Shown: positions 1 through 64,000 of the stretch, in pieces
Position numbering within the stretch: position 1 is the first letter of the stretch
Layout of the letters: each line of letters opens with the position of its first letter
NCBI RefSeq assembly: GCF_015354405.1
Contig: NZ_JADKYP010000022.1
Location: forward strand, 1 to 64,000
DNA from: Nocardia sp. BSTN01
GTDB lineage: Bacteria; Actinomycetota; Actinomycetes; Mycobacteriales; Mycobacteriaceae
Reading direction: 5' to 3'
Length of the DNA stretch: 64,000 bases
Notes under the pieces: generated by a model
What the model was told of the DNA's origin: nothing
Seen by the model: only the letters and a program-made list of their open reading frames with translations
Databases searched by the model: none
Program-made: the position numbers and the translations under genes

Positions 1-1
1 C

Positions 2-430
2 TTCGCGAATCAGGTGTGGCAGTTCAACACCGCCGAGGTGATGGGCACCCAGGACACCGATCCGAAGGTGTATCAGGCCGTGGTCGACTTCGCCACGGCC
101 ATCGGCATGGTCCCGATCGAATTGCACAAGGAGAAGGCGGGTTACGTCCTCAATTCGCTGCTCGTGCCGTTCCTCAACTCGGCGATGGCGCTGGCGGCGG
201 GCGGCTACGCCGAACCGAAGGCGGTCGACGAGACGTGGCGCATCGGCACCGGCGCACCCGCGGGCCCGTTCCAGATCCTCGACATCGTCGGTCTCACCAC
301 GCCGTACAACATCCTGGTCAACAGCGGCGAGGACGGCCAGAAGCTGGCGCAGTGGCTGAAGTCGCAATACATCGACAAGGGCAAGCTCGGCCTGGCCAGC
401 GGTGAGGGCTTCTACCGCTACAACGCCTGA
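2..430 (+). CDS. 3-hydroxyacyl-CoA dehydrogenase, C-terminal part (5' truncated by window edge)
   Basis: The frame is open from base 2, so the gene begins before the window; about 142 residues are visible. The visible part matches the C-terminal domain of 3-hydroxyacyl-CoA (3-hydroxybutyryl-CoA type) dehydrogenases: a GYVLNSLL segment after an IGMVPI strand, then a GAPAGPFQILD segment typical of the dimerising helical domain, and an ending of GEGFYRYNA. The family oxidises L-3-hydroxyacyl-CoA with NAD+ in fatty-acid beta-oxidation or short-chain acyl-CoA metabolism. The NAD-binding Rossmann half lies outside the window, so cofactor residues cannot be checked. Its 3' end overlaps the convergent SnoaL-like gene by 13 bp. 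Confidence 0.9.
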   Translation, partial: FANQVWQFNTAEVMGTQDTDPKVYQAVVDFATAIGMVPIELHKEKAGYVLNSLLVPFLNSAMALAAGGYAEPKAVDETWRIGTGAPAGPFQILDIVGLTTPYNILVNSGEDGQKLAQWLKSQYIDKGKLGLASGEGFYRYNA

Positions 431-912
431 GGCCCGCGGTCGGGCGCGAAGGTGGACAACAGTTCCCGCGCCTGATCACCGCCGTCGAGCAGCCGGGCGG
501 TGCGGCGAGCGATACGCCAGCCGTCGGATTCGCGGCGGAGTTCGAGCCGATGCACACTCGCGCGCAGGACCCGGTAACCCTCCGATTCGCGGTGTACCAG
601 CAGCGATTCGAACACCGCGAGCGCCTCGTCGCCGTCGATATCGATGCGCGCCGGGCCTTGGAAGTGCGCCGACCCGGCCGCGATGAGCGTCTGATGTGCG
701 GCCGAGTCCACCATCGCGCGCACCTGGTCACGCCCCCGCATCTGCCAGCCTTCGACGTCGTATTCGCCGTCGGCACACCATAATTCGGCCGTCGCCTCCG
801 CCTGTCCGGCGTCGACCAGCGGCCCGTAGGAGGCGATGAGGCGCATGATCGCCAGTTCGTCCTCGACCCGCCGCAGTCGGCGGAGAATGTCGGTGAGCTC
901 TATCTCGGCCAT
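418..912 (-). CDS. SnoaL-like / NTF2-fold protein
   Basis: The product is 164 residues, a single nuclear-transport-factor-2-like cone-shaped domain. It begins with a helix (DILRRLRRVEDELAIMRLIASYG), then WCADGEYDVEGW, and ends with the typical GWRIARR strand. Family members include small polyketide cyclases, limonene-epoxide-hydrolase-like enzymes and steroid isomerases, but substrate cannot be read from this sequence. The ATG at 912 was chosen because a GGAGGAGG ribosome-binding site lies just upstream; the frame is open a further 22 codons without one. It lies downstream of, and co-oriented with, the SDR and LLM genes, so it may belong to the same catabolic group. It overlaps the preceding dehydrogenase gene tail to tail. 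Confidence 0.82.
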   Translation of the reverse strand: MAEIELTDILRRLRRVEDELAIMRLIASYGPLVDAGQAEATAELWCADGEYDVEGWQMRGRDQVRAMVDSAAHQTLIAAGSAHFQGPARIDIDGDEALAVFESLLVHRESEGYRVLRASVHRLELRRESDGWRIARRTARLLDGGDQARELLSTFAPDRGPQAL

Positions 913-1056
913 CTTGTCCTCCTCCGTACCGGCGCCGGCATTCGCACCGGTTCGAGTCCCGCGCCGACGTCGTGTCACAGAATATTCAGGTCCCCTCAGG
1001 CTGCCGGGCGTCCGTCGGCTGGCCCGGCGGCAAGGTCCCTGCGCGGCGAATCGGGC

Positions 1057-1917
1057 TCATCGGTTCGCGAGTTCGGCCAGTGCCGCCAATTGGTCGCAGT
1101 AGTGTTCGGCCGAGTTCGCGGTGACGGCGCATCCGGCCAATGTGGCACCCGCATCCGCCAGGGTCGCGAGCCGCCGCGTCACCCGCTCCGGCTCACCCAG
1201 CGGGTCCAACGGTCCGGTGGGAAGTACGGCCTCGAAGCCCGGTGGCGAATCGACCTGTGAGAGCATCGTTTTCAGCTCCGCCATCGGTAAGCCGAACGGC
1301 ATCCATCCGTCGCCGAAGCGGACCGCACGGCGCAGTGAGCGCATGGTTCGCCCGCCGACCCAGATCGGAACGCGGGCCTGCAGGCCGGCCGGTTCGACGA
1401 TCATCTCCGAGAAGCTGTAATGCGTTCCGGTATAGCGTGGTTCGCGCACGCCGAACGCGGCACGCAGCGCGGCGATCGCATCGTCGGCCCGCTCTCCGCG
1501 CCCCTCCCAGGACGCGCCCAGCAGCTCGAATTCCGCACGCAGAGAACCGACTCCGACGCCGAGAACAACCCGCCCGCCACTGATCCGGTCCAGGGTGCCG
1601 TAGCGCTTGGCGATCTCGAGGGGGTGGTGATAGGGCAGCACCAGCACCGAGGTGGCGAGCCGGATCCGGGTCGTGCGGGCGGCCAGATACGACAGCGTGG
1701 CCACCGGATCCCAGTAGGTCGCGCCCCGGGTAGCGGCCACCGACGCGGGTACCGCGGTGTGCTCACTGCAGGTGAGATGGTCGAACCCGAGCCGATCGGC
1801 GGCCTCGGCGATGCGGGCGAGTTCCTCGATGCCGGCGTCGGCCTCCCACGGCGAATACTGCCCGGGAAACCGCACCACGATCGGCGACGAGAGGGCGAGT
1901 CGCAACGGCGCGGTCAT
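1057..1917 (-). CDS. LLM-class F420-dependent oxidoreductase
   Basis: The product is 286 residues, a bacterial-luciferase-like TIM barrel. Visible family features are an N-terminal strand ending in VRFPG, the segment ADRLGFDHLTCSEH, the loop RTTRIRLATSVLVLPYHHP, the phosphate-binding GGRVVLGVGVGSLRAEF and the late IWVGGRTMRSLRRAVRFGDGW. In mycolate actinobacteria such proteins generally use coenzyme F420 rather than FMN; that assignment is by family. The ATG overlaps the upstream SDR stop as ATGA, so the two are probably translationally coupled. The N-terminus was taken at this overlap because upstream in-frame sequence is arginine-rich antisense of the SDR. The substrate is unknown. Confidence 0.88.
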   Translation of the reverse strand: MTAPLRLALSSPIVVRFPGQYSPWEADAGIEELARIAEAADRLGFDHLTCSEHTAVPASVAATRGATYWDPVATLSYLAARTTRIRLATSVLVLPYHHPLEIAKRYGTLDRISGGRVVLGVGVGSLRAEFELLGASWEGRGERADDAIAALRAAFGVREPRYTGTHYSFSEMIVEPAGLQARVPIWVGGRTMRSLRRAVRFGDGWMPFGLPMAELKTMLSQVDSPPGFEAVLPTGPLDPLGEPERVTRRLATLADAGATLAGCAVTANSAEHYCDQLAALAELANR

Positions 1918-2738
1918 CGCGGATCCGGTTCGGCGCCGATCAACTTCTGCATCCGGCGATGCCCGCCCAGCACGATCGCCGCCCGATCCGGACCGCTGCT
2001 GCGCGCGGCCGTCTCGGCATTGCCGCCCGCGACGAACACCGGCCCGTTCGCCAACTGCTCGAGCCCCTCGCGCGCCACATCCGCGGGTTCGGCCACGAGC
2101 ATTCCGGGAATGTCGAAATTCAATCCCGCCCGTGCCATCGCCGGCGTCCGGGTCACCCCGAGCACCAGATGCAGCACGTCGACATTGTATTCCCGCAGTT
2201 CCAGCCACAAGCTCTCGGCGAAGATCCGCAGATACGCCTTGGAACCGCCGTAGACGGTGTGACGGGCCGAACCACAGTATCCGGTGAGCGAGCCGACCAG
2301 CACGATGCCGCCGCGGCCCCGCTCACGCATACCGCGCCCGAAATGGTGGACCAGCGCCAGCGGCGCGGTCACGTTGAGCGCGTTCGTGGCGGCGAACGCC
2401 TCGAGGTCGCCGTCGAGGAATTCGGCGCTGTGGGTATTGGCCCCGGCGTTGCAGACGAGCAGGCCGACCTCCACGTCGGCGGTGGCGGTCGCGACCCGGG
2501 CGGCCGCATCCGGCGCGGTGAGATCCACTGCCAGTGTCCGCACCTGGACACCACGCGCGGCGACTCGCTCGGCGGTCTCGGCCAGCGGCCCCTCCCGCCG
2601 CGCCACCAGCACGATGTTGATCTCCGCGGCGGCGAGCCGGTCGGCGAACTCCGCGCCGACCCCCTCCGAACCGCCGGCGATGACTGCCCACGGCCCGTAG
2701 CGGTGCGGATCGATGATGTCGTTCGGTTCTGCGGCCAT
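1914..2738 (-). CDS. Short-chain dehydrogenase/reductase
   Basis: The product is 274 residues with a classical SDR layout: a nucleotide-binding GGSEGVGAEFA near residue 20, an NAG-type motif (CNAGANT), a catalytic serine in VGSLTG and the YGGSK pair. The arginine after the first nucleotide-binding strand (VARR) favours NADP(H). It resembles SDRs found in steroid, acyl or aromatic catabolism, but specificity is not readable. The ATG at 2738 precedes the first conserved strand; longer frames would include upstream regulatory DNA. A KstR-like box lies 15 bp before this start and the gene is coupled to the LLM gene. Confidence 0.88.
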   Translation of the reverse strand: MAAEPNDIIDPHRYGPWAVIAGGSEGVGAEFADRLAAAEINIVLVARREGPLAETAERVAARGVQVRTLAVDLTAPDAAARVATATADVEVGLLVCNAGANTHSAEFLDGDLEAFAATNALNVTAPLALVHHFGRGMRERGRGGIVLVGSLTGYCGSARHTVYGGSKAYLRIFAESLWLELREYNVDVLHLVLGVTRTPAMARAGLNFDIPGMLVAEPADVAREGLEQLANGPVFVAGGNAETAARSSGPDRAAIVLGGHRRMQKLIGAEPDPR

Positions 2739-2752
2739 GCCGGGACGGTAAC

Positions 2753-2766
2753 TGAAACACGTTTCG
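2753..2766. promoter_or_regulatory. KstR-like operator candidate
   Basis: The site TGAAACACGTTTCG contains the inverted repeat GAAAC-AC-GTTTC. It fits the published KstR consensus TNNAACNNGTTNNA at every fixed position except the last. It lies 15-28 bp upstream of the SDR start, where a repressor could block transcription. The same core (AACACGTTTC) recurs upstream of another SnoaL-like gene near 44.3 kb. Regulator identity is inferred from the motif only. Confidence 0.5.
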
Positions 2767-2832
2767 GTCCGGCGCGCACTCCCGCTCACCGGACACCCGG
2801 GCCCGCGAAGAAAAGCACCGCTCAGAGTGAAA

Positions 2833-2845
2833 TGAACGCTGTTCA
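2833..2845. promoter_or_regulatory. Palindromic operator candidate TGAAC-GCT-GTTCA
   Basis: A perfect 5-3-5 inverted repeat sits in the divergent intergenic region between the SDR and the conservon, about 95 bp upstream of the SDR start. Its size and symmetry suit a TetR-type repressor. No regulator gene adjoins it, so the cognate protein is unknown. Confidence 0.35.
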
Positions 2846-3154
2846 CTAAACAGTCGAAAGAGACTGCGCCGCAACGTTTTCAGTTCGTGATCATGTCGAT
2901 CGAGCGCACGACGCATTCGCCAGTATTTTCGAACATGGTCGCCGAGCAGCGTTTTCACGGCAACGGACCTCTCGGAATCACATTCCTTCAATTCGAAAAC
3001 TCACCGTGAAACTTCCATTTCGAAGCCGCCGGTCGGCGCGAACACTTCGGGTAGCGCACCCTCGAGGTCGGCGTTATGCTCGTGCGCGAATTTCGAAATC
3101 GTCTGGCGATCCGCGTATTCGAGCCAGCCGTGCACAGCGGAAGGTGGGGGAACT

Positions 3155-4543
3155 GTGCCATCTGCGCACGGCCGACGGCTACCGGCTTTTCTCCTTCCCA
3201 CCACGATCGGCGTCCTCACCGGCGCCGTGGCCTGCCTCGCCGTACTCCGGTTCGCGCCCGATACCGGACGGGTGGCATTCGCCATCGCCGCCGGCGCCGC
3301 GGGGCTGATCCTCGCCGTGACGTCCGGATGCGCCGCGCAGTACCGTGCCCAGGCGATTCGCTATCGCGAAGCGAACCACCGGGCCGAGCGTGCGGCCGCC
3401 ACCTACGTCGCCGAGAGCGAGGCGCGCCTGGCCGCCGCGCACGACACCGCGTTCGCGGCGGGGCGGGAGGCGAGTGGCAGCGAGAACCGCCGGGTGGCCG
3501 CGATGGCGGCGTTCGCCGGTGCGGCCGGGCGCATGCAGGCCATGACCACCTCGATGCTGGCCGAACTGCGCGAGATGGAACATCGGCACGCCGATCCGTC
3601 GGTGCTGGCCGATCTGCTGACCCTCGACCACCGCACCGCACAGGCCGGACGCCTGGCCGACAGTATCGCGGTGCTCAGCGGCGCCCGCTCGGGCCGCCGG
3701 TGGGCGAAACCCATTGCGATGGAATCGATTCTGCGCGGCGCGATGGGGCGCGTCGCGGGCTACCGCCGGGTGCGCCTGCGTGCGGTCGCCGAAATCGCGA
3801 TCGCCGGTCATGCCGCCGAGGGAGTCATGCACGCGCTCGCCGAACTGATCGACAACGCGTGCAACTTTTCCCCGCCCACGACCGAAGTCCACGTCTATGC
3901 CGCCGAAGTGCCGGCCGGCGTCGTCGTCACCATCGAGGACAGCGGACTCGTGATGAGCGACACCGCGCTGCGCCGCGCCGAACAGGCGGTATCGGGCACC
4001 GTGGCGGGCCGTGGAGCCGAGACCGATCTGTCCTCACTGACCGGTACCCGGCTCGGACTCGCCGTGGTCGGCAATCTGGCCCGCAAACACGCGCTGACCG
4101 TGTCGTACCGCCCGTCGGCGATCGGCGGCACGGCGGTCGTCGTGGTCGTTCCGCGCGATCTGACCACGCGCCTGGACCGCTCCCCCGGCTCCACCGCGAC
4201 GATCGAACTGCCGCCCGCGGCGCGATCGGTCACCCCGGCCGCCCTTCCGGCCGGTCCGTTCGGACCGCCGCTGACCGACGACCGCGAACCGACCCCGTCC
4301 GCGCCGAACACGGAACAGCCTGCCGCCCAATCGGTTCCACCCCTCGAACGGTCGGCCGAGCCACTGCCGAAGCGCCGCCGCGGCAGCACCCTCGCCGCCG
4401 TGCATCCCGACGGCCTGCGCAGCACCGCCGCCGAGAATTCCGCCTATCCGCCGGCGCGCCCCTCGGCCCTGGGCGCCTTCCAGCGTGCGGTCTCGGCCCC
4501 GGATTCCCCTTCCCCTTCGATTGCCCTGGAGAACGATCGGTGA
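3155..4543 (+). CDS. cvnA: Conservon histidine-kinase-like ATPase (CvnA-type)
   Basis: The product is 462 residues with two N-terminal membrane segments (about 10-30 and 38-58), a coiled region, a DHp-like helix around LTLDHRTAQAGRLA, and a GHKL ATPase domain with an N-box (ELIDNACNFSPP) and a G2-type GTRLGLAVVGNLA. The G1 box reads EDSGLVM rather than DxGxG, as is common in this family. The C-terminal 110 residues are proline-rich and probably disordered. It is the first gene of a cvnA-B-C-D set; CvnA proteins are proposed membrane sensors acting with a roadblock protein, a DUF742 protein and a GTPase. GTG start with AAGGTGGGGG upstream; the stop overlaps cvnB as GTGA. Confidence 0.93.
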   Translation: MPSAHGRRLPAFLLPTTIGVLTGAVACLAVLRFAPDTGRVAFAIAAGAAGLILAVTSGCAAQYRAQAIRYREANHRAERAAATYVAESEARLAAAHDTAFAAGREASGSENRRVAAMAAFAGAAGRMQAMTTSMLAELREMEHRHADPSVLADLLTLDHRTAQAGRLADSIAVLSGARSGRRWAKPIAMESILRGAMGRVAGYRRVRLRAVAEIAIAGHAAEGVMHALAELIDNACNFSPPTTEVHVYAAEVPAGVVVTIEDSGLVMSDTALRRAEQAVSGTVAGRGAETDLSSLTGTRLGLAVVGNLARKHALTVSYRPSAIGGTAVVVVVPRDLTTRLDRSPGSTATIELPPAARSVTPAALPAGPFGPPLTDDREPTPSAPNTEQPAAQSVPPLERSAEPLPKRRRGSTLAAVHPDGLRSTAAENSAYPPARPSALGAFQRAVSAPDSPSPSIALENDR

Positions 4544-4947
4544 CCACTTCCGTACCGGCACACCTGGATTGGCTACTCGACCAGCTGCTGGCCCGCACCC
4601 CGCACAGCCGGCACGCCCTGCTGCTGTCCAGCGACGGTCTCAAGATCTGCCACACACCGGAACTGTCGGTGGACAAGGCCGATCAGCTGGCCGCGATCGC
4701 GGCCGGTATCCAGAGTCTCTCGCACGGCGCCTCGGTCGAATTCGGCGACGGGCGCAGTGGCGTGCGGCAGTCGATGACGGAGTTCTACGGCGGCATCCTG
4801 TTCATCGTCGAAGCCGGGCTGGGAGCCCACATCGCGGTCGTCGCCGATGCCGAGGCCGATGCTGGGCTGGTCGGCCACAACATGAGCGAACTGGTCGAAC
4901 AGCTCGGCGAACACCTGTCCGCCGCGCCGCGCGGCCCGCGCCCGTGA
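4540..4947 (+). CDS. cvnB: Roadblock/LC7 domain protein (CvnB-type)
   Basis: The product is 135 residues, a single roadblock/LC7 fold. Key segments are LDWLLDQLLARTP, HALLLSSDGLKI, a central helix ADQLAAIAAGIQSLS and the C-terminal strand pair ending AHIAVVADAEADAGLVG. Roadblock proteins in conservons are thought to dimerise and act as regulators of the partner GTPase, by analogy with MglB/MglA. It starts with GTG overlapping the cvnA stop, so translation is coupled. It lies directly ahead of the DUF742 gene, the invariant order in Streptomyces conservons. Confidence 0.93.
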   Translation: MTTSVPAHLDWLLDQLLARTPHSRHALLLSSDGLKICHTPELSVDKADQLAAIAAGIQSLSHGASVEFGDGRSGVRQSMTEFYGGILFIVEAGLGAHIAVVADAEADAGLVGHNMSELVEQLGEHLSAAPRGPRP

Positions 4948-4957
4948 GGCGGCCGCG

Positions 4958-5323
4958 ATGACCAGGCCGGGCCGTGACGACACCCCGGACCGGCTCTACA
5001 CCCTCACCGGCGGCCGCAGCCATCCCGATACCGACGCCTTCGATCTGGTGACGCTCGTGGTGGCCGAATCGGCTCCAATCCCCGGAATGCAGTCCGAACA
5101 GGTCGCGATCCTCGAGATCTGCCGGGCGCCGACGGCCGTGGTCGAGATCGCCGCCGAACTGCGGCTGCCGGTCGGCATCACGATGGTTCTGCTGGCCGAC
5201 CTGCTCGACGCCGGCAAGATCACCGTGCGCCACCCGCGTTCCGCCCCCGCGTGGGAGCCGTGGAAAGCTTTGCCCGACACCGAAATACTGGAGAAGGTGC
5301 TCGTTGGACTCCGCAACCTCTGA
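4958..5323 (+). CDS. cvnC: DUF742 protein (CvnC-type)
   Basis: The product is 121 residues and matches DUF742: an RLYTLTGGRS start, a helix LEICRAPTAVVEIAAELRLPVG resembling a winged-helix recognition unit, and an LLADLLDAGKITV strand. It is the third component of conservons. Its biochemical role is unproven; it is probably an adaptor between roadblock protein and GTPase. ATG at 4958, ten bases after the cvnB stop. Its 3' end overlaps the cvnD start by 20 bp. Confidence 0.93.
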   Translation: MTRPGRDDTPDRLYTLTGGRSHPDTDAFDLVTLVVAESAPIPGMQSEQVAILEICRAPTAVVEIAAELRLPVGITMVLLADLLDAGKITVRHPRSAPAWEPWKALPDTEILEKVLVGLRNL

Positions 5324-5951
5324 TCCCCTCCGCACCGGATTCGGCGACCGTCCCGCCCGGGCCCAGGCCCCGCTGGCCGATACCGCCCGGCACGGGCTCA
5401 AGGTCGTCATCGTCGGCGGTTTCGGCGTCGGCAAGACCACCATGGTCCGCGCGGTCAGCGAGATCCGGCCGCTCGACACCGAAGCGACGATGACCTCGCT
5501 GGGCGTCGGCATCGACGATCCCACCGGAGCACCGGCCAAATCCACCACCACGGTCGCCTTCGACTTCGGCCGCATCACCATCGACGCCGAACACGTCCTG
5601 TATCTGTTCGGAGCTCCCGGACAGGAGCGCTTCTGGTTTCTGTGGGACCGGCTGTTCACCGGCGCGCTGGGCGCGATCGTGCTGGTCGATCCGCGCCGGA
5701 TCACCGATTCCTGGTACGCCATCGATCGGCTCGAACATCAGCAGACACCGTTCGTGGTGGCGTGCAACATCTTCGGGCCCACGGGCCACGACGACACCCA
5801 ACTGCGCGCGGCACTGGATCTGGATCCACACGTGCCGATGGTGGCATGCGATGCGCGCTCGCGGGATTCGGGTAAGCGGGTGCTGATCGCCCTCGTCGAA
5901 CATCTGCACGCCGCCGGTCTGCGGGCCGCCGCCCAGGGATCCGCTCGATGA
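5304..5951 (+). CDS. cvnD: Conservon Ras-like GTPase (CvnD-type)
   Basis: The product is 215 residues. It has a P-loop GGFGVGKT (38-45), switch II in the form LFGAPGQERF instead of DxxGQ, and a degenerate base-recognition segment (VACNIFG) in place of NKxD, all usual for the conservon ATP/GTP-binding family. These proteins are soluble and thought to switch with the roadblock partner. The start is a TTG inside the cvnC end, supported by GGAGAAGG upstream; no better ATG or GTG precedes the P-loop. The stop overlaps the first P450 start (ATGA), so six genes read as one transcript. Confidence 0.92.
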   Translation: MDSATSDPLRTGFGDRPARAQAPLADTARHGLKVVIVGGFGVGKTTMVRAVSEIRPLDTEATMTSLGVGIDDPTGAPAKSTTTVAFDFGRITIDAEHVLYLFGAPGQERFWFLWDRLFTGALGAIVLVDPRRITDSWYAIDRLEHQQTPFVVACNIFGPTGHDDTQLRAALDLDPHVPMVACDARSRDSGKRVLIALVEHLHAAGLRAAAQGSAR

Positions 5952-7225
5952 ACGCGCCGCAGCCCGGCCTCACCACCGGCGGTTGCCCGGTCTCGCCCAC
6001 CGATCCGGTTCCGTTGAGCGGTCCGCGTTTTCACACCGACCCGCACGAGGTGTACCGGGAGATGCGCCGGGCCCACGGGCCGGTGGTCTCGGTGGAACTG
6101 CCCGGCGGGATTCCGGCCTGGCTGGTGATCGGCTATCGCGAAGTGCACCAGGTCACCAGCGATGCGGAACTGTTCCCGCGCGACGTGGCGTGCTGGAACC
6201 AGTGGCCGAACATCCCGGAGGACTGGCCGCTGCTGCCGATGGTCGGCCGTCCGATGCCCTCGATCTATTTCACCGCCGGAGCCGAACATCGGCGGCATCT
6301 GGCCATGGTCGAACCCGCGCTCGAACAGGTCGACCCGTTCGGATTGCGCAGGGCCTGCGAGGATTTGGCGGATCGGCTGATCGACCACTTCTGCGGGCGC
6401 GGCCACGCCGATCTGATCGCGGAATACGCCGAACCGCTGCCGGTACTGGCCTTGGCGTGGGTGATCGGATTCCCCGACGACCAGGGCGCGGATCTGGCCT
6501 GGACGATGAAGACACTGGCCGACGGCGGCGCCGAGGCGCAGGCGGCCTACGGCCGGTTCGCCGACCATATGCAGCGACTCGTCGCGATGAAGAAGTCGCG
6601 CCCGGGCAACGATCTGACCTCGCGGATGCTGCATTCGCCGCAACCGTTCAGCGACGAGGAATACGCCCTGGACCTGATGGCCGTCACCGCCGCGGGCCAG
6701 CTGCCGACCAGCGACTGGCTGGGGAATTCGGTGCGGCTGATGCTCACCGACGACCGTTTCGCCGCCGCGCTCGGCGGCGGCCGCCACAGCATCGGCCAGG
6801 CGATGAACGAGGTGCTGTGGGAGGACACCCCCACCCAGATCCTGGCCGGGCGCTGGGCCTCGCGCGACACCCGGCTGGCCGACAAGACCATCCGGCGCGG
6901 CGATATGCTGCTGCTCGGCCTGGCCGGTGCGAACGCCGATCCGCATGTGCGCCAAGATCTTTCCGATTCGCTGGCGCCCGCGCACAGCGGCAACAGCGCG
7001 CATTTCGCATTCAGCTACGGCGAATACCGCTGCCCCTTCCCGGCGCAGCAGATCGCGGAGATCATCGCGCGCACCGGGATCGAAGTGCTGCTCGATCGGC
7101 TGCCGGATCTCGACCTCGCCGTCGCCGCCACCGAACTGACCCGCCGGCCGTCGCCGTTCCTGCGCGGAATGACGTCGCTGCCGGTCACCTTCACACCCGT
7201 TCGTACCGTGGGAGGTACCCCGTGA
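5948..7225 (+). CDS. Cytochrome P450, CYP157-like, lacking the ExxR arginine
   Basis: The product is 425 residues with the heme loop FSYGEYRCPF (Cys362). The K-helix motif reads E288-V-L-W291, so the arginine of ExxR is tryptophan. The I-helix reads AAGQLPTS, without the usual acid-Thr pair. This is the signature of the CYP157 family, which in Streptomyces lies in conservons beside CYP154 and is known for replacing ExxR with a motif ending in tryptophan. Family assignment is from these motifs and from context. The missing proton-delivery acid makes ordinary monooxygenation doubtful; it may bind heme for sensing or act with the neighbouring P450. ATGA overlap with cvnD. Confidence 0.9.
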   Translation: MNAPQPGLTTGGCPVSPTDPVPLSGPRFHTDPHEVYREMRRAHGPVVSVELPGGIPAWLVIGYREVHQVTSDAELFPRDVACWNQWPNIPEDWPLLPMVGRPMPSIYFTAGAEHRRHLAMVEPALEQVDPFGLRRACEDLADRLIDHFCGRGHADLIAEYAEPLPVLALAWVIGFPDDQGADLAWTMKTLADGGAEAQAAYGRFADHMQRLVAMKKSRPGNDLTSRMLHSPQPFSDEEYALDLMAVTAAGQLPTSDWLGNSVRLMLTDDRFAAALGGGRHSIGQAMNEVLWEDTPTQILAGRWASRDTRLADKTIRRGDMLLLGLAGANADPHVRQDLSDSLAPAHSGNSAHFAFSYGEYRCPFPAQQIAEIIARTGIEVLLDRLPDLDLAVAATELTRRPSPFLRGMTSLPVTFTPVRTVGGTP

Positions 7226-8454
7226 CTGCCAGTTGCCCGCATGCCGCACCGCTCGTGATCGATCCGATGGTCGGCGACCTCGCCGGTGAGACCGCCCGAT
7301 TACGCGATGCCGGACAGCTGACCCGCATCGAACTGCTGGGCGTCCCGGCCTGGACCGTCACCGGACACACCCTGGCCCGGCAGCTGCTCATCGACCCGCG
7401 ACTGGTCAAGGACATCAACTCCTGGTCGTTGTGGCGCGACGGCGTGGTCACCCGGCAGTGGCCGCTGATCGGCATGATCGATGTCGGCGTGTCGATGTTC
7501 ACCGTCGACGGCCCCGAACACCGCCGCCTGCGGATCAAGACCACCCAGGCACTCACCGCGCGTCGCCTGACCGCCCTGCGCCCGTTCATCGAATCGACGG
7601 TCGCCGCACTGCTCGACGATCTGGCCGCCGCCTCCGGCGACGGCACGGTCGATCTGAAATCGGTCTTCGCCTATCCGCTGCCGATGCGCGTGATCAGCGA
7701 GCTCATGGGCGTCGACCACGCCGACCATCCGATGCTGCTCGACTGGTACAAGGCGTTCTTCTCCCTGCTCACCCCGCAGGACGAGCGGCTCGCGGTGATC
7801 GAGCGGATGGGCGAGTACTTCAGCGAGATGGTGCGCAAGAAGTCCGCCGCCCCGGCCGACGACCTGACCAGCGCACTGATCCTCGCCACCGACGGCGGCG
7901 AACCGCTCAGCGAGGCCGAGGTGGTCGGCAATCTGCAGGCACTGGTCGCCGCCGGGCACGAAACCACGGTGTCGCTGATCCTCACCACCGTGCGCGCCCT
8001 GCTCACCCATCCGGAACAGTTCGCGCTGGTCCGGTCGGGGCAGATCGACTGGGAGACCGCGATCGAGGAGACGCTGCGCTGGGACGGCCCGGTGACACAT
8101 CTGCTGATGCGGTTCGCGACCGAGGACATCACCGTCGGCGACACCGTCATCGAACGCGGCGAGGGGGTGGTCATGTCGTATCGGGCCATCGGCCGCGACA
8201 CCACGGTGCACGGCGCCGACGCCGGCGAATTCGACATCACCCGGCCGACGGCCAAGCGGCACATCAGTTTCGGTCACGGCCCGCACATCTGCCCGGGAGC
8301 CGCGCTCGCCCGGCTGGAAGCCTCGATCGCGCTGCCCGCGCTGTTCGAACGATTCCCGCAGCTGTCCTTGGCCGTACCCGTGGAGGAGATTCACAACCTT
8401 CCCGTGCTGACGCAGAACGATCTGGCGCAGTTCCCGGTCCGGCTCGGCGACTGA
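7222..8454 (+). CDS. Cytochrome P450, CYP154-like
   Basis: The product is 410 residues and canonical throughout: I-helix AAGHETT, K-helix EETLRWDGPV, and heme loop FGHGPHICPG (Cys357). CYP154 enzymes in Streptomyces are soluble bacterial P450s, often hydroxylating steroids or macrolides in vitro, and several are encoded next to CYP157 in conservons. Here it follows the CYP157-like gene with a GTGA overlap and its own GGGAGG site. A perfect terminator hairpin follows 24 bp after the stop, so it is the last gene of the operon. No ferredoxin or reductase gene is nearby, so redox partners must come from elsewhere. Confidence 0.92.
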   Translation: MTASCPHAAPLVIDPMVGDLAGETARLRDAGQLTRIELLGVPAWTVTGHTLARQLLIDPRLVKDINSWSLWRDGVVTRQWPLIGMIDVGVSMFTVDGPEHRRLRIKTTQALTARRLTALRPFIESTVAALLDDLAAASGDGTVDLKSVFAYPLPMRVISELMGVDHADHPMLLDWYKAFFSLLTPQDERLAVIERMGEYFSEMVRKKSAAPADDLTSALILATDGGEPLSEAEVVGNLQALVAAGHETTVSLILTTVRALLTHPEQFALVRSGQIDWETAIEETLRWDGPVTHLLMRFATEDITVGDTVIERGEGVVMSYRAIGRDTTVHGADAGEFDITRPTAKRHISFGHGPHICPGAALARLEASIALPALFERFPQLSLAVPVEEIHNLPVLTQNDLAQFPVRLGD

Positions 8455-8477
8455 GTTCCGCGCGCGACACCAGGGCC

Positions 8478-8502
8478 GCGCTACCGGCTTTCTCGGTAGC
8501 GC
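8478..8502 (+). terminator. Intrinsic-type hairpin closing the conservon operon
   Basis: GCGCTACCG and CGGTAGCGC form a perfect 9-bp stem around a 7-base loop (GCTTTCT). It begins 24 bp after the CYP154-like stop. There is no long T-run, as is common in GC-rich actinobacteria. Confidence 0.75.
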
Positions 8503-8561
8503 ATTGCTATCGTCGATGACCGGCCCAGTCGTGCGCGAAAACTCAACCGAGAAGGGGCGTG

Positions 8562-10625
8562 ATGTTCGGGCAGCTGCGATCGCGCAAACCCGTCGTGCCC
8601 GTCCGAACCCTGATTGCCGTTGCGGCAGTGGGGATTTCCGCGACCGCCACCGCGCTTTTCGGTGGCCTACCGCACTCCGGCGCCCCCAGCCTCGCCGGCC
8701 GGGAGGACCAGTGGACCGCCGTACACGACGGCCCGCAGCAATATCCGGACGTCCACGTGGATTCCGATGTGGCGATCCGGATGAGCGACGGAGTGATGCT
8801 GAAGGCCGACGTCTACCGACCGGTCGACGCTTCCGGCGCCGTGGTCGCCCAGCCACTGCCGACCATCGTCAATCTCACGCCCTACACCAAACTGATGACC
8901 GATCTGGTCGGCTCGGCGGTGGAGAATCCGGAACTGCAGCCGCTGGTGATGTCGCTGGTGCGGCAGATCAACCTCTCCGGCACCCCGATCAGCAGCTTCG
9001 GCGATCTGCTGCACGCCCTCGACGGCGGTACCGTGCCGACCGTCCTCGGCCTGGACCGCAATCTGATCCGCAGCGGCTACACGCTGGTGGTCGCCGATGT
9101 GCGCGGCACCGGACAGTCCCAGGGCAACTGGGAGACCCTGGGCGCGCGGGAACAGCTCGATACCCGCGAGGTGATCGATTGGGCTGCGGCGCAACCGTTC
9201 TCGAACGGCAAGGTGGCGATGAGCGGCGGCTCGTACGCGGCCATCAACCAGCTGCGCGCGGCGGAGGACGCCCCGGCGGCGCTGCGCGCGATCTTCCCGG
9301 TCGTCCCCGGCAGCGATCTCATGCGCGATGTGGTGGCGCCGGGCGGCGGCGTCGGCACCACCTTCCTGCCGATGTGGCTCCAGACGGTCAATCAGCTCAA
9401 GCTGATCCCCGACCTGAAGTCGATCTTCGCCGGAACCTTCGACTGGAAATGGCTCGCCGCCCGGGTGGCGGATCCGGCCACCAATGTCGACCTGCTCGCG
9501 CAGGCGCTGCTGACGCCGTCGATGGACGATATGCCGCCCGCCCTGTCGGAGGCGCTCGACTCCGGCAGCGATTTCCGCCAGGCCCTCACTGGCCATCCGG
9601 AACGAGTCACCGTGCCCACCTTCGTCTACGGCGGCTGGCACGACATCTTCGCCAACAGCGCCACCAAGATCTATCAGGCCATTCCGCTGCCGGCCGGGCG
9701 CAAGCAACTCGTGGTCGGCGACACCTATCACGCCAATCCCGGCGCCGGCACCGGGGTACCCGGGGCCCCGCCGCGGCTCGAGGTGCTGCAGCGAGCGTGG
9801 TTCGACAAGTGGCTCAAGGACATCGACAACGGTATCGACGGCTACGGCCCCATCGTGCTGAAGGAACAGGGCGGCGGCTGGGTGACACTGCCGCAGTATC
9901 CGCAGCCCGGAGCCGACCACCGCCGGATCTACCTGACGGCCGCGCCCAGCGGAACCACCGATGCGGCGGTGCACGACGGCTCGTTGAGCGCCCATCCGCC
10001 GGCCGAGGTCTCCACACTCACCGTGGCGCCGGGACTGGCGACCCTCTGCTCACGGGACGCGGCCCAGGGATCGGCCGGTTCGGCCGCGATGCTCGACACC
10101 TGCGCCAAGGACTCCCGAGTGGCCGAACACGATGCGCTGACCTTCACCAGCGCCCCGGTGTCCGCGCCGACCGCCATCTCCGGGCCGATCGACATCCACC
10201 TCGAGACGGTGCAGGACGCCACCGACGGATTCTGGAGCGCCACCGTCAACGACGTCGCGCCCGACGGCACCTCCACGGCTCTGACCACCGGCCAGCTCAC
10301 CGTCTCCATGCGCGCCGTCGACGATGCCCGCAGCTCCCGATCCGCCAACGGCGACTACACCGTTCCGTTCCATCTCCTCACCGCCGCGGCGCGGCAGCCG
10401 GTGACACCCGGCGAACCGGTGGGCCTCGACATCGCGGTGATCCCGACCCAGGCGCGGCTCCAGATCGGACATCGGCTGCGGATCGATCTGTTCGCGTCCA
10501 ACGCGCCCAAGGCCATGCCGTTCCGCCCGATGCTCAACGATTCCGAGCTCAAGCCCCAGCATCTGCGCCTGGATCCGAACGCACCCAGTTACGTCAACCT
10601 GCCCACCGATCGGCCACTCGGCTGA
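8562..10625 (+). CDS. Secreted CocE/NonD-family alpha/beta hydrolase (X-Pro dipeptidyl-peptidase-like)
   Basis: The product is 687 residues. The N-terminus has a basic stretch and hydrophobic segment (about 15-35) that looks like a signal peptide, so it is probably exported. The S15/CocE fold is shown by LKADVYRPVD, DVRGTGQSQG, the nucleophile elbow GGSYAA (Ser224), an aspartate in YGGWHD and a histidine in GDTYHANP, followed by a C-terminal jelly-roll domain with RIDLFASNAP. Family members are esterases, acylases or dipeptidyl-peptidases; substrate is unknown. ATG at 8562 is preferred over the adjacent GTG at 8559 because GAAGGGG lies 4 bp before it. Confidence 0.87.
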   Translation: MFGQLRSRKPVVPVRTLIAVAAVGISATATALFGGLPHSGAPSLAGREDQWTAVHDGPQQYPDVHVDSDVAIRMSDGVMLKADVYRPVDASGAVVAQPLPTIVNLTPYTKLMTDLVGSAVENPELQPLVMSLVRQINLSGTPISSFGDLLHALDGGTVPTVLGLDRNLIRSGYTLVVADVRGTGQSQGNWETLGAREQLDTREVIDWAAAQPFSNGKVAMSGGSYAAINQLRAAEDAPAALRAIFPVVPGSDLMRDVVAPGGGVGTTFLPMWLQTVNQLKLIPDLKSIFAGTFDWKWLAARVADPATNVDLLAQALLTPSMDDMPPALSEALDSGSDFRQALTGHPERVTVPTFVYGGWHDIFANSATKIYQAIPLPAGRKQLVVGDTYHANPGAGTGVPGAPPRLEVLQRAWFDKWLKDIDNGIDGYGPIVLKEQGGGWVTLPQYPQPGADHRRIYLTAAPSGTTDAAVHDGSLSAHPPAEVSTLTVAPGLATLCSRDAAQGSAGSAAMLDTCAKDSRVAEHDALTFTSAPVSAPTAISGPIDIHLETVQDATDGFWSATVNDVAPDGTSTALTTGQLTVSMRAVDDARSSRSANGDYTVPFHLLTAAARQPVTPGEPVGLDIAVIPTQARLQIGHRLRIDLFASNAPKAMPFRPMLNDSELKPQHLRLDPNAPSYVNLPTDRPLG

Positions 10626-10768
10626 ATTATTCAGTGGCCGAAGCCTTTCGAGTCAGCTACAGCTACCGGTCCTTGCCGCCGGTCACGGTCGCGCACTCGA
10701 CGGTCCATAATTACCGCGAGAAGCCGGTGCGCACCGACGTCGCACCGCTCGGCGGGGAGGTGCGGCTG

Positions 10769-11314
10769 ATGTCCAGAGAACAACCGCGAGGCGCTACGGA
10801 TCCGGTGGAATTCGCGACCGTCGGCCTGGGGTGGGACCCCGCCCACGGCCGACGCTGGTTCGGCGCCCGCCGCACCGCGATCGACCTCAACGCCGCCGCC
10901 GTCCTCCTGGCCGGCGACGACCCGGTGGAGGTGGTGTATCACCAGCAGCTGATCTCCGCCGACGGTGCGGTGCGGCTGCTCGGCGACAGCGTCAACGGCG
11001 AAGACGAGGGCGACGACGAGATCATCACCCTCGACCTGACCCGGGTGCGCCCCGAGATCACCACCGTCGCCGTGGTCGTCACCTGCTACAGCGGACAGAC
11101 CTTCGCCGATATCGACAACGCGCGCTGCCGCGTCACCGGCGCCGACGGGACCGTGATCGCCGATCGCGAACTCGGCGCCGGCAGCCATACCGGCATGGTG
11201 GTGGGAGTGTTCCGCCGCGAGCGCGACGGCTGGGAATTCCGCGAGATCGCCGCCGGAATCACCGCCGCCCACCCCGTCGAAGCGCTACCACACCTGGCCG
11301 GCCTCCTGCGCTGA
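10769..11314 (+). CDS. TerD-domain protein
   Basis: The product is 181 residues. It starts with a typical VGLGWDP segment and continues through DLNAAAVLL, LISADGAVRLLGD, a DEGDDE acidic loop that in TerD proteins binds calcium, SGQTFADIDNARCR and GMVVGVFRRERDGWEF. TerD-family proteins are cytoplasmic calcium-binding stress proteins often linked to tellurite, colicin or phage resistance, though their mechanism is unknown. The ATG has GGGGAGG eight bases upstream. It is a lone copy here, not a ter operon; a DUF475 (TerC-like) membrane protein is encoded 8.5 kb downstream. It ends 5 bp before the convergent acyl-CoA synthetase gene. Confidence 0.88.
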   Translation: MSREQPRGATDPVEFATVGLGWDPAHGRRWFGARRTAIDLNAAAVLLAGDDPVEVVYHQQLISADGAVRLLGDSVNGEDEGDDEIITLDLTRVRPEITTVAVVVTCYSGQTFADIDNARCRVTGADGTVIADRELGAGSHTGMVVGVFRRERDGWEFREIAAGITAAHPVEALPHLAGLLR

Positions 11315-11319
11315 CGCGA

Positions 11320-12864
11320 TCAGTGGACCTGCCGCTCCGCATCGCCCCAATACTGCGTGCGCAGTTCACGTTTGAGGATCTTGCCCGCACCGGAAACCGG
11401 CAGAGCGTCGACCAGCTCGATCGTGCGCGGGGCCTTGTAGCCGGCGATCAACTGCTTGGCGTGGTCGCGGATCTCCTCGACGGTGACGGTGACGCCGGCA
11501 TGGCACACGATCACCGCGTGCACCCGCTCGCCCCACTCCTCGTCCGGGACACCGATCACCGCGCACGCCGCCACCGACGGATGTGCGGAGACCGCGTTCT
11601 CCACCTCCGCGGAATACACGTTCTCGCCACCGCTGACGATCATGTCCTTCATCCGGTCGACGATGTAGACATACCCCTCGTCGTCCATATAGCCGCCGTC
11701 GCCGGTGTGCATCCAGCCGCCCCGTAGCGCCGCCGCGGTCTCCTCGGGCCGGTTCCAGTACCCGAGCATCACATGGCCGCCGCGCACCAGGATCTCGCCG
11801 ACGGTACCGCGCGGCACCTCGTTGTCCTCGGCATCGGCGATGCGCACCTCGGCGTGCGGAGCCGCGCGGCCCGCCGAACGCAACCGTCCCGCCAGGTGGT
11901 CGTCGGGGCCGAGCAGCGTTGCCACGGGCGATAATTCGGTCATTCCGTAGGCCTGGGCGAAACGCGCCTGCGGGAACGCGCGCATGGCGCGCTCGAGCAC
12001 GGCCTGCGCGATCGGCGAGGCCCCGTACACGATGCCGCGCACACTGGACAGATCGAACTCGCTCACCCGCGGGTGGTCGACGATCATCTGGATCATCACC
12101 GGCACCAGCAGCGTATCCGTCACCTGGTGATCGGCAATCGCTGTCATCACCGCGACGGGATCGAAGGCCGGAACCATCACCTGGGCGCCACCCATCATGA
12201 TCTGGGTGACACAGCCGGCCAGATCGGCCAGATGGAACATCGGCGCGGCATGCAGATAGCGGGCGCCGGGCTGGGCCAGATATCCGGTCGACAGGCTGCC
12301 CAGGCCCGAGAGCTGCAACCCGGCATGGCTGAGCACCACGCCCTTGGGGTGACCGGTGGTGCCGCCGGTATAGAAGATTCCGGCCGGGGCGTCACCACCG
12401 CGGCGAGCGTCCTCGACAGGATCCGCGCCCGCGATCAGTTCCTCATACGACAGCATGCCGTCGGGCACGGGACCGTCACCGCAGTGGATCACGGTGCGCA
12501 GCACCGGCGCGGCCGCCCGCAGCGCCGGCACCATCGCGGCGAAGACATCGTCGACCAGCAGGACCGCGGTCTCGGAATCCTCGAGCGAATAGGCGATCTC
12601 GGCCGGACTCCAGCGAATGTTGACCGGGTTCAGCGCTGCCCCGGCCCACGGCACCGCCAGCACGTACTCCAGATACCGATCGCTGTTGAGCGCCAGAATC
12701 GCGACCCGATCGCCCTCGCCGACGCCCAGCAGCCGCAACGCCGCGGCGAGCCGCGCCACCCGATCGGCGCCCTCGGCGAAGGTGCGGGTGCGATCGCCGC
12801 AGATCGACATGACCCCGTCGGGGTTCTGCTGGACGGCCCGGTGCAGGCCCTGAGTGAGATACAT
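11320..12864 (-). CDS. Long-chain acyl-CoA synthetase (AMP-forming)
   Basis: The product is 514 residues with the ANL superfamily motifs: YTGGTTGHPKGVVLSH (P-loop), YGASPIAQ, AQAYGMTE, the hinge GGWMHTGDGGYMDDEGYVYIVDRMKDMI and the catalytic lysine in SGAGKILKRELR. It activates a carboxylic acid as acyl-AMP and transfers it to CoA; the acid is unknown, though the layout fits fatty or aromatic acids. The ATG at 12864 starts the conserved MYLTQGL segment. It is divergent from a PucR-type regulator across 154 bp, which suggests local control. Confidence 0.92.
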   Translation of the reverse strand: MYLTQGLHRAVQQNPDGVMSICGDRTRTFAEGADRVARLAAALRLLGVGEGDRVAILALNSDRYLEYVLAVPWAGAALNPVNIRWSPAEIAYSLEDSETAVLLVDDVFAAMVPALRAAAPVLRTVIHCGDGPVPDGMLSYEELIAGADPVEDARRGGDAPAGIFYTGGTTGHPKGVVLSHAGLQLSGLGSLSTGYLAQPGARYLHAAPMFHLADLAGCVTQIMMGGAQVMVPAFDPVAVMTAIADHQVTDTLLVPVMIQMIVDHPRVSEFDLSSVRGIVYGASPIAQAVLERAMRAFPQARFAQAYGMTELSPVATLLGPDDHLAGRLRSAGRAAPHAEVRIADAEDNEVPRGTVGEILVRGGHVMLGYWNRPEETAAALRGGWMHTGDGGYMDDEGYVYIVDRMKDMIVSGGENVYSAEVENAVSAHPSVAACAVIGVPDEEWGERVHAVIVCHAGVTVTVEEIRDHAKQLIAGYKAPRTIELVDALPVSGAGKILKRELRTQYWGDAERQVH

Positions 12865-12979
12865 GCGCTCTCTGCTTTCTGCCTTCGCTTCGCTGCGGCG
12901 GGTGGACACCGTTGAGTGTCGTACGCCACAGGCTGGGCGGCCATGGAGTCCGTGTCGAAGTTCGGGGGCCCGCGTTTTG

Positions 12980-13008
12980 TTGGTTTCTCCAAAGGCGGGT
13001 CGTATCCT
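12980..13008 (+). promoter_or_regulatory. Candidate promoter of the PucR-type regulator
   Basis: TTGGTT (12980-12985) and TATCCT (13003-13008) are separated by 17 bp. The predicted start of transcription falls about 4 bases before the ATG at 13019, and no Shine-Dalgarno sequence is visible there, so a near-leaderless transcript is possible. Confidence 0.35.
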
Positions 13009-13018
13009 CGGGCCTGTC

Positions 13019-14194
13019 ATGAGCGAATCGTCCGAGGTCCCGAGTTCCCCACGGCAGCGCTTGCTGGTGCGGATGCGGGCCGAGCGCGACGCCCTCGCCG
13101 CCCGCATCGTCGACCGGGCCCGCAGCGAGATTCCGGACTACCGCACGATCGAGGCGGCTGATCTGCTCCCGACGACGACGGCGATCATGGACCGATTGTT
13201 CGCCTCCCTCGCCGGTACTGCCGATATCGAGCCGCCCGAGGGCACCCGGATGACCGACTACGGCCGCATCCGCGCCACTCAGGACGTGTCGATGGAAGCG
13301 CTGCTGCGAGCCTGGCGCCTGGCCGAACGGCTGCATCTCGAGACCTTGAGCGCGGTCGCGGCCGAATGCGGCGCCGACGACGCGGTGCTGTTCGAGATCA
13401 CCAGGGACCTGCTGCGCCTGGTCGACGAGGCCGCGACCTCCTTCTCCGACGCCCACCACGAGGTCGAGCGCACCCGGGCAGGCCACGACCGCATCGAGCG
13501 CGCGGAATTCACCCGGGCGGTGCTGGCGGGCACGATCTCGGCCACCGAACTGACGTTGGGCATCCAGCGCTACGGCCTGCGCGCCGACGCCGAATACCGG
13601 GCGTTTCGCGCCCGTGCCGATGCCGCACCGCCGGCAGAATTCGACCGTCTGCTGCGGCCCCAGGGCGCCGACTACGCCTTCCGCACCGTGATCGACGGGG
13701 ATTACGCCGGGTTCACCGATCGCAGGATCCACATCCCGGGTACCGCACTACTGGCGTTCGGGCCGCCGCGCCCGCTCGCCGAGGCCCCGCGCTCGTTTCG
13801 GCTGGCGGGCCGCGCGCTGGCCACCGCGGCCGCGCTCGGCCATACCGGCACCTGCGAATTCGACGGTCTCGGCCTGCTGCCCGGGGTCGCGGCCGATCCC
13901 GAACTGGGCGCCGAACTCGTGCGCCGCTATCTCGCGCCGTTGGGCGGCAGCGGCTCGGCGACGACGCTGATCGATACCGTCACCGCATATCTCGATACCG
14001 GTATGCGCATCGAGGCGACCGCCCAGCGACTGATCGTGCATCCCAATACGGTCCGCTATCGCATCGCTCGATTCGAGGAGCTGACCGGGTGCGATCTGCG
14101 CCGGGCCCACACCGGCGCACAGGTGTGGTGGGCGATTCAATACGACCGTCTGGTACGGCCTGGCGCAACGAATTTCGCGTCTGCGAATCAGTGA
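13019..14194 (+). CDS. PucR/CdaR-type transcriptional regulator
   Basis: The product is 391 residues. The C-terminal 55 residues form the PucR helix-turn-helix: TAYLDTGMRIEATAQRL, then HPNTVRYRIARFEELTG. The N-terminal part (about 20-180) is helical with RMTDYGRIRATQDVSMEALLRAWR, as in the actinobacterial RsbRD-N-like/PucR architecture, and the middle resembles the GGDEF-like region of CdaR proteins. Such regulators often control the adjacent catabolic gene in response to a metabolite. The divergent acyl-CoA synthetase gene is the obvious candidate target. The ligand is unknown. Confidence 0.87.
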   Translation: MSESSEVPSSPRQRLLVRMRAERDALAARIVDRARSEIPDYRTIEAADLLPTTTAIMDRLFASLAGTADIEPPEGTRMTDYGRIRATQDVSMEALLRAWRLAERLHLETLSAVAAECGADDAVLFEITRDLLRLVDEAATSFSDAHHEVERTRAGHDRIERAEFTRAVLAGTISATELTLGIQRYGLRADAEYRAFRARADAAPPAEFDRLLRPQGADYAFRTVIDGDYAGFTDRRIHIPGTALLAFGPPRPLAEAPRSFRLAGRALATAAALGHTGTCEFDGLGLLPGVAADPELGAELVRRYLAPLGGSGSATTLIDTVTAYLDTGMRIEATAQRLIVHPNTVRYRIARFEELTGCDLRRAHTGAQVWWAIQYDRLVRPGATNFASANQ

Positions 14195-14317
14195 AGTTTC
14201 CCCCGAAATGCCGTGCGGTTGCCACGAAGTGGCTTAGGCTCGACCTGCCTCGATAGCTCGGGGCTTGCAGAGCGGGTCGCCATGCCCACAGCGTCCCGCT
14301 GTCGCAACATCAGGTCA

Positions 14318-14348
14318 GATGGGGGCTGCGTCCCCGACAGCCCCCATC
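14318..14348 (+). terminator. Strong hairpin after the PucR gene
   Basis: GATGGGGGCTG and CAGCCCCCATC form a perfect 11-bp stem around a 9-base loop. It lies 124 bp after the pucR-type stop and 50 bp before the next start, and is followed by CGCCCCTGAAAAA. It is probably a terminator; given its closeness to the next gene it could also act as an attenuator or mRNA stabiliser. Confidence 0.6.
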
Positions 14349-14397
14349 GCCCCTGAAAAACACCGTAGTGTGAAACATCGATAAATCGAGGGACAGT

Positions 14398-14730
14398 ATG
14401 CGCGGATCCCACGCCCCGTCGCCCGCCGAACGATTGCTGGCCGAGATCTACGAGGCCGGATACACCTCCGTCGATGACTTCATCGATCGACTACGGTTTC
14501 GCCCGCGCCACGCGGCGCCGGAGCCGGCCCGCCACGCCGCGGTGATCGACCCGTTCACCGACACCATCGAGCTGCAACTCGACATTCCCGCTTCGGCGAA
14601 TTCCCTTGCGGGTATGACGCGTTGGTATCCGGAGTTCGATCCCGAGGTCGAGGTCGACCCCAGCGCCGACACCACGGAATTCCCCGCGGTGCAGCGCCTC
14701 TGGGTCGTCCCGGAACGCCACGCGAGCTGA
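14398..14730 (+). CDS. Small hypothetical protein
   Basis: The product is 110 residues with no recognised domain. The N-terminal part is helical (AERLLAEIYEAGYTSVDDFIDRLR), followed by an acidic and proline-containing C-terminal half (EFDPEVEVDPSADTTEF). No signal peptide or membrane segment is visible. It is supported by a GAGGGA ribosome-binding site 4 bases before the ATG, by an AT-richer upstream stretch (GTGTGAAACATCGATAAATC) and by a strong hairpin isolating it from the upstream gene. It is convergent with the YceI gene. Function unknown. Confidence 0.6.
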   Translation: MRGSHAPSPAERLLAEIYEAGYTSVDDFIDRLRFRPRHAAPEPARHAAVIDPFTDTIELQLDIPASANSLAGMTRWYPEFDPEVEVDPSADTTEFPAVQRLWVVPERHAS

Positions 14731-14749
14731 CCGGTTCCCGGCCCGCCCG

Positions 14750-15571
14750 CTACATCTGCGGCAGCGAATCTCCCTGCACCAGTTCGATATCCAGTTCGAT
14801 CTTCACCGTGGTGCCCACCGCGGCGACGCCGGCGCGGACGACGGCGTTGTAGTCGATCGCGAAATCGTTGCGGTGCAAATGGGTTTCGGCATGGAAGGCG
14901 GCCCGGACCCCACCCCACGGGTCGGGTCCCGAACCGCCGTAGGTCAGGTCCAGCTCCACCGGGCGGCGCTGACCGTGCAGCTCCAATTCACCGGGCATCA
15001 CCCAGGTATCGGCGCCGGTGCGCCGCAATCCGGTTCCGGTGAAGCCGATCAGCGGGTAGCTCTCGACATCGAGGAAGTCGGCCGAGCGCAGATGGTCGTC
15101 GCGCATCCCGATTCCGGTGTCGATGCTGGCCGCCTTGATCTCGGCGAATCCGGTTGTCTGCTCGAAGTTCCGGGCCACGTCCAGTCGGCCGCCCACCTCG
15201 GCGAATCGCGCCTTGATACTCGCGATACCGAGGTGGCGGGCGGTGGCCACGACCGTGGAGTGCACCGGGTCGATGGTCCACGGGCCGGGCGCCGGCGTGC
15301 CGACGGAGCTCGCCTCCGACTGCAATGCCACCGCACCCAATTGCCCACTGCCGGAAGCGGATATCCGCGCGATCTGCGCCACCGGCTGGTAGCCGGGGGC
15401 GGTCACCACCGCGGTGTGCATACCGGCGGGCAGCGGCTCGGTGGCCGCGGACCCGGTCTCGTCGGCCACCGCCCGGGCGAGCTGGCGACCGGTCAGATCG
15501 GTCACGGTCAGCAGCGCACCCGGCACCGGCCAGCCATCGGAATTGCGAACCTGTGCGGTCAAACCGCTCAT
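14750..15571 (-). CDS. YceI-family protein with N-terminal regulatory-type beta-sandwich domain
   Basis: The product is 273 residues. Residues 1-85 form a carboxypeptidase-regulatory-like (Cna-B-like) domain: LTAQVRNSDGWPVPGALLTVTD, then DETGSAATEPLPAG and a PGYQPVAQ turn. Residues 95-270 are a YceI lipocalin-like barrel: GPWTIDPVHSTVVATARH, then IGMRDDHLRSADFLDVESYPLI. YceI barrels bind isoprenoid or other amphipathic lipids. No signal peptide is visible, so it is probably cytoplasmic. The N-terminal domain resembles the three C-terminal repeats of the MFS exporter encoded immediately upstream, with which it shares an ATGA overlap. A joint role in handling an exported lipid-like substrate is inferred. 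Confidence 0.9.
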   Translation of the reverse strand: MSGLTAQVRNSDGWPVPGALLTVTDLTGRQLARAVADETGSAATEPLPAGMHTAVVTAPGYQPVAQIARISASGSGQLGAVALQSEASSVGTPAPGPWTIDPVHSTVVATARHLGIASIKARFAEVGGRLDVARNFEQTTGFAEIKAASIDTGIGMRDDHLRSADFLDVESYPLIGFTGTGLRRTGADTWVMPGELELHGQRRPVELDLTYGGSGPDPWGGVRAAFHAETHLHRNDFAIDYNAVVRAGVAAVGTTVKIELDIELVQGDSLPQM

Positions 15572-18267
15572 GACAGCTCCGTGTTCTGATCGACACCACT
15601 GGGTTCGACACCATTGTGCCGCACCCCGTTCCGTTCTCCGTTCGTCGCGGCACCGTTCGTGCCGGCGACTCCGGTGGGCTCGGCGGCCGGGCGAACACCC
15701 TCGTCACCGTCGTCGTAACCCAGCCGGACATCGTGCTCGACCTCGCCGCCGCCGACGGTGACCCGGCTGGTCACCGGCGGATAACCGCGCGCGACCACCG
15801 TGTACTCACCCTCGCTGAGGTCGGTCAGGACGTACTGGCCGTTCTCGTCGGTGCGGGTGGTCCCGATCGGGGTTCCGGAGCGATCGAGCACCGTGACCTC
15901 CGCGTCCAGCACCGCGCCGCCGTCGGCGAGCACGGTTCCGGTCAGCACCGCCATCGGCGAGAGCTCGATGTCGTGGTGCAGCAGGCCACTGTCGGGCACG
16001 ACCAGCGCGGTCGCGCTCGGGCGCATGTGTTCGGCCACCGCCACCAGGGTGTAGGTCCCCGAGACCACACCGTGGCAGAGGTAGTTGCCGGACGCGTCGG
16101 TGACGGCCGCGCCGACCACCTCGCCACGCAGATCGGTGAGGGTGACGGTCGCACCGGCCAGCGGCTGTCCGGCGACGGCGGTCCGGACCATACCCGACAG
16201 CTCGCCCGAGCCCTGCAGGGTCAGATCGAGGCGCTGGGTGCGTCCGTCGGCGGTGACATTCACCGCGGCCGGCTGGTGACCGTTCGCCGAGACGATCAGC
16301 ACGTAGCTACCCGCGCCGGGCGGCTCGATCGAATAGCGGCCGCCGCTGTCGCCGGCCGAACGCGAAACCTGGTGTCCGCGTTGGTCGATCAGTGTCAGCG
16401 CGGCGCCCGCGACCGGTCGGCCGTCGGCCCGCTGCACCTGCCCGCCGATGGCGTGGCCGCTGCCGTGGGAGTTGACGACAGGAGTGTTTGTCATCGCCGA
16501 AACCTCCGCAATTCGATGTGATTCGTGCCCGTTGGCCGCGGTGTGCCGACCTGCCGCCGCGGCGGCGAGAACCGGTTCGGGTTCGGAGAGCGCCTGGGCG
16601 GCACCCTCCCACACCTGGTTCTCGGCCCATTCGGCATCGGCCGCCTCGACCGGATCCTTCGGCGCCGGGGCGGGCGCCGATGCATCCTGCAGCGGAATCT
16701 CTTTCATGAACATCATGACGATGCAGGCCAGCAGGGCCACGCCCGCCGCGGCGTAGAACACGCCGTGCATCGAGTTGGTGAACCCGATCAGGATCGGATC
16801 CTTGATCTGCTGTGGCAGCGCGCCGATTCCGGCGGTGTTGGCCTGCAGCTGGTTCAGCTTGCCGGCGTCCAGTCCGGGCGGCAGATGACCGCCGAACGCG
16901 TCGGTGATCTTGTGCGGCAGCAGATTGAACAGAATCGTCAGGAACACCGCGACACCCAGCGTGCCGCCGACCTGGCGGAAGAAGGTCGCCGACGCCGTCG
17001 ACACACCCATATCCGACCGCGGACCGGCATTCTGCGCCGCGATGATCAACGTCTGCATACAGCAGCCCAGACCCAGCCCGACCAGCGCGCCGATCGCGAG
17101 CACCTGCCACATCGCGCTGTCGAAGTGCAGCTGCGCGTAGAGCAGCGCGCCCACGGTCACCAGGAAGGTGCCGACCACCGGCAGGATCTTGTAGCGGCCG
17201 GTGCGCTTGACGACCTGACCGGAGATCATCGACCCGATCATGATGCCCAGCACCAGCGGCAGCATCAGCAGACCCGCCTCGGTCGGCGAATAGCCGCGCA
17301 CCACCTGCAGATACAGCGGCACCATGCTGATCGCGCCGAACATCGCGATACCGACGATGAAGCCACCGATCATCACGACCGAGAAGGTGGAGTTCTTGAA
17401 CAGCCGCAGCGGAATCAGCGCGGAATCCTTCATCAGGTATTCCACCCCGATGAACAACACCAGGCCCACCGCGCCGATGGCGTAGCAGATCACCGAGTCG
17501 CTGGAACCCCAGCCCCAGGTGCGGCCCTGTTCGGCCACGATCAGCAACGGCACCACACAGATCGCCAGCGCGATCGCGCCCCACCAGTCGACGTTCAACT
17601 TCTGCCGCTGATGCGGGACGTTGAGCACCTTGGCCACGACCGCGAGCGCGACCACGCCGATCGGGACGTTCACCAGGAACACCCAGCGCCAGCCGTCGAT
17701 ACCCCACAGCGTGTCGTAATCGGAGAACAGGCCGCCCAGCACCGGGCCGAGCACGGTCGAGGTGCCGAAGACCATCATGAAATAGCCCTGGTAGCGGGCC
17801 CGTTCACGCGGCGGGACGATATCGCCGACGATCGTCATGGCCAGCGACATGAGGCCACCGGCGCCGAGACCCTGGAACGCGCGGAACGCCGCCAACTCAT
17901 ACATCGACGTCGCGAACGTACACGCCGCCGAACCCACCACGAAAATACCGATCGCCAACAGATAGAACGGCTTGCGACCATAGATATCGGCCAACTTGCC
18001 GTACAACGGCGTCGAAATCGTCGCCGTAATCAAATACGCCGTCGTCGCCCACGCCTGCTGATCGAAACCATGCAAACTATTCGCGATCCGGACAATCGCC
18101 ACACTCACAATATTCTGATCCAGCGCCGCCAAGAACATCCCCAGCAACAAACCGGACAAAATAGTCAAAATCTGCCGATGCGACAGAGACGGTCGCACAT
18201 CCGCTGTCGGCGCGACGGTCGGAGCGTTCGGCTGCGCCGGCGGAGCCTCACTGGTCGAAGTCGTCAT
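15568..18267 (-). CDS. DHA2 (EmrB/QacA-type) MFS exporter with three C-terminal regulatory-type repeats
   Basis: The product is 899 residues. Residues 30-530 are a 14-helix DHA2 exporter: LDQNIVSVAIVRIA (motif D1), GKLADIYGRKPF (motif A) and LGPVLGG (motif C). A 70-residue Ala/Pro/Glu-rich linker follows, then three repeats of about 80 residues (roughly 610-690, 690-773, 773-853), each with an ALTLIDQRGHQV-type strand, a D.G.Y turn and G.YTLVA. An Asn/Gly-rich tail ends the protein. Drug-type proton antiport is the family role. The repeats are usually extracytoplasmic, yet a 14-helix exporter should place its C-terminus inside. It lies 13 bp after a MarR gene. Residues 29-136 lie in a tract nearly identical to the paralogue at 26.1-28.6 kb. 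Confidence 0.92.
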   Translation of the reverse strand: MTTSTSEAPPAQPNAPTVAPTADVRPSLSHRQILTILSGLLLGMFLAALDQNIVSVAIVRIANSLHGFDQQAWATTAYLITATISTPLYGKLADIYGRKPFYLLAIGIFVVGSAACTFATSMYELAAFRAFQGLGAGGLMSLAMTIVGDIVPPRERARYQGYFMMVFGTSTVLGPVLGGLFSDYDTLWGIDGWRWVFLVNVPIGVVALAVVAKVLNVPHQRQKLNVDWWGAIALAICVVPLLIVAEQGRTWGWGSSDSVICYAIGAVGLVLFIGVEYLMKDSALIPLRLFKNSTFSVVMIGGFIVGIAMFGAISMVPLYLQVVRGYSPTEAGLLMLPLVLGIMIGSMISGQVVKRTGRYKILPVVGTFLVTVGALLYAQLHFDSAMWQVLAIGALVGLGLGCCMQTLIIAAQNAGPRSDMGVSTASATFFRQVGGTLGVAVFLTILFNLLPHKITDAFGGHLPPGLDAGKLNQLQANTAGIGALPQQIKDPILIGFTNSMHGVFYAAAGVALLACIVMMFMKEIPLQDASAPAPAPKDPVEAADAEWAENQVWEGAAQALSEPEPVLAAAAAGRHTAANGHESHRIAEVSAMTNTPVVNSHGSGHAIGGQVQRADGRPVAGAALTLIDQRGHQVSRSAGDSGGRYSIEPPGAGSYVLIVSANGHQPAAVNVTADGRTQRLDLTLQGSGELSGMVRTAVAGQPLAGATVTLTDLRGEVVGAAVTDASGNYLCHGVVSGTYTLVAVAEHMRPSATALVVPDSGLLHHDIELSPMAVLTGTVLADGGAVLDAEVTVLDRSGTPIGTTRTDENGQYVLTDLSEGEYTVVARGYPPVTSRVTVGGGEVEHDVRLGYDDGDEGVRPAAEPTGVAGTNGAATNGERNGVRHNGVEPSGVDQNTELS
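17861..18183. repeat. 323-bp tract shared with the second MFS gene (copy 1)
   Basis: This tract matches 28228-28550 in the same orientation with a single mismatch (G at 18001 versus A in the other copy), and identity falls sharply at both edges. It encodes the first transmembrane helices. Its codons are unusual for the window, with many TTG leucines, ATT isoleucines and GGT glycines where the flanks use C-ending codons. Recent gene conversion is the simplest explanation. Confidence 0.93.
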
Positions 18268-18280
18268 GTGTATGTAAGCC

Positions 18281-18862
18281 CTAATTCGATTCGGCTGTTG
18301 CAGTGGACTTTTCAGCTGTGGATTCCTCGATGCCGCTGACGAGCAGCTCGAGGAGATCGGTCAATCTGGCCCGTTCGTCGGCGGGCCACTCGGCCATCAC
18401 CTCGGCCAGCCAGCGGTTGCGGTTTCGGCGGTTCTCCTCGAAGACCCGCACCCCTTCGGCGGTGGGCGCCAGCACGCAGGCCCGTCCGTCCACGGGGTCG
18501 GCCCGGCGTTCCACCAGGCCGTGTGCCACCAGCGATCTGGTCTGCCTGCTGATGGTCGATGTTTCGGTATGCAAGGTGTCCGCGAGCTTCCCCGTCCGCT
18601 GCGGACCGTCGTGGACCAGGCAGAACAGCACGGAATAGGCCAATCGCTCCAGACCGTCCGGACCGTACTTGGCTATGTGCGATTTGGTTCTGCCGATCGC
18701 CCGCATCAACCGGATCAGCTGGCCGCCGAGTCGATCGGCCACATCCTGTTCGGTGACACCGGCGCTGTGTTCGATGCCGTGTTCGCCAGGGCCTACGTGG
18801 TTACGCAAGCTACCGCCTTCGGCCCCCGGGCTCACACGGGGATCACGGGCATCGACGACCAT
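18281..18862 (-). CDS. MarR-family regulator of the MFS-YceI operon
   Basis: The product is 193 residues. After about 40 variable residues comes a MarR core: helices LGGQLIRLMRAIGRTKSHI and LERLAYSVLFCLVHDG, the recognition region GKLADTLHTETSTISRQTRSLVAHGLVER, and the beta wing DPVDGRACVLAPTAEG. It most likely represses its own operon and is released by an exporter substrate. The ATG at 18862 has AAGGAAA upstream. An overlapping set of palindromes begins 40 bp upstream. It is separated from the exporter gene by only 13 bp. Confidence 0.9.
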   Translation of the reverse strand: MVVDARDPRVSPGAEGGSLRNHVGPGEHGIEHSAGVTEQDVADRLGGQLIRLMRAIGRTKSHIAKYGPDGLERLAYSVLFCLVHDGPQRTGKLADTLHTETSTISRQTRSLVAHGLVERRADPVDGRACVLAPTAEGVRVFEENRRNRNRWLAEVMAEWPADERARLTDLLELLVSGIEESTAEKSTATAESN

Positions 18863-18901
18863 GATCGAGTTTCCTTACTCCCCGCGACGCATTTGATTAG
18901 C

Positions 18902-18934
18902 ATGTACAACTAGTTGCTGAGGCCAACTATACAT
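18902..18934. promoter_or_regulatory. Nested palindromic operator for the MarR regulator
   Basis: The 33-bp element contains the perfect palindrome CAACTAGTTG (18907-18916), a second inverted repeat TAGTTG-N7-CAACTA (18911-18929), and outer arms ATGTA / TACAT. It lies 40-72 bp upstream of the MarR start and 164 bp before the divergent transglycosylase-like gene. Spaced half-sites like these are typical MarR targets. Confidence 0.65.
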
Positions 18935-19097
18935 CCGTTCGGATACCGCTCGCACGTACCCCGGCTCACACCGGCAAGCCCGCGCCGGACACGCCGATCC
19001 CAATCCGGACATCCCGGGATTACCGATGGTTTGCTCGACCTGTCGCATTTCCGACTCTGATCGATCGGCAAGTCGACACGGAAGGACCGAGCTGACC

Positions 19098-19754
19098 ATG
19101 TCCGCGCCAATCGAGCCCGCCCGAATTCCGGCCCAGCCGACAAATCAGACCGCGAAGCCCACCGATTCGGCAATGCATTTTCCGGTCGTCTCCGCCTGGC
19201 CGATCGGCTCGGCAACCTTGCCGCCATCTTCGGCACCCGCCCCGACCGGCACCGAAATTGTGACCGAGACGACACCGAGGTTCCCGCTCCGCCGCGCCGC
19301 CTTCGCCACGTTCTTCGCCCTGTGGCTGCTCGGCGCACCGGCGGCCCTCGCCGCCACGGCCGGCGCCGACTGCGGCCCCGCCTGCGCCGACACCTCCGGA
19401 TCGGCATCCGGTTCGGCCTCGGGTTCGGCGGGCTCCTCCGGGTCCGGCACCGCGGGTCTGCTGCTGGGCCTGCCGATGAAGACGGTCGCCCTCACGATCG
19501 TCCCGGCCCCCCAGTTCCCCTCGTTCGACAACGTGATCACGCACGAGAGCAGCTGGAATCCGTTCGCCGTCAATCCGGAATCGGGCGCCTACGGCCTCGG
19601 GCAGGCGTTGCCGCCGGAGCGGATGGCCTCCCACGGCGTGGACTGGATGATCAACCCGGTGACCCAGATCCGCTGGACCTACGACTACATGGTCGAGCGG
19701 TACGGCAGCCCCGACGGGGCGTGGGCATTCTGGCAGTCCCACCACTGGTACTAG
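19098..19754 (+). CDS. Transglycosylase-like (SLT-type) protein with signal anchor
   Basis: The product is 218 residues. An N-terminal stretch of about 65 residues precedes a hydrophobic segment (FATFFALWLLGAPAALAA) that looks like a signal peptide or anchor. A Ser/Gly-rich linker follows, then a C-terminal transglycosylase-like domain: ITHESSWNPFAVNPESGAYGLGQ, then INPVTQIRWTYDYMVERYGS and a terminal AFWQSHHWY. The glutamate in HESSWNP is the expected catalytic acid. Such domains act on peptidoglycan outside the membrane. The ATG at 19098 has GAAGGACC upstream; a later ATG would give a more standard signal peptide, so the N-terminus is uncertain. Confidence 0.83.
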   Translation: MSAPIEPARIPAQPTNQTAKPTDSAMHFPVVSAWPIGSATLPPSSAPAPTGTEIVTETTPRFPLRRAAFATFFALWLLGAPAALAATAGADCGPACADTSGSASGSASGSAGSSGSGTAGLLLGLPMKTVALTIVPAPQFPSFDNVITHESSWNPFAVNPESGAYGLGQALPPERMASHGVDWMINPVTQIRWTYDYMVERYGSPDGAWAFWQSHHWY

Positions 19755-19876
19755 CTGTCGATTGTCGCCGGACCACTTCAACTGTCACAATCGAGGGCAG
19801 GGTTGCGAGCACTCTGAATGCTGTGACCCGCGAGGTCATACCCCCCGCGGGTGTCGAATTGACGAAAGGCATCGGC

Positions 19877-21106
19877 ATGTTCGTGCGAGTTTTCGCCCTG
19901 TCGTTCCTGGTTGCCGCGGCGTCCCTGGTCGTCGCGGTGCTGTACGGCGGGCCGGAGGCCGTGGTGCTGGTCGCAGCCCTCGGCGTTCTCGAGGTATCGC
20001 TGTCGTTCGACAACGCGGTGGTCAATGCCAGTGTCCTGCAACGCATGAGCGCGTTCTGGCAGCGCATCTTCCTCACGTTGGGAATGGTGATAGCGGTCTT
20101 CGGCATGCGCCTGGTGTTCCCACTGGTGGTGGTCGCGATCGGTGCGCATCTGGACCCGATCGAGGCGCTGCGGCTGGCGATGAACCCACCCGCCGGCGGC
20201 GCGCCCTTCTTCCCGGACGGACGGCCGAGCTACGAGACGCTGCTCAACGACGCCAATCCGAAGATCGCGGCCTTCGGCGGGATGTTCCTGCTGCTGCTGT
20301 TCCTGAACTACATCTGCGCCCAGCGTGAGGTCACCTGGCTGAGCTGGCTCGAGCGCCCGCTGGCGCGGATCGGGCGGTTCTCGATGTTCACCGTGGTGAT
20401 CGCGCTCATCGCGCTGGTGCTCACCGCCGGTGTGCTCGCGCCGAACAACAAGGCCGACGTCGTCATGGTCTCCGGCGCTCTCGGCATGGCCACCTATTTC
20501 CTCGTCGACGGCCTCGGCGCCCATTTCGAGAACGAACAGCCCGGACAGGGCCCCTCGCGCGCCGCCCTGCTGACCGGGCGCGCCGCCTTCTTCGGCTTCG
20601 TCTACCTCGAAGTGCTGGACGCCTCGTTCTCCTTCGACGGCGTGATCGGCGCCTTCGCCATCAGCGCGGATCCGATCGTCATCGCACTCGGGCTCGGGCT
20701 GATCGGCGCGATGTTCGTCCGTTCGATCACCGTCTATCTGGTCCGGCGCGGCACGCTGGCCGAGTACATCTATCTCGAACACGGTGCGCACTGGGCGATC
20801 GGCGCGCTCGCGGCGATCCTGCTGGTCTCCACCGGCCACCACCTGAACGAGGTCGTCACCGGGCTGCTGGGAGTGGGGATCATCGCCGCGGCCTACCTCA
20901 GCAGCATCGTGCACAACCGGCGCCACCGTGCGCCCGTCGTCACCGAGACCGAGCTGGAACATCTGTCCCTCGGCGGTGACGAGCTGACGCTGCGCGGCGA
21001 TGCCGGCACGCTGTCCAGCCTCGACGGCGGCGTGCCCATCGATCGGGTCACGTTGCGCGGCGACGCGTTGCCGGCGCGGGACAAACTCAACACCGACGCG
21101 TACTGA
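19877..21106 (+). CDS. DUF475 / TerC-like integral membrane protein
   Basis: The product is 409 residues with about nine hydrophobic segments. Two internally related halves carry the family signatures EVSLSFDNAVVNASVLQRM (near residue 45) and EVLDASFSFDGVIGAFA, with acidic and Asn residues inside membrane segments as in TerC-type metal transporters. TerC-like proteins are implicated in manganese homeostasis or tellurite resistance. The C-terminal 60 residues are soluble and contain the near-repeat GDELTLRGDAG / RVTLRGDALP. The ATG at 19877 has GAAAGG 8 bp upstream. A TerD protein encoded at 10.8 kb is a possible functional relative but not an operon partner. Confidence 0.85.
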   Translation: MFVRVFALSFLVAAASLVVAVLYGGPEAVVLVAALGVLEVSLSFDNAVVNASVLQRMSAFWQRIFLTLGMVIAVFGMRLVFPLVVVAIGAHLDPIEALRLAMNPPAGGAPFFPDGRPSYETLLNDANPKIAAFGGMFLLLLFLNYICAQREVTWLSWLERPLARIGRFSMFTVVIALIALVLTAGVLAPNNKADVVMVSGALGMATYFLVDGLGAHFENEQPGQGPSRAALLTGRAAFFGFVYLEVLDASFSFDGVIGAFAISADPIVIALGLGLIGAMFVRSITVYLVRRGTLAEYIYLEHGAHWAIGALAAILLVSTGHHLNEVVTGLLGVGIIAAAYLSSIVHNRRHRAPVVTETELEHLSLGGDELTLRGDAGTLSSLDGGVPIDRVTLRGDALPARDKLNTDAY

Positions 21107-21168
21107 GCCATGGCGTACCGAGGCCCACTGCGCGACGCCCCTGTCGGCCCCGGTCGTATTCTCGGATC

Positions 21169-21819
21169 ATGAGGTCGCGGCCGCTGACACTGATCCAGGA
21201 CGAACTCGTCGACTACGACAAGGCCATGGACCGCATGGCCGAACTGGTGGAACAGCGCCGGCGCGACGAACGGCCGGATACGTTGTGGCTGCTCAGCCAT
21301 CCGCAGGTCTATACGATCGGGCGCCGGACGCCGAGTGCGCATCTCCCCGATCCGGAACACGGGATTCCGGTGGTCGAGACCACCCGCGGCGGACAGCTCA
21401 CCTATCACGGCCCGGGGCAGCTCGTCGGATACCTCGTCGTGAAACTCGGTGCGGGCGAAGGCGTCGTGGACTACATCCGCGAGGTCGAATACCGCCTGGT
21501 CGCCGCGCTCGACCGGCTCGGCATCCGGGCGCAACGCCGCGATACCCCGCCGGGATCGGAACTGCTCACCGGCGTGTGGACCGTCGAGACGGGCCGCAAG
21601 ATCGTCTCCATCGGCATGCGGCAGAGCCGTGGCGTCACCAGTCACGGCTTCGCCATGAACGTCGACGGCGACCTGGAACCGTGGCAGTGGGCCGTCGCGT
21701 GCGGACTGCCCGATGTGGATATGACGTCGGTGCGGCGCGAACAACCGGGCGCCGGAATGGATCAGGTTCGTCCGATCGTGGCGGAAGTGTTCGAAGCGGA
21801 AGCGTCCGACACCATGTGA
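21169..21819 (+). CDS. lipB: Octanoyl-[acyl-carrier-protein]:protein N-octanoyltransferase
   Basis: The product is 216 residues and carries LipB signatures: TRGGQLTYHGPGQLVGY, the catalytic lysine in GRKIVSIGMR (Lys144), VTSHGFAMNV and the nucleophile cysteine in WAVACGLP (Cys178). LipB moves octanoyl from ACP to lipoyl domains of 2-oxoacid dehydrogenases and the glycine cleavage system in the cytoplasm. The catalytic pair is intact. It is not beside lipA, the usual arrangement in relatives, so it may be a second copy; this cannot be settled within the window. Its 3' end overlaps the convergent PNT-like gene by 58 bp. Confidence 0.88.
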   Translation: MRSRPLTLIQDELVDYDKAMDRMAELVEQRRRDERPDTLWLLSHPQVYTIGRRTPSAHLPDPEHGIPVVETTRGGQLTYHGPGQLVGYLVVKLGAGEGVVDYIREVEYRLVAALDRLGIRAQRRDTPPGSELLTGVWTVETGRKIVSIGMRQSRGVTSHGFAMNVDGDLEPWQWAVACGLPDVDMTSVRREQPGAGMDQVRPIVAEVFEAEASDTM

Positions 21820-22784
21820 TCACACGGCAGGCCGGATTGCGCCAGTCGTAGTATCGCGGCGGTTACCGCCGCACTGTAGGCCCGGCTGGCCGCGGCCGGT
21901 CGGCGCGCCGGATAGTTCGAACGGTGGGTCACCACGACGCCGTTGCGCAGCACCACGGTCGCGTCGGTGACGGTCGCCGCGCAGTTGCCACCCGCCTTGG
22001 CGGTCAGGTCGACCACGACCGCGCCGTCCCCGAGCGCGTCGAGTGCGGTCCCGTCGACCAGCAGCGGAGCCCGGTGTCCGCGCCGCACCGCGGCGCAGAG
22101 GACCAGATCCGGTTTGTCCGCGCGGATCCGCTCCAGGACGCACGCGGCGTCGACGTCGGGCGACCAATGAAAGACACTGGGGCCCTGCGCATTCAGCGCC
22201 CGACGCAGTTCGGGCCGACGCCCCAGCACCACCGGCGGTTCCGCCCCGCAGGCGGCCGCCGCGGCGACGGCCGACAGTCCGGCCGCCCCGCATCCCAGAA
22301 TCAGGGAACGGATCGGCCTGCGCATGGTGCGCGGCACCAGCCGCCGGCCCGCGAGATAGGCCACGCTACCGGCGATCCGGCTCATCGCCGAGAGCGCGTC
22401 CAGGGCACCGGCCTCGGGCGAAAACAGCTCGAACGCAATCGATTCCACACCTGAACCGCGCAGTTCGGCGATGTCCGGCGCTCGCCGCAGCGGGTCCTGG
22501 AAGCCGATCAGCGTGAGATGCGGCCGCCGCGACATCGCGCGCAGATCGTGGGTCGTCGGCTTCACCCAGGCCAGCACATCGCAGGCCGCCACCACGGCGG
22601 CCGGATCGTCCACGAGGGCTGCCCCCGCGAATCGGTAGGCGGCGTCGTCGAATCCGGCCGTTCGCCCGGCGCCGACCTCGATCACGACCCGCATCCCGGC
22701 CGCGATCAGGCATCGGACCCCGTCCGGCGTCAGCGCCACCCGCCGTTCCCGGGCGGCGTTTTCGCGCAGGACGCCGACGATCAC
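21762..22784 (-). CDS. Alanine dehydrogenase / transhydrogenase-alpha-like NAD(P)-binding protein
   Basis: The product is 340 residues. The N-terminus (IVGVLRENAARERRVALTPDGV) and VIEVGAG are typical of the AlaDH/PNT family; a Rossmann motif LILGCGAAGLSAVAAA lies near 170, and the C-terminal half has VVVDLTAKAGGNCAATV followed by a SNYPARRPAAASRAYS segment characteristic of transhydrogenase alpha subunits. It is shorter than PntA and has no membrane domain, and no pntB is present, so proton-pumping transhydrogenase activity is unlikely. It is the last gene of an operon with an aminotransferase (ATGA overlap), suggesting an amino- or imino-acid dehydrogenase role. The substrate is unknown. Confidence 0.82.
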   Translation of the reverse strand: MIVGVLRENAARERRVALTPDGVRCLIAAGMRVVIEVGAGRTAGFDDAAYRFAGAALVDDPAAVVAACDVLAWVKPTTHDLRAMSRRPHLTLIGFQDPLRRAPDIAELRGSGVESIAFELFSPEAGALDALSAMSRIAGSVAYLAGRRLVPRTMRRPIRSLILGCGAAGLSAVAAAAACGAEPPVVLGRRPELRRALNAQGPSVFHWSPDVDAACVLERIRADKPDLVLCAAVRRGHRAPLLVDGTALDALGDGAVVVDLTAKAGGNCAATVTDATVVLRNGVVVTHRSNYPARRPAAASRAYSAAVTAAILRLAQSGLPCDHMVSDASASNTSATIGRT

Positions 22785-24184
22785 GCCGGTGGCTCCGCGA
22801 TTCCGCGCCGGCGCAGGATGTCGCGGTAGGTGGCGCCACCGGTCAGGTCGGCGACCAGCCCGCCGAGCCGGTCGAAGAGTTCGTCGATCAACTCCCGCGA
22901 CTCGGTGCCGGGTCCGTGCCGGGGCGCGAGGACGTTGAGCCGCACACCCGTCCGCGGCGATCCGGTGCGCCCCAGCGCGACACTGTCGATTCCCGCACCG
23001 GCCAGCAAGAGATCCTCGAGCTCGGCGCTGTCGCCCACTCCCGCCGCGTCCAGAAGGGCGGAGTCGGCGACGACGGACAGGAACATGCTCGCGCCGGAGC
23101 CCAACGTCCGCAATACATTCGAGCCGAATTCGGCGTTGATCGCGGCGATCCGGTCCAGAGCGGTGTCGAACTGTTCGCGCACCAGCTTCCGGTTGTGCTC
23201 GAAATAGGCGTCGGGCGTATGGTCCAGCACCGCGCGCACCAGATGCGTACTCTCACGCTGAAAAGCGATCGTGAGTCGCGCCCGGATACGCTCCAGCCAC
23301 TGCGCGTCGCCGGTGCACGCGGCGCCCAGTTTGCACGGGCCGAAAGCGTTGTAGCCCTTCGAGTTGCCGGTGACGGTCACCATCCGGTCGTACAACCGGA
23401 CCGAGCCGTGCGCGGTCGGCACCTCCAGCGCCGCGAGCGGGATATGACCGCCGACAAGCCGGTCGAAGGCCATATCGCAGACCACCGGCACCTCGGCCGC
23501 GACGAGAACCTCCGCGAGTTCCCGCAATTCGTCCGATGAGTACCGCGTGACGACCGGATTGCCCGGCAGCGTCAGCAGTACCGCACAGACGGCATCACCG
23601 TGCCGTGCCAGTTCCCGGGCCAGGGCGATCGGGTCGACGCGGAACGAATCGTCCGGCGTGGCCGCCGGAACCACGACGCGCACATCGAATTTGGCGATAT
23701 GGGTGGCGAAGTTCTTGTAGAAGCCCTCCGGGCAGACGATCACCCCGCCGGGACGCACGACGGTCGCGATCACCTCCTCGAGCATCAGCATGCTCGAATA
23801 CGGGCAGACGACGACCTCGTCGGCACGAACCCGGACGCCGGCCACGCCGTCGGCGGGGCGGTGCAGCCGGTCGAACAGGCGGGCGGCGGCCGACTCCCGC
23901 ACCTCGAGCGGTTGCCGCTTGTCGTAGTCCGGCAGACCTCTGCGCCGGATCCGATGCGGTGACAGATCATTCCACGCCCGCCGCAGGGCGCGCGCCGCCG
24001 CGGGATCGATCTCGAATCCGGTCTCGCCGTGGTACGCGTCCAGGACACCCTCATACCGGCGGCCGGATCGGCCGGGAAACGGCGCGGTCTCCGACAGCTG
24101 CCTGCGCAGTTGCTTCTTGCGCTCCTCGGAACGCAGGATCATCGCGGCGGCGGCCCGCTCGGTATGCCGGGGGCCGCTCGTCAC
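22781..24184 (-). CDS. PLP-dependent aminotransferase (class I/II fold)
   Basis: The product is 467 residues. Fold-type I signatures are visible: PYSSMLMLEEVIATV, the pyridine-binding VVCDMAFDRL (Asp237), GNP near 209, and the Schiff-base lysine in VTGNSKGYNAFGP (Lys276). The N-terminal 40 residues are longer than usual and basic. The substrate is not evident. It lies between an XRE regulator (GTGA overlap) and a PNT-like dehydrogenase (ATGA overlap), so the three form one tightly coupled operon. Pairing a transaminase with an AlaDH-like enzyme suggests interconversion of a particular amino acid and its 2-oxoacid. Confidence 0.9.
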   Translation of the reverse strand: MTSGPRHTERAAAAMILRSEERKKQLRRQLSETAPFPGRSGRRYEGVLDAYHGETGFEIDPAAARALRRAWNDLSPHRIRRRGLPDYDKRQPLEVRESAAARLFDRLHRPADGVAGVRVRADEVVVCPYSSMLMLEEVIATVVRPGGVIVCPEGFYKNFATHIAKFDVRVVVPAATPDDSFRVDPIALARELARHGDAVCAVLLTLPGNPVVTRYSSDELRELAEVLVAAEVPVVCDMAFDRLVGGHIPLAALEVPTAHGSVRLYDRMVTVTGNSKGYNAFGPCKLGAACTGDAQWLERIRARLTIAFQRESTHLVRAVLDHTPDAYFEHNRKLVREQFDTALDRIAAINAEFGSNVLRTLGSGASMFLSVVADSALLDAAGVGDSAELEDLLLAGAGIDSVALGRTGSPRTGVRLNVLAPRHGPGTESRELIDELFDRLGGLVADLTGGATYRDILRRRGIAEPPA

Positions 24185-25230
24185 AGCCGCCCTGTTTCCA
24201 GCGACGCCTGACCGGGGGTCGGGATGTCCTCCCAGGCTCGAACGAGCGTCTCGCGGAACAGGTCCCGTCCCTCACCGTCGCCCAGGCGGTCGAATCGGGC
24301 CAGCCGCGGATCGGCCAGCAGATCGTTGACCACGATCGCCGAACCGATACGCCGCAGGTCGTAGAGCTTCTCGAAGCGCCGGACCGCGAACGCCACATCG
24401 TGTTTGAGCACCGAGAACCGCGTCGCGACCCGGGTCTGGCGGGAGTAGTCGTATTCCCCGACACAGACATAGCGGTCGTCGACGACCAGCATGCTCTGCG
24501 CGTTGCGCGCGTGCTCCCGCTTGACCAGCACACTTTCGACACCGGAGCGCGCCTGCCACCACAGCTTGTCGTCGTAGGGCCACACATCTTCGATGCGATC
24601 CAGAACGTACATGCGCCGCACCGTGACTCGCGGCTCGTGCACCGCATCGGCGAGGCGCACGATCGCGGCATGGTAGTCGTCGCCGACGTCGCCGCCGATG
24701 GTGCCCAGGTCGGCGGTGTGGATGGCACGCACGGACTGTTCGGCCTGTTCCAGGATGGTCAGCCAGTCGTTGACCGTATTCCACTCCCACACCGTCGCAC
24801 TGCGCGAAGGTATCTGCGCCAGCAGCTCTTCCGCGCGCTCGAGCTGGCGAGCGGCGATGAGGCGCAACGGCTCCACCTCCTCGCGCGCGCCGCGGGCGTC
24901 GAGCACGGTCTGCGCGATCGTCAGCACCCGATCCACGACGCCGGGGTCCTTGCCGAGGAGCACGTTGAAACGCATCCGCAGGTCGTAATGCCCACCGGGT
25001 TCGGACGAGCCGGCGACGCCGTCCATCGGAAGTTCCTGCCCCAGCGCCGAACTCAGCCGTTCCCGCAGCGGCAGCGGCGGCACGCGGGTGCCGTTCTCGA
25101 TCTGCTGAACGAGGCTGCGTGAACAGTCCGCCTGTTTGGCCAGCGCGGCCTGGGTGAGACCGGACTCGATACGGAGCCGGCGCACCAGTTCGCCGATCCG
25201 TTCGCCACCGTCTGGGTCAGATTGTGTCAC
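24181..25230 (-). CDS. XRE-type regulator with large C-terminal domain
   Basis: The product is 349 residues. Residues 10-65 are a Cro/CI-type HTH: IGELVRRLRIESGLTQAALA then CSRSLVQQIENGTRVPP. The remaining 280 residues form an uncharacterised helical and mixed domain, with aromatic-rich segments (TVWEWNTVNDWLTILEQAEQ, YDDKLWWQARSG) and VVDDRYVCVGEYDYSRQ, perhaps a ligand-sensing or catalytic module. The start is a GTG at 25230 without a clear ribosome-binding site; a TAGAAT hexamer 8 bases upstream would make the transcript nearly leaderless. It heads the aminotransferase operon and probably regulates it and the divergent unknown gene. Confidence 0.83.
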   Translation of the reverse strand: MTQSDPDGGERIGELVRRLRIESGLTQAALAKQADCSRSLVQQIENGTRVPPLPLRERLSSALGQELPMDGVAGSSEPGGHYDLRMRFNVLLGKDPGVVDRVLTIAQTVLDARGAREEVEPLRLIAARQLERAEELLAQIPSRSATVWEWNTVNDWLTILEQAEQSVRAIHTADLGTIGGDVGDDYHAAIVRLADAVHEPRVTVRRMYVLDRIEDVWPYDDKLWWQARSGVESVLVKREHARNAQSMLVVDDRYVCVGEYDYSRQTRVATRFSVLKHDVAFAVRRFEKLYDLRRIGSAIVVNDLLADPRLARFDRLGDGEGRDLFRETLVRAWEDIPTPGQASLETGRL

Positions 25231-25617
25231 GATGCGGAATTCTAATCACATGTGGCCCATCGCATCATCAGCTAAACATCAATTTTTCATTACTCCGGTG
25301 AACGCGCGGCGAACACAGCTCACCGATAACTCGAATGCGCCCGGCCTGCTGCGGTTTCTGCCACACGCCGCTCGAAAGCGTTCCGCAGAGCCAACTTTCA
25401 CGCCTGCGCACCTAGCTCCGGTAATCAATTCAGATATTCGCTGGGCTTATCTGATTGAAGATGGGCATTGAGGTCCCGAAGATATCGCAGATAAGCACTG
25501 ATGCTTAGTTGACAGCCCCGGAAAGCCGTCCTTAGCATTTAGCTATAGCCACCGGCTCTCCGTTTATCGGAGCGGCAACGACCGCCGCAGCGGCCGGCTT
25601 GGTGGAAGGGGAATGCC
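25231..25617. other. Long AT-richer divergent regulatory region
   Basis: This 387-bp spacer is clearly richer in A and T than its neighbours and lies between the XRE operon and the unknown 163-residue gene. It contains the inverted repeat listed at 25445-25496 and several short motifs such as CTTAG, TTAGC and AGCTA. A short plus-strand frame (25136-25471) crosses it but lacks a ribosome-binding site and uses atypical codons, so it was not called. Confidence 0.65.
25445..25496. promoter_or_regulatory. Widely spaced inverted repeat GCTTATCTG / CAGATAAGC
   Basis: Perfect 9-bp arms at 25445-25453 and 25488-25496 are separated by 34 bp, so their centres are about four helical turns apart. This spacing suits cooperative or looping binding by the adjacent XRE regulator. 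They could instead form an RNA stem in a long leader of the plus-strand gene. Confidence 0.45.
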
Positions 25618-26109
25618 ATGACGCTTCATATCACCGACTGGTTGATGACCAGCGATGTCACCCCGGAATCTGCCCAGCGCCTGCCGTCACTTCCCGGACG
25701 ATGGCTGCTGAGCTGGCTGCCCGGCGAGCTTCTGACCCAGGAACAGGCGCTGAGCGGCATGATCCTGGACGAGATCCTGTCCGATCCGGCTTTCGTGGAC
25801 GACCTGGGGGCCGTCGAGATGGCCACCCTGCACGCCGCCGAACTCGGCATCCCCCTGGACGAGGCGGTGATCCGGCTGTGCGCCCGGGTCCTCGAGCGGA
25901 CAGCCCTGCGATCCGGCGATATCGGGCCGGACGACATCGAACCCGGCGACATCGAGCCCGGGGATATCGGGCCGGGTGACACGGGGGCGAACAGCACCGA
26001 ATACGGCCCGGTCCGAGGCCACCCGCACCTCCCGCAGGTCCACCGCACTCCGGTGTCGCTGCACCGGCCGCGGCATACCGATCACGATCTGTCGGCCGCG
26101 CCGTCGTAG
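25618..26109 (+). CDS. Unknown 163-residue protein with pentapeptide-like tandem repeat
   Basis: No known domain was recognised. Residues 1-95 look like a compact helical domain (LPGRWLLSWLPGELLTQEQALSG, DDLGAVEMATLHAAELG, DEAVIRLCARVLERTAL). Residues 100-124 are five tandem 5-residue units of the form GDIGP, and the last 40 residues are His/Pro-rich. It has a very strong ribosome-binding site (GGAAGGGGA) and a long regulated promoter region shared divergently with the XRE operon. The C-terminal part overlaps the convergent MFS gene by 28 bp. It may be a partner or target of that operon; the function is unknown. Confidence 0.72.
   Translation: MTLHITDWLMTSDVTPESAQRLPSLPGRWLLSWLPGELLTQEQALSGMILDEILSDPAFVDDLGAVEMATLHAAELGIPLDEAVIRLCARVLERTALRSGDIGPDDIEPGDIEPGDIGPGDTGANSTEYGPVRGHPHLPQVHRTPVSLHRPRHTDHDLSAAPS
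25915..25989 (+). repeat. Tandem 15-bp coding repeat (GDIGP-type units)
   Basis: Five consecutive 15-bp units encode GDIGP, DDIEP, GDIEP, GDIGP and GDTGA. Units differ by synonymous and a few replacement changes. Such an array can change copy number by slippage and probably encodes a flexible acidic linker. Confidence 0.85.
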
Positions 26110-28616
26110 CAGAGCCGCAGGTCGTGGGCGATCTGTTCGCCGTCGACCGCCACCAGCGCACTGGCCGGCGGATAGCCGCGACCCACCACCGTGTAGTCCC
26201 CGGCGGGGAGGTCGTCGATCCGGTAGCGGCCGTCCCCGTCCGTCAACGCGGCGGCCACCACCGCGCCACCCGAATCCAGCACCGTCACGTGGGCGTGAGC
26301 GACCGGACCGCGCTCCGAGCGCACCCGGCCCGACAGCACCGCCGTCGGCGCGAGTTCGATGTCGTAGCGCAACATGCCGGTCTCGGGAACGGTCAACGTG
26401 GTGGCATCCGGCCTGCGATGTCCGGCGACCGCGACCAGGGTGTAGGTGCCGGCGACGATGCCGTGACAGGCGTAGGCGCCGTCGGCTCCGGTCACCGCCG
26501 CACCGACGACCTCGCCGCGCCGATCGGTCAGGGTGACGGTCACGCCCGCGAGTGGCCGGCCCGGCCCCTCGGTGACGATGCCGGACAGCTCCCCCGACCC
26601 CAGCAAGGTGAGATCGACCGTCTGGGGTTCGGAACCGATCGCGACGTTCACCGCGGCGGGCTGATATCCCTCGGCGGAAACGATCAGCACATAGTTACCG
26701 GCGTCCGGCACGCTCAGGCGGTAGCCGCCCGCGCCGTCGGTCGTCGCGCGCGAAACCTGGTGTCCCCGTTGGTCGATCAGTGTCAGCGCCGCACCGGGTA
26801 TGGATTGCCCGTCTTCGCGGTGGATGTGTCCGGACACAGGCGCGTCGCCGACGGCCTCCGGAAACGGGGTGTGCGTGGCCGGTTCGGCAAGGACCGGCGC
26901 CGATTCCGTCCGGGCGGCGTCGCCGTCGGCCTCCCACGACGGCTCCGGCTCCCAGGGTTCGAGCGCCGACTCGGCGGCTTCGACGTCGGCCACGGTCCGC
27001 TCTTTCTGCGACGGTTCGGCGCGCTGCGGCTGCGCCGGCGGTGCCGAACTGTCCTGCAGCGGAATCTCTTTCATGAACAGCAGCACCACACAGGCCAGCA
27101 GCGCCACGCCGGCGGCGGCGTAGAACACGCCGTGCAGGGAGTCGGTGAAGCCGATCAGAATGGGATCGCGCACCTGCGCCGGCAGTGCCGCGATCCCACT
27201 GGTGTTCGACTGCAGCTGATCGAGCTTCCCGGTGTCGAAGCCGGGCGGCAGCACACCGCCGAACGCGTCGATGATCTTGTGCGGCAACAGATTGAACAGA
27301 ATCGTCAGGAACACCGCGACACCCAGCGTGCCGCCCATCTGCCGGAAGAAGGTCGCCGACGCCGTCGACACACCCATATCCGACCGCGGACCGGCATTCT
27401 GCGCCGCGATGATCAACGTCTGCATACAGCCACCGAGTCCGAAGCCGATGACCGCGCTGTACACCAGCGGCTGCCACAGCGGGCTGTCGTAGTGCACCTG
27501 CGCGTACAGCGCCGCCCCGCATGCGATGACGAAGGTGCCCAGCACGGGCAGGATCTTGTAGCGGCCGGTCAATTTGGTGACCTGCCCCGCGATCAGCGAG
27601 CCGATCATGATGCCCAGCACCAGCGGCAGCATCAACAGACCCGCCTTGGTCGGCGAATAGCCCCGCACGACTTGCAGATACAGCGGCACCATACTGATCG
27701 CGCCGAACATCGCGATACCGACGATGAAGCCGCCCAGGATGGTGACGGAGAACGTCGAATTCCGGAACAGCCGCAGCGGAATCAGCGCGGCATCCTTCAT
27801 CAGAAATTCCACGAGGACGAACAGCAGCAGCCCGACCGCACCGATGCCGTAGCAGAGCAGCGCGCGCGATGACTCCCAGCCCCAGCCGCGGCCCTGCTCG
27901 GCCACGATCAGCAACGGCACCACACAGATCGCCAGCGCGATCGCACCGAACCAGTCCACGCGATGCCGCTGCCGTTCGTGCGGCACGTTGAGCACCTTCG
28001 CGACCACGGCCAACGCGAGCACGCCGATCGGGACGTTCACCAGGAACACCCAGCGCCAGCCGTCGATACCCCACAGCGTGTCGTAATCGGAGAAGAAGCC
28101 GCCGAGCACCGGGCCGGCGACCGTCGCGGTGCCGAACACCATCATGAAATAGCCCTGATACCGCACGCGTTCGCGGGCGGGCACGATATCCCCGATGATG
28201 GTGAACGCCAAGGACATCAGGCCCCCCGCGCCGAGACCCTGGAACGCGCGGAACGCCGCCAACTCATACATCGACGTCGCGAACGTACACGCCGCCGAAC
28301 CCACCACGAAAATACCGATCGCCAACAGATAGAACGGCTTGCGACCATAGATATCGGCCAACTTGCCATACAACGGCGTCGAAATCGTCGCCGTAATCAA
28401 ATACGCCGTCGTCGCCCACGCCTGCTGATCGAAACCATGCAAACTATTCGCGATCCGGACAATCGCCACACTCACAATATTCTGATCCAGCGCCGCCAAG
28501 AACATCCCCAGCAACAAACCGGACAAAATAGTCAAAATCTGCCGATGCGAGAGCGTGCTCGGCGCGGGGCCCGGGGCCGACTGCGCCGCCGGCTCCCGGG
28601 TGGTCGAAGTGGTCAT
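26082..28616 (-). CDS. Second DHA2 MFS exporter with three C-terminal regulatory-type repeats
   Basis: The product is 844 residues and a paralogue of the exporter at 15.6-18.3 kb, with the same layout: 14-helix DHA2 transporter (LDQNIVSVAIVRIA, GKLADIYGRKPF), an Ala/Glu-rich linker of about 70 residues, then three beta-sandwich repeats (about 600-680, 680-762, 763-838). It lacks the Asn/Gly-rich tail. No MarR or YceI gene adjoins it; it lies 86 bp downstream of a DUF72 gene on the same strand. The start ATG is preceded by GGGAAA. Residues 23-130 lie in the near-identical tract. Duplicate exporters with retained repeats suggest the repeats matter. Confidence 0.92.
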   Translation of the reverse strand: MTTSTTREPAAQSAPGPAPSTLSHRQILTILSGLLLGMFLAALDQNIVSVAIVRIANSLHGFDQQAWATTAYLITATISTPLYGKLADIYGRKPFYLLAIGIFVVGSAACTFATSMYELAAFRAFQGLGAGGLMSLAFTIIGDIVPARERVRYQGYFMMVFGTATVAGPVLGGFFSDYDTLWGIDGWRWVFLVNVPIGVLALAVVAKVLNVPHERQRHRVDWFGAIALAICVVPLLIVAEQGRGWGWESSRALLCYGIGAVGLLLFVLVEFLMKDAALIPLRLFRNSTFSVTILGGFIVGIAMFGAISMVPLYLQVVRGYSPTKAGLLMLPLVLGIMIGSLIAGQVTKLTGRYKILPVLGTFVIACGAALYAQVHYDSPLWQPLVYSAVIGFGLGGCMQTLIIAAQNAGPRSDMGVSTASATFFRQMGGTLGVAVFLTILFNLLPHKIIDAFGGVLPPGFDTGKLDQLQSNTSGIAALPAQVRDPILIGFTDSLHGVFYAAAGVALLACVVLLFMKEIPLQDSSAPPAQPQRAEPSQKERTVADVEAAESALEPWEPEPSWEADGDAARTESAPVLAEPATHTPFPEAVGDAPVSGHIHREDGQSIPGAALTLIDQRGHQVSRATTDGAGGYRLSVPDAGNYVLIVSAEGYQPAAVNVAIGSEPQTVDLTLLGSGELSGIVTEGPGRPLAGVTVTLTDRRGEVVGAAVTGADGAYACHGIVAGTYTLVAVAGHRRPDATTLTVPETGMLRYDIELAPTAVLSGRVRSERGPVAHAHVTVLDSGGAVVAAALTDGDGRYRIDDLPAGDYTVVGRGYPPASALVAVDGEQIAHDLRLCYDGAADRS
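28228..28550. repeat. 323-bp tract shared with the first MFS gene (copy 2)
   Basis: It is identical to 17861-18183 apart from one transition. A second, shorter shared block lies around 27340-27429 and matches about 16970-17062, over a segment near transmembrane helix 11. The patchwork of near-identity within otherwise diverged genes indicates gene conversion between the paralogues. Confidence 0.93.
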
Positions 28617-28702
28617 ATTTCCCAGCCCTGTTTCGGTTCGGCCGTCGATGGTGGAGTTGATTCGAAGCGTATACAGAGGGCGTACGGCGGTCGTTCATTT
28701 CC

Positions 28703-29542
28703 TCAGAACAAGGTCATCGGCTCGATCGGCGCCGGATCCACGAGGGCCGGGAGCTCCGCGCCGGCGGACCGCACGTCATCGTAGAACCGCCGGGCCAGCA
28801 GTAACGAATCCGCATTGTCCGGAGTGTGAACGAAGACCGTCGGCGACCGTCCCTCGCCCAACCACTCGATGACGAGATCGCGCCACGGCCGCCAGCCGGC
28901 GACGGTCGCCTCGACATCGTCGTTGCCGTGATACCGCACGATCGGATATTCGGTCAGGGCACGTAGGCGGCGCGGCAGCCGCGGCTTCTTCGCGCTCGCC
29001 TCGTATTCGCCGGGGCTGCGCGGCGGCGCGGCGAACAGGGTGGTGGTGTCGAACGGAATCCATTCGGCGCCAACACGTTCCAGCACATACTCCAACCGCC
29101 CGGCCGCCTCGGGGTCGGCGAAGAAGGCGCGGTGGCGCACCTCGACCGCGCAGCGATACCGGCGCGGCAGGCGGTGCAGCAACCCGGCGAGCACGCCGAG
29201 ATCGTCCGGCCCGAACGAGGCCGGCAATTGCGCCCACAGCGCGTGGATGCGCGGCCCGAGCGGTTCGACCGCGCGCAGGAATTCCGCCAATTCCGTTTCC
29301 GCACCGCGCATCCGGCGCTCGTGTGTGATGGTTTTGGGCAGCTTCAGCACGAAGCGGAAGTCCTCGGGCGTCTGATCCACCCACGACCGCACGGTGGCCG
29401 GGTTCGGCGTCGCGTAGAAGGTGGTGTTGCCCTCCACCGCGGTGCAGTACCGGGCATACCCGCCCAGGCGCCGCCGCGAATCCGGCTGATACGCACGCCA
29501 CGCCTCGTGCGTCCACTGCGCGCATCCGACCGAGAGTGTCAT
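28703..29542 (-). CDS. DUF72 TIM-barrel-like protein
   Basis: The product is 279 residues and matches the DUF72 (YecE-like) family: LSVGCAQWTHEAW at the start, AVEGNTTFYATPNPATVRSW, LKLPKTITHERR, LWAQLPASFGPD, CAVEVRHRAFF and YPIVRYHGND. The family has a TIM-barrel-like fold and no established reaction, though conserved His, Glu and Arg residues suggest an enzyme. The ATG at 29542 is the first residue of the conserved core. It lies 43 bp after the unknown 504-residue gene and may be co-transcribed with it. Confidence 0.87.
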   Translation of the reverse strand: MTLSVGCAQWTHEAWRAYQPDSRRRLGGYARYCTAVEGNTTFYATPNPATVRSWVDQTPEDFRFVLKLPKTITHERRMRGAETELAEFLRAVEPLGPRIHALWAQLPASFGPDDLGVLAGLLHRLPRRYRCAVEVRHRAFFADPEAAGRLEYVLERVGAEWIPFDTTTLFAAPPRSPGEYEASAKKPRLPRRLRALTEYPIVRYHGNDDVEATVAGWRPWRDLVIEWLGEGRSPTVFVHTPDNADSLLLARRFYDDVRSAGAELPALVDPAPIEPMTLF

Positions 29543-29585
29543 GTGTCGACGGTATCCGCCGGCGGTGACAACACCGCGCGGCGGA

Positions 29586-31100
29586 TCAGCCCTGCGATGC
29601 GCCGCCGCGGAAGAACAGGATCTGGTCGCCGTAGTCGGCCAGGGCACGCGCCTGGCCGGCCTGCCGGATACCGCTGGCGGGCAGGTTGGTCAGTTTGGCG
29701 AACATGCCGGAGTTGCCGAACGCCGCGCGAACCTGGGTTTCGGAGGCGTAGTCGGCGCCGTAGTCGGCGAGCATCGCGAAATCCAACGGCGCCAGCGGTT
29801 CTTCCAGCGGCTCCTGACCTGCCGGTCGGCCCAGGGCGGCGAACTGCCGGGCGGCACCGTCGGCGTACCAGCACAATTCGTAGGTCAGATTCTCGATGGT
29901 GTTGACCGCGAGCACCGGCCACTGCCGCGAAAGCCGCAGCGCCAGAGGATTTCTGCCGGTGGGGGCGAGTTCCCAGAACAGGCTCAGCACATGCACCCAG
30001 CTGCCCGCACGCTGCAGCAGCACCACGTCGTCACCGAGGTTCGGAGCGGCGTTGAGAGCGGGATCGGGCATATGCCAATGGGTTTCGCCGACTCCGGCGA
30101 AGGCGCTGCTGTCCACCGGATGCGCGCCGTCGGCGGCATAGGCCTCGATGACGGCCGCGCGCACGCGGGCCACGGCGTCGGCGGCGGCGCAGCGCACACT
30201 CAACGCCCCGTAGGAGGTGGCGATCTCCATCGGCTTGGACGGCGGGTCCGCCAGCGCACCGGCCGCGAGGGGTTTGAGCCCGACCAGACCGAGCTTCCAG
30301 TTGATCTCCTCGATCGTGGTCAGATCACCGGCGGTTTGATACAGGATCTGCTGCTGGGTGAGATATCCGGCCCGCTCGAGCGTCGGACATTCCAATTTCA
30401 CCAGGGCGGCATGGGTTTTGCTGGTGAACTCGAGTTCGTCGATCGAGGTCTCCCGCAGCCGGGTGGTCATCTCCGGCGTGGTCCACGCGGAATACCGTTC
30501 GCGATACGTCGCCAGTGCCTGTTTGCGGCCGCGGCCGATCATCAGCGTGCGCAGCAGCATGTTCAGGCTGGCCAGGTAGCGCCCGGCCTGATCGGGATTG
30601 GCGGCGAACAGGCCCGCGCGGATGCGCACCGCCTCGGCACTGGCCGCCACCGCCGACTCCGGGTCCAGCCGGCACAGCCACACCCCGCATTTGGACAGAC
30701 CGTCGGCGCACACTCCGGCCGCCATCGGATAGTTCTGCGCCACTTGGTGATACGCGTCGCAGGCCTGGCGGATGGTCGCGGTGGCCAGTTCCCGATGCCC
30801 GATCGTGCGGGCGGCCTGTTCGAACAATCGCAACGCCTCGGTGACCTGCCCGGCGAATTGCGCGGTCACATGACCGGCGGTCAGCCAGTGCAGCCGGATC
30901 AGCACCGCCTCCTGGGCGGGTTCCAGCGCGGCGGGCGCGCGGTCGCGGTCGGCGCCCTCGGCCTTGGTGTCCAGGCACGCCCTGGCCAACTCGCACAGCG
31001 AGGTCGCCAGGCGCAGTTCGGCCTCGGCCGAACGTTGCTGGGCGGCGGCCCGTCTGTGGTCGGCCACCTGCTGTTCGATCGCGCTCAGCGCACTCGCCAT
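29586..31100 (-). CDS. Large protein of unknown function, TPR-like N-terminal half
   Basis: The product is 504 residues. The first half is almost wholly helical with repeat-like pairs (LRLATSLCELARACLDT, VTEALRLFEQAARTIGHRELA, AYHQVAQNYPMAAGVCADGLSK), consistent with divergent tetratricopeptide-like repeats. The second half is mixed alpha/beta with Trp-rich segments (GETHWHMPDP, SWVHVLSLFWELAP, YELCWYADGAARQFAALG). No catalytic motif, signal peptide or membrane helix is seen. The ATG at 31100 has a GGGAGTTGGG sequence upstream. It precedes the DUF72 gene by 43 bp. Function unknown. Confidence 0.75.
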   Translation of the reverse strand: MASALSAIEQQVADHRRAAAQQRSAEAELRLATSLCELARACLDTKAEGADRDRAPAALEPAQEAVLIRLHWLTAGHVTAQFAGQVTEALRLFEQAARTIGHRELATATIRQACDAYHQVAQNYPMAAGVCADGLSKCGVWLCRLDPESAVAASAEAVRIRAGLFAANPDQAGRYLASLNMLLRTLMIGRGRKQALATYRERYSAWTTPEMTTRLRETSIDELEFTSKTHAALVKLECPTLERAGYLTQQQILYQTAGDLTTIEEINWKLGLVGLKPLAAGALADPPSKPMEIATSYGALSVRCAAADAVARVRAAVIEAYAADGAHPVDSSAFAGVGETHWHMPDPALNAAPNLGDDVVLLQRAGSWVHVLSLFWELAPTGRNPLALRLSRQWPVLAVNTIENLTYELCWYADGAARQFAALGRPAGQEPLEEPLAPLDFAMLADYGADYASETQVRAAFGNSGMFAKLTNLPASGIRQAGQARALADYGDQILFFRGGASQG

Positions 31101-31322
31101 CCCAACTCCCGCATCACCTTCCGCATACGGTCGTCGACCGGCCGCATCGTGCCGTGCCGAGTCTGCCACATCCGGGGACCACGCAGCAGCCGACGACGTC
31201 CGCGAGCCGCGCCGCCGCCGGGCCCGCAGCGCGGCGGCACACCCGACCCACTCTCGGAAAATAAGCGAATCGGTGTTAACTTATAGCAGAACCTCGAGTA
31301 ACTTTGATCGATCGGAGTGGCT

Positions 31323-32489
31323 ATGACCACGGCAGTCGTCGTCGATGTCGTCCGGACCCCGTCCGGTAAGGGAAAAACCGGTGGCGGCCTGTCCCAGGTC
31401 CACCCGGCCACCCTGCTGGCCGGAGTGCTGTCCGACCTGGTCACACGGAACGACCTGGATCCGGCGCTGGTCGACGACGTGATCGCCGGCTGTGTGACAC
31501 AGAGCGGGGAACAGGCGTTCAACATCGCCCGCACGGCGGTGCTCGCGGCCGGATTCCCGGAGGCCGTTCCCGCCACCACCGTGGACCGCCAGTGCGGCTC
31601 GAGCCAGCAGGCCGCGCACTTCGCCGCGCAGGGCGTGATCGCCGGCGCCTACGACATCGCCATCGCCTGCGGTGTGGAGTCGATGTCGCGGGTCCCGATG
31701 TTCTCCAACGGCCAGGGCGCCGATGCCAATCGCGGCCCGATCGCCCACCGCTACCCCGAAGGCCTCGTGCAGCAGGGAATTTCGGCGGAGGTGATCGCCG
31801 CGCGCTGGAAGTTCGACCGTGCCGCCCTGGACGAATTCGCGGCTCGGTCACACCGGCTGGCCGCCGAAACCGCCGCGGCGGGCGGATTCGATCGCGAGAT
31901 CGTCGCGGCCGGAACCTTGCGGGCCGACGAGACCATTCGTCCGACCACCACCGTCGAGGGGCTGGCCGGTCTGCGTCCCGCCTTCGCCGACGACCAGTAT
32001 CTGGCCCGCTTCCCGGAGATCGAGTGGTCCATCACGCCGGGCAACTCCTCCCCGCTCACCGACGGCGCCTCGGCGGCCCTGATCATGAGCGAGGAGAAGG
32101 CCGCCGCCCTCGGCCTGCGCCCGCGTGCGCGCTTCCACTCCTTCGCCGTCACCGGCGACGACCCGCTGCTGATGCTGACCGCGGTCGTCCCCGCGACCGA
32201 GAAGGTGCTGGCCCGCGGCGGTCTGTCGATCGACGACATCGACGCCTACGAGGTGAACGAGGCCTTCGCGCCGGTTCCGCTGGTGTGGGCGCGCGAACTG
32301 AACGCCGACCCGGCCAAGCTGAACCCCCGCGGCGGGGCCATCGCGCTGGGGCATCCGCTCGGCGCCTCCGGCGTCCGCATCCTCGCGACGCTCGTCAACC
32401 ACCTCGAGCAGTCGGGGGGCCGCTACGGCCTGATGACGATGTGCGAGGCCGGTGGTCTCGCCAACGCCACCGTCATCGAACGACTCTGA
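31323..32489 (+). CDS. Acetyl-CoA C-acyltransferase (thiolase)
   Basis: The product is 388 residues with all thiolase landmarks: nucleophile cysteine in DRQCGSSQQA (Cys91), the NEAFAPVPL segment, catalytic histidine in GGAIALGHPLGASG, and second cysteine in CEAGGLAN. It carries out thiolytic cleavage of 3-ketoacyl-CoA (or the reverse condensation) in the cytoplasm. It resembles actinobacterial FadA proteins used in fatty-acid or steroid side-chain catabolism, but chain preference is not readable. The ATG at 31323 has GGAG close upstream; an AT-rich promoter segment precedes it. A strong hairpin follows 22 bp after the stop. Confidence 0.92.
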   Translation: MTTAVVVDVVRTPSGKGKTGGGLSQVHPATLLAGVLSDLVTRNDLDPALVDDVIAGCVTQSGEQAFNIARTAVLAAGFPEAVPATTVDRQCGSSQQAAHFAAQGVIAGAYDIAIACGVESMSRVPMFSNGQGADANRGPIAHRYPEGLVQQGISAEVIAARWKFDRAALDEFAARSHRLAAETAAAGGFDREIVAAGTLRADETIRPTTTVEGLAGLRPAFADDQYLARFPEIEWSITPGNSSPLTDGASAALIMSEEKAAALGLRPRARFHSFAVTGDDPLLMLTAVVPATEKVLARGGLSIDDIDAYEVNEAFAPVPLVWARELNADPAKLNPRGGAIALGHPLGASGVRILATLVNHLEQSGGRYGLMTMCEAGGLANATVIERL

Positions 32490-32511
32490 GGATCGATCGG
32501 ATCACGTGTGC

Positions 32512-32536
32512 CGGTCGGCGTCCCCGACGCCGACCG
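32512..32536. terminator. Bidirectional terminator hairpin after the thiolase gene
   Basis: CGGTCGGCGT and ACGCCGACCG form a perfect 10-bp stem around a 5-base loop. It lies between the thiolase stop (32489) and the end of the convergent small gene (32544), so it can serve both transcripts. Confidence 0.75.
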
Positions 32537-32543
32537 ACGCACG

Positions 32544-32744
32544 CTATCCGCGGTGCCGGCAGCTGTCGGGCACGATATGCCCGGCGGTTACCAGCGCGTC
32601 GAACGCCGCCTGCTTGATACCGCAGCCGTCGGTCGAACAATCGGTGTGCAACTGCATCACCTGGTGTGCACGTTCCACGGTCAACGGCCGGGTGGGCGCC
32701 GAATGTGCCATCACCACAATGAGATAATCGGTAGACAACTCCAT
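32544..32744 (-). CDS. Small Cys-containing hypothetical protein
   Basis: The product is 66 residues. The core HTDCSTDGCGIKQAAFDALVTAGHIVPDSCR has three cysteines and two histidines and looks like a short helical domain that may bind a metal or nucleic acid. I believe similar small proteins exist in Nocardia and Mycobacterium relatives but cannot name the family. A GGGGCAA sequence lies upstream of the ATG and a terminator hairpin lies just beyond the stop. A perfect 10-bp palindrome is found 33 bp upstream. Confidence 0.55.
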   Translation of the reverse strand: MELSTDYLIVVMAHSAPTRPLTVERAHQVMQLHTDCSTDGCGIKQAAFDALVTAGHIVPDSCRHRG

Positions 32745-32776
32745 GACATTGCCCCATATCCGGTTCTACATGTTGA

Positions 32777-32786
32777 TGTAGCTACA
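32777..32786. promoter_or_regulatory. Palindrome TGTAGCTACA upstream of the small gene
   Basis: A perfect 10-bp palindrome lies 33 bp before the start of the small Cys-containing gene, inside a locally AT-richer stretch. It is placed where an operator would act. The cognate regulator is unknown. Confidence 0.35.
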
Positions 32787-32905
32787 CGGTAACTCCACAG
32801 CGGGCCGTTGCCGACGGACAAGTACCGGACAATCCGGTGCCCAGAGGACATCTCAACGGGCACACGAGGATTGCCTCACCTAATCCGCTCGCCGATCCGC
32901 CTCGG

Positions 32906-34774
32906 CTACTCGTCGGAGACATCGGGGAAGGCCTGCTGCCGATGGCCGCCACGCAGGGTTCCCGTCAGATACGCGGTCTTACAGGCACGTCGGGCGATCT
33001 TGCCGCTCGACGTGCGCGGAATCGACCCGGCCGGCACCAGGAGCAGTTCGCGCACCGCCACCCCGTGGCGCGCCGAAATCGCCGCCCGCACTACCTCCGC
33101 CACCGGACCCGCATCGAGTTTGGCTGCACCACTTCCCCGTTCGGCCACGATCACCAGGTGTTCGCCCCCCGAACCGGAGGCGGCGAGGTCGGCGGGCAGC
33201 TCGTCACCGCGCACCGAGAATGCGGCGACGAAACCCGGCCGCAGTGCGGTCGACGACTCCTGTGCCGACATCTCCAGATCCTGCGGATAGTGGTTGCGCC
33301 CGTCGACGATCACCAGATCCTTGACGCGGCCGGTGATGTACAACTCGCCGTCGTGATACACGCCGTAATCGCCGGTGCTCATCCAATCCGCTTGCGGCGC
33401 AGTGCCTTCGGCGTGGCTGCCCGCAGCCTGGCGGGCGCTGAGCCGGTTGTGGAAGGTCGCCTCGGTCTCCTCGGGACGGCCCCAGTAGCCGATGCCCATA
33501 TTCTTCCCGTGCAACCAGATCTCCCCGACCCGGCCGTCCGGCAGTTCGGCGCCGTTGTCGTCCACGATCACCGCCCACTGCGAGCGCGCCACATATCCAC
33601 AGGACACCTGTGCCACGGCGTTTTCCGCATCCGGGTCGACCTCGACCAGATGCCCGGCGTTGAGCCGGGTGCGGTCGGCGTGGACGATCCGCGCGGCGTC
33701 CTCGCGCCGGGTGGCCGACACGAACAGGGTGGCCTCCGCCATCCCGTAACACGGTTTGATCGCCGTCTTCGGCAGTCCGTAGGGCATGAAGGCATCGTTG
33801 AATTTCGCCATCGACGACACCGACACCGGCTCACTGCCGTTGATCAGGCCGATCACATTCGACAGATCGAGATGCTCCCCCGCCTTCGGCCGCCCGCGCG
33901 CGGCGGCGTGCTCGAAGGCGAAATTCGGTGCGGCGGCATAGGTCGCGGCGCCGTCGGAGGCGGCGGCCAGCTCCTTGATCCAGCGAGAAGGCCGCCGGAC
34001 GAACGCGCTCGGCGACATGATGGTGATGAACTTGCCGCCGATCGCCGGCAGGATCACGCACAGCAGGCCCATATCGTGGAACAGCGGCAACCAGGTGACG
34101 CCGCGGGCGGTTTCGTCGATCCCGAGCGCGTCGATCATCTGCAGCAGATTGGTGCCGACCGAGCGGTGCGTGATCTCCACTCCGGCGGGCGTGCGGGTGG
34201 AGCCGGAGGTGTACTGGAGGTACGCGACGCTGTCGATGGTGATGTCCGGTTGGGTCCAGCCCGCGCCGACGCTGTCGGGTATCGCGTCGACCGCGATGAT
34301 GCGCGGACGCTGTCCCGCCGGCATGCCGCGGAAGAATTCCCGAACCCCGCCCGCCGCGGAACTCGCGGTCAGAATCGCGGTCGGCCGGCAGTCGCCGAGG
34401 ACGGCGTGCAATCGGTCGGTGTGGCCGGGTTCCTCCGGGTCGAACAGCGGCACAGCGATATTGCCCGCGTACACCGCCGCGAACATCGCCACCACGTAGT
34501 CCAGGCCCTGCGGCGCCAGCACGGCCACCCGGTCCCGCGGCCGGGTCACCTGCTGCAACCGGGCCGCCACCGCCCGCAACCGCGCACCGAACTGGCGCCA
34601 GGTGAGCTCGTGGTACTCACCTTCGAGCTCGCGCGAATAGTCGATGTAGCGGTAGGCCAGCTCGTCCCCGTTCGCCGCACTGTGCTTGTCGACGAAATCG
34701 ATCAGGGTCGCATCGCCCAGGATGCAGATGTTGCCGTCTTCGTCCAGATAGTCATCGAAGGTCTCGCCGATCAT
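32906..34774 (-). CDS. FadD32-like fatty-acyl-AMP ligase
   Basis: The product is 622 residues and resembles mycobacterial FadD32 along its length: DELAYRYIDYSRELEG, AVPLFDPEEPGH, the adenylate loop YLQYTSGSTRTPAGVEITH, WLPLFHDMG, ING-SEPVS, KPCYGMAEATLFVS, DYGVYHDGELYITGRVKDL and the catalytic lysine in IPRTSSGKIARRACK. FAALs activate long fatty acids as acyl-adenylates and load them on acyl carrier domains; FadD32 feeds Pks13 in mycolate synthesis. No pks13 or accD4 lies here, so this is probably a paralogue for another lipid. The ATG at 34774 follows GGATGAGGGA. It is preceded by tandem 13-bp repeats and a hairpin, then the ketosynthase gene. Confidence 0.92.
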   Translation of the reverse strand: MIGETFDDYLDEDGNICILGDATLIDFVDKHSAANGDELAYRYIDYSRELEGEYHELTWRQFGARLRAVAARLQQVTRPRDRVAVLAPQGLDYVVAMFAAVYAGNIAVPLFDPEEPGHTDRLHAVLGDCRPTAILTASSAAGGVREFFRGMPAGQRPRIIAVDAIPDSVGAGWTQPDITIDSVAYLQYTSGSTRTPAGVEITHRSVGTNLLQMIDALGIDETARGVTWLPLFHDMGLLCVILPAIGGKFITIMSPSAFVRRPSRWIKELAAASDGAATYAAAPNFAFEHAAARGRPKAGEHLDLSNVIGLINGSEPVSVSSMAKFNDAFMPYGLPKTAIKPCYGMAEATLFVSATRREDAARIVHADRTRLNAGHLVEVDPDAENAVAQVSCGYVARSQWAVIVDDNGAELPDGRVGEIWLHGKNMGIGYWGRPEETEATFHNRLSARQAAGSHAEGTAPQADWMSTGDYGVYHDGELYITGRVKDLVIVDGRNHYPQDLEMSAQESSTALRPGFVAAFSVRGDELPADLAASGSGGEHLVIVAERGSGAAKLDAGPVAEVVRAAISARHGVAVRELLLVPAGSIPRTSSGKIARRACKTAYLTGTLRGGHRQQAFPDVSDE

Positions 34775-34787
34775 TCCCTCATCCTTT

Positions 34788-34827
34788 TCACGCACGAACG
34801 TCACGCACGAACAGTCACGCAGGAACG
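34788..34827. repeat. Three tandem copies of a 13-bp unit in the FAAL leader
   Basis: TCACGCACGAACG, TCACGCACGAACA and TCACGCAGGAACG occur in succession, the last after one extra base. They lie 14-53 bp upstream of the FAAL start on its transcript, next to the ribosome-binding site. They may be a slippage product or clustered binding sites. Confidence 0.75.
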
Positions 34828-34832
34828 AATGC

Positions 34833-34861
34833 CCGGAGCCCGCCCTCGCGGGGGGCTCCGG
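34833..34861 (-). terminator. GC-rich hairpin between ketosynthase and FAAL genes
   Basis: CCGGAGCC and GGCTCCGG pair (with one more C-G pair inside) around a 11-base loop. It begins 9 bp after the ketosynthase stop on the minus strand. It could terminate or attenuate read-through into the FAAL gene, or protect the ketosynthase mRNA 3' end. Confidence 0.6.
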
Positions 34862-34870
34862 CCGGGCAAC

Positions 34871-36115
34871 TCAGTACCGACCGAAGGTCAACGACACGTT
34901 GTGGCCGCCGAATCCGAAGGAATTGTTGACCGCGTAGTCGATCCGCCCGGGCCTGGCCTCGCCCTTGACGATGTCCAGATCGACATCCGGATCCTGGTTT
35001 TCCAGGTTGAGCGTGGGCGGGACGAGGCTGTCGCGGATCGACAGCACCGTGAGCACCGATTCCAGCGCCCCCACGGCGCCGATGGAATGTCCCAGCGCCG
35101 ATTTCGGCGCGTAGACCGAGGCGTGGCTACCGACCGCCGCGGCGATGGCACGGGCCTCCGCGGTATCGCCGATCGGCGTCGCCGTGGCATGCGCGTTCAC
35201 ATGTGCCACATCGGTTTTCGACAATCCGGCGGTCTGCAGCGCGCGGGCGATGGCCCGCGCCGCGCCCTTGCCGTCCGGATCCGGCGCCACCAGGTGGAAA
35301 CCGTCGGAGGTGAGCCCGGCGCCGAGCAGCCGGGCGTGCACGGTGGCACCGCGGGCCCGGGCGTGTTCCTCGGATTCCAGCACCATCATCGCGCCGGCCT
35401 CACCGAAGACGAACCCGTCACGATCAGTGTCGAACGGGCGCGAGGCGCGTTTCGGATCGTCGTTGCGCGTGCTCATCGCGCGCATCATGGTGAAGGCGGC
35501 GATCGCCACGGCTTGGATCGACCCCTCCACCCCGCCGGTCACGACCACGTCGGCATCGCCCATCACGATCATCTTCCACGCGTTGGCGATGGCCTCCGAC
35601 CCCGAGGAGCACGCCGAAACGGGGGTCGCGATACCGGCTTTGGCGCCCAATTCCAGCCCGACCACCGCGGCCGCGCCGTTGGGCATGATCATCTGCACCG
35701 CAAGCGGGCTGACCCGGCGATATCCGCCGTTGGCCATCTTGTCCTTGACGTCGATGAGCGCCTCCGCACCGCCCAGACCGGTGCCGATGGAGACGCCGAG
35801 CCGCTCCGGATCGACCTCGGGCGCACCGGCGTTGCGCCACACCTCACGCCCCAGCACCAGCGCCATCTGCTCGACGTAGGACAGCCGCCGGGACTCCTCG
35901 CGGCTCAGGACGGTGGACGGAACGACCTTGAGATGACCGCCGATGCGAACCGGAAGTTCGAACTGGTCGATGAAACCGTCGTCGAGTATGTCGATTCCGC
36001 TCTCGCCGTTCAACAGTCCCTTCCACGTGGAGTCGATATCACCGGCGATGGACGTGGTCGCGGCCAGGCTGGTGACGACGACGTCGCGATAGCGCATACG
36101 GCTGGAAACCGTCAT
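34871..36115 (-). CDS. Beta-ketoacyl-ACP synthase (KasA/FabF type)
   Basis: The product is 414 residues with the Cys-His-His triad of condensing enzymes: [11 protein letters not shown] (Cys169), [11 protein letters not shown] and [15 protein letters not shown], plus the terminal [10 protein letters not shown]. It is closest in style to KasA/KasB of mycolate bacteria, which extend acyl-ACP with malonyl-ACP. No acyl carrier protein gene is adjacent. The ATG at 36115 begins the conserved N-terminal strand. It is divergent from the acyl-ACP desaturase gene and upstream of the FAAL gene, suggesting a small module that builds, desaturates and activates a particular acyl chain. Confidence 0.92.
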
Positions 36116-36332
36116 TCTCGGCTCACTTTCGACAGGCAACACTGCGGAACAGGGGCAACACTGCGGCGAATACCAGCTGGAGCGACAACGGTGGCGGTGG
36201 AGCGGCTACATTAGCGAGGCGAACACGACCGGCGCAGCCCCGAGTGCCACCCGGCAACCCGGTCGTGACTGCACTGTACCGGTTTCTTCCCGCAGCGTCG
36301 CACGGCGATCCACAACGAGGAAGGGCAACACC

Positions 36333-37331
36333 GTGGTCAGGAATCTCACCCAACTCGAGTTGCTGCTGGAACTCGAGCCCGTGGCGGAGAACAACGTGCA
36401 TCGACATCTGTCGATGGCGAAGACGTGGCATCCGCACGACTACGTCCCGTGGGACGCGGGACGCAATTTCGCCGCCCTCGGCGGAACCGATTGGGACCCC
36501 GCCCAGTCACGGCTGAGCGAGCTGGCCCGCGCCGCGATGGTCACGAATCTGCTCACCGAGGACAATCTGCCGTCCTACCATCGCGAGATCGCCGAGAACT
36601 TCTCCGCCGACGGCGCCTGGGGCACCTGGGTGGGGCGGTGGACGGCCGAGGAGAACCGGCACGGCATCGCGATTCGCGACTATCTGGTCGTCACCCGCGC
36701 GGTCGACCCCGTGGCCCTGGAGCGGGCCAGGATGGGCCACATGACCAACGGCTACGACGCGATGAAACTCGTGCGCGAAAGCGACAAGGCCAGCGTGGTG
36801 GAGCGGGCCGACACCGGATTCCTGCACTCGGTGGCCTACGTGACCTTCCAGGAACTGGCCACCCGGGTCTCCCACCGCAACACCGGGAAGGTCTGCGAGG
36901 ATCCGGTCGCCGACCGCATGCTGGCGCGCATCTCCGCGGACGAGAACCTGCACATGATCTTCTACCGCAATATGTGCGCGGCGGCTTTGGATCTGGCGCC
37001 CGACCAGGCGCTGGAGGCGATTGCCGATATCGTGTGCAATTTCCAGATGCCGGGCGCCGGAATGCCGGATTGGCGACGCAACGGCGTGCTGATGGCCAAG
37101 CACGGAATCTACGATCTGCGCCAGCATCTGGAGGAAGTCGTGATGCCGGTGTTGCGCAAGTGGAATGTGTTCGATCGCAACGACTTCACCGCTCGCGGCG
37201 AGCGGGTGCGCAATACTCTCGGGGAATTCCTGGAGAAACTGCGAAACGATTGTGCGCGTTTCGAAGAACAGCGTGACCGGGCGCTGGCCCGGGAGGCCCG
37301 CAAACGGGACCTGGTGGGCTCCCGGCCGTGA
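36333..37331 (+). CDS. Acyl-[acyl-carrier-protein] desaturase (DesA-like)
   Basis: The product is 332 residues, a ferritin-like di-iron protein with the two metal-ligand motifs EENRH and DENLH about 100 residues apart, preceded by the early glutamate in the helix after LLTEDNLPSYHREI. It starts with a segment typical of soluble acyl-ACP desaturases (LLELEPVAENNVHRHL, WHPHDYVPWDAGRNF). These enzymes introduce a cis double bond into acyl-ACP using oxygen and ferredoxin. GTG start with GGAAGGG 9 bp upstream. It is divergent from the KasA-like gene, so both can share control. Confidence 0.92.
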   Translation: MVRNLTQLELLLELEPVAENNVHRHLSMAKTWHPHDYVPWDAGRNFAALGGTDWDPAQSRLSELARAAMVTNLLTEDNLPSYHREIAENFSADGAWGTWVGRWTAEENRHGIAIRDYLVVTRAVDPVALERARMGHMTNGYDAMKLVRESDKASVVERADTGFLHSVAYVTFQELATRVSHRNTGKVCEDPVADRMLARISADENLHMIFYRNMCAAALDLAPDQALEAIADIVCNFQMPGAGMPDWRRNGVLMAKHGIYDLRQHLEEVVMPVLRKWNVFDRNDFTARGERVRNTLGEFLEKLRNDCARFEEQRDRALAREARKRDLVGSRP

Positions 37332-37449
37332 GCGGCGGCGGCGCGGCGGTGTAAGCGACTGCATCCCCGAGCATTTCGATTGGGTTTCGAAAGCGACAGA
37401 GCGGCAGAACACATTGCCAGAAAATAGCCGCGGGTGCACACTGGGAGTT

Positions 37450-37623
37450 ATGACCGCTTCACCCCGCGCTGCTCACTCCACGGACCGCGAAACCGTGGCG
37501 CTGATCGACGCATCCCATCCCGTCGTGCACGTCGAATTCCGGATCGGCGATCCGCACCGGCAAGCCAAGATGCGCGCGGTCATGGACCGGCTGCGCGTGG
37601 GAAACCGGTTCCGGAACCGCTGA
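37450..37623 (+). CDS. Small basic hypothetical protein
   Basis: The product is 57 residues, with a polar N-terminus and a C-terminal amphipathic basic helix (HRQAKMRAVMDRLRVGNRFRNR). No domain was recognised. Support comes from GGGAG just before the ATG and an AT-richer upstream segment (37395-37450). It is oriented with the desaturase gene, 118 bp downstream, and convergent with the VIT1-family gene. It could be spurious. Confidence 0.45.
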   Translation: MTASPRAAHSTDRETVALIDASHPVVHVEFRIGDPHRQAKMRAVMDRLRVGNRFRNR

Positions 37624-37648
37624 TTTCGCCTGCCGCCCCGACCGTCCG

Positions 37649-38353
37649 CTAGACCGCGATACCGACCAGGTGGCCGACCACATAGGTCGTCGCCATCGCC
37701 AGCGCACCGCCCGCCAGCACGCGAATCGTCGCGCGCCGCACCGACGCCTGCCCGAGCCGGGCACCGACGGCGCCGGTCGCGGCCAGTGCCACCAGAACCG
37801 CCGCCGCGGTGACCGGAACCCGGATCGCCGCGGGTACCAGCATGGCCAGCAGCGGCAGCAGGGCGCCGATGGTGAACGCCGTCGCCGACGACAGCGCGGC
37901 ATGCCACGGGTTGGTCAGCTCGCTCGGGTCGATTCCCAATTCGGCCTCGGCGTGCGCGGCGAACGCGTCCTTGGCGGTCAGTTCCTCGGCGACCTTCCAC
38001 GCGGTGGCCGGCGTCAGGCCCTTGCCCTCGTAGATGGCGGCCAGTTCGGCGAGTTCACCCGCCGGGTCCTCGGCGAGTTCACGCCGTTCCACGGCCAGCA
38101 CCGCGCGCTCGCTGTCGCGCTGCGTGCTCACCGACACGTACTCCCCCAGCGCCATCGACACCGCGCCCGCGACGAGTCCGGCGACGCCCGCGGTCACGAT
38201 CGCCGACGTCGACGTCGTGGCCGCCGCCACACCCACGACAATCCCTGCGACGGAGACGATTCCGTCGTTGGCACCCAGCACCCCGGCCCGCAGCCAATTC
38301 AGTCGCACCGACAAACCCGGCCCGTGGGTTTCGGGCCGGACCACACTCTCCAT
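37649..38353 (-). CDS. VIT1/CCC1-family iron/manganese transporter
   Basis: The product is 234 residues. Family features are LRAGVLGANDGIVSVAGIVVGVA (first helix), AGAVSMALGEYVSVSTQRDSE (second helix with charged residues), a cytoplasmic metal-binding helical hairpin rich in Glu (AELAAIYEGKGL, AHAEAELGID) and three C-terminal helices. VIT1-type proteins move Fe2+ or Mn2+ out of the cytosol. The ATG at 38353 is preferred over an upstream one at 38443, because the longer form would cover the palindromic operator. A second family member starts at 63487. Confidence 0.85.
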   Translation of the reverse strand: MESVVRPETHGPGLSVRLNWLRAGVLGANDGIVSVAGIVVGVAAATTSTSAIVTAGVAGLVAGAVSMALGEYVSVSTQRDSERAVLAVERRELAEDPAGELAELAAIYEGKGLTPATAWKVAEELTAKDAFAAHAEAELGIDPSELTNPWHAALSSATAFTIGALLPLLAMLVPAAIRVPVTAAAVLVALAATGAVGARLGQASVRRATIRVLAGGALAMATTYVVGHLVGIAV

Positions 38354-38728
38354 TACCGCCGTATCCGCTTGCACCGGACAAAAATAACTCGCCCGCCTTT
38401 TCTCCGCCAGCAAAGAAAGGCTGCCCGAATTTAGGTAAACCATTGCACAGGAAGGTATTCCATACCTAATTCCGAAAAGCGGGAACGCTCACTCGATCGA
38501 TGTCGGCGGCACCGAATTCCGTTCATCGCCAAGACTTTCGGTGCCACTTCTCCGCGAGACCGGTGTGAGCTGCGGCACTGTCCGATTCGCGTCGATCGGC
38601 CACGCCGCGCGGGCGGTCCCGGACCGCCCGTCTCGCGCCACCCAGCGTTGGGACGGCCGGATTGCGGGGTGATTGCGGCTCGGGGCGCTTACACTTTGCG
38701 AGACCAACTGGAAAGGGACTGGCGCAGA
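38354..38728. other. Divergent intergenic region upstream of the VIT1-family gene
   Basis: The 375-bp spacer separates the VIT1-family gene and the small membrane protein gene. Apart from the palindromic operator (38431-38469) and the AT-rich stretch around it, nothing clear was seen. Frames crossing its right half are antisense to the membrane-protein gene. Confidence 0.55.
38431..38469. promoter_or_regulatory. DtxR/IdeR- or MntR-like operator candidate
   Basis: AGGTATTCCATACCT (38453-38467) is a perfect 6-3-6 palindrome, and TTAGGTAAACC (38431-38441) resembles one half of the IdeR box consensus TTAGGTTAGGCTAACCTAA. Read on the minus strand, the palindrome is embedded in TTAGGTATGGAATACCTT. 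It lies 78-116 bp before the VIT1-family start. Metal-dependent control of a metal transporter would fit, but the match to the IdeR box is partial. Confidence 0.45.
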
Positions 38729-39106
38729 ATGGACGCGGTCGTCACGGAAGTTGCGGTCGAAGGTAAGCGGCTCATCGACGAGGTGTGGCTGGGGCGGATC
38801 AGTCGCGAACAGGCGGTACATCGGTTCGTGCAGGTGGGCGACGGTTTGGTCGAGTTCGACACGGCCGCCGACATCGTCGACGACGGACTGGCCTGGCTCG
38901 ACTCCCACGCCTCCCGGCTCCGGCTGCTGGCCTGGTGCTCGTGGCTGGAACTACCGGTCTTCGGCGGCCTGGCGGTCCTCGGCGTGCTGACCGAGGACTA
39001 TCTGTCCACCGGATTCTCGCTGATCCTGCTGGCCGCCCTGCAGTTGGTGCACCGGCACATCGGTCCGCCCCGGCCGCCGATCCGGCGGCGGCAGCGCAGC
39101 ATCTGA
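38729..39106 (+). CDS. Small hypothetical membrane protein
   Basis: The product is 125 residues. The first 70 residues are soluble and acidic-helical (EGKRLIDEVWLGRISREQAVHRFVQVGDGLVEFD), followed by a hydrophobic region (about 75-112) that can form one long or two short membrane helices (LAWCSWLELPVFGGLAVLGVL, FSLILLAALQLV) and a basic tail. GAAAGGG lies upstream of the ATG. Its last 156 bp overlap the 3' end of the antisense Ada-type gene. Function unknown. Confidence 0.65.
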   Translation: MDAVVTEVAVEGKRLIDEVWLGRISREQAVHRFVQVGDGLVEFDTAADIVDDGLAWLDSHASRLRLLAWCSWLELPVFGGLAVLGVLTEDYLSTGFSLILLAALQLVHRHIGPPRPPIRRRQRSI

Positions 39107-39400
39107 ACGCCCGGACTTCCAGCGCCGATACGCCTCCGGCAGACACCGTGCGCACGGCCGGTATCCGGCGGCGACGGCGGTGGCCTCGTCGGCGAAGAAC
39201 ACCCGGTACGCGGCGTAATCGCCGCGACGCAGTGCGCGCAGTGCCGCCGGGCAGTCCAGCCGCCCGTAGATGCGCTGACGCCGATGGCCGCCGACGGTGC
39301 CCGCGATCGGGCTGCGGTACGGCACGGCATCCGAGTCGAGCAGTAGGTAATCGCGCGCCGCGATTCCGTCCTCACCACCCACGCCGCATTCCTCACGCAT
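38951..39400 (-). CDS. Ada-type zinc-binding domain protein lacking the methyl-acceptor cysteine
   Basis: The product is 149 residues. Residues 20-93 resemble the N-terminal zinc domain of Ada: a DSDAVPYRSP start, RIYGRLDCPAALRAL, YRVFFADEATAVAAGYRPCARCLPEAYRRW. In Ada this region holds four zinc-ligand cysteines; here the first, which is the methylphosphotriester acceptor within FCRPSC, is glycine (YGRLDC), leaving three. It therefore may bind metal or methylated DNA without accepting a methyl group. The last 55 residues are Pro/Arg/Gln-rich and antisense to the neighbouring gene. It is the third gene of an operon with Ogt and a 2OG oxygenase (8-bp overlap). Confidence 0.75.
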   Translation of the reverse strand: MREECGVGGEDGIAARDYLLLDSDAVPYRSPIAGTVGGHRRQRIYGRLDCPAALRALRRGDYAAYRVFFADEATAVAAGYRPCARCLPEAYRRWKSGRSDAALPPPDRRPGRTDVPVHQLQGGQQDQRESGGQIVLGQHAEDRQAAEDR

Positions 39401-40145
39401 CGTGGAAGACCAGGCCCAGAGTATGGCGATGCCCGCTGCGCACCACGCTCACGCCGTGGCGCATGGGCGCGGCCGACCAGCCACGCGCGGATCGTACGGG
39501 GCGTTCCCGGGTGGTGAAGACCAGCCCGTGGCCCTGCGGCAGAGCGACTGCCGCGCCGCGAGATTGGGCACGCGGGCGTTGTTCGACCATCAGGAATTCG
39601 CCGCCGGTGTAGTCCGAGCCGGCGGCATCCAGTCCGATCACCACCTGCAGCGGAAAGATCATGTCGCCGAAGAGGTCTCGATGGAGCGCGTTCCAATCTC
39701 CGGGGCCGTAGCGCAGCAGGATCTGCGCCGAGCGATTCTGCCCGGCCTGGTGACATTGGGAGATCCAGTCGTCGAGGCCGTCCGGCCACGAACCCGGGCG
39801 ACCGAGCCGTTGCGCCCAGTTCCGCGCGATGGGTAGCAGTTTCGGATACAGCGCGGCACGCAACTCGGACACCACGGCGGGAAGATCGTGGGTGAAGTAG
39901 CGGTACTCGCCGGACCCGAAACGGTGCCGCGACATCTCGATGGTGGAGCGGAAGCGATCGTCCTCGGTGTACAGCTTCGCGAGCGCACGGCACTCGTCGG
40001 CGCTCACCAGGCAGCCGCTGAGCGCGTATCCGTGCTCGTCGAGTTCGTCCGCTATCCGCGTCCAGTCCTGCGCGTCCACCCGAGCGCCGAACGGCGTCGC
40101 GGTGAGCCCCGAACCGGTCGGTGCCGGGCCGGTTTCACGCGGCAT
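39393..40145 (-). CDS. 2-oxoglutarate/Fe(II)-dependent oxygenase
   Basis: The product is 250 residues. The double-stranded beta-helix shows the metal triad HRD in WNALHRDLFGDMIFPLQVV and a distal histidine in the C-terminal third (GVSVVRSGHRHTLGLVFHD), with an arginine suited to hold 2-oxoglutarate. It is unlike AlkB in its surrounding motifs and closer to prolyl-hydroxylase-like members found in actinobacteria. The ATG at 40145 overlaps the ogt end. Being flanked by Ogt and an Ada-type domain suggests oxidative repair or demethylation of alkylated bases; this is inferred from context. Confidence 0.85.
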   Translation of the reverse strand: MPRETGPAPTGSGLTATPFGARVDAQDWTRIADELDEHGYALSGCLVSADECRALAKLYTEDDRFRSTIEMSRHRFGSGEYRYFTHDLPAVVSELRAALYPKLLPIARNWAQRLGRPGSWPDGLDDWISQCHQAGQNRSAQILLRYGPGDWNALHRDLFGDMIFPLQVVIGLDAAGSDYTGGEFLMVEQRPRAQSRGAAVALPQGHGLVFTTRERPVRSARGWSAAPMRHGVSVVRSGHRHTLGLVFHDA

Positions 40146-40620
40146 GTTCGAGCTCCAGCAGTTGCCGCTTGCGGTCGATCCCGCCCGCATAGCCGGTCAG
40201 ACGGCCGTTCGCGCCGATCACCCGATGGCACGGCCGCACGATCAGAACCGGATTGGCGCCGATCGCGGCCCCGACGGCCCGCACCGCCGCCCGCGGCGCA
40301 CCGACCCGGGCGGCGATGTCGCCGTAGGTCACCGTGCGGCCGTACGGGATGTCGTCGAGCGCCCGCCACACCCGACGCCGGAACTCACTGCCCTCGACCG
40401 CGTAGTCGAGTTCGAAACGGGTGCGCTGCCCGGTGAAGTAGCCGTCGAGCTGGTCGAGCACCGAGGCGAACGGTGCGCGATCCTCGATCCAACCAGGTTG
40501 CGCTCCACCACCTTTCCCGCCCGCGATGGACAGGGCGGTGAGCGCGACACCGGCCGGGCGCGGCTCGCCGACGAGCATCAGCTCACCGAGCGGACTCGCC
40601 GTCGTCGTGTAGACCGTCAT
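40135..40620 (-). CDS. ogt: Methylated-DNA-[protein]-cysteine S-methyltransferase
   Basis: The product is 161 residues. It has the complete Ogt/MGMT signature: EFRRRVWRALDDIPYGRTVTYGDIA (DNA-binding helix-turn-helix region), the arginine finger segment RAVGAAIGANP, and the active site PCHRVIG (Cys131). It transfers methyl groups from O6-methylguanine in a suicide reaction. The ATG has GAAAGGAT upstream. It heads a three-gene minus-strand operon with the 2OG oxygenase and the Ada-type domain protein. Confidence 0.94.
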   Translation of the reverse strand: MTVYTTTASPLGELMLVGEPRPAGVALTALSIAGGKGGGAQPGWIEDRAPFASVLDQLDGYFTGQRTRFELDYAVEGSEFRRRVWRALDDIPYGRTVTYGDIAARVGAPRAAVRAVGAAIGANPVLIVRPCHRVIGANGRLTGYAGGIDRKRQLLELEHAA

Positions 40621-40770
40621 TGCTGATCCTTTCGGTTTTCGATCCGTACGCTCCCCAATCTGCCTGAGCCCCGGACCGAATACCGGCGGAAATCAGACAT
40701 CACGTCCCGGCCGCGCGGCGCCTGCGGCTACCGCGGGAATGAAACGGTTCGCGCAGGCGTCGGAGCGGAT

Positions 40771-41193
40771 ATGCGACTTCCCGATTCCGCGCGCGAATTC
40801 GTCGGCGCCGGCGCCAACGCGACCCTGGTCACCCTGAATGCCGACGGCAGCCCGCAGATCTCCGTCGTCTGGGTGGCGCTGCGGTCGACCCTCGAGGGCG
40901 ACGAGCTGGTCAGCGCACACCTCGGCGAATACCTGAAAGTGCGCAACGTCCGCCGCGATCCGCGGGTGGCGTTGACCATCGTCTCGGATCAGCCGAGCGA
41001 GTTCATGCGCCCGTATCTGTCGGTCACCGGCACCGCGCGCATCGTCGAGGGCGGTGCGCCCGAACTCCTGACGGAGTTGGCCGCTGTACTGGCCGCACCG
41101 GGACTGAACTTCCCGCCCGCCGACGCCCCGCCGGGACTGCTGACCCGGGTACGGATCGACAAGATCGGCGGGGTCGGCCCCTGGGCGAACTGA
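40771..41193 (+). CDS. PPOX-class F420-dependent oxidoreductase
   Basis: The product is 140 residues, a split-barrel flavin/F420-binding fold: NATLVTLNADGSPQISVVWVA, a central LKVRNVRRDPRVALTIVSD and YLSVTGTARIVEGG, ending with RVRIDKIGGVGPW. Family members reduce substrates with F420H2 or bind flavin or heme. The ATG at 40771 has GGAG 5 bp upstream. It is divergent from ogt and convergent with the EthA-like gene. The substrate is unknown. Confidence 0.87.
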   Translation: MRLPDSAREFVGAGANATLVTLNADGSPQISVVWVALRSTLEGDELVSAHLGEYLKVRNVRRDPRVALTIVSDQPSEFMRPYLSVTGTARIVEGGAPELLTELAAVLAAPGLNFPPADAPPGLLTRVRIDKIGGVGPWAN

Positions 41194-41216
41194 ACGGACC
41201 GGTCCGGCGCCGCCGG

Positions 41217-42689
41217 TCAGGCGTTCGACAGCACCGCCGTGCGCCGGACCGGCTGCAGCGTCTTGTCCAGATTCGTGCGCATGGTGGTGGCCGAATCCAG
41301 CAGGTAGTTCTGGCGCACCTTCCACGGATGCCGGTCGCCCTGCCGCGGGAAGTCGCCGATGGACCGCTGGATATAGCCCGAGGCGAGGTCGAGCAGCGGA
41401 TGTTCGGTGAGCTCGGCCTGCGGCTGCGGCACCACCGCCTCGTATCCGCGCCGGTCCGTATGGGCGATCACCTTGCACACCAGCCGCGAAGTCAGGTCGG
41501 CGCGCAGCGTCCAGGACGCGTTCGTGTAGCCGATGCAGACCGCGAAGTTGGGGACGCCGGTGAGCATCGTTCCCTGCCAGACGAACCGGTCGGACAGGTT
41601 CACCGGCTCACCGTCGACCTCCAGCGTGATGCCGCCGAAGGCCAGCAGCTTCAGACCGGTCGCCGAGATGACGATGTCGGCGGGCAGCACCCGGCCCGAC
41701 TTCAGGCGGATCCCCTCGGGCACGAAGGTGTCGATGTGATCGGTGACCACCTCGGCCTTCCCCTTGCGCATCGCCTTGAAGAAGTCGGCGTCCGGCACCG
41801 CGCACAGCCGCTGATCCCACGGGTTGTACTCCGGGGTGAAGTGTTCGGCGACCAGCTTCTCGTCCTTGAGAATGCGGGTGGTCAGCCCGGTCAGCAGCTT
41901 GCGCGCGGCCTGCGGCCGACGCCGGCAGTACTGGTAGAAACCGACGTTGAACAGGATGTTCTTGGTGCGGATCACCCGGTGCGCCAAGCCCGCCGGCAGC
42001 AGTTCCCGAATCTTGTCGGCCTGCTTGTCCCGGCCGGGGACCGCGGAGATCCAGGTCGGCGAACGCTGCAGCATGGTCACCCGCTCGGCCTCTTCGGCCA
42101 TCGCCGGAACCAGCGTCACGGCGGTGGCACCGCTGCCGATGACCACGACCTTCTTGCCGGCGTAATCGAGATCCTCCGGCCAGAACTGCGGATGCACCAT
42201 GGTGCCGGAAAACGTTTCCACGCCCGGGAATTCGGGGGCGTGCCCCTGGTCATAGTTGTAGTAGCCGGAGCACGAATAGAGGAAGCGACAGCTCAGCGTG
42301 CGCTCCGCATCGCCCTGCCGCAGGGTCAGCGTCCAGCGCGATTCGGCGCTGGACCATTGTGCCGCAACGACTTTGGTGCCGTAGCGAATATGCTCGTCGA
42401 TCCCGTGACGGCGTGCCGTCTCGGTGATGTAGCGCAGAATCGAGGGACCGTCGGCGATCGATTTGGCATCGCGCCACGGTTCGAACGGGTAGCCGAGGGT
42501 GAACATGTCCGAATCGGACCGGATGCCGGGGTACCGGAACAGGTCCCAGGTGCCGCCCAGCGCCTCGCGCGCCTCGAGAATCGCATAGGACTTTCCGGGC
42601 AATTCCGTCTGCACGCGGTAACCGGCGCCGATTCCGGACAGACCGGCGCCCACGATGACGACATCGACATATTCACCAGCTGCGGTCAT
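41217..42689 (-). CDS. EthA-like Baeyer-Villiger flavin monooxygenase
   Basis: The product is 490 residues and matches mycobacterial EthA along its length: FAD site VIVGAGLSGIG, GGTWDLFRYPGIRSDSDM, the Baeyer-Villiger fingerprint F160-S-G-x3-H-x3-W170, the NADPH site VVVIGSGATAVTL, TMLQRSPTWI, YNPWDQRLC and FAVCIGYTNASWTLRADL. Such enzymes insert oxygen next to ketones; EthA also activates thioamide prodrugs. In M. tuberculosis ethA is divergent from the TetR gene ethR. Here the divergent partner is an AraC-type regulator, so control differs. ATG at 42689 was set by the conserved N-terminus. Confidence 0.92.
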   Translation of the reverse strand: MTAAGEYVDVVIVGAGLSGIGAGYRVQTELPGKSYAILEAREALGGTWDLFRYPGIRSDSDMFTLGYPFEPWRDAKSIADGPSILRYITETARRHGIDEHIRYGTKVVAAQWSSAESRWTLTLRQGDAERTLSCRFLYSCSGYYNYDQGHAPEFPGVETFSGTMVHPQFWPEDLDYAGKKVVVIGSGATAVTLVPAMAEEAERVTMLQRSPTWISAVPGRDKQADKIRELLPAGLAHRVIRTKNILFNVGFYQYCRRRPQAARKLLTGLTTRILKDEKLVAEHFTPEYNPWDQRLCAVPDADFFKAMRKGKAEVVTDHIDTFVPEGIRLKSGRVLPADIVISATGLKLLAFGGITLEVDGEPVNLSDRFVWQGTMLTGVPNFAVCIGYTNASWTLRADLTSRLVCKVIAHTDRRGYEAVVPQPQAELTEHPLLDLASGYIQRSIGDFPRQGDRHPWKVRQNYLLDSATTMRTNLDKTLQPVRRTAVLSNA

Positions 42690-42722
42690 GGTTCCAGTGT
42701 GCTGGTTCCTTCCCCGGCATTC

Positions 42723-42751
42723 TTGACTTTGCACGACAAGTATTTGATTCT
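42723..42751 (+). promoter_or_regulatory. Candidate leaderless promoter of the AraC-type gene
   Basis: TTGACT (42723-42728) and GATTCT (42746-42751) are 17 bp apart. The expected transcription start coincides with the ATG at 42759, and no Shine-Dalgarno sequence is present. Only 69 bp separate this gene from the divergent EthA-like gene. Confidence 0.45.
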
Positions 42752-42758
42752 GGACGAC

Positions 42759-43766
42759 ATGTCGGTGATCCGCTCGGCCGGTTTGCGCGGTTTCCGCGCG
42801 ACCGTGGCCGAACTCGGGGGAAATGCGGAGGAATACGCGGCCGCCGCCGGATACCCGATCGCCGCCCTGGACGCCGACGATCTGCTGGTCTCCGACGAGG
42901 CGATGGCCCTCGTGCTGGAGATCGCCGCCGACCGGCTGCGGTGTCCCGATCTGGGCCTGCGGATCGCCGCCCGGCAGGATCTCGGCATGCTGGGTCCGCT
43001 CGCGCTGGCCATCCGGAGCTCCCCCACCCTGGCCGATGCACTGGAGTGCACCTCGCGCTACCTGTTCGTGCACGCGCGCTCGCTGAGTCTGACCATCGAA
43101 CCGGATCCCTACGGCGACCGCGGTGTGACGGCCCTGCGCTACGGCGTCGAACCCAGACTTCCGCAACCCGTCCAGGGCACCGACCTGGGCCTGGGATTTC
43201 TGCACCGCACACTGATCCGGCTCGTGGAAGGCCCGTACGGGTTGCGCTCGGTGGAGCTGCCGTACCGCCCGCCGGGTTCGCGCGCGACCTACGAGAACTT
43301 CTTCGGCGTCCCGGTGCGCTTCGAGCGACCGGCGGCGATGCTGCGGCTGCCGAGCAATCTCACGACGCGGGCCATCGCGGGTGGCGATGCGAATCTGCGC
43401 CGGCTGGCGGTGGCGTTCCTGGCCGAACAGGCCGGCGACACCGGCGCCTCCACGGTGCCGGCGGTACGGGCCGCCGTGCAGCAACTGCTGGGTACGACCG
43501 CCCCGCAGATCGATTCGGTGGCTAGGCTTCTGACGATCCATCCGCGCACCCTGCAGCGCCGCCTGGCGGCCGAGCACATGACCTTCGCCGCCATCGTCGA
43601 CGATGTGCGCCGCAGTGAGGCGCGGCGCTACCTGACCACGACGGATCTGCCGATGAGCCAGATCGCCTCACTGCTCGGCCTCGCGGAACAGGCCACCCTG
43701 ACCCGCTGCGCGCGCCGCTGGTGGGACAGCACTCCCACCGCGATCCGGCGCACCGCCCGGACCTGA
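42759..43766 (+). CDS. AraC-family transcriptional regulator
   Basis: The product is 335 residues. Residues 15-200 form the arabinose-binding-like domain of OruR/ArgR-type AraC proteins (GYPIAALDADDLLVSDEAMALVLEIAA, DLGMLGPLALAIRSSPTLADAL, ENFFGVPVRFERPAAMLRLP). The C-terminus has two helix-turn-helix units (DSVARLLTIHPRTLQRRLAAEHMTF and LPMSQIASLLGLAEQATLTRCARRW). It probably activates the divergent EthA-like monooxygenase gene in response to a ketone or related ligand; that link is inferred from position. Confidence 0.9.
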   Translation: MSVIRSAGLRGFRATVAELGGNAEEYAAAAGYPIAALDADDLLVSDEAMALVLEIAADRLRCPDLGLRIAARQDLGMLGPLALAIRSSPTLADALECTSRYLFVHARSLSLTIEPDPYGDRGVTALRYGVEPRLPQPVQGTDLGLGFLHRTLIRLVEGPYGLRSVELPYRPPGSRATYENFFGVPVRFERPAAMLRLPSNLTTRAIAGGDANLRRLAVAFLAEQAGDTGASTVPAVRAAVQQLLGTTAPQIDSVARLLTIHPRTLQRRLAAEHMTFAAIVDDVRRSEARRYLTTTDLPMSQIASLLGLAEQATLTRCARRWWDSTPTAIRRTART

Positions 43767-43779
43767 GCGGCCGGTCGGC

Positions 43780-44262
43780 TCAGTGCGTGACGCTGGGATC
43801 CCAGCGGCTGGCGGTGATCGTGAATCCCTGGATCGAGGACAGCGGCATCATCGCCTCGTAGTTGCGCTGATAGCCGGTCTTCGTGATGCGCCAGCGGCCG
43901 TCGGATTCACGGCGATAGGTGTCGCGGTAGTAGGCGGCGCCGCGAATCATGATCCCGTGCTCGGGAACGATGACCGTATCCTCCAGACACCAACTGCCGG
44001 AGGCGGAATCGCCGTCCACCGCGATCTCGGGATGACTGCACACATGCGAGGTGATCATGGTGCCGGTCATCGCGCCGCTGAGATAGCCGACGATGGCGTC
44101 GCGGCCCTCGAACTGCAGCGGCTTACCGCCCGACGGCGAGCCGTAATCGGCCACCGCGTCCACGGCGAGGGTATCGGCGAACTCGTCCCACTCCCGCAGA
44201 TCCAGCGTCCGCAAATAGCGGTATTTCAACGCACGAATCTCTTCCAACGCAACCAGATCCAT
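43780..44262 (-). CDS. SnoaL-like / NTF2-fold protein
   Basis: The product is 160 residues with the SnoaL_4-like pattern: IRALKYRYLRTLDLREWDEFADTLAVDAVADYGS, FEGRDAIVGYLSGAMTGTMITSHVCSHPEI, the turn AAYYRDTYRRESDGRWRITKTGYQR. Family members include dehydratases, isomerases and ring-hydroxylating-oxygenase-like small subunits. The ATG at 44262 has AGGAGG upstream; an extended frame lacks this. A KstR-like box sits 37 bp upstream. It is unrelated in detail to the SnoaL-like gene at 418-912 but shares the motif and may share regulation. Confidence 0.85.
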   Translation of the reverse strand: MDLVALEEIRALKYRYLRTLDLREWDEFADTLAVDAVADYGSPSGGKPLQFEGRDAIVGYLSGAMTGTMITSHVCSHPEIAVDGDSASGSWCLEDTVIVPEHGIMIRGAAYYRDTYRRESDGRWRITKTGYQRNYEAMMPLSSIQGFTITASRWDPSVTH

Positions 44263-44298
44263 CGCGGTCACCTCCTGGTTTCGGCCCCGCCAGCACAA

Positions 44299-44312
44299 TA
44301 GAACACGTTTCT
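44299..44312. promoter_or_regulatory. KstR-like operator candidate
   Basis: TAGAACACGTTTCT fits the KstR consensus TNNAACNNGTTNNA at all fixed positions but the last. It lies 37-50 bp upstream of the SnoaL-like start and between that gene and the SDR gene. The core AACACGTTTC is identical to that at 2753-2766. Confidence 0.55.
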
Positions 44313-44365
44313 GTTTCGGTCCGGGCTTTCCCGATGACCAGGACGGCCCGGACCGATTCGCCGCA

Positions 44366-45136
44366 TCAGGCGTGGGTGCCCCCGTCGATGCGCACCTCGG
44401 TGCCGGTGATGAAGGCGCCGTCGTCGGAGGCGAGCATGGCCACCACTCCGGCGACCGTATCGGGCGAGGCGAACCCCTGGCCGAGCATCGGCATCAGCTT
44501 GCCGAACAACGAGAAATCGGCATCCTCGGGCAGGCCCGGACCGCGGCCGTCGGTCATATCGCTCGAGATCGAGCCGGGCGCCACGGCCACCGCGCGCAGG
44601 TTCTGCTTGGAGTATTCCGAGGCCAGCGCATGGGTCATGGACATGATGCCGCCCTTCGACGCGGCATAGGCGGCCATGTACGGGTGCGCGAAGTAGGTGG
44701 AGGTGGAGGCGAAGTTCACGATGACGCCGCAGCCGCTGTCCAGCAGCGCCGGCAGTGATTCGCGAATCATCAGGAAGGTGCCCGTGAGGTTGGTGGTGAT
44801 GATGCGGTTCCAGTCGGCCAGCGGCATCTCGTGGGTGTGCGCCGAGCGCAGAATGCCGGCGGCGTTGACCAGGGCGTCCAGCCCGCCCAGGGTTTCCACG
44901 GCCTTCGCGACCCCGGCCTGCACCGAGGACTCGTCGGAGATGTCGATCGTGACGGTGGTCAGCCGATCGGCGCTGCCCTTCTCGGCCGCCTGTTTCGCGG
45001 TTTCGGCCAGGCCCGCCTCGCTGACGTCGGCGGCCACCACGGTGCCGCCCTCGGACAGGATGCGATGCACGGTGGCGCGGCCGATACCGGATCCGGCGCC
45101 GGTGATCAGAACCCGGCGATCTGCGAAACGCTCCAT
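44366..45136 (-). CDS. Short-chain dehydrogenase/reductase
   Basis: The product is 256 residues, a classical SDR: TGAGSGIGRA (cofactor loop), the aspartate after VVAAD favouring NAD+, VNAAGIL, the serine in NFASTSTYF, YAASKGG and VAPGSISSDM, ending with GTEVRIDGGTHA. It closely follows the FabG-like pattern; the substrate is unknown. The ATG has GAGGAGAG upstream. It is divergent from a TetR gene across a 113-bp region containing a perfect operator-like palindrome, so it is the likely target of that regulator. Confidence 0.92.
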   Translation of the reverse strand: MERFADRRVLITGAGSGIGRATVHRILSEGGTVVAADVSEAGLAETAKQAAEKGSADRLTTVTIDISDESSVQAGVAKAVETLGGLDALVNAAGILRSAHTHEMPLADWNRIITTNLTGTFLMIRESLPALLDSGCGVIVNFASTSTYFAHPYMAAYAASKGGIMSMTHALASEYSKQNLRAVAVAPGSISSDMTDGRGPGLPEDADFSLFGKLMPMLGQGFASPDTVAGVVAMLASDDGAFITGTEVRIDGGTHA

Positions 45137-45191
45137 TGCGAAACTCTCCTCAACTGCGATTTTCACGTTTGATTGACACACTACGCCTGTG

Positions 45192-45206
45192 TGGCACGTT
45201 GTGCCA
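45192..45206. promoter_or_regulatory. TetR-type operator TGGCAC-GTT-GTGCCA
   Basis: A perfect 6-3-6 palindrome lies between the SDR and TetR genes. It overlaps a possible -35 (TTGTGC, 45199-45204) of the tetR promoter, whose -10 could be TAGACT (45224-45229). The location fits repression of both divergent genes by the TetR protein encoded at 45250. Confidence 0.7.
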
Positions 45207-45249
45207 GAGTGACAAATCGCGCTTAGACTGTGCGGACAGGAGGTGACTC

Positions 45250-45954
45250 ATGCCCGAGTCGAGAACCGGCCCGTCCGCCACCGCATCGCCGCGGCCGAAC
45301 CTGGCTCAGCGGCGCAAGTCGGCGACCCGGATGGAGATCGCCCACACCGCCGCTCGCCTGTTCGCCGAGCGTGGCACCGCGGCGGTCACCGCCGAGCAGA
45401 TCGCCGCCGCCTCCGGCGTCGGCCTGCGCACCTTCTATCGCTATTGCCGTACCAAAGAGGATGCCGTGGAACCGATGCTGTCGGCGGGTGCGTCTCGCTG
45501 GCTGGACATCCTCGGCGACGGACCGGACCGATTGCCTACCATCGCGGAACTGGAGACCGCCGCGATCCGCGCCCTGACGGTGGTGGACCGCGACGAACTC
45601 GACATCACCCGCGGCCTGTTGCGCGCGATGGCCGACGATACGGCCCTGCGCGCGGTCTGGTTCCGGGTCAATCTCACCGGCGAGCACGCCCTGCTGGACC
45701 TGCTGAGGAAACTGTCCCCGGACACCGATCCACTGCGCCTGCGCACGCTGGCCGCCGCGGCCGCCGGCGCCATCCGGATCGGACTGGAGCAGTGGGCCGA
45801 CGACGACGGCCCGGCGCAGGCCGGCGAATTCGACGAAACACCTTCGACCGCCCCACGATCGGGCGGTCCGGCTCCCCTCGTGGTCAGATGCATGCGGGAA
45901 CTCACCGTCGGCGTCTATGCGCAGACCCCCGCGGATACGACAGCCGCGGGCTGA
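45250..45954 (+). CDS. TetR-family regulator
   Basis: The product is 234 residues. The N-terminal HTH is typical: MEIAHTAARLFAERGTAAVTAEQIAAASGVGLRTFYRYCRTKEDAV (residues about 28-73). The C-terminal ligand-binding part is helical with an Ala-rich LRTLAAAAAGAIRIGLEQW. An excellent ribosome-binding site (AGGAGGTGA) precedes the ATG. It probably represses itself and the divergent SDR gene through the palindrome at 45192-45206. The ligand is unknown. Confidence 0.92.
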   Translation: MPESRTGPSATASPRPNLAQRRKSATRMEIAHTAARLFAERGTAAVTAEQIAAASGVGLRTFYRYCRTKEDAVEPMLSAGASRWLDILGDGPDRLPTIAELETAAIRALTVVDRDELDITRGLLRAMADDTALRAVWFRVNLTGEHALLDLLRKLSPDTDPLRLRTLAAAAAGAIRIGLEQWADDDGPAQAGEFDETPSTAPRSGGPAPLVVRCMRELTVGVYAQTPADTTAAG

Positions 45955-46032
45955 CGGTCGCCGCGGCGCCGGACCGTGCGATCCGGCGCCGACGACGCGC
46001 GGGGCCACGCCGAGCTACCGCATGATGGGTCC

Positions 46033-46311
46033 ATGAACACCGGGAATTGGCATGTGCTGGTGGAAGAGCAGGTCGGCGCCTCGAAGGATTACCGGCAGTG
46101 GGAGCTGTCCTCGATCCACCCGGCGGGGGCGGATCGCGCCGATGCCGAACGGCTCGCCGAGGAACTCTCGCGCACCTACCGCCCCCACCACCCGCTCAGT
46201 CCGCGCCGCCGGACGCGCTACCGCACCGCCGACGGCTGGGTGGTCGTGGTCGACGGCGCGATGAGCGACTTCCGCTTCCGGCTCACGATCGCCGAACGCG
46301 TACCGGACTGA
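46033..46311 (+). CDS. Small conserved-looking hypothetical protein
   Basis: The product is 92 residues. It starts NTGNWHVLVEEQVG and has an alternating strand/helix pattern ending in GWVVVVDGAMSDFRFRLTIAERV, suggesting a compact alpha/beta fold of about 90 residues. Codon use matches real genes here. The ribosome-binding site is weak (GATGGG). It is convergent with the DUF1801 gene and stands alone after the TetR gene. No function can be proposed. Confidence 0.65.
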   Translation: MNTGNWHVLVEEQVGASKDYRQWELSSIHPAGADRADAERLAEELSRTYRPHHPLSPRRRTRYRTADGWVVVVDGAMSDFRFRLTIAERVPD

Positions 46312-46337
46312 CCGCCCTCTCCCGGAACCTCGTTCGG

Positions 46338-46748
46338 TCATTCTTTCTGTGCCGCATCGCGTTTCATCTTGCGCCAACCGCCCGCGCGATTGTTCGCGAT
46401 GATCTGCCGCAGCATCGCCGACAGCGCGGAGGCGTTGACCTTCTCCCCCTCGCCAATCGCCACGGTGCGCGCCGTCGTGTTGTCGTGACCGCCGGTGATG
46501 ATGCCCGCCGGATCGGGCACGATCGCACCGTCGTAGAGGAAGACGTCGACGTGCGTCTTCGTCGCCAGCAGCGCGCAGATGTTGCCGTCGAGCACGAAAT
46601 ACGGTCGCACCCTGCGCTTTACGGTCTCCGTCACTTCCGGATCGGCGGCGTGGACGAGTTCGCGCACCTCGCGGCAGATGTCGCGCTGCCAGGCCGGTAG
46701 CGCGTCGATGTAGGCGTCGACGCGCGGGTCGGCCACGTAGCTCACCAT
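46338..46748 (-). CDS. DUF1801 (YdhG-like) protein
   Basis: The product is 136 residues with the DUF1801 pattern: DPRVDAYIDALPAWQRDICREVRELVHAADPEVTETVKRRVRPYFVLDGNICALLATKTHVDVFLYDG. The family is small, cytoplasmic and of unknown function, sometimes likened to iron-chaperone-type folds. It lies 14 bp after the Clp ATPase gene on the same strand, so it is probably co-transcribed. Confidence 0.82.
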   Translation of the reverse strand: MVSYVADPRVDAYIDALPAWQRDICREVRELVHAADPEVTETVKRRVRPYFVLDGNICALLATKTHVDVFLYDGAIVPDPAGIITGGHDNTTARTVAIGEGEKVNASALSAMLRQIIANNRAGGWRKMKRDAAQKE

Positions 46749-46762
46749 CGGCCTCCCCCGGA

Positions 46763-49324
46763 TCAGCTCTTCCCGGATTTCGCTCCGGACTTCTTGTCGG
46801 ATTTGGCCTCCGACTTGGCCTCCGACTTACCGTTCGCCTTCTTTCCCTTCGGCTTCTGGCCGTTCGCGGAGGCATCGAGGGAACGTTCGGCTCCGGATCC
46901 GGCCACCGCGGCGACGATCAGTCCGGACTCGTCGGCGTCCACGCGCACGGTGTCGCCCGGGTTCAGCTCGCCACCGAGCACCAGCCGGGACACCTGATTC
47001 TCCAGCTGCTTCTGTACCGTCCGGCGGAGCGGGCGCGCACCGAATTCGGGTTGATATCCGTTCTCGGACAGCCAATCCCGTGCCGCGTCGGTGACGTCGA
47101 GCTCGATGTCCTGAGCGCGCAGGCGGCGGCGGGGGCCGTCGAGAACCAGATCGACGATGCGGCGCAACTGTTCCTGGTCGAGCCGGTGGAACACGATGGT
47201 CTCGTCGATGCGGTTGAGGAATTCCGGCCGGAAATGCTGTTGCAGCCGTTCCATCAGCCGCGGGGTGATGGCGTCGAGCTCCGCCGAGGTGGCCTTCAGG
47301 ATCAGATCCGAACCGATATTGCTGGTCATGATCACGATGGTGTTCTTGAAATCGACCGTGCGGCCCTTGGCGTCGGTGACGCGCCCGTCGTCGAGCAACT
47401 GCAGCAGCACGTTGAACACGTCCGGATGGGCCTTCTCCACCTCGTCGAACAGGATCACCGAATACGGTTGTCGGCGAATCTTGTCGGTGAGCTGTGCGGC
47501 ATCCTCGTAGCCCACATATCCGGGCGGGGCGCCGACGAGCCGGGACACCGTGTGCTTCTCCTGGAATTCGCTCATGTCGAATCGGATCAGCCGGTCCTCG
47601 TCGCCGAATACCGCCTCCGCCAAGGCTTTCGCCAATTCGGTCTTGCCGACACCGGTCGGGCCGAGGAACAGGAACGAGCCGATCGGGCGGTTCGGATCCT
47701 TCATCCCGGCCCGAGCGCGGCGCACCGCCTCGGCGACCGCCACGATCGCCTCGTCCTGCCCGATCACCCGCTTGTGCAGCGCGTCCTCCAGCCGCAGCAG
47801 GCGCTGCCGTTCCTCGACGGTCAACTCCGACACCGGAATTCCGGTCTGCTTGGACACCACCTCGGCGATATCGTCGAGGGTGACCGTCGGCTCCTCGTCG
47901 GCGGTGATGTGGCCGACCCGTTCCTCGGCGGCGGTGATCTCGCCCTTGAGTTCGTCCGCGCGGGAGTAGTCCTCGGCCGCGACGGCGGCATCCTTCTCCC
48001 GTTCGAGGCGCGACAATTCCTGCTGTGCCGCACGTAGATCCGGGCCCGGCATGCGGGTGCGCAACCGGACCCTGGCACCGGCCTGGTCGACCAGATCGAT
48101 CGCCTTGTCGGGCATGAACCGGTCGGTGATGTAGCGGTCCGAGAGTTCCGCCGCGGCGACCAACGCCTCGTCGTCGTAGTGCACCTGATGGTGTTCCTCG
48201 TAGACGTCGCTGAGTCCGCGCAGAATTTCGATGGTGTCGGCGACCGACGGTTCGGGAACCAGCACCGGCTGGAAGCGACGCTCCAGGGCGGCGTCCTTCT
48301 CGATGTAGCGCCGGTATTCATCGATTGTGGTGGCGCCGATGGCATGGAGTTCGCCGCGGGCCAGCGCCGGTTTGAGCAGGTTGCCGGCATCCATCGAACC
48401 CTCGCCGCCGGCGCCGGCGCCGGCGATGGTGTGCAACTCGTCGATGAACAGCACCAGTTCGTCGGAGTGCTCGCGGACCTCGTCGAGAATCTTGGTCAGC
48501 CGCTCCTCGAATTCGCCGCGATATTTGCTGCCCGCCACCAGCGAGCCCACATCGAGGGCCACCACCCGCCGGTCGGCCAGCGTGCTGGGCACATCGCCGT
48601 TGACGATGCGCTGCGCCAGACCCTCGACGATCGCGGTCTTGCCGACTCCGGGATCCCCGATGAGCACCGGATTGTTCTTGCGCCGCCGGGACAGGATTTC
48701 CACGGTCTGCTCGATCTCCTCGGCGCGGCCGACGACCGGGTCGACCTTGCCCGCGCGCGCCTCGGCGGTCAGATCCCGGCCGTATTCGTCGAGCGTCGGC
48801 GTGTCGGTGGGCTTCTTCCGTCCCTCGGCGACCGGCAGTTTGGCACCCGAAAGAGACTGCACGGCAGCACTTTCCGGATTGTCAGCGATGCCGAGCAGAA
48901 TATGTTCCGGGCCGATGTAGCTGGATCCCGCCTCGGCGGCGTTGCGTTGCGCGGTGCGCAGGGCCAGTTTGGCGCCGGGCCCGAGCACCACCTGACCGCC
49001 CGCGGTCGCGGTGGCCTCTCCGCTGCCGACCGCACTCCGCATCTGCGCGGCCACCTTGTCCGGCTCCAGCCCGAGCTGGCCGATGATCCCGCGCGACGGC
49101 TCGACCTGAGTGGCGGCGTAGAGCAGATGTTCGGCGGTGACCTCGGGATTTCCCCAGCCCTGGGCGGCCGACCGGGCGATCGCGATCAGCTCCTTGGCGC
49201 TGTCGCTGAGCAGCCGCCCCAGATCGATGCGCTGCACCGGCGGCTGTGCGGCCATACCGGGGCCGAAGAAGCGGTTGAAGAGGTCGTCGAAGGAGTTGAA
49301 CGAACTGGGCCAGGCAGCGGTCAT
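46763..49324 (-). CDS. Clp/Hsp100 AAA+ ATPase, ClpC-like but without a visible ClpP-docking loop
   Basis: The product is 853 residues. Order: an N-terminal [15 protein letters not shown] segment, a Clp-N repeat domain (about 45-175), AAA-1 with [13 protein letters not shown] and [13 protein letters not shown], a short ClpC-type middle domain with a UVR-like segment ([21 protein letters not shown]), AAA-2 with [14 protein letters not shown], then the C-terminal small domain and a 30-residue Lys/Ser/Ala tail. After SNIGSD the sequence runs into the [10 protein letters not shown] motif without the LGF loop that ClpC uses to bind ClpP. It may therefore be a stand-alone unfoldase or disaggregase. 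ATG at 49324 has GAGGTG upstream. Confidence 0.9.
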
Positions 49325-49661
49325 GTCCACACCTCGTATCTCGGAATCTCGTCGTCGCAGCGGCGAGCAAACGGACAGCTACGGTCCGCATCGCCGCACT
49401 CACTCGCAGAACCACTCCGAAACGGTCGGGTCCCACCGTACCCTCGGCCCTCCTTTCCGGGGCAGCCGCCGACGCATCCGTTACTTTCCAGCGATCCACG
49501 TGGTCGTTCCGGCGATCCATCCGCCGCGAAGTGGGTATCGATGGGAGCATGGGCCCGTCCCGAAGATCACGACCGATCGCACATCGATGCCCGGCGGGAT
49601 TCGAACACGTTGATCTTGCCGCGGTGCCACACTCGAAGATGGTTGGGCTCGAGGAGGAACT
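49325..49661. other. Divergent intergenic region between Clp ATPase and ctaD
   Basis: The 337-bp spacer holds no supported gene. GAGGAGGA just before 49662 is the ctaD ribosome-binding site. A tRNA T-arm-like stretch near 49593-49606 was examined and not supported. No perfect HAIR or CIRCE heat-shock element was seen upstream of the Clp gene. Confidence 0.6.
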
Positions 49662-51407
49662 GTGACTACAGCACCATCTCGCGGCGCCGCCGAGATCGAA
49701 GCCGTAAGGCCTTATCCCCGGCGGATCGCCCCGAAGGGTTCGCAGATCTGGACGATCGTCACGACGACCGATCCGAAGCTGCTCGGCATGATGTACATCG
49801 TCAGCTCGATGGCGTTCTTCCTCGTCGGCGGGCTGATGGCATTGCTGATGCGGTCCGAACTCGCCCGCCCGGGCCTGCAGTTCCTGTCGCCGGAGCAGTT
49901 CAATCAGCTGTTCACCATGCACGGCACCCTGATGCTGCTGTTCTATGCCACGCCCATCGTGTTCGGCTTCGCCAACTGCATCCTGCCGTTGCAGATCGGC
50001 GCGCCCGATGTGGCGTTCCCGCGACTGAACGCGCTCAGCTACTGGCTCTATCTCTTCGGCGCCTCGATGGCCACCGCCGGATTCGTCACTCCCGGCGGCG
50101 CCGCGGACTTCGGCTGGACCGCCTACACCCCGCTGTCGGACGTGGTGCACTCCCCCGGCGTCGGCTGCGACATGTGGATTCTGGGTCTGGCCGTCTCCGG
50201 TCTGGGCACCATTCTCGGTGCGGTCAATATGCTCACCACCGTGGTCGTGCTGCGCGCGCCGGGGATGACCCTGTTCCGGATGCCGCTGTTCACCTGGAAC
50301 ATCGTGGTCACCAGCGTACTGGTCCTGCTGGCCTTCCCGATCCTCACCGCGGCGCTCATGGCGCTGGCCTACGACCGTCATCTCGGTGGCCACATCTACG
50401 ATCCCGCCACCGGCGGCAACCTGCTCTACCAGCATCTGTTCTGGTACTTCGGCCATCCCGAGGTGTACATCATCGCGCTGCCGTTCTTCGGCATCGTCAC
50501 CGAGATCTTCCCGGTGTTCAGCCGCAAACCGGTATTCGGCTACACCGCGCTGGTCTACGCCACGATGAGTATCGGGGCGCTGTCGGTGGCGGTGTGGGCG
50601 CACCACATGTTCGCCACCGGAGCCGTGCTGCTGCCCTACTTCTCGTTCATGACCTTCATGATCGCCGTCCCGACCGGAGTGAAGTTCTTCAACTGGATCG
50701 GCACCATGTGGAAGGGGCAGCTGACGTTCGAGACGCCGATGCTGTGGGCGCTGGGGTTCCTGGTCACCTTCCTGTTCGGCGGCCTGTCGGGTGTCATCCT
50801 CGCCAGCCCGCCGCTGGACTTCCACGTCACCGACACGTATTTCGTTGTGGCGCACTTCCATTACGTGTTGTTCGGGACGATCGTGTTCGCGACCTTCGGC
50901 GGTATCTACTTCTGGTTCCCGAAGATGACCGGCCGGCTGCTCGACGAGCGGCTCGGCAAGATCCACTTCTGGACCACCTTCCTGGGTTTCCACACCACCT
51001 TCCTGGTGCAGCACTGGCTGGGAAACGAAGGGATGCCGCGCCGCTACGCCGACTATCTGCCCTCCGACGGTTTCACCGCACTCAACACCGTGTCCACCAT
51101 CGGCTCGTTCATCCTCGGCTTCTCGATGATCACCTTCGTCTGGAATGTGTTCCGCAGTTACCGCTACGGCGAGGTCGTCACGGTGGATGATCCGTGGGGG
51201 TACGGCAATTCGCTGGAATGGGCGACGACCTGCCCGCCGCCGCGGCACAACTTCTACGAACTGCCCCGGATCCGTTCGGAGCGACCGGCATTCGAGTTGC
51301 ACTATCCGCACATGATCGATCGCCTGCGCGCCGAATCGCATATCGGCTGGGGCGCCCCGCATGCGGATGTCGAGGAGACCGCGGCGGCCGAACCGGAACG
51401 GGCCTAG
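49662..51407 (+). CDS. ctaD: Cytochrome c oxidase subunit I (aa3-type)
   Basis: The product is 581 residues with 12 hydrophobic helices and heme-copper ligands: [13 protein letters not shown] (low-spin heme His), the CuB site [13 protein letters not shown] with the following YGY-type tyrosine, WAHHMFATG, and the heme a3/a pair in [15 protein letters not shown]. It is the catalytic subunit of the respiratory oxidase in the plasma membrane. GTG start with GAGGAGGA. No ctaC, ctaE or qcr genes adjoin; actinobacteria often keep ctaD apart, and may hold extra copies. The 3' end overlaps the convergent YidC-like gene by 4 bp. Confidence 0.94.
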
Positions 51408-52237
51408 ATCGTCGGGACTGCCGGTGGCGGTAGGGGTTCCAGCGGGCCGAGCCTGCGATGGACCACATGCTGCTGCACGAAGGTCCAGGTGTTGCTGGTC
51501 GCGAAGTAGACCAGAATGCCGATCGGCATCACCAGGCCGGCGACCAGTGTGCCGAGCGGGAACAGCCACAGCGTCATCGCGTTGATGAGCCGCATCTGCG
51601 CAGTGGTCTCGAACTGGCGGGCGATCGACGCCCGCGCGGTGCAGTGGGTCGCGACGGCCGCGATCAGCACCAGCGGGAGCGCCACCACGGCCACCGACGC
51701 GACCGAATCGGTGGAGGTGAGCGTCGCCGACAGCGGCGCGCCGAACAGGTCGGCGTGCAGGAACGACCGCACCTGTTCCGGTGCGAACACGTAATTCGCG
51801 GTGTCGGCGTTCTGCGCCGCCGTCATCGCGGTGGAACTGCCGAGGAACGGCACATGCGAGACCGCGGTGCGGTCGAAGGAATGCAGCACGTGCAGCAGTC
51901 CCAGGAACATCAGCAACTGCGCGAGCACCGGCAGGCAGCCGCTGAGCACGTTGAAGTTGTGCTGCTGCTGCAATTTCCGGGTTTCCACGGCCAGCCGCTC
52001 GCGGTCGTCGCCGCATTCGGCACGCAACTGCCGCATCTTCGGTTGCAGCACGGCCATGGTGCGTGAGAAGCGGACCTGAGCCAGGAACGGCCGATACAGG
52101 ACGGCGCGCAGGGTCACCACCAGCATGACGATCGCCAGGGCCCAGGACAGGCCGCTCGCGGCGCCGAACGGGACGGCGAATCCGGTGTGCCACAGCCAGA
52201 GAACGGCGGCGACCGGGTAGTACACGAAATCGAGCAT
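51404..52237 (-). CDS. YidC/Oxa1-family membrane insertase paralogue
   Basis: The product is 277 residues with five hydrophobic segments. The Oxa1 core is shown by [57 protein letters not shown] and the last helices ending [26 protein letters not shown]. The positively charged arginine in the first core helix (TLRAV) is retained. The primary yidC of actinobacteria lies by rnpA and dnaA; this copy is elsewhere and accompanied by a DUF6412 gene, so it is an accessory insertase. The ATG has GTGAGGTGAT upstream. Confidence 0.9.
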
Positions 52238-52350
52238 GGGATATCACCTCACTTCGAGGCACCCGTGAAGGTACGGGCGAGTGAACGGGGTCGGCCGAGG
52301 AGCCGCGCGTTCACTGCGGCCGGCGAGAGCACCGGCGTGGTGACGCGCGA

Positions 52351-52647
52351 TCAGCTCCGGTGACCCGGCGCCCTGGGCCGCACCCGGCCCGCCGTATCCG
52401 GATTGCTCTGTCGGAGAAAGGAACCCCGTCGCCGCTGCTGCGCGGAGCCGGGTGGGCCACTGTGGACCGCGACCCGCGCCGGCCGCATCCGGCCGGAACA
52501 GGCGGCGACCACCGCCAAGGCGAGAATCGCCGCGGCTCCGACCGCCAGCAGCGAATTCGGTTCGCCCGCAGGCACAACCGTGACGGCGACGATGGACAGC
52601 GCGACGGCGCACAGCATCAGCGCCGCCGAACGGATCCTCATCACCAT
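52351..52647 (-). CDS. DUF6412-like small membrane protein
   Basis: The product is 98 residues with two hydrophobic segments (about 8-26 and 33-50) and a basic C-terminal tail ending in RQSNPDTAGRVRPRAPG, a pattern I recall from the DUF6412 family encoded beside YidC paralogues in Streptomyces and Nocardia. Function is unknown; assistance to the neighbouring insertase is a guess from synteny. It starts at ATG 52647 (a second ATG is two codons later) and ends 113 bp before the yidC-like start. Confidence 0.65.
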   Translation of the reverse strand: MVMRIRSAALMLCAVALSIVAVTVVPAGEPNSLLAVGAAAILALAVVAACSGRMRPARVAVHSGPPGSAQQRRRGSFLRQSNPDTAGRVRPRAPGHRS

Positions 52648-52748
52648 GCCGATCAGGGTACCGAACGTCCACGCCCGCCGAGCTCAGCCGACGACCTCAT
52701 GTCCGGACGCGGGACCGCGGACCGACCCACGCAAAACGCCCACGGCAA

Positions 52749-52762
52749 ACCAAGCGCTTGCT
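52749..52762. promoter_or_regulatory. KstR2-like operator
   Basis: ACCAAGCGCTTGCT matches the published KstR2 consensus AnCAAGnnCTTGnT at every fixed position. It overlaps a possible -10 (TAGTCT, 52762-52767) and ends 12 bp before the ATG at 52775, where bound repressor would block transcription. KstR2 controls late steroid (HIP) degradation in mycobacteria and rhodococci. Confidence 0.65.
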
Positions 52763-52774
52763 AGTCTCGGTGAG

Positions 52775-53869
52775 ATGATCTCGACGATCGTCTGGGGCAC
52801 GGGCAATGTCGGCCGTGCCGCGATCCGCGCCGTGCACGCACACCCCGAACTGGAATTGACCGGGGTGCTGGTGCACGATCCGGCGAAGGTCGGGCGCGAT
52901 GCGGGCCGGCTGGCCGGACTCGACCACGACTTCGGCGTCACGGCCTCGGCCGATGTCGACGCCCTACTGGCGCGCCATCCCCGGGCGGTCGTGTACGCCG
53001 CGTCCGGCGATATCCGGCCCGACGACGCACTGCGCGATATCGTCACCGCGATCCGGGCCGGCGCGGTGGTCGTCACGCCCGCGCTGTACGCGCTCTACGA
53101 TCCCCGCAACGCCCCCGCCGAAGTACGCGAGCCGGTGCGGGCGGCGATCGCGGCGGGCGGCGGCTCGCTGTTCGTCTCCGGTATCGACCCCGGGTGGGGT
53201 AACGACGTGCTGCCACTGCTCGTGAGCGGGCTGGGGCACCGGGTGGACACGATCCGCTGTCAGGAGATCTTCGACTATTCCACCTACGATCAGCCGGATT
53301 CGGTGCGTTACCTGGTCGGGATGGGCCAGCCGATGGACTACGAACCGCCGATGACCGCGCCCGGTGTCCCGACCATGGTGTGGGGCGGGCAGATTCGGCT
53401 GATGGCACGCGCCCTGGGCGCCGAACTCGACGGAATCCGCGAGACGCTGGACCGGCGCGCCCTCGACACCACGGTGACCACCGCGGCGATGGGTGACTTC
53501 GAGGCGGGCACCCAGGGCGCGGTGCGGTTCGAGGTGCAGGGCATGGTCGGCGGCCGGCCGCGCATCGTGATCGAACACGTCACCCGCATCCATCCCGACT
53601 GCGCAGGCGACTGGCCGCGGCCGCCCGACGGTGCGGGCGCGCATCGCATCATCGTGGAGGGCGATCCGCGCATCGAGGTGACCGTCGAGGCCGAGACCGA
53701 GGGCGGTAACCGGGCCGCCGGCGGAAATGCCACGGCCGTCGGCAGATTGGTCAATGCCATCGACTGGCTGGCCGCGGCCGAGCCCGGTCTCTACGACGCC
53801 CTCGACGTCCCCTTGCGCCCCGCCGTCGGCAGATTCGCGAGCGCCCCATCCGAAAGGACACCGCAATGA
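52775..53869 (+). CDS. DapB-like NAD(P)-binding oxidoreductase
   Basis: The product is 364 residues. The N-terminus is a Rossmann domain (ISTIVWGTGNVGRAAIRAV, then LVHDPAKVGRDAG) of the dihydrodipicolinate-reductase type found in many mycobacterial proteins; the C-terminal part (SGIDPGWGNDVLPLLVSG, FEVQGMVGGRPRIVIEHVTRIH) is characteristic of that uncharacterised actinobacterial group rather than true DapB. It probably reduces or oxidises a small acid or amide intermediate. The promoter is close to the ATG and a KstR2 box overlaps it. The stop overlaps the next gene as ATGA. Confidence 0.87.
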   Translation: MISTIVWGTGNVGRAAIRAVHAHPELELTGVLVHDPAKVGRDAGRLAGLDHDFGVTASADVDALLARHPRAVVYAASGDIRPDDALRDIVTAIRAGAVVVTPALYALYDPRNAPAEVREPVRAAIAAGGGSLFVSGIDPGWGNDVLPLLVSGLGHRVDTIRCQEIFDYSTYDQPDSVRYLVGMGQPMDYEPPMTAPGVPTMVWGGQIRLMARALGAELDGIRETLDRRALDTTVTTAAMGDFEAGTQGAVRFEVQGMVGGRPRIVIEHVTRIHPDCAGDWPRPPDGAGAHRIIVEGDPRIEVTVEAETEGGNRAAGGNATAVGRLVNAIDWLAAAEPGLYDALDVPLRPAVGRFASAPSERTPQ

Positions 53870-54345
53870 ACATCGATATCCCCGAGGGGAAGGATCCGAT
53901 CGGCTACGTCTGGGGTGAGATGGTGCCGGGTATCGGGCCCGCCGCCTCGAAGTTGTCGCTGGCGGTCTACTCGCACAGCACCCTCGGACTGCGTGAGTTC
54001 GAGGCGGCGCGGCTGCGGATCGCCCAGATCAACGGTTGCCTGTTCTGTCAGGACTGGCGCACCGAACGCGACGGGCAGAAGGTCGAAGTCGGTTTCGACC
54101 AGGCTGTCACCGAGTGGCGCACCACCGATTCGTTCGACGATCGGACCCGGCTGGCCGCCGAATACGCCGAACGCTACGTGCTCGATCACCACAACCTGGA
54201 CGACGAGTTCTGGACCCGGATGCGGGCGCACTACAGTCAGGCCGAAATCGTCGAGTTGAGCATGTGCATCGGCTCGTGGCTGGCGTTCGGCCGGCTCAAC
54301 CGCGTGCTGGGACTCGACACCGTGTGCGTGCTACCGGGCCACTGA
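53866..54345 (+). CDS. Carboxymuconolactone decarboxylase / AhpD-fold protein
   Basis: The product is 159 residues, all-helical, with the AhpD-type motif INGCLFCQDW (Cys58-x2-Cys61) and the downstream helix LDDEFWTRMRAHYSQAEIVELSMCIGSW. CMD-family proteins are decarboxylases or thiol peroxidase-like reductases; the CxxC favours redox or thiol chemistry. It is coupled to the DapB-like gene under the same KstR2-like box, so a shared catabolic role is likely. The substrate is unknown. Confidence 0.88.
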   Translation: MNIDIPEGKDPIGYVWGEMVPGIGPAASKLSLAVYSHSTLGLREFEAARLRIAQINGCLFCQDWRTERDGQKVEVGFDQAVTEWRTTDSFDDRTRLAAEYAERYVLDHHNLDDEFWTRMRAHYSQAEIVELSMCIGSWLAFGRLNRVLGLDTVCVLPGH

Positions 54346-54348
54346 CCG

Positions 54349-54366
54349 CTGCTCCTGCGTGAGCAG
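54349..54366. terminator. Short hairpin between convergent genes
   Basis: CTGCTC and GAGCAG form a 6-bp stem around a 6-base loop in the 26-bp gap between the CMD gene and the Mce-associated gene. It may end both transcripts; the stem is short and lacks a T-run. Confidence 0.4.
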
Positions 54367-54371
54367 GGCTG

Positions 54372-55013
54372 TCACTGCTTGGGCAGGGCCCCGGCCATTC
54401 CGCCGACATCGGTCACCTTCCAGCCGCTGCTCGGATCGATGTCGACCGTGTAGGTGACGGTGGTCTGCGCACCCTGTGGCGTCTGCGCGCTGGTGGAGGT
54501 GACGTCGAGGAAGACGTCGACCTTGTAGACGCCGTTCTCGGCGCTCATCACCTTGGCGGCGATCGGATTCGCCGACGAGGTCCACTTCAGCGGGACCAGG
54601 ATCTCCTGCAGCTTCGGTGCGGTGGCGTCGAATTTCTGCGCCAGTTGCGACGAGGTGCCGGCCTTCAGTTTGCCGATCCACGCGCCGACGTTCCGGTAGT
54701 CGATATTCGAGGCGCCGACCGCGTAATCGGTGGCGACCTGTTCGGCGTGCTGCTGCGCCGCCGCCCGGTCGTCGCGGTCGTGCAGATCGCCGCGCGCCGA
54801 CAGCCACAGCGATCCGAAGACCGCGGCCGACGCGATCAGTGCCATTCCGGCCGCCGCGGTGACGACGGTGGAGAGCCGGATCGATAGAGTGCGAGGCACT
54901 TTCGCGGTCGTCGCCCCGGTCTCGGGGGTGGCGGACTCGGTGGTGACAGGCAGGGAGGACTCGGCCTCCGCGTCGACTGCCCGCTTCGGTTCGGTACCAG
55001 TGTCGTTCGACAT
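54372..55013 (-). CDS. Mce-associated membrane protein (Mas-type)
   Basis: The product is 213 residues. A 45-residue charged cytoplasmic segment precedes one membrane helix (TVVTAAAGMALIASAAVFGSLWLSA), then an extracytoplasmic domain with YAVGASNIDYRNVGAWIGKLKAG, SSANPIAAKVMSAENGVYKVDVFLDV and TVTYTVDIDPSSGWKVTDVGG. This is the layout of Mas/MCE-associated proteins, which lie at the 3' end of mce operons and support Mce lipid transporters. AAGGAGGA precedes the ATG. It follows the mceF-type gene by 22 bp. Confidence 0.88.
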   Translation of the reverse strand: MSNDTGTEPKRAVDAEAESSLPVTTESATPETGATTAKVPRTLSIRLSTVVTAAAGMALIASAAVFGSLWLSARGDLHDRDDRAAAQQHAEQVATDYAVGASNIDYRNVGAWIGKLKAGTSSQLAQKFDATAPKLQEILVPLKWTSSANPIAAKVMSAENGVYKVDVFLDVTSTSAQTPQGAQTTVTYTVDIDPSSGWKVTDVGGMAGALPKQ

Positions 55014-55035
55014 GGCGTCCTCCTTCTCGGTCGTA

Positions 55036-55992
55036 CTACTTGACATTGATCCGCACCCGCACGGTTCCGTCGGTGCCCACATCGTCGAGGGCCTGCGTGA
55101 TCAGACTGGAGATGTCGATGCGCGGCGCGGCGTTCGTGGTCGCCTCCGTGAGTGGCGCGAGCGCCGGCCCCAGGGACTTCAGCTCCGGGCCGAGTTCGGC
55201 CAGCCGGTCGGTCAGCTTCGCCAGGAACGGCGCCAGACCGTTGCCCTCGGTGTAGCTTCCGGCGGGGCGCGCGTCCACCATCCGGCCCACCGCCGCGACC
55301 AGATCGTTCAGGGCGTGGGTGAACCGCACGAATGCCGGCGCGGCCGTAGCGGTGGCTGGACCGGCCCACTCGATGTCGGCCGCCGCGGCCTGAAAGCTGT
55401 TGAGGAGATCCGCGATCCGCGGGCTGCGGCTCATGATCGCGGCCGCCAGCAGATCTCCGGATCGGGTGAGATTCGGAATCGCGGCGTCGGTGCCGTTCAG
55501 CGCGGAGCTCGCGGTGGTTACCAGCGTGCCCACCACCCCGGGATCGAGCTGGTTCATGGTCTCGGTGACCATCCGCGCGACGTCCGGAATCGACAGCGGC
55601 ATGCGCACATTCGACGTTTCCAGACACTGGCCGTCGTGCAGGTACGGCCCGTTGCCGGTGACGGGCCGGAATTCGACATACGGTTCGCCGAGGGCCGACA
55701 GATGTTCGATGGTCACCGTGCTGTCGGCCGGCACCCGTTTGTCCGCGGCCAGCCGCATGCCGACCTCGACACCGGCGGCGGTATGACGCACGGCGGTCAC
55801 CCGGCCGACCTCGAGCCCGGTGAGCAGCACAGGCGATCCGACCCCCAGCCCCCCGGAATCCGTCAGCACCATAGTGGTTCGGTTGTAGTCGGCGAAGGGA
55901 TCGGCGCGGACGACGCCGAAGGTCAGATAGCTCGCTCCCAGGACGGTGATCGCGACGATGCCGCCCAACGAGGTCAGCGCACCCCACCTCAT
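55036..55992 (-). CDS. Mce-family protein (MceF position)
   Basis: The product is 318 residues. An N-terminal membrane anchor (GGIVAITVLGASYLTFGVV) is followed by the MlaD/MCE domain (NRTTMVLTDSGGLGVGSPVLLTGLEVGRVTAV through DSTVTIEHLSALGEPYVEF), then a helical tail. It is shorter than many MceF proteins, which run past 400 residues. Mce proteins form hexameric tunnels that carry lipids across the cell envelope. It overlaps the lipoprotein gene as ATGA. The canonical yrbE permease and mceA-C genes are missing from this locus. Confidence 0.9.
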   Translation of the reverse strand: MRWGALTSLGGIVAITVLGASYLTFGVVRADPFADYNRTTMVLTDSGGLGVGSPVLLTGLEVGRVTAVRHTAAGVEVGMRLAADKRVPADSTVTIEHLSALGEPYVEFRPVTGNGPYLHDGQCLETSNVRMPLSIPDVARMVTETMNQLDPGVVGTLVTTASSALNGTDAAIPNLTRSGDLLAAAIMSRSPRIADLLNSFQAAAADIEWAGPATATAAPAFVRFTHALNDLVAAVGRMVDARPAGSYTEGNGLAPFLAKLTDRLAELGPELKSLGPALAPLTEATTNAAPRIDISSLITQALDDVGTDGTVRVRINVK

Positions 55993-57050
55993 CGCACCAC
56001 TCCGATCATCCGCAGGGTCGCCAGGATGCGGTCGGTCTGCTGATCGGGCGGCACGTCCGCCGACGCGTCCGAGCGCACGCCGACGATGTTCACCTTCGGC
56101 CCGCGCTCGACGAACGGAATCAGCTTGTCGCGCAACAGTTCCACGACGGCCTGCAGATTCGACGGCCGGCTCAGATCCACCGGGCCGGCCGAGAGCAGCA
56201 GCGGCGCGAACGCCTGGGCCGCCCCGTCGGCATCACGCAGCACGGGCCCGAGCCAGGCCAGCGACGCACCCACCGGCCCCAGCCCACCGAAGATCTTCGT
56301 CACGCCCACGATGGAGCCGGTGATGCCGTTCATCTGATCGACCGAGGTACGGCTGAGGATATCGTCGAGTTCCGGCTGAATATCGTGCAGCACCTGCGCG
56401 TTCGTGCCCAGGCCGTTGAGCAGCGCGTCGACGCTGTCCAGGTTGTCCGCCAGATCCGTGGCATCGGTAGCCATGGTGTGCGAGAGCCGGGCGGTCTGCG
56501 CCGGATCCTGCGGCAGCGTGCGATTGAACTGCTCGATGACGTCCTGCAGTTGGGTCACCGCACCGCCCTGGGTGAACGCGGCGATCAACGCCATCGTGTC
56601 CTCCAGTTGCACAGGCGGTTTCGACTGTGCCATCGGAATCGTGGATCCGTCGTGCAGCAGGATGCCGAAACCGTTCGGCGGGGTGGTCAGTGCGACGTGG
56701 ATATCGCCGAGCACCGTGTTCTGCCGCAGCTCGGCGACGGTGGACGCGGGAAGGCGCACGGACTTCGAGATGTCGGCGTCGACCACGACGTAGCCACCGC
56801 GGCCGCCCGCGGCGCCCGGTTTCACGACGGTCACCCCGGAGACCGTGCCGACCTGCGCACCATTGGCCATGATCTTGGCGCGCGCCGGCAGGTTCAGCAC
56901 ATTCGAGAACTCGATGCGCACGCGGTAGGTCGGGCCGGACACCGTGGTTCCCGGCACCGGTACCGACGACGGGTCGAACGCGCATCCGGCGGCCGACAGC
57001 GCGGCCGTCACGACGATCGCCGAGCCGAGCGTGAATCGCCGAAACCTCAT
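55989..57050 (-). CDS. Mce-family lipoprotein (MceE/LprK position)
   Basis: The product is 353 residues. The signal peptide ends in a lipobox (ALSAAGC, Cys23), so it is a lipoprotein. The MCE domain follows (TYRVRIEFSNVLNLPARAKIMANGAQVGTVSGV, through TVAELRQNTVLGDIHVALT), then a helical tail with IVGVTKIFGGLGPVG and the end LRMIGVVR. In complete mce operons this is the fifth mce gene. The ATG at 57050 overlaps the upstream chimeric gene stop as ATGA. It depends on Mce partners that are not encoded here. Confidence 0.92.
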   Translation of the reverse strand: MRFRRFTLGSAIVVTAALSAAGCAFDPSSVPVPGTTVSGPTYRVRIEFSNVLNLPARAKIMANGAQVGTVSGVTVVKPGAAGGRGGYVVVDADISKSVRLPASTVAELRQNTVLGDIHVALTTPPNGFGILLHDGSTIPMAQSKPPVQLEDTMALIAAFTQGGAVTQLQDVIEQFNRTLPQDPAQTARLSHTMATDATDLADNLDSVDALLNGLGTNAQVLHDIQPELDDILSRTSVDQMNGITGSIVGVTKIFGGLGPVGASLAWLGPVLRDADGAAQAFAPLLLSAGPVDLSRPSNLQAVVELLRDKLIPFVERGPKVNIVGVRSDASADVPPDQQTDRILATLRMIGVVR

Positions 57051-58168
57051 CGCGCACCTGCCAATCCGAATATCAGGGCCGCCATGTCCACCTTCGCCAG
57101 ACCGTCGGCCGCGGTGCAGCGTCCGGGGGCGAGGGCGTCGATCGCGGCGCACACCTGGTCAGCGTGGTCCTGCGCAATCGCCACCTTCGGCGGGGCGTAG
57201 CCGATGCCGGAGTCGCCGACCGTGTGCACGGCCTGGGCCAGAACCGGTGTCAGCGAGATCATCTGGGCCAGCGAGCCCACATTCGCCCGCAGGAATTTCA
57301 CCAGCGGCACGGTGTCGTCGAGGGCGCGCATGATCGGATCGCCGAACAGGGTGGTGATGTCGTTGAGCATCGGCAGCACCTGACCGAGGCCGTCGAACAG
57401 CGCGGCGCCGGGCCGCAGCAGATCCTCGGTGGCCTGGTCCAGCACCGGGCCCAGGCGGGTGAGCATCATCTTCAGCTCACCCCAGTGCGCCTCCACATCC
57501 TTGGACACCGAGGCGAACGCATCGAAAATGCCTGCCAGATGCGCGATATCGGCGTCCGGCGCGGACAGCGCGGCGCCGAGCTTCCGCACCAGCGCGTTGA
57601 TCTGCGGTCCGGTGCCCGCCGTAGCGTTGTTCAGCGAGGTGAGTCCGCGGGCGAGCGCGTCGGGGTGCGCGGCGTCGGGGCCCTGGATCTGCGACGACAG
57701 CTGGGCCAGCGCGTTCAGGGTGTCGCTGATGCTCTTGGGGGTCAGAGTTCTGGTGAGGCAGTGGGCGGGATCCCAGCGCGCGGTGTCCTTACCACCGGAT
57801 ACCACCGCGAGTTCACGGGAGGCGACGATGCTGTCCGACAGCGTCGTGGCACCGGCGTCGGCGACGACCGCCTGATCGGTGTCGACCTCGACGGTGGTGC
57901 GAAATGCCCTGCCCAGCAACGCGACAGCCCAGATTCGCACACCGAGCCCCGCGACCATGAGCGCGACTCCGGCGATTTGCCAGACGACGTCGTGACCGGC
58001 CGTGAAGCGCAGATCGCTGTCCGCCGGCAGCACGATCGACACCACATTCGCCACCCCGATCGTTGCCGCGACGACAATCATGATGGTGGTACGGGTTCCG
58101 CGGTCGCGAGCGGTGGATCCCTTGCTGCGCAACCGATCCCGGAGCGCCAGTCCGATCTCGAAGATCAA
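57047..58168 (-). CDS. Chimeric gene: methyltransferase-like membrane N-terminus fused to an Mce protein tail
   Basis: The continuous frame encodes 373 residues from a TTG. Residues 1-105 resemble the N-terminal half of isoprenylcysteine-carboxyl-methyltransferase-like proteins: ALRDRLRSKGSTARDRGTR, two or three membrane helices, and AVALLGRAFRTTVEVDTDQAVV, cut just before the expected GPYRxxRHP catalytic region. From about residue 106 it is the C-terminal part of an Mce protein (LTPKSISDTLNALAQLSSQIQGP, MFGDPI-type TTLFGDPIMRALDDTVPLVKFL, YAPPKVAIAQ, QVCAAIDALAPGRC), without the MlaD domain. Both halves are incomplete, so a deletion fused them. It is followed by mceE- and mceF-type genes with ATGA coupling. 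Confidence 0.7.
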   Translation of the reverse strand: MIFEIGLALRDRLRSKGSTARDRGTRTTIMIVVAATIGVANVVSIVLPADSDLRFTAGHDVVWQIAGVALMVAGLGVRIWAVALLGRAFRTTVEVDTDQAVVADAGATTLSDSIVASRELAVVSGGKDTARWDPAHCLTRTLTPKSISDTLNALAQLSSQIQGPDAAHPDALARGLTSLNNATAGTGPQINALVRKLGAALSAPDADIAHLAGIFDAFASVSKDVEAHWGELKMMLTRLGPVLDQATEDLLRPGAALFDGLGQVLPMLNDITTLFGDPIMRALDDTVPLVKFLRANVGSLAQMISLTPVLAQAVHTVGDSGIGYAPPKVAIAQDHADQVCAAIDALAPGRCTAADGLAKVDMAALIFGLAGAR

Positions 58169-58201
58169 CCAGATTCACGTCGTCACCACGGCGGCGTTCA
58201 C
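57866..58201 (-). pseudogene. Remnant of an isoprenylcysteine-methyltransferase-like gene with nonsense codon
   Basis: A GTG at 58201 with GGGAGGG six bases upstream begins VNAAVVTT, then an in-frame TGA (58175-58177) where a tryptophan codon would restore TT-W-IWLIFEIGLALRDRL, a normal start for this family. Downstream the reading frame continues into the chimeric gene and loses the catalytic half near 57860. Loss of the 3' half plus a premature stop indicates a decayed gene. The right boundary is approximate. Confidence 0.6.
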
Positions 58202-58307
58202 GACGACCCTCCCACGGCCTCGCGGCGGACCGGATATCCGCCGGGACCGAATAGACCACCGCGGCCACGTCCGGCACATCGGGAAGGTCCCCGAGATCTT
58301 CCCCGAT

Positions 58308-58742
58308 TCAGTCCAGGAGTTTGCCCAGAACCGGAAGGGACGCCGCCAGTTGCCGCTGTTCGGCGGGAGTCAGGCGAGCGGCGATCAGTTCGGCCAGGTG
58401 GCCGTAACCGGCCTCGCGCCGTTCGGACAACAGGTCCCGCCCGGCGTCGGTGATGTGCAACCGCTTGCGCCGCTGATCGTCGGGATCGGGTGTGCGCCTC
58501 AGCAGTCCCCGGTCTTCGAGGGCGGAGACCGCCACCGCGACGGTCTGATGGCGGATCTTGTCGGCCCGCGCCAGATCGGCCACCGTGGCCGGCCCCTCAC
58601 GGTCGAGCCGCTTGAGAATCGACAACTGCGACAACGAGATACGGCGCGCCGGTGAGGCCGAGCGCATGCGCCGCACGAGTGCGCCGACCACACTCTGCAA
58701 CTCCTCGGCGATCGCCTCCCGATTGTTCGTCGCGTCGTCCAC
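58308..58742 (-). CDS. MarR-family regulator
   Basis: The product is 144 residues, a compact MarR: helix VVGALVRRMRSASPARRISLSQLSILKRL, recognition segment ATVADLARADKIRHQTVAVAVSALEDRGLLRR, wing DPDDQRRKRLHITDAGRDL and a dimerisation helix at the C-terminus. The start is GTG at 58742, with no clear ribosome-binding site, and a TAGATT hexamer 7 bases upstream, so the transcript may be leaderless. A 28-bp near-perfect palindrome lies 12 bp upstream, shared with the divergent esterase gene. Confidence 0.9.
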   Translation of the reverse strand: MDDATNNREAIAEELQSVVGALVRRMRSASPARRISLSQLSILKRLDREGPATVADLARADKIRHQTVAVAVSALEDRGLLRRTPDPDDQRRKRLHITDAGRDLLSERREAGYGHLAELIAARLTPAEQRQLAASLPVLGKLLD

Positions 58743-58754
58743 GATCGATTAATC

Positions 58755-58782
58755 TACAGTACAACTGCGCAGTGTTACTGTA
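58755..58782. promoter_or_regulatory. 28-bp near-perfect MarR operator
   Basis: The element runs from TACAGTACAACTGC to GCAGTGTTACTGTA and is symmetric at 24 of 28 positions around the centre CTGCGCAG. It lies 12 bp before the MarR start and 42 bp before the esterase ATG, so one bound dimer pair could repress both genes. Confidence 0.75.
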
Positions 58783-58824
58783 TTGATTCGACGGCGAACG
58801 GGCACGCCGCACAGAGGGGAGCCG

Positions 58825-59727
58825 ATGAGCGCCGCACTGATTCCGGGCGAGCTGACCCACGACGGCCGGCCGCGCAGCTTCCACCTGCGGTCACCCCGGG
58901 AACCGGACAGTCCGCTGATCGTGGCGTTGCACGGAAATATGGGACCGGATGCCGAACGCGGCGGTCTGCTCATGCACGACTGGACCCGATTCGCCGATCA
59001 CGCCGAGGACTGGGGCGTCGGTGTCGTGTATCCCGACGGTTGCTGCGGCAGTTGGGCCGACGGCCGCGGCGTCACGGCCGCGGAGGAGAACGGGGTCGAC
59101 GATGTGGGGTTCCTGCGCAGCCTGATCGACTGGTGCGCGGACACGTACGGGACCGCGGCCGATCGAACACTGGTGGCCGGAATATCCAACGGCGCCTTCA
59201 TGTCTCATCGACTCGCGCTCGAATGCAGCGAACGGGTCGCCGTCCTCGCCGCGGTGGCCGGGGCGCTGCCCGCCGACCTGACCGCGGCGCGCCCGACCCA
59301 TGCGGTGTCGGCGATGCTGATCAACGGCGATGCCGATCCCTTGGTCCCGCTCGCGGGCGGCCACTCCCGCCACCGCGGGCCGAACGGTGAACCGCGCGGA
59401 CGGATTCTCGGCGCCGCCGCGACCGCCGACCACTGGGCGCGCCTCGACCGGTGCACGAGCGACCGAACCACCGTCACGACCACCGGCTCGCGCCGCGTCA
59501 CCGCCGCCCACGGCATCGCCGGTACCACCGTCACGGCATGGACGGTTTTCGGCGGCGGCCACACCTGGCCGGGCGTCGCCGTGCCGGAGGAATGGGCCGG
59601 TACTCCCGGCGCGGCATCCACCCTGGAATTCGATGCCACAGTCGAAATCCATCACTTCGCCCGCCCGCTCCTGCGACCGGCGGCGCGGCGGCTACTTCCA
59701 CCCCGGTCGGAGAAGGAGAACCGATGA
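58825..59727 (+). CDS. PHB-depolymerase-family esterase (LpqC-like)
   Basis: The product is 300 residues, an alpha/beta hydrolase: oxyanion segment LIVALHGNMGPD, nucleophile elbow GISNGAFMSH (Ser121), a catalytic aspartate in NGDADPLVPL and histidine in GGGHTWPG. The family includes poly(3-hydroxybutyrate) depolymerases, feruloyl esterases and LpqC of mycobacteria. LpqC is a lipoprotein, but no signal peptide or lipobox is present here, so this copy is probably cytoplasmic. AGAGGGGAG precedes the ATG. It is coupled to the PEBP gene (ATGA) and controlled by the divergent MarR. Confidence 0.9.
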   Translation: MSAALIPGELTHDGRPRSFHLRSPREPDSPLIVALHGNMGPDAERGGLLMHDWTRFADHAEDWGVGVVYPDGCCGSWADGRGVTAAEENGVDDVGFLRSLIDWCADTYGTAADRTLVAGISNGAFMSHRLALECSERVAVLAAVAGALPADLTAARPTHAVSAMLINGDADPLVPLAGGHSRHRGPNGEPRGRILGAAATADHWARLDRCTSDRTTVTTTGSRRVTAAHGIAGTTVTAWTVFGGGHTWPGVAVPEEWAGTPGAASTLEFDATVEIHHFARPLLRPAARRLLPPRSEKENR

Positions 59728-60290
59728 GTATTCTCGGCAAGCTGCTCGCCCATCGCCGCGCCGGTGAATCGGAACTGGCATGGAATCAGCCGAACTTGCT
59801 CGGCGGCACTGCTTTTCGACTCACGAGTCCGGACTTCGAGCCGGAGACCACGCTCGACATCCGGCACGCCTCCCGCCGGATCGGCGGCGCCGACGAGTCT
59901 CCCGCCTTGAGCTGGAGCGGCGCGCCCGACACTGCGACGGGCTATCTGCTGGTCGTCGAGGATCCCGACGCTCCGATGCGGAAGCCGTTCGTGCACTGCG
60001 TCGCGTTGCTCGAGCCGTCGGTGCGGAACCTGTCCCGCAACGCGTTACGCGCCGATACCGACGAAGCGGGCGTGCGGGTACTGCGGTCCGGATTCGGCCG
60101 CGGGTACCTGGGCCCCGCGCCGGTCAAGGGGCACGGACCGCACCGGTACGTCTTCGAGTTGTTCGCCCTCGGCGCACCCCTCACCACCGCCGCGGGCAAA
60201 CCCGTCGAGAGTGCGAAACCCCGGCAGGTGTTCGCGGCCGCACAGGCGGTGGGCCGGGCGAGGATCGACGGATTCTACGAACGTCGCTGA
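59724..60290 (+). CDS. YbhB/YbcL-type PEBP protein
   Basis: The product is 188 residues with the bacterial phosphatidylethanolamine-binding-protein signatures: RLTSPDFEPETTLDIRHA, ESPALSWSGAPDTATGYLLVVEDPDAP, FVHCVALLEPS, and GYLGPAPVKGHGPHRYVFELFALG. PEBP-like proteins bind anionic or phospholipid-type ligands and some are kinase or protease modulators. AGAAGGAGAA lies before the ATG, which overlaps the esterase stop. The pair probably acts on a lipid-like or polyester substrate, judging from the operon alone. Confidence 0.92.
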   Translation: MSILGKLLAHRRAGESELAWNQPNLLGGTAFRLTSPDFEPETTLDIRHASRRIGGADESPALSWSGAPDTATGYLLVVEDPDAPMRKPFVHCVALLEPSVRNLSRNALRADTDEAGVRVLRSGFGRGYLGPAPVKGHGPHRYVFELFALGAPLTTAAGKPVESAKPRQVFAAAQAVGRARIDGFYERR

Positions 60291-60293
60291 GGC

Positions 60294-61241
60294 TCAGGAC
60301 ATGCCGTTCGGCCGATAGCTGCGCAGCGCCTGCCGCAGGACCGTCAGACGCTGTTCGCGAAAGTCCGTCCGGTCCTGTTCGATGGCGTCCAGCACGTCGA
60401 GTGCGGGATCGGCACACGCCCAGAAGCGCAGCTTGTTCTCGATGACGGGCCCGAGATCCTTTGCCCGACACCGCTGGATCTCGCGCACGAACTCGTGCCC
60501 CGCCTCCGGGTACAGGTAGCAGAGGTCGTAGTCGGGGTCACCGATCTCGACATCGCCGAAGTCGATCAAGCCGCTGATCGTGCCGCCGCTGATCAACAGG
60601 TGATCCAGGCTCAGATCGGCATGGATGAGCGTCGGTTCGAAGGCGAAGTTGGCATCGTCGTCGAGGTATCGCTGCCATGCTCCGGACAGCTCCGCGGCCT
60701 CGGCCGCCTCCAGCAACGGAAGCACCTCGGCACGAACGGACTTCAGATCCGCGGCGAAATCACCTCGCAGATCGGTGACCTCGACACCGAAGTCCCGGGC
60801 GCGGTCCACCGGAAACGAGTGGACCCGTTCGATCAACACCGCGATCGTCCGTGCGGTATCGGCACGCAGCAGTCCCCGCTCGGCCCATTCGGCTTCATCG
60901 AGCGATTCGCCCGGCACGAGCGGATACACGCAGAACTGCCCCGGCCCCAGCGGATTCGGCGCGGTGAACAGGAACTGCGGAATCGGCACCGGCAGCAGCG
61001 GGGCCAACTCCGGAAGCAACCCGGCCTCGCGGGCGATCCCTTCCGCCCCGTGCGGGTCCTGCGGCAGGCGCAGCACATAGGCCTCTTCCGCCGAATCCAG
61101 CTGGAGCGCAACGCTGTCCAAACCCGCGCCCAGCAGGCGCAGTGCACCGTCCGCCAACTCCGGCCGGGGCGAGTCCGCCAGAGCGCCGCGTACCCGGGCC
61201 TGCCAATCGGGAGGAAGTTCCACGCTCGCGCGCATGTCCAT
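60294..61241 (-). CDS. Aminoglycoside-phosphotransferase-family protein
   Basis: The product is 315 residues with an APH/choline-kinase-like fold: an ATP-site strand DSAEEAYVLRLPQDPHGAEGIAREAGLL, the catalytic loop TLIHADLSLDHLL (Asp as base) and the metal-binding GLIDFGDVEIGDPDYDL. APH-family kinases phosphorylate small molecules; many genomic copies do not confer resistance. The substrate is unknown. The ATG at 61241 has a second in-frame ATG two codons later and no strong ribosome-binding site. It ends 3 bp after the convergent PEBP gene. Confidence 0.88.
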   Translation of the reverse strand: MDMRASVELPPDWQARVRGALADSPRPELADGALRLLGAGLDSVALQLDSAEEAYVLRLPQDPHGAEGIAREAGLLPELAPLLPVPIPQFLFTAPNPLGPGQFCVYPLVPGESLDEAEWAERGLLRADTARTIAVLIERVHSFPVDRARDFGVEVTDLRGDFAADLKSVRAEVLPLLEAAEAAELSGAWQRYLDDDANFAFEPTLIHADLSLDHLLISGGTISGLIDFGDVEIGDPDYDLCYLYPEAGHEFVREIQRCRAKDLGPVIENKLRFWACADPALDVLDAIEQDRTDFREQRLTVLRQALRSYRPNGMS

Positions 61242-61334
61242 GTCCGCATCGTAGAACCGGTGTCCAGCGGTTATCGCCGCCCGGCGATCCGCGCAGGCGG
61301 GCGGGCGGGGTGACGGCCGTCTAAGATCGGCGGC

Positions 61335-61781
61335 GTGCCGGAATCCGGGAGCTCAGTACCCGCCTCGGTCCAGGTGTGGCGGGCGCTGCAGCGGGTGTAC
61401 GTCGACCTGCGCCCGGAACTGGATGCCGAACTGCGCCGGGGCCACGGCATGCCCGCCAGCTGGTACGACATGCTCGTGGAACTCGCGGGCACCACCCGCC
61501 TGCGGATGAGCGACCTCGGGGAGACCATGGTGCTCAGCCGCACCCGGGTGAGCCGGCTGGTCACCGAATTGGAGGCGCGCGGCCTGGTCACTCGCGAAAC
61601 CAATCCCGCGGACGGCCGATCGGCGTATGTCGCCATCACCGCGGCCGGGCGGCAGCGGTTGCACGAGGCCACCCCGCACCACCACGCGGTCGTCGATCAG
61701 CATTTCGCCGGTCTGGCCGCCGACGAACTCGGCGCCCTCGCCACCGCCCTGCACAAGGTGCTCGCCGACGACCGGCCTTGA
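61335..61781 (+). CDS. MarR-family regulator
   Basis: The product is 148 residues: helix VQVWRALQRVYVDLRPELDAELRRGHGMPASWYDMLVELA, recognition region LRMSDLGETMVLSRTRVSRLVTELEARGLVTR, wing NPADGRSAYVAITAAGRQRL. It starts with GTG. It lies 22 bp upstream of the MBL-fold hydrolase gene on the same strand, so it may regulate and be co-transcribed with it. No clear palindrome was found in the 93-bp upstream spacer. Confidence 0.9.
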   Translation: MPESGSSVPASVQVWRALQRVYVDLRPELDAELRRGHGMPASWYDMLVELAGTTRLRMSDLGETMVLSRTRVSRLVTELEARGLVTRETNPADGRSAYVAITAAGRQRLHEATPHHHAVVDQHFAGLAADELGALATALHKVLADDRP

Positions 61782-61803
61782 CCCGGTCGCGCACAATGGA
61801 CCG

Positions 61804-62766
61804 ATGTCCGCTCTCTCGACGGTGCTCGACCCGCTTCGGCACACCGCCGGCTATGCCCGCTACTTCCTGAACAAGAGCGCGCGCGACCGCGAGGACGCGC
61901 AGGCGTTGCGCGAGCTCGAGGCCCGGCCGCTCCCGCTGCCGGCCGGTCTGGAGATCGAATGGCTGGGCACCGCCGGATACCGGATGACCTACGAGGGCGT
62001 GACGCTGCTCGTCGATCCGTTCCTCACCCGGGTGCCGCTGTCGACGGTGGTACGCCGCCGCACGGCACTTCCCGATCCCACATCGATCGACCGCTTCCTG
62101 CCGGGCCTCGACAAGGTGGCGGGAATCGTTGTCGGACACGGTCATTGGGATCATGCCTTGGACGCACCCGAGCTCGCGCGCCGCTTCGGCTGCGCGGTCT
62201 ACGGCTCACGATCGGTGCGCAATCTCATGGATCTGCACGGGCTCGGCGAGCGCGGTGTGGAGGTGGAACCGTACCGTCGCTACGAACTCGGGCCGTTCAC
62301 GGTGACCTTCGTGCCGAGCGTGCATTCGAAGATCCCCTTCGGCACCCGGATCCCGTCCCCCGGCGACACCAGTTGCGATTACCTGGCCGCACTGGCGCCG
62401 ATGGCCTACGGCTGCGGACAGACCTGGGGCATCCACATCGCGGTGGCCGGTGTCGAGATCTATCACCAGGGCAGCGCCGACCTCGTCGACGAGGCGATCC
62501 GGCATCGCGACGTCGACATCTTCCTCGCCGGGGTGGCCGGACGGTCGGTGACGCCGGACTACTGGCGCCGGATCCTGACCCGGCTGCGCCCCGCCACCGT
62601 GGTGCCCATGCACTACGACGATTTCCTGCGGCCGCTCGACGCCTCGATGGGCTTCACCATCGATATCGCCCTGGCCTCGGTGCCCGACGAGATCGGCGCC
62701 GTGAGCCGCGCGATCGACGTGGTCGCCCTGCCGGTGCTCAGTCCTCGCGCACCCGGCGGCCGATGA
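61804..62766 (+). CDS. MBL-fold metallo-hydrolase (UlaG-like)
   Basis: The product is 320 residues with the metallo-beta-lactamase fold: EIEWLGTAGYRMTYEGVTLLVDPFLTR, the zinc motif GHGHWDHALDAPELARRFG, later ligand histidines in VHSKIPFG and VPMHYDDFLRPL. It resembles UlaG-type lactonases and actinobacterial phospholipase-like members. The substrate is not evident. The ATG at 61804 is 22 bp after a MarR gene. The 3' end overlaps the convergent methyltransferase gene by 29 bp. Confidence 0.87.
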   Translation: MSALSTVLDPLRHTAGYARYFLNKSARDREDAQALRELEARPLPLPAGLEIEWLGTAGYRMTYEGVTLLVDPFLTRVPLSTVVRRRTALPDPTSIDRFLPGLDKVAGIVVGHGHWDHALDAPELARRFGCAVYGSRSVRNLMDLHGLGERGVEVEPYRRYELGPFTVTFVPSVHSKIPFGTRIPSPGDTSCDYLAALAPMAYGCGQTWGIHIAVAGVEIYHQGSADLVDEAIRHRDVDIFLAGVAGRSVTPDYWRRILTRLRPATVVPMHYDDFLRPLDASMGFTIDIALASVPDEIGAVSRAIDVVALPVLSPRAPGGR

Positions 62767-63394
62767 GCAGATGAGCCGGAATCGGCTGCCGGTCGATCTG
62801 CCGGTGTTCGACCGCCAGCCCGGCTCGTTCCAGCGCATCCGATACGTCGTCGACCGGCCGCAACCGGAAGCCGTGCGCGGTGAACGGCATTCGCGCCATC
62901 GCCACCGGATCCCCGATACCGACCACCACCCGGCCGCCGGGGCGCAGCACGCGCGCCAACTCCGCGCAGGCCCGGTCCAGATCATCGACGAAATAGACGG
63001 TATTCACCGTGATCGCCGCGTCCAGGCTCGCCGAGGCGAGCGGTAATTCGGTGAGTCCGCCCTCGACGATCCGCAGCCGGCCGGTGCCGATGTCACGGGT
63101 GAAGCGAGCCCGGGCCCGCGCCGACATATCCGGAGAGATCTCCACACCGTGCACGGTCCCGGCCTCGCCGACCTCGCGCAGCAGGATCGACAGCCCCACA
63201 CCGCCGCCGAAACCGATATCGGCCGCGGTCTGGCCCGCACCCACCTCGGCCGCCTCGATCGCGGCGTCGATGGCGAAGCGATTGGCCCGGTTCAGCATCC
63301 GCGCGACCACCTTGCCCAGCACCCCGTGCGGATTGCCCAGCTGCGCGGCGACCGTGGACATAGCGCGCGTGACAAGGGAATTCATGCCACGCAT
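62738..63394 (-). CDS. Class I SAM-dependent methyltransferase
   Basis: The product is 218 residues with motif I AADIGFGGGVGLSILL, an acidic residue at the end of the second strand (GVEISPDMSARARARF), DAAITVNTVYFVDDLDRACAELARVLRPGG and a methyltransferase-11 type C-terminus. It is like many actinobacterial ubiE-type enzymes acting on lipids or small molecules; substrate unknown. Two starts are possible (63394 or 63385); neither has a strong ribosome-binding site and the longer is given. It is divergent from the second VIT1-family gene. Confidence 0.87.
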   Translation of the reverse strand: MRGMNSLVTRAMSTVAAQLGNPHGVLGKVVARMLNRANRFAIDAAIEAAEVGAGQTAADIGFGGGVGLSILLREVGEAGTVHGVEISPDMSARARARFTRDIGTGRLRIVEGGLTELPLASASLDAAITVNTVYFVDDLDRACAELARVLRPGGRVVVGIGDPVAMARMPFTAHGFRLRPVDDVSDALERAGLAVEHRQIDRQPIPAHLLIGRRVRED

Positions 63395-63486
63395 GCTACC
63401 GATAGGGAGTGCGCCGCACCGGCGGTCGCGGCTCGCCTGCGGCGCGGATCCACCGCCCGGCCCGGTCGGCGGCCTACTCTGCATCC

Positions 63487-64000
63487 GTGGACGACTCCGA
63501 CAATGTGCGCGACACCGGGAGCTGGAAACATCCGCACGAACCGCACGGCGGAGGTTTCGCGTCCCGGCTGAACTGGTTGCGCGCCGGGGTGCTGGGCGCC
63601 AACGACGGCATCGTGTCGACCGCGGGCCTGGTGGTGGGTGTCGCCTCGGCCACCGCGGCCACCACGCCCATCCTCACCGCGGGTGTGGCCGGGCTGGTCG
63701 CGGGTGCGCTGTCGATGGCGGTCGGCGAATACGTCTCGGTCAGCACCCAGCGCGACAGCGAACGCGCCCTGCTGTCGCAGGAGAAGCGCGAACTCGCCGA
63801 AGACCCCGATTACGAACTCGCCGAGTTGACCCAGATCTATCGGCACAAGGGGCTCACGGAGGCGACCGCGCGGCAGGTCGCGCGGGAATTGACCGCACAC
63901 GATGCCTTCGCCGCCCACGCCGAGGCGGAATTGGGCCTGGACCCGAACGAGTTGACCAATCCGTGGCAGGCCGCGTTCTCCTCCGCGGTCTCGTTCACCT
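63487..64000 (+). CDS. VIT1/CCC1-family transporter, second copy (3' truncated by window edge)
   Basis: The frame is open from a GTG at 63487 to the window end; 171 residues are visible. They match the protein encoded at 37649-38353: LNWLRAGVLGANDGIVSTAGLVVGVAS, AGALSMAVGEYVSVSTQRDSER, then the Glu-rich metal-binding hairpin (ELAELTQIYRHKGL, AHAEAELGLDPNELTNPW). It is expected to export Fe2+ or Mn2+ across the membrane. Two copies in 26 kb imply gene duplication or distinct metal control. No IdeR-like palindrome was seen upstream of this copy. Confidence 0.88.
   Translation, partial: MDDSDNVRDTGSWKHPHEPHGGGFASRLNWLRAGVLGANDGIVSTAGLVVGVASATAATTPILTAGVAGLVAGALSMAVGEYVSVSTQRDSERALLSQEKRELAEDPDYELAELTQIYRHKGLTEATARQVARELTAHDAFAAHAEAELGLDPNELTNPWQAAFSSAVSFT

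Follow-up and report, generated by a model that had tools for sequence, protein, structure and literature searches.

A marR gene, a DHA2 exporter with three C-terminal transthyretin-like domains and a YceI lipocalin that carries a domain of the same kind form an apparent operon in Nocardia sp. BSTN01, and comparisons with relatives support the view that they are a conserved unit. The data also support co-inheritance of the exporter's three-domain module with the lipocalin while pump core and MarR differ, and this natural core swap is the strongest evidence that the pump and the lipocalin are coupled. The explanation that we favor, to which we assign a probability of about one half, is an antibiotic-inducible pump with a cytosolic module that docks a cytosolic lipocalin. 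Here, REP is used as the name of the CarboxypepD_reg domain (PF13620).

Architecture of the operon and sidedness of the REP domains

The DNA analyzed, in the following called the window, comprises positions 1-64,000 (forward strand) of contig NZ_JADKYP010000022.1 of assembly GCF_015354405.1. It contains the following features:

18914..18926, minus strand: putative MarR operator TTG-N7-CAA upstream of marR, with half-sites and spacing as in the SAV4189 site TTGCCYKHRSCAA
18281..18862, minus strand: MarR-family regulator, 193 aa (ORF; Pfam MarR)
15568..18267, minus strand: DHA2 (EmrB/QacA-type) exporter with three C-terminal REP domains, 899 aa (ORF, Pfam, TIGR00711, AlphaFold2)
16699..18186, minus strand: 14-helix membrane core, residues 28-523 (predicted structure; motif A from residue 90)
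16459..16680, minus strand: disordered linker, residues 530-603 (pLDDT <50)
16213..16449, minus strand: REP 1 of the exporter, GxQ type (DQRGHQVSR; G631, Q633) (PF13620)
15961..16200, minus strand: REP 2 of the exporter (PF13620)
15724..15945, minus strand: REP 3 of the exporter (PF13620)
15568..15571, minus strand: four-base stop/start overlap (ATGA) of the exporter and REP-YceI genes (sequence)
14750..15571, minus strand: REP-YceI fusion, 273 aa, without signal peptide (ORF, Pfam, AlphaFold2)
15347..15562, minus strand: REP domain of the YceI protein, GxQ type (G28, Q30) (PF13620)
14780..15280, minus strand: YceI lipocalin-like domain, residues 98-264 (Pfam; Foldseek 1wub, 1y0g, 7bwl)
26082..28616, minus strand: second 3-REP exporter, without an adjoining REP-YceI gene (core 86% identical, 3-REP 59%)

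The three genes are consecutive on the same strand, and marR lies 13 bases upstream of the exporter gene, just beyond the segment 14750..18267 that the initial annotation had named. That annotation had described a DHA2 exporter with three C-terminal repeats, followed by a fusion of such a repeat to YceI and preceded by a MarR gene, and the open reading frames, which have exactly the coordinates given there, and their Pfam matches bear it out (MarR: E 1.1e-12). The exporter matches MFS_1 (E 8.8e-61), contains CarboxypepD_reg three times (130.6 bits against a cut-off of 32.3), and belongs to the DHA2 family (TIGR00711 efflux_EmrB, 259.3 bits, cut-off 230.2). REP-YceI combines CarboxypepD_reg (40.3 bits) with YceI (PF04264; 131.9 bits, cut-off 23.7). 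The 7.8-Mb assembly contains 19 matches to PF13620, with three in each of six MFS exporters and the remaining one in this single YceI protein; because the matches are confined to these proteins, the repeats in the exporter and the YceI protein are not a chance finding. Beside five of its six 3-REP exporter genes, this genome encodes no REP-YceI, so the REP tag does not serve YceI alone.

The repeats had been assigned to the carboxypeptidase-regulatory/Cna-B kind. The first half of this name stands, with CarboxypepD_reg as the best family and a predicted fold of the regulatory type, which weakly matches the transthyretin-like domain of carboxypeptidase D (5aq0, E 1.4e-3) and also carboxypeptidases 2nsm and 1qmu. 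The second half is loose: SdrD_B and SpaA pass their own cut-offs on these domains but score below CarboxypepD_reg, and neither protein is predicted to have the secretion signal or the outside exposure of Cna-B-like surface repeats.

The AlphaFold2 monomer of the exporter (mean pLDDT 77) has 14 long helices and an all-beta part (604-852). Motif A lies in the loop between TM helices 2 and 3, and the inner loops contain 15 K+R residues versus 8 in the outer loops. The model thus predicts 14 TM helices with both termini inside, as had been expected for the C-terminus. REP-YceI (AlphaFold2 monomer, mean pLDDT 87) is also predicted to be cytosolic; a hydrophobic stretch before the REP domain is absent from the window protein and from all of 138 REP-YceI ORFs, a set that contains near-duplicates. 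Because the exporter C-terminus is predicted to be cytosolic and the YceI protein lacks a signal peptide, the REP domains of both proteins are predicted to lie in the cytosol. The earlier concern about the side of the membrane on which the repeats are located is thus removed, and the analysis found no evidence that places REP domains outside the cell. Extracellular repeats that meet an exported YceI in the style of surface proteins, for which the frequency of the fold in such proteins speaks (SdrD and TIE are among the matches), are therefore highly improbable, and we reject them on the predicted topology and the missing signal peptides.

Linkage in relatives and exchange of the pump core

The proposed search for MFS-repeat fusions next to YceI in actinobacteria was productive, and repeats are present in the exporters of relatives. 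Both outcomes that would have undone the link to YceI, namely relatives' exporters devoid of repeats and a predicted structure lacking a regulatory-type fold, thus failed to appear. In 67 of 80 named relatives, which are loci retrieved by REP-YceI similarity, the gene directly upstream of REP-YceI encodes a 3-REP exporter (median gap 92 nt), and in 58 of these linked loci a MarR gene just precedes the exporter. The relatives span Nocardia, Streptomyces, Amycolatopsis, Actinomadura, Pseudonocardia, and others. At five loci (L082, L092, L093, L101, and L248) a free 3-REP protein is encoded directly upstream of REP-YceI, and at L095 the order is pump with 3-REP, free 3-REP, REP-YceI.

A survey of 298 genomes of the order revealed a multi-REP match (E up to 1e-25) in 39 of the 40 genomes in which REP-YceI was matched over its full length (Fisher p 8e-36, with the genomes treated as independent by descent). 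Conversely, 14 of the 53 multi-REP genomes, among them Nocardia G060, lack a full-length REP-YceI; in seven of the 14 the match spans only some two repeats. G060 and the 13 other genomes rule out an obligate dependence of pump and YceI. The initial annotation had proposed that the three proteins form one export or sensing system. The conserved three-gene unit and the tracking of 3-REP with REP-YceI agree with this part of the idea, while docking and a lipid-like substrate stay proposals.

Within Nocardia, the pump core has been exchanged. Four loci (L073, L074, L189, L190) share 82% identity with the window in the YceI domain and 63-67% in the 3-REP module, but only 37-38% in the core and 32-35% in MarR. 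In contrast, L075 and L186, which have a core of the window's kind, are 82% identical to it in the core and 68-71% in MarR. Sliding identity values jump at the end of the linker, near residue 600, which marks the exchange. Trees of 25 operons, calculated with a quick method, recovered a clade of the six Nocardia for 3-REP (SH-aLRT 100) and for REP-YceI (99.9), whereas the pump-core tree, which has long branches (L252, L089), rejected a single clade of this group, which was picked after the identities had been seen (AU p 3e-5). The exchange shows that the module is portable; it does not reveal its binding partner. In our estimate, a functional pairing of 3-REP and REP-YceI is very probable.

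Subtype and spread of the REP domain

A tree of 104 REP domains was poorly resolved, with 51 of 101 inner branches open, and therefore a sequence signature and profile scores were used instead. G631 and Q633 are invariant in REP 1 of 19 aligned exporters. The Q of the signature DxxGxQxxR, which was spotted only after inspection of the alignment and was counted in related rows, is present in 45 of 47 first repeats of 3-REP exporters and in none of 94 second and third repeats. It is also present in 40 of 41 REP-YceI rows of the operon kind, but in only 3 of the 15 stand-alone rows, a second group (15 of 56 rows) that is located away from pumps and mostly lacks the GxQ subtype. Likewise, the first-repeat profile is the best scorer for 41/41 and 2/15 rows, respectively. 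The signature counts omit L001, L165, and L166 (duplicates) as well as L156, L158, and L162, and two ORFs filed in the comparison as DUF1416-like (L119 4212, L127 4092) are actually other single-REP ORFs.

The subtype shared by operon-type REP-YceI and first repeats, the linkage over many genera, and the co-inheritance through the core exchange all argue against a passive portable cassette, in which REP merely stabilizes or solubilizes its carrier and the operon with REP-YceI is historical. The tagged exporters without REP-YceI in 14 of 53 genomes would fit such a cassette, as would the commonness of the family, PF13620 being present in 11 of 14 well-known control genomes; all in all we regard it as improbable.

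PF13620-matched proteins of 16 genomes (the own genome and 15 others) were sorted by hand. The 94 proteins comprise 35 MFS, 19 REP-YceI, 9 free two- or three-REP, 2 single-pass anchored, and 5 other membrane proteins (2 ABC2, RND, FUSC, 1 DUF1275), as well as 12 DUF1416-like, 7 exported or surface, 3 dioxygenase-like, and 2 other proteins; 14 of the 15 added genomes were chosen for having REP-YceI, which biases these proportions, and we assigned the names DUF1416-like, dioxygenase-like, and exported presumptively, by eye or from general knowledge. A second DUF1275-REP protein (L093) is below the PF13620 threshold and was detected with a custom profile. This sort rules out REP as a tag unique to the operon. 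The C-terminal tag is thus found on RND, FUSC, ABC2, and DUF1275 proteins, most of the other tagged membrane proteins share the GxQ signature of the pumps' first repeat, and REP also occurs on single-pass membrane proteins (L114, L135, L244).

This distribution on unrelated proteins would suit a common scaffold, and REP might gate, oligomerize, or cluster exporters, with filled REP-YceI as a sensor that switches the pump on without handing over cargo. Gating by such domains is not indicated in this analysis, and sequence alone cannot tell this module from docking; we consider it unlikely, albeit worth keeping in mind. A bolder extension of the docking idea, which we put forward tentatively and with the odds against it, is that REP is a universal cytosolic exporter socket of actinobacteria, fused to the inner C-terminus of pumps from no fewer than five unrelated membrane families, and that a cytosolic lipocalin recognizes it and delivers cargo to any pump that bears it. 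Equally tentatively, the socket would be a cassette that is swapped between pump cores and is also supplied as free and membrane-anchored scaffolds.

Proposed mechanism, regulation, and comparison with known systems

In the favored explanation, an inducible pump with a docked lipocalin, MarR would repress the operon via TTG-N7-CAA sites until a toxic compound lifts repression. The disordered linker of about 70 residues would tether the DHA2 pump to three cytosolic transthyretin-like domains, and the third gene would supply a cytosolic YceI lipocalin with a REP domain of the pump's first-repeat subtype. The 3-REP module and REP-YceI would act as a pair, in which the REP domains recruit the lipocalin to the pump; such physical docking is slightly favored. 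The lipocalin could capture a hydrophobic compound (a drug or a prenyl lipid) in the cytosol or the inner leaflet, and either hand it to the pump or withhold it from its target. Capture or hand-over of the pump substrate is somewhat less probable than docking, with the odds a little below even. Hygromycin B, one of the two inducers published for the probable Streptomyces counterpart, is hydrophilic and ill-suited to a greasy pocket, which counts against this explanation. MFS drug pumps are usually viewed as taking their substrates from the membrane unaided. If the explanation is true, substrate supply is organized inside the cell via a conserved cytosolic partner with a hydrophobic pocket, which attaches through a portable domain that several types of membrane protein carry. 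This would apply to a class of bacteria to which both antibiotic producers and opportunistic pathogens belong, and REP would become a search handle for exporters.

The window operator TTGGCCTCAGCAA conforms to TTG-N7-CAA, but not to the strict SAV4189 site, and TTG-N7-CAA occurs three more times in the rest of the window. A search for an operator like that of marR upstream of the second exporter (28616) found none. In 105 marR upstream regions TTG-N7-CAA occurs 213 times versus 3.4 times expected (mononucleotide shuffling). The strict site is present in 56 of these regions, chiefly from Streptomyces, and before marR most of the retrieved Streptomyces operons have between one and three strict matches, along with two or three TTG-N7-CAA. 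The Streptomyces MarR-pump pair has probably already been published, judging by its description, as SAV4189/SAV4190. According to the available part of that article, the S. avermitilis MarR protein SAV4189 represses, the cotranscribed MFS efflux gene SAV4190 follows, three SAV4189 sites are located in its own promoter region, and hygromycin B and thiostrepton are inducers, published for S. avermitilis only (PMC6036246). The sav_4190 deletion spans +104 to +2446, and therefore the gene is probably longer than that of a plain MFS protein; YceI, sav_4191, and "carboxypeptidase" are absent from the available main text (PMC6036246). The window MarR is merely 25-34% identical to the Streptomyces proteins (pump core about 36-42%), which, together with the non-strict operator, counts against the favored explanation.

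In titles and beginnings of abstracts of open-licence PMC articles, no report was found that joins REP-type domains or YceI with an actinobacterial MFS exporter, save the MarR-MFS pair of PMC6036246. The available part of a report on Nocardia farcinica nfa56470 established no tie to the 3-REP exporter family (PMC12727967), and a YceI gene has been described within a sulfonamide-degradation cluster, in an article whose available part lacks the term "carboxypeptidase" (PMC6868719).

Foldseek matches of the YceI barrel include 1wub, 1y0g, 7bwl (an antibiotic sequester), and BcnA/BcnB, and the best one is the polyisoprenoid-binding TT1927b (1wub; 36% over the domain). The top match of the exporter in structure and sequence is EmrB, and its solved relatives include lipid-bound EfpA and an Rv1410-type triacylglyceride transporter (8pnl). 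These lipid-related matches would agree with a pump that moves a prenyl or acyl lipid delivered by cytosolic REP-YceI, with antibiotics inducing the operon by disturbing the cell. However, the inducers reported for the probable counterpart in Streptomyces are the antibiotics hygromycin B and thiostrepton, the best-scoring NCBIfam models are the oxytetracycline/tetracycline pumps OtrB and Tcr3 (far under their own cut-offs), and differing pump cores with one conserved YceI fit a single specific lipid poorly, so we rate this route as rather unlikely.

The window operon shares features with several known systems. SAV4189-SAV4190, as far as described in the available text, also has marR before an MFS pump and TTG-N7-CAA upstream of marR, while the window differs in its distant pump core and MarR and in the missing strict operator. 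BcnA and BcnB are antibiotic-binding lipocalins that match REP-YceI in the YceI fold; according to the accessible part of the report, BcnA is secreted and acts outside (PMC5350466). The YceI relatives with known drug capture are secreted, which speaks against capture by the lipocalin studied here; REP-YceI is predicted to be cytosolic, is fused to REP, and lacks the signal peptide for BcnA-type export. TT1927b from Thermus resembles REP-YceI in the YceI domain, but its matched chain comprises 178 residues and has no REP. The mycobacterial lipid exporter Rv1410-LprG likewise pairs a DHA2 pump with a partner gene for a protein with a hydrophobic pocket; however, LprG, a lipoprotein, resides outside the membrane, and the system is devoid of REP. 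In EmrAB-TolC of E. coli, EmrB is the counterpart of the pump and the MarR-type regulator EmrR precedes it as in the window operon, but the partner EmrA is of the adaptor type, whereas the third gene of the window operon encodes a predicted cytosolic YceI lipocalin.

The apparent operon of the window and its conservation

An exporter with three surface-type repeats beside a YceI protein, with a MarR gene ahead of both, had been proposed in the initial annotation, and Pfam and NCBIfam place exactly these domains in three consecutive genes on the minus strand. In the following, REP denotes the transthyretin-like CarboxypepD_reg domain (PF13620), 3-REP a module of three of them, REP-YceI the fusion protein, and core the 14-helix membrane part of the exporter.

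18281-18862, minus strand, MarR (Pfam)
15568-18267, minus strand, DHA2 exporter, EmrB-type, with three C-terminal CarboxypepD_reg stretches (Pfam, NCBIfam)
14750-15571, minus strand, REP-YceI, one CarboxypepD_reg stretch ahead of the YceI domain (Pfam)
26082-28616, second 3-REP DHA2 exporter of the window

The exporter scores above the cut-off of the EmrB-type DHA2 model (NCBIfam), and its gene overlaps that of REP-YceI by ATGA. PF13620 has 19 matches in the assembly (7.8 Mb): each of six MFS exporters has three, and REP-YceI has the remaining one. The second exporter is 86% identical to the first in the core and 59% in 3-REP, and REP-YceI is absent from its flanks. The closest named relative of REP-YceI among the matches listed is from Nocardia veterana (91%).

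MarR, 3-REP exporter and REP-YceI follow each other in this order in 58 of 80 named loci, the best 80 of at least 590 REP-YceI similarity matches. Among the same best 80, nine contain exporter and REP-YceI with no MarR immediately upstream, three have a 3-REP part interrupted by the contig end, two a 3-REP protein without a pump, one MarR and REP-YceI only, and seven REP-YceI alone. In an order-wide sample of 298 genomes, counting matches that start at residue 12 or earlier, REP-YceI was found in 40, in 39 of them together with a multi-REP match; the remaining one, genome G274, has only the stand-alone kind of REP-YceI. In the same sample, G135 has a partial REP-YceI match and no multi-REP match, and 14 genomes have multi-REP without REP-YceI, seven of these 14 matches spanning about two repeats. 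Among 396 genomes drawn from the phylum, only those of the window's class had REP-YceI matches spanning both domains (E up to 1e-38). In four genomes of genus g30 (loci L084, L085, L108, L109) MarR lies immediately ahead of REP-YceI with no pump between, and pump-size multi-REP proteins are encoded at other sites.

Exchange of the pump core and the GxQ subtype

Judged from sequence comparison, the pump core is exchangeable while the 3-REP module stays, and this exchange is the strongest argument for pairing 3-REP with REP-YceI. Compared with the window, four Nocardia loci (L073, L074, L189, L190) have identities of 82% in the YceI domain and 63-67% in 3-REP, versus 37-38% in the pump core and 32-35% in MarR, and the cores of two further Nocardia loci (L075, L186) are 82% identical. 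The identity jumps near residue 600, the linker end, sharply in L073 and L068 and less sharply in L189. Two exporters of the window's own genome, L068 and L069, are each 29% identical to the window exporter in the core, versus 68 and 62% in 3-REP. In a tree of 25 cores L073, L189 and L190 cluster with Streptomyces, Saccharopolyspora and Pseudonocardia, apart from the window core, and one clade of the six Nocardia cores was rejected (AU p 3e-5, for a group picked after the identities had been seen and with quick trees). The six Nocardia form one group in the 3-REP tree (SH-aLRT 100) and in the REP-YceI tree (99.9). At least four core lineages were found upstream of REP-YceI.

A subtype of REP is recognized by the Q of the signature DxxGxQxxR. 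It is present in 45/47 first repeats of 3-REP exporters and in 0/47 second and 0/47 third repeats, in 8/9 first repeats and 0/18 others of free 3-REP proteins, in 3/3 first and 1/3 second repeats of two-REP MFS proteins, and in 6/7 single-REP MFS proteins. REP-YceI has it in 43/56 cases, i.e. 40/41 of the operon kind and 3/15 of the stand-alone kind. The frequencies are 0/2 for free two-REP proteins, 0/14 for other single-REP ORFs (mostly DUF1416-like), 1/9 for secreted and 0/4 for anchored REP proteins. The first-repeat profile scores highest for 41/41 operon-kind and 2/15 stand-alone REP-YceI.

A scan of 15 genomes with PF13620 revealed C-terminal REP also on many MFS proteins, an AcrB/MMPL-type RND protein (L116), a FUSC protein (L145), two ABC2-type membrane proteins (L125, with an ABC2 match below the cut-off, and L130) and two DUF1275 proteins (L093). 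The Q occurs on these tags in RND 1/1, FUSC 1/1, ABC2 2/2 and DUF1275 2/2; a different profile is on top for 1/2 ABC2 and 1/7 single MFS tags. L093 (823-7067) is a small REP island, in which MFS-REP, two DUF1275-REP, a free 3-REP protein and REP-YceI adjoin. Some free or membrane-anchored 3-REP proteins have in their vicinity what we take to be Roadblock-like genes (L129 222-2869, L244 4029-4457), and L129 seems to contain a whole conservon. A second REP-YceI group (L097, L098, L100, L102-L105, L107, L177-L183) has no adjoining REP pumps and mostly lacks GxQ; many of its members have a short basic N-terminus (MFGRLLRRDGR in L100), which could contact the membrane.

Membrane sidedness and a possible mechanism

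Modelled with AlphaFold2 from 19 sequences (mean pLDDT 77), the exporter has 14 long helices followed by a disordered segment at 530-603; residues 604-852 form three beta domains, and the tail is again disordered. Because motif A lies in the loop between helices 2 and 3 and the inner loops contain 15 K+R versus 8 in the outer loops, both termini are predicted to be cytosolic. None of 138 REP-YceI ORFs, near-duplicates counted in, has a hydrophobic stretch ahead of REP. The concern that the repeats lie on the wrong side of the membrane thus disappears, at least at the level of prediction. In L244 (from Actinocatenispora), L114 (G188) and L135 (G247) a single helix precedes the REP domains and has arginines directly behind it, which suggests that these domains are inside the cell. 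In contrast, a BPD_transp_2 (LivH-like) permease (L136 3061-4506) starts with what resembles a signal peptide and carries a REP at its N-terminus, without the GxQ subtype and apparently outside the cell.

In the REP-YceI model (mean pLDDT 87, AlphaFold2) the barrel resembles TT1927b (1wub) and E. coli YceI, as well as BcnA/BcnB and the antibiotic sequester 7bwl of Pseudomonas. The N-terminal part gives a weaker match, to the transthyretin-like domain found in carboxypeptidases. For the pump core the matches are EmrB, EfpA, the Rv1410 homologue and QacA. In the simplest reading, for which we infer both physical contact and cargo, the cytosolic REP module would couple the pump to a cytosolic lipocalin, REP-YceI, which would capture a hydrophobic compound and then deliver or withhold it. 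As tagged exporters exist without REP-YceI, the REP tag has additional partners or roles. A functional link through the common domain is well supported by evolution, and docking would be one form of it. Among the papers listed in a literature search for a link of the domain or of YceI to a pump, none described one.

Regulation and a probable published counterpart

TTG-N7-CAA occurs at 213 sites in 105 marR upstream regions, many of them related and some from marR genes outside the operon, versus 3.4 after mononucleotide shuffling. Among the 105 regions it is absent in some loci, e.g., L073 and L074. In the window one site lies ahead of marR and three elsewhere, and none was found upstream of the second exporter.

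According to PMC6036246, SAV4189 represses its own operon, including the MFS gene sav_4190, and its binding sites hold three 13-bp palindromes with the consensus TTGCCYKHRSCAA. It is released by hygromycin B and thiostrepton, and not by kanamycin, apramycin, oligomycin or avermectin B1 (PMC6036246). The main text of that paper mentions neither YceI nor sav_4191 nor "carboxypeptidase". We found the SAV4189 motif ahead of marR in most of the Streptomyces loci compared, often in 2-3 copies. Deletion size, gene order and operator suggest that SAV4190 is a 3-REP exporter and a probable counterpart of the pump described here.
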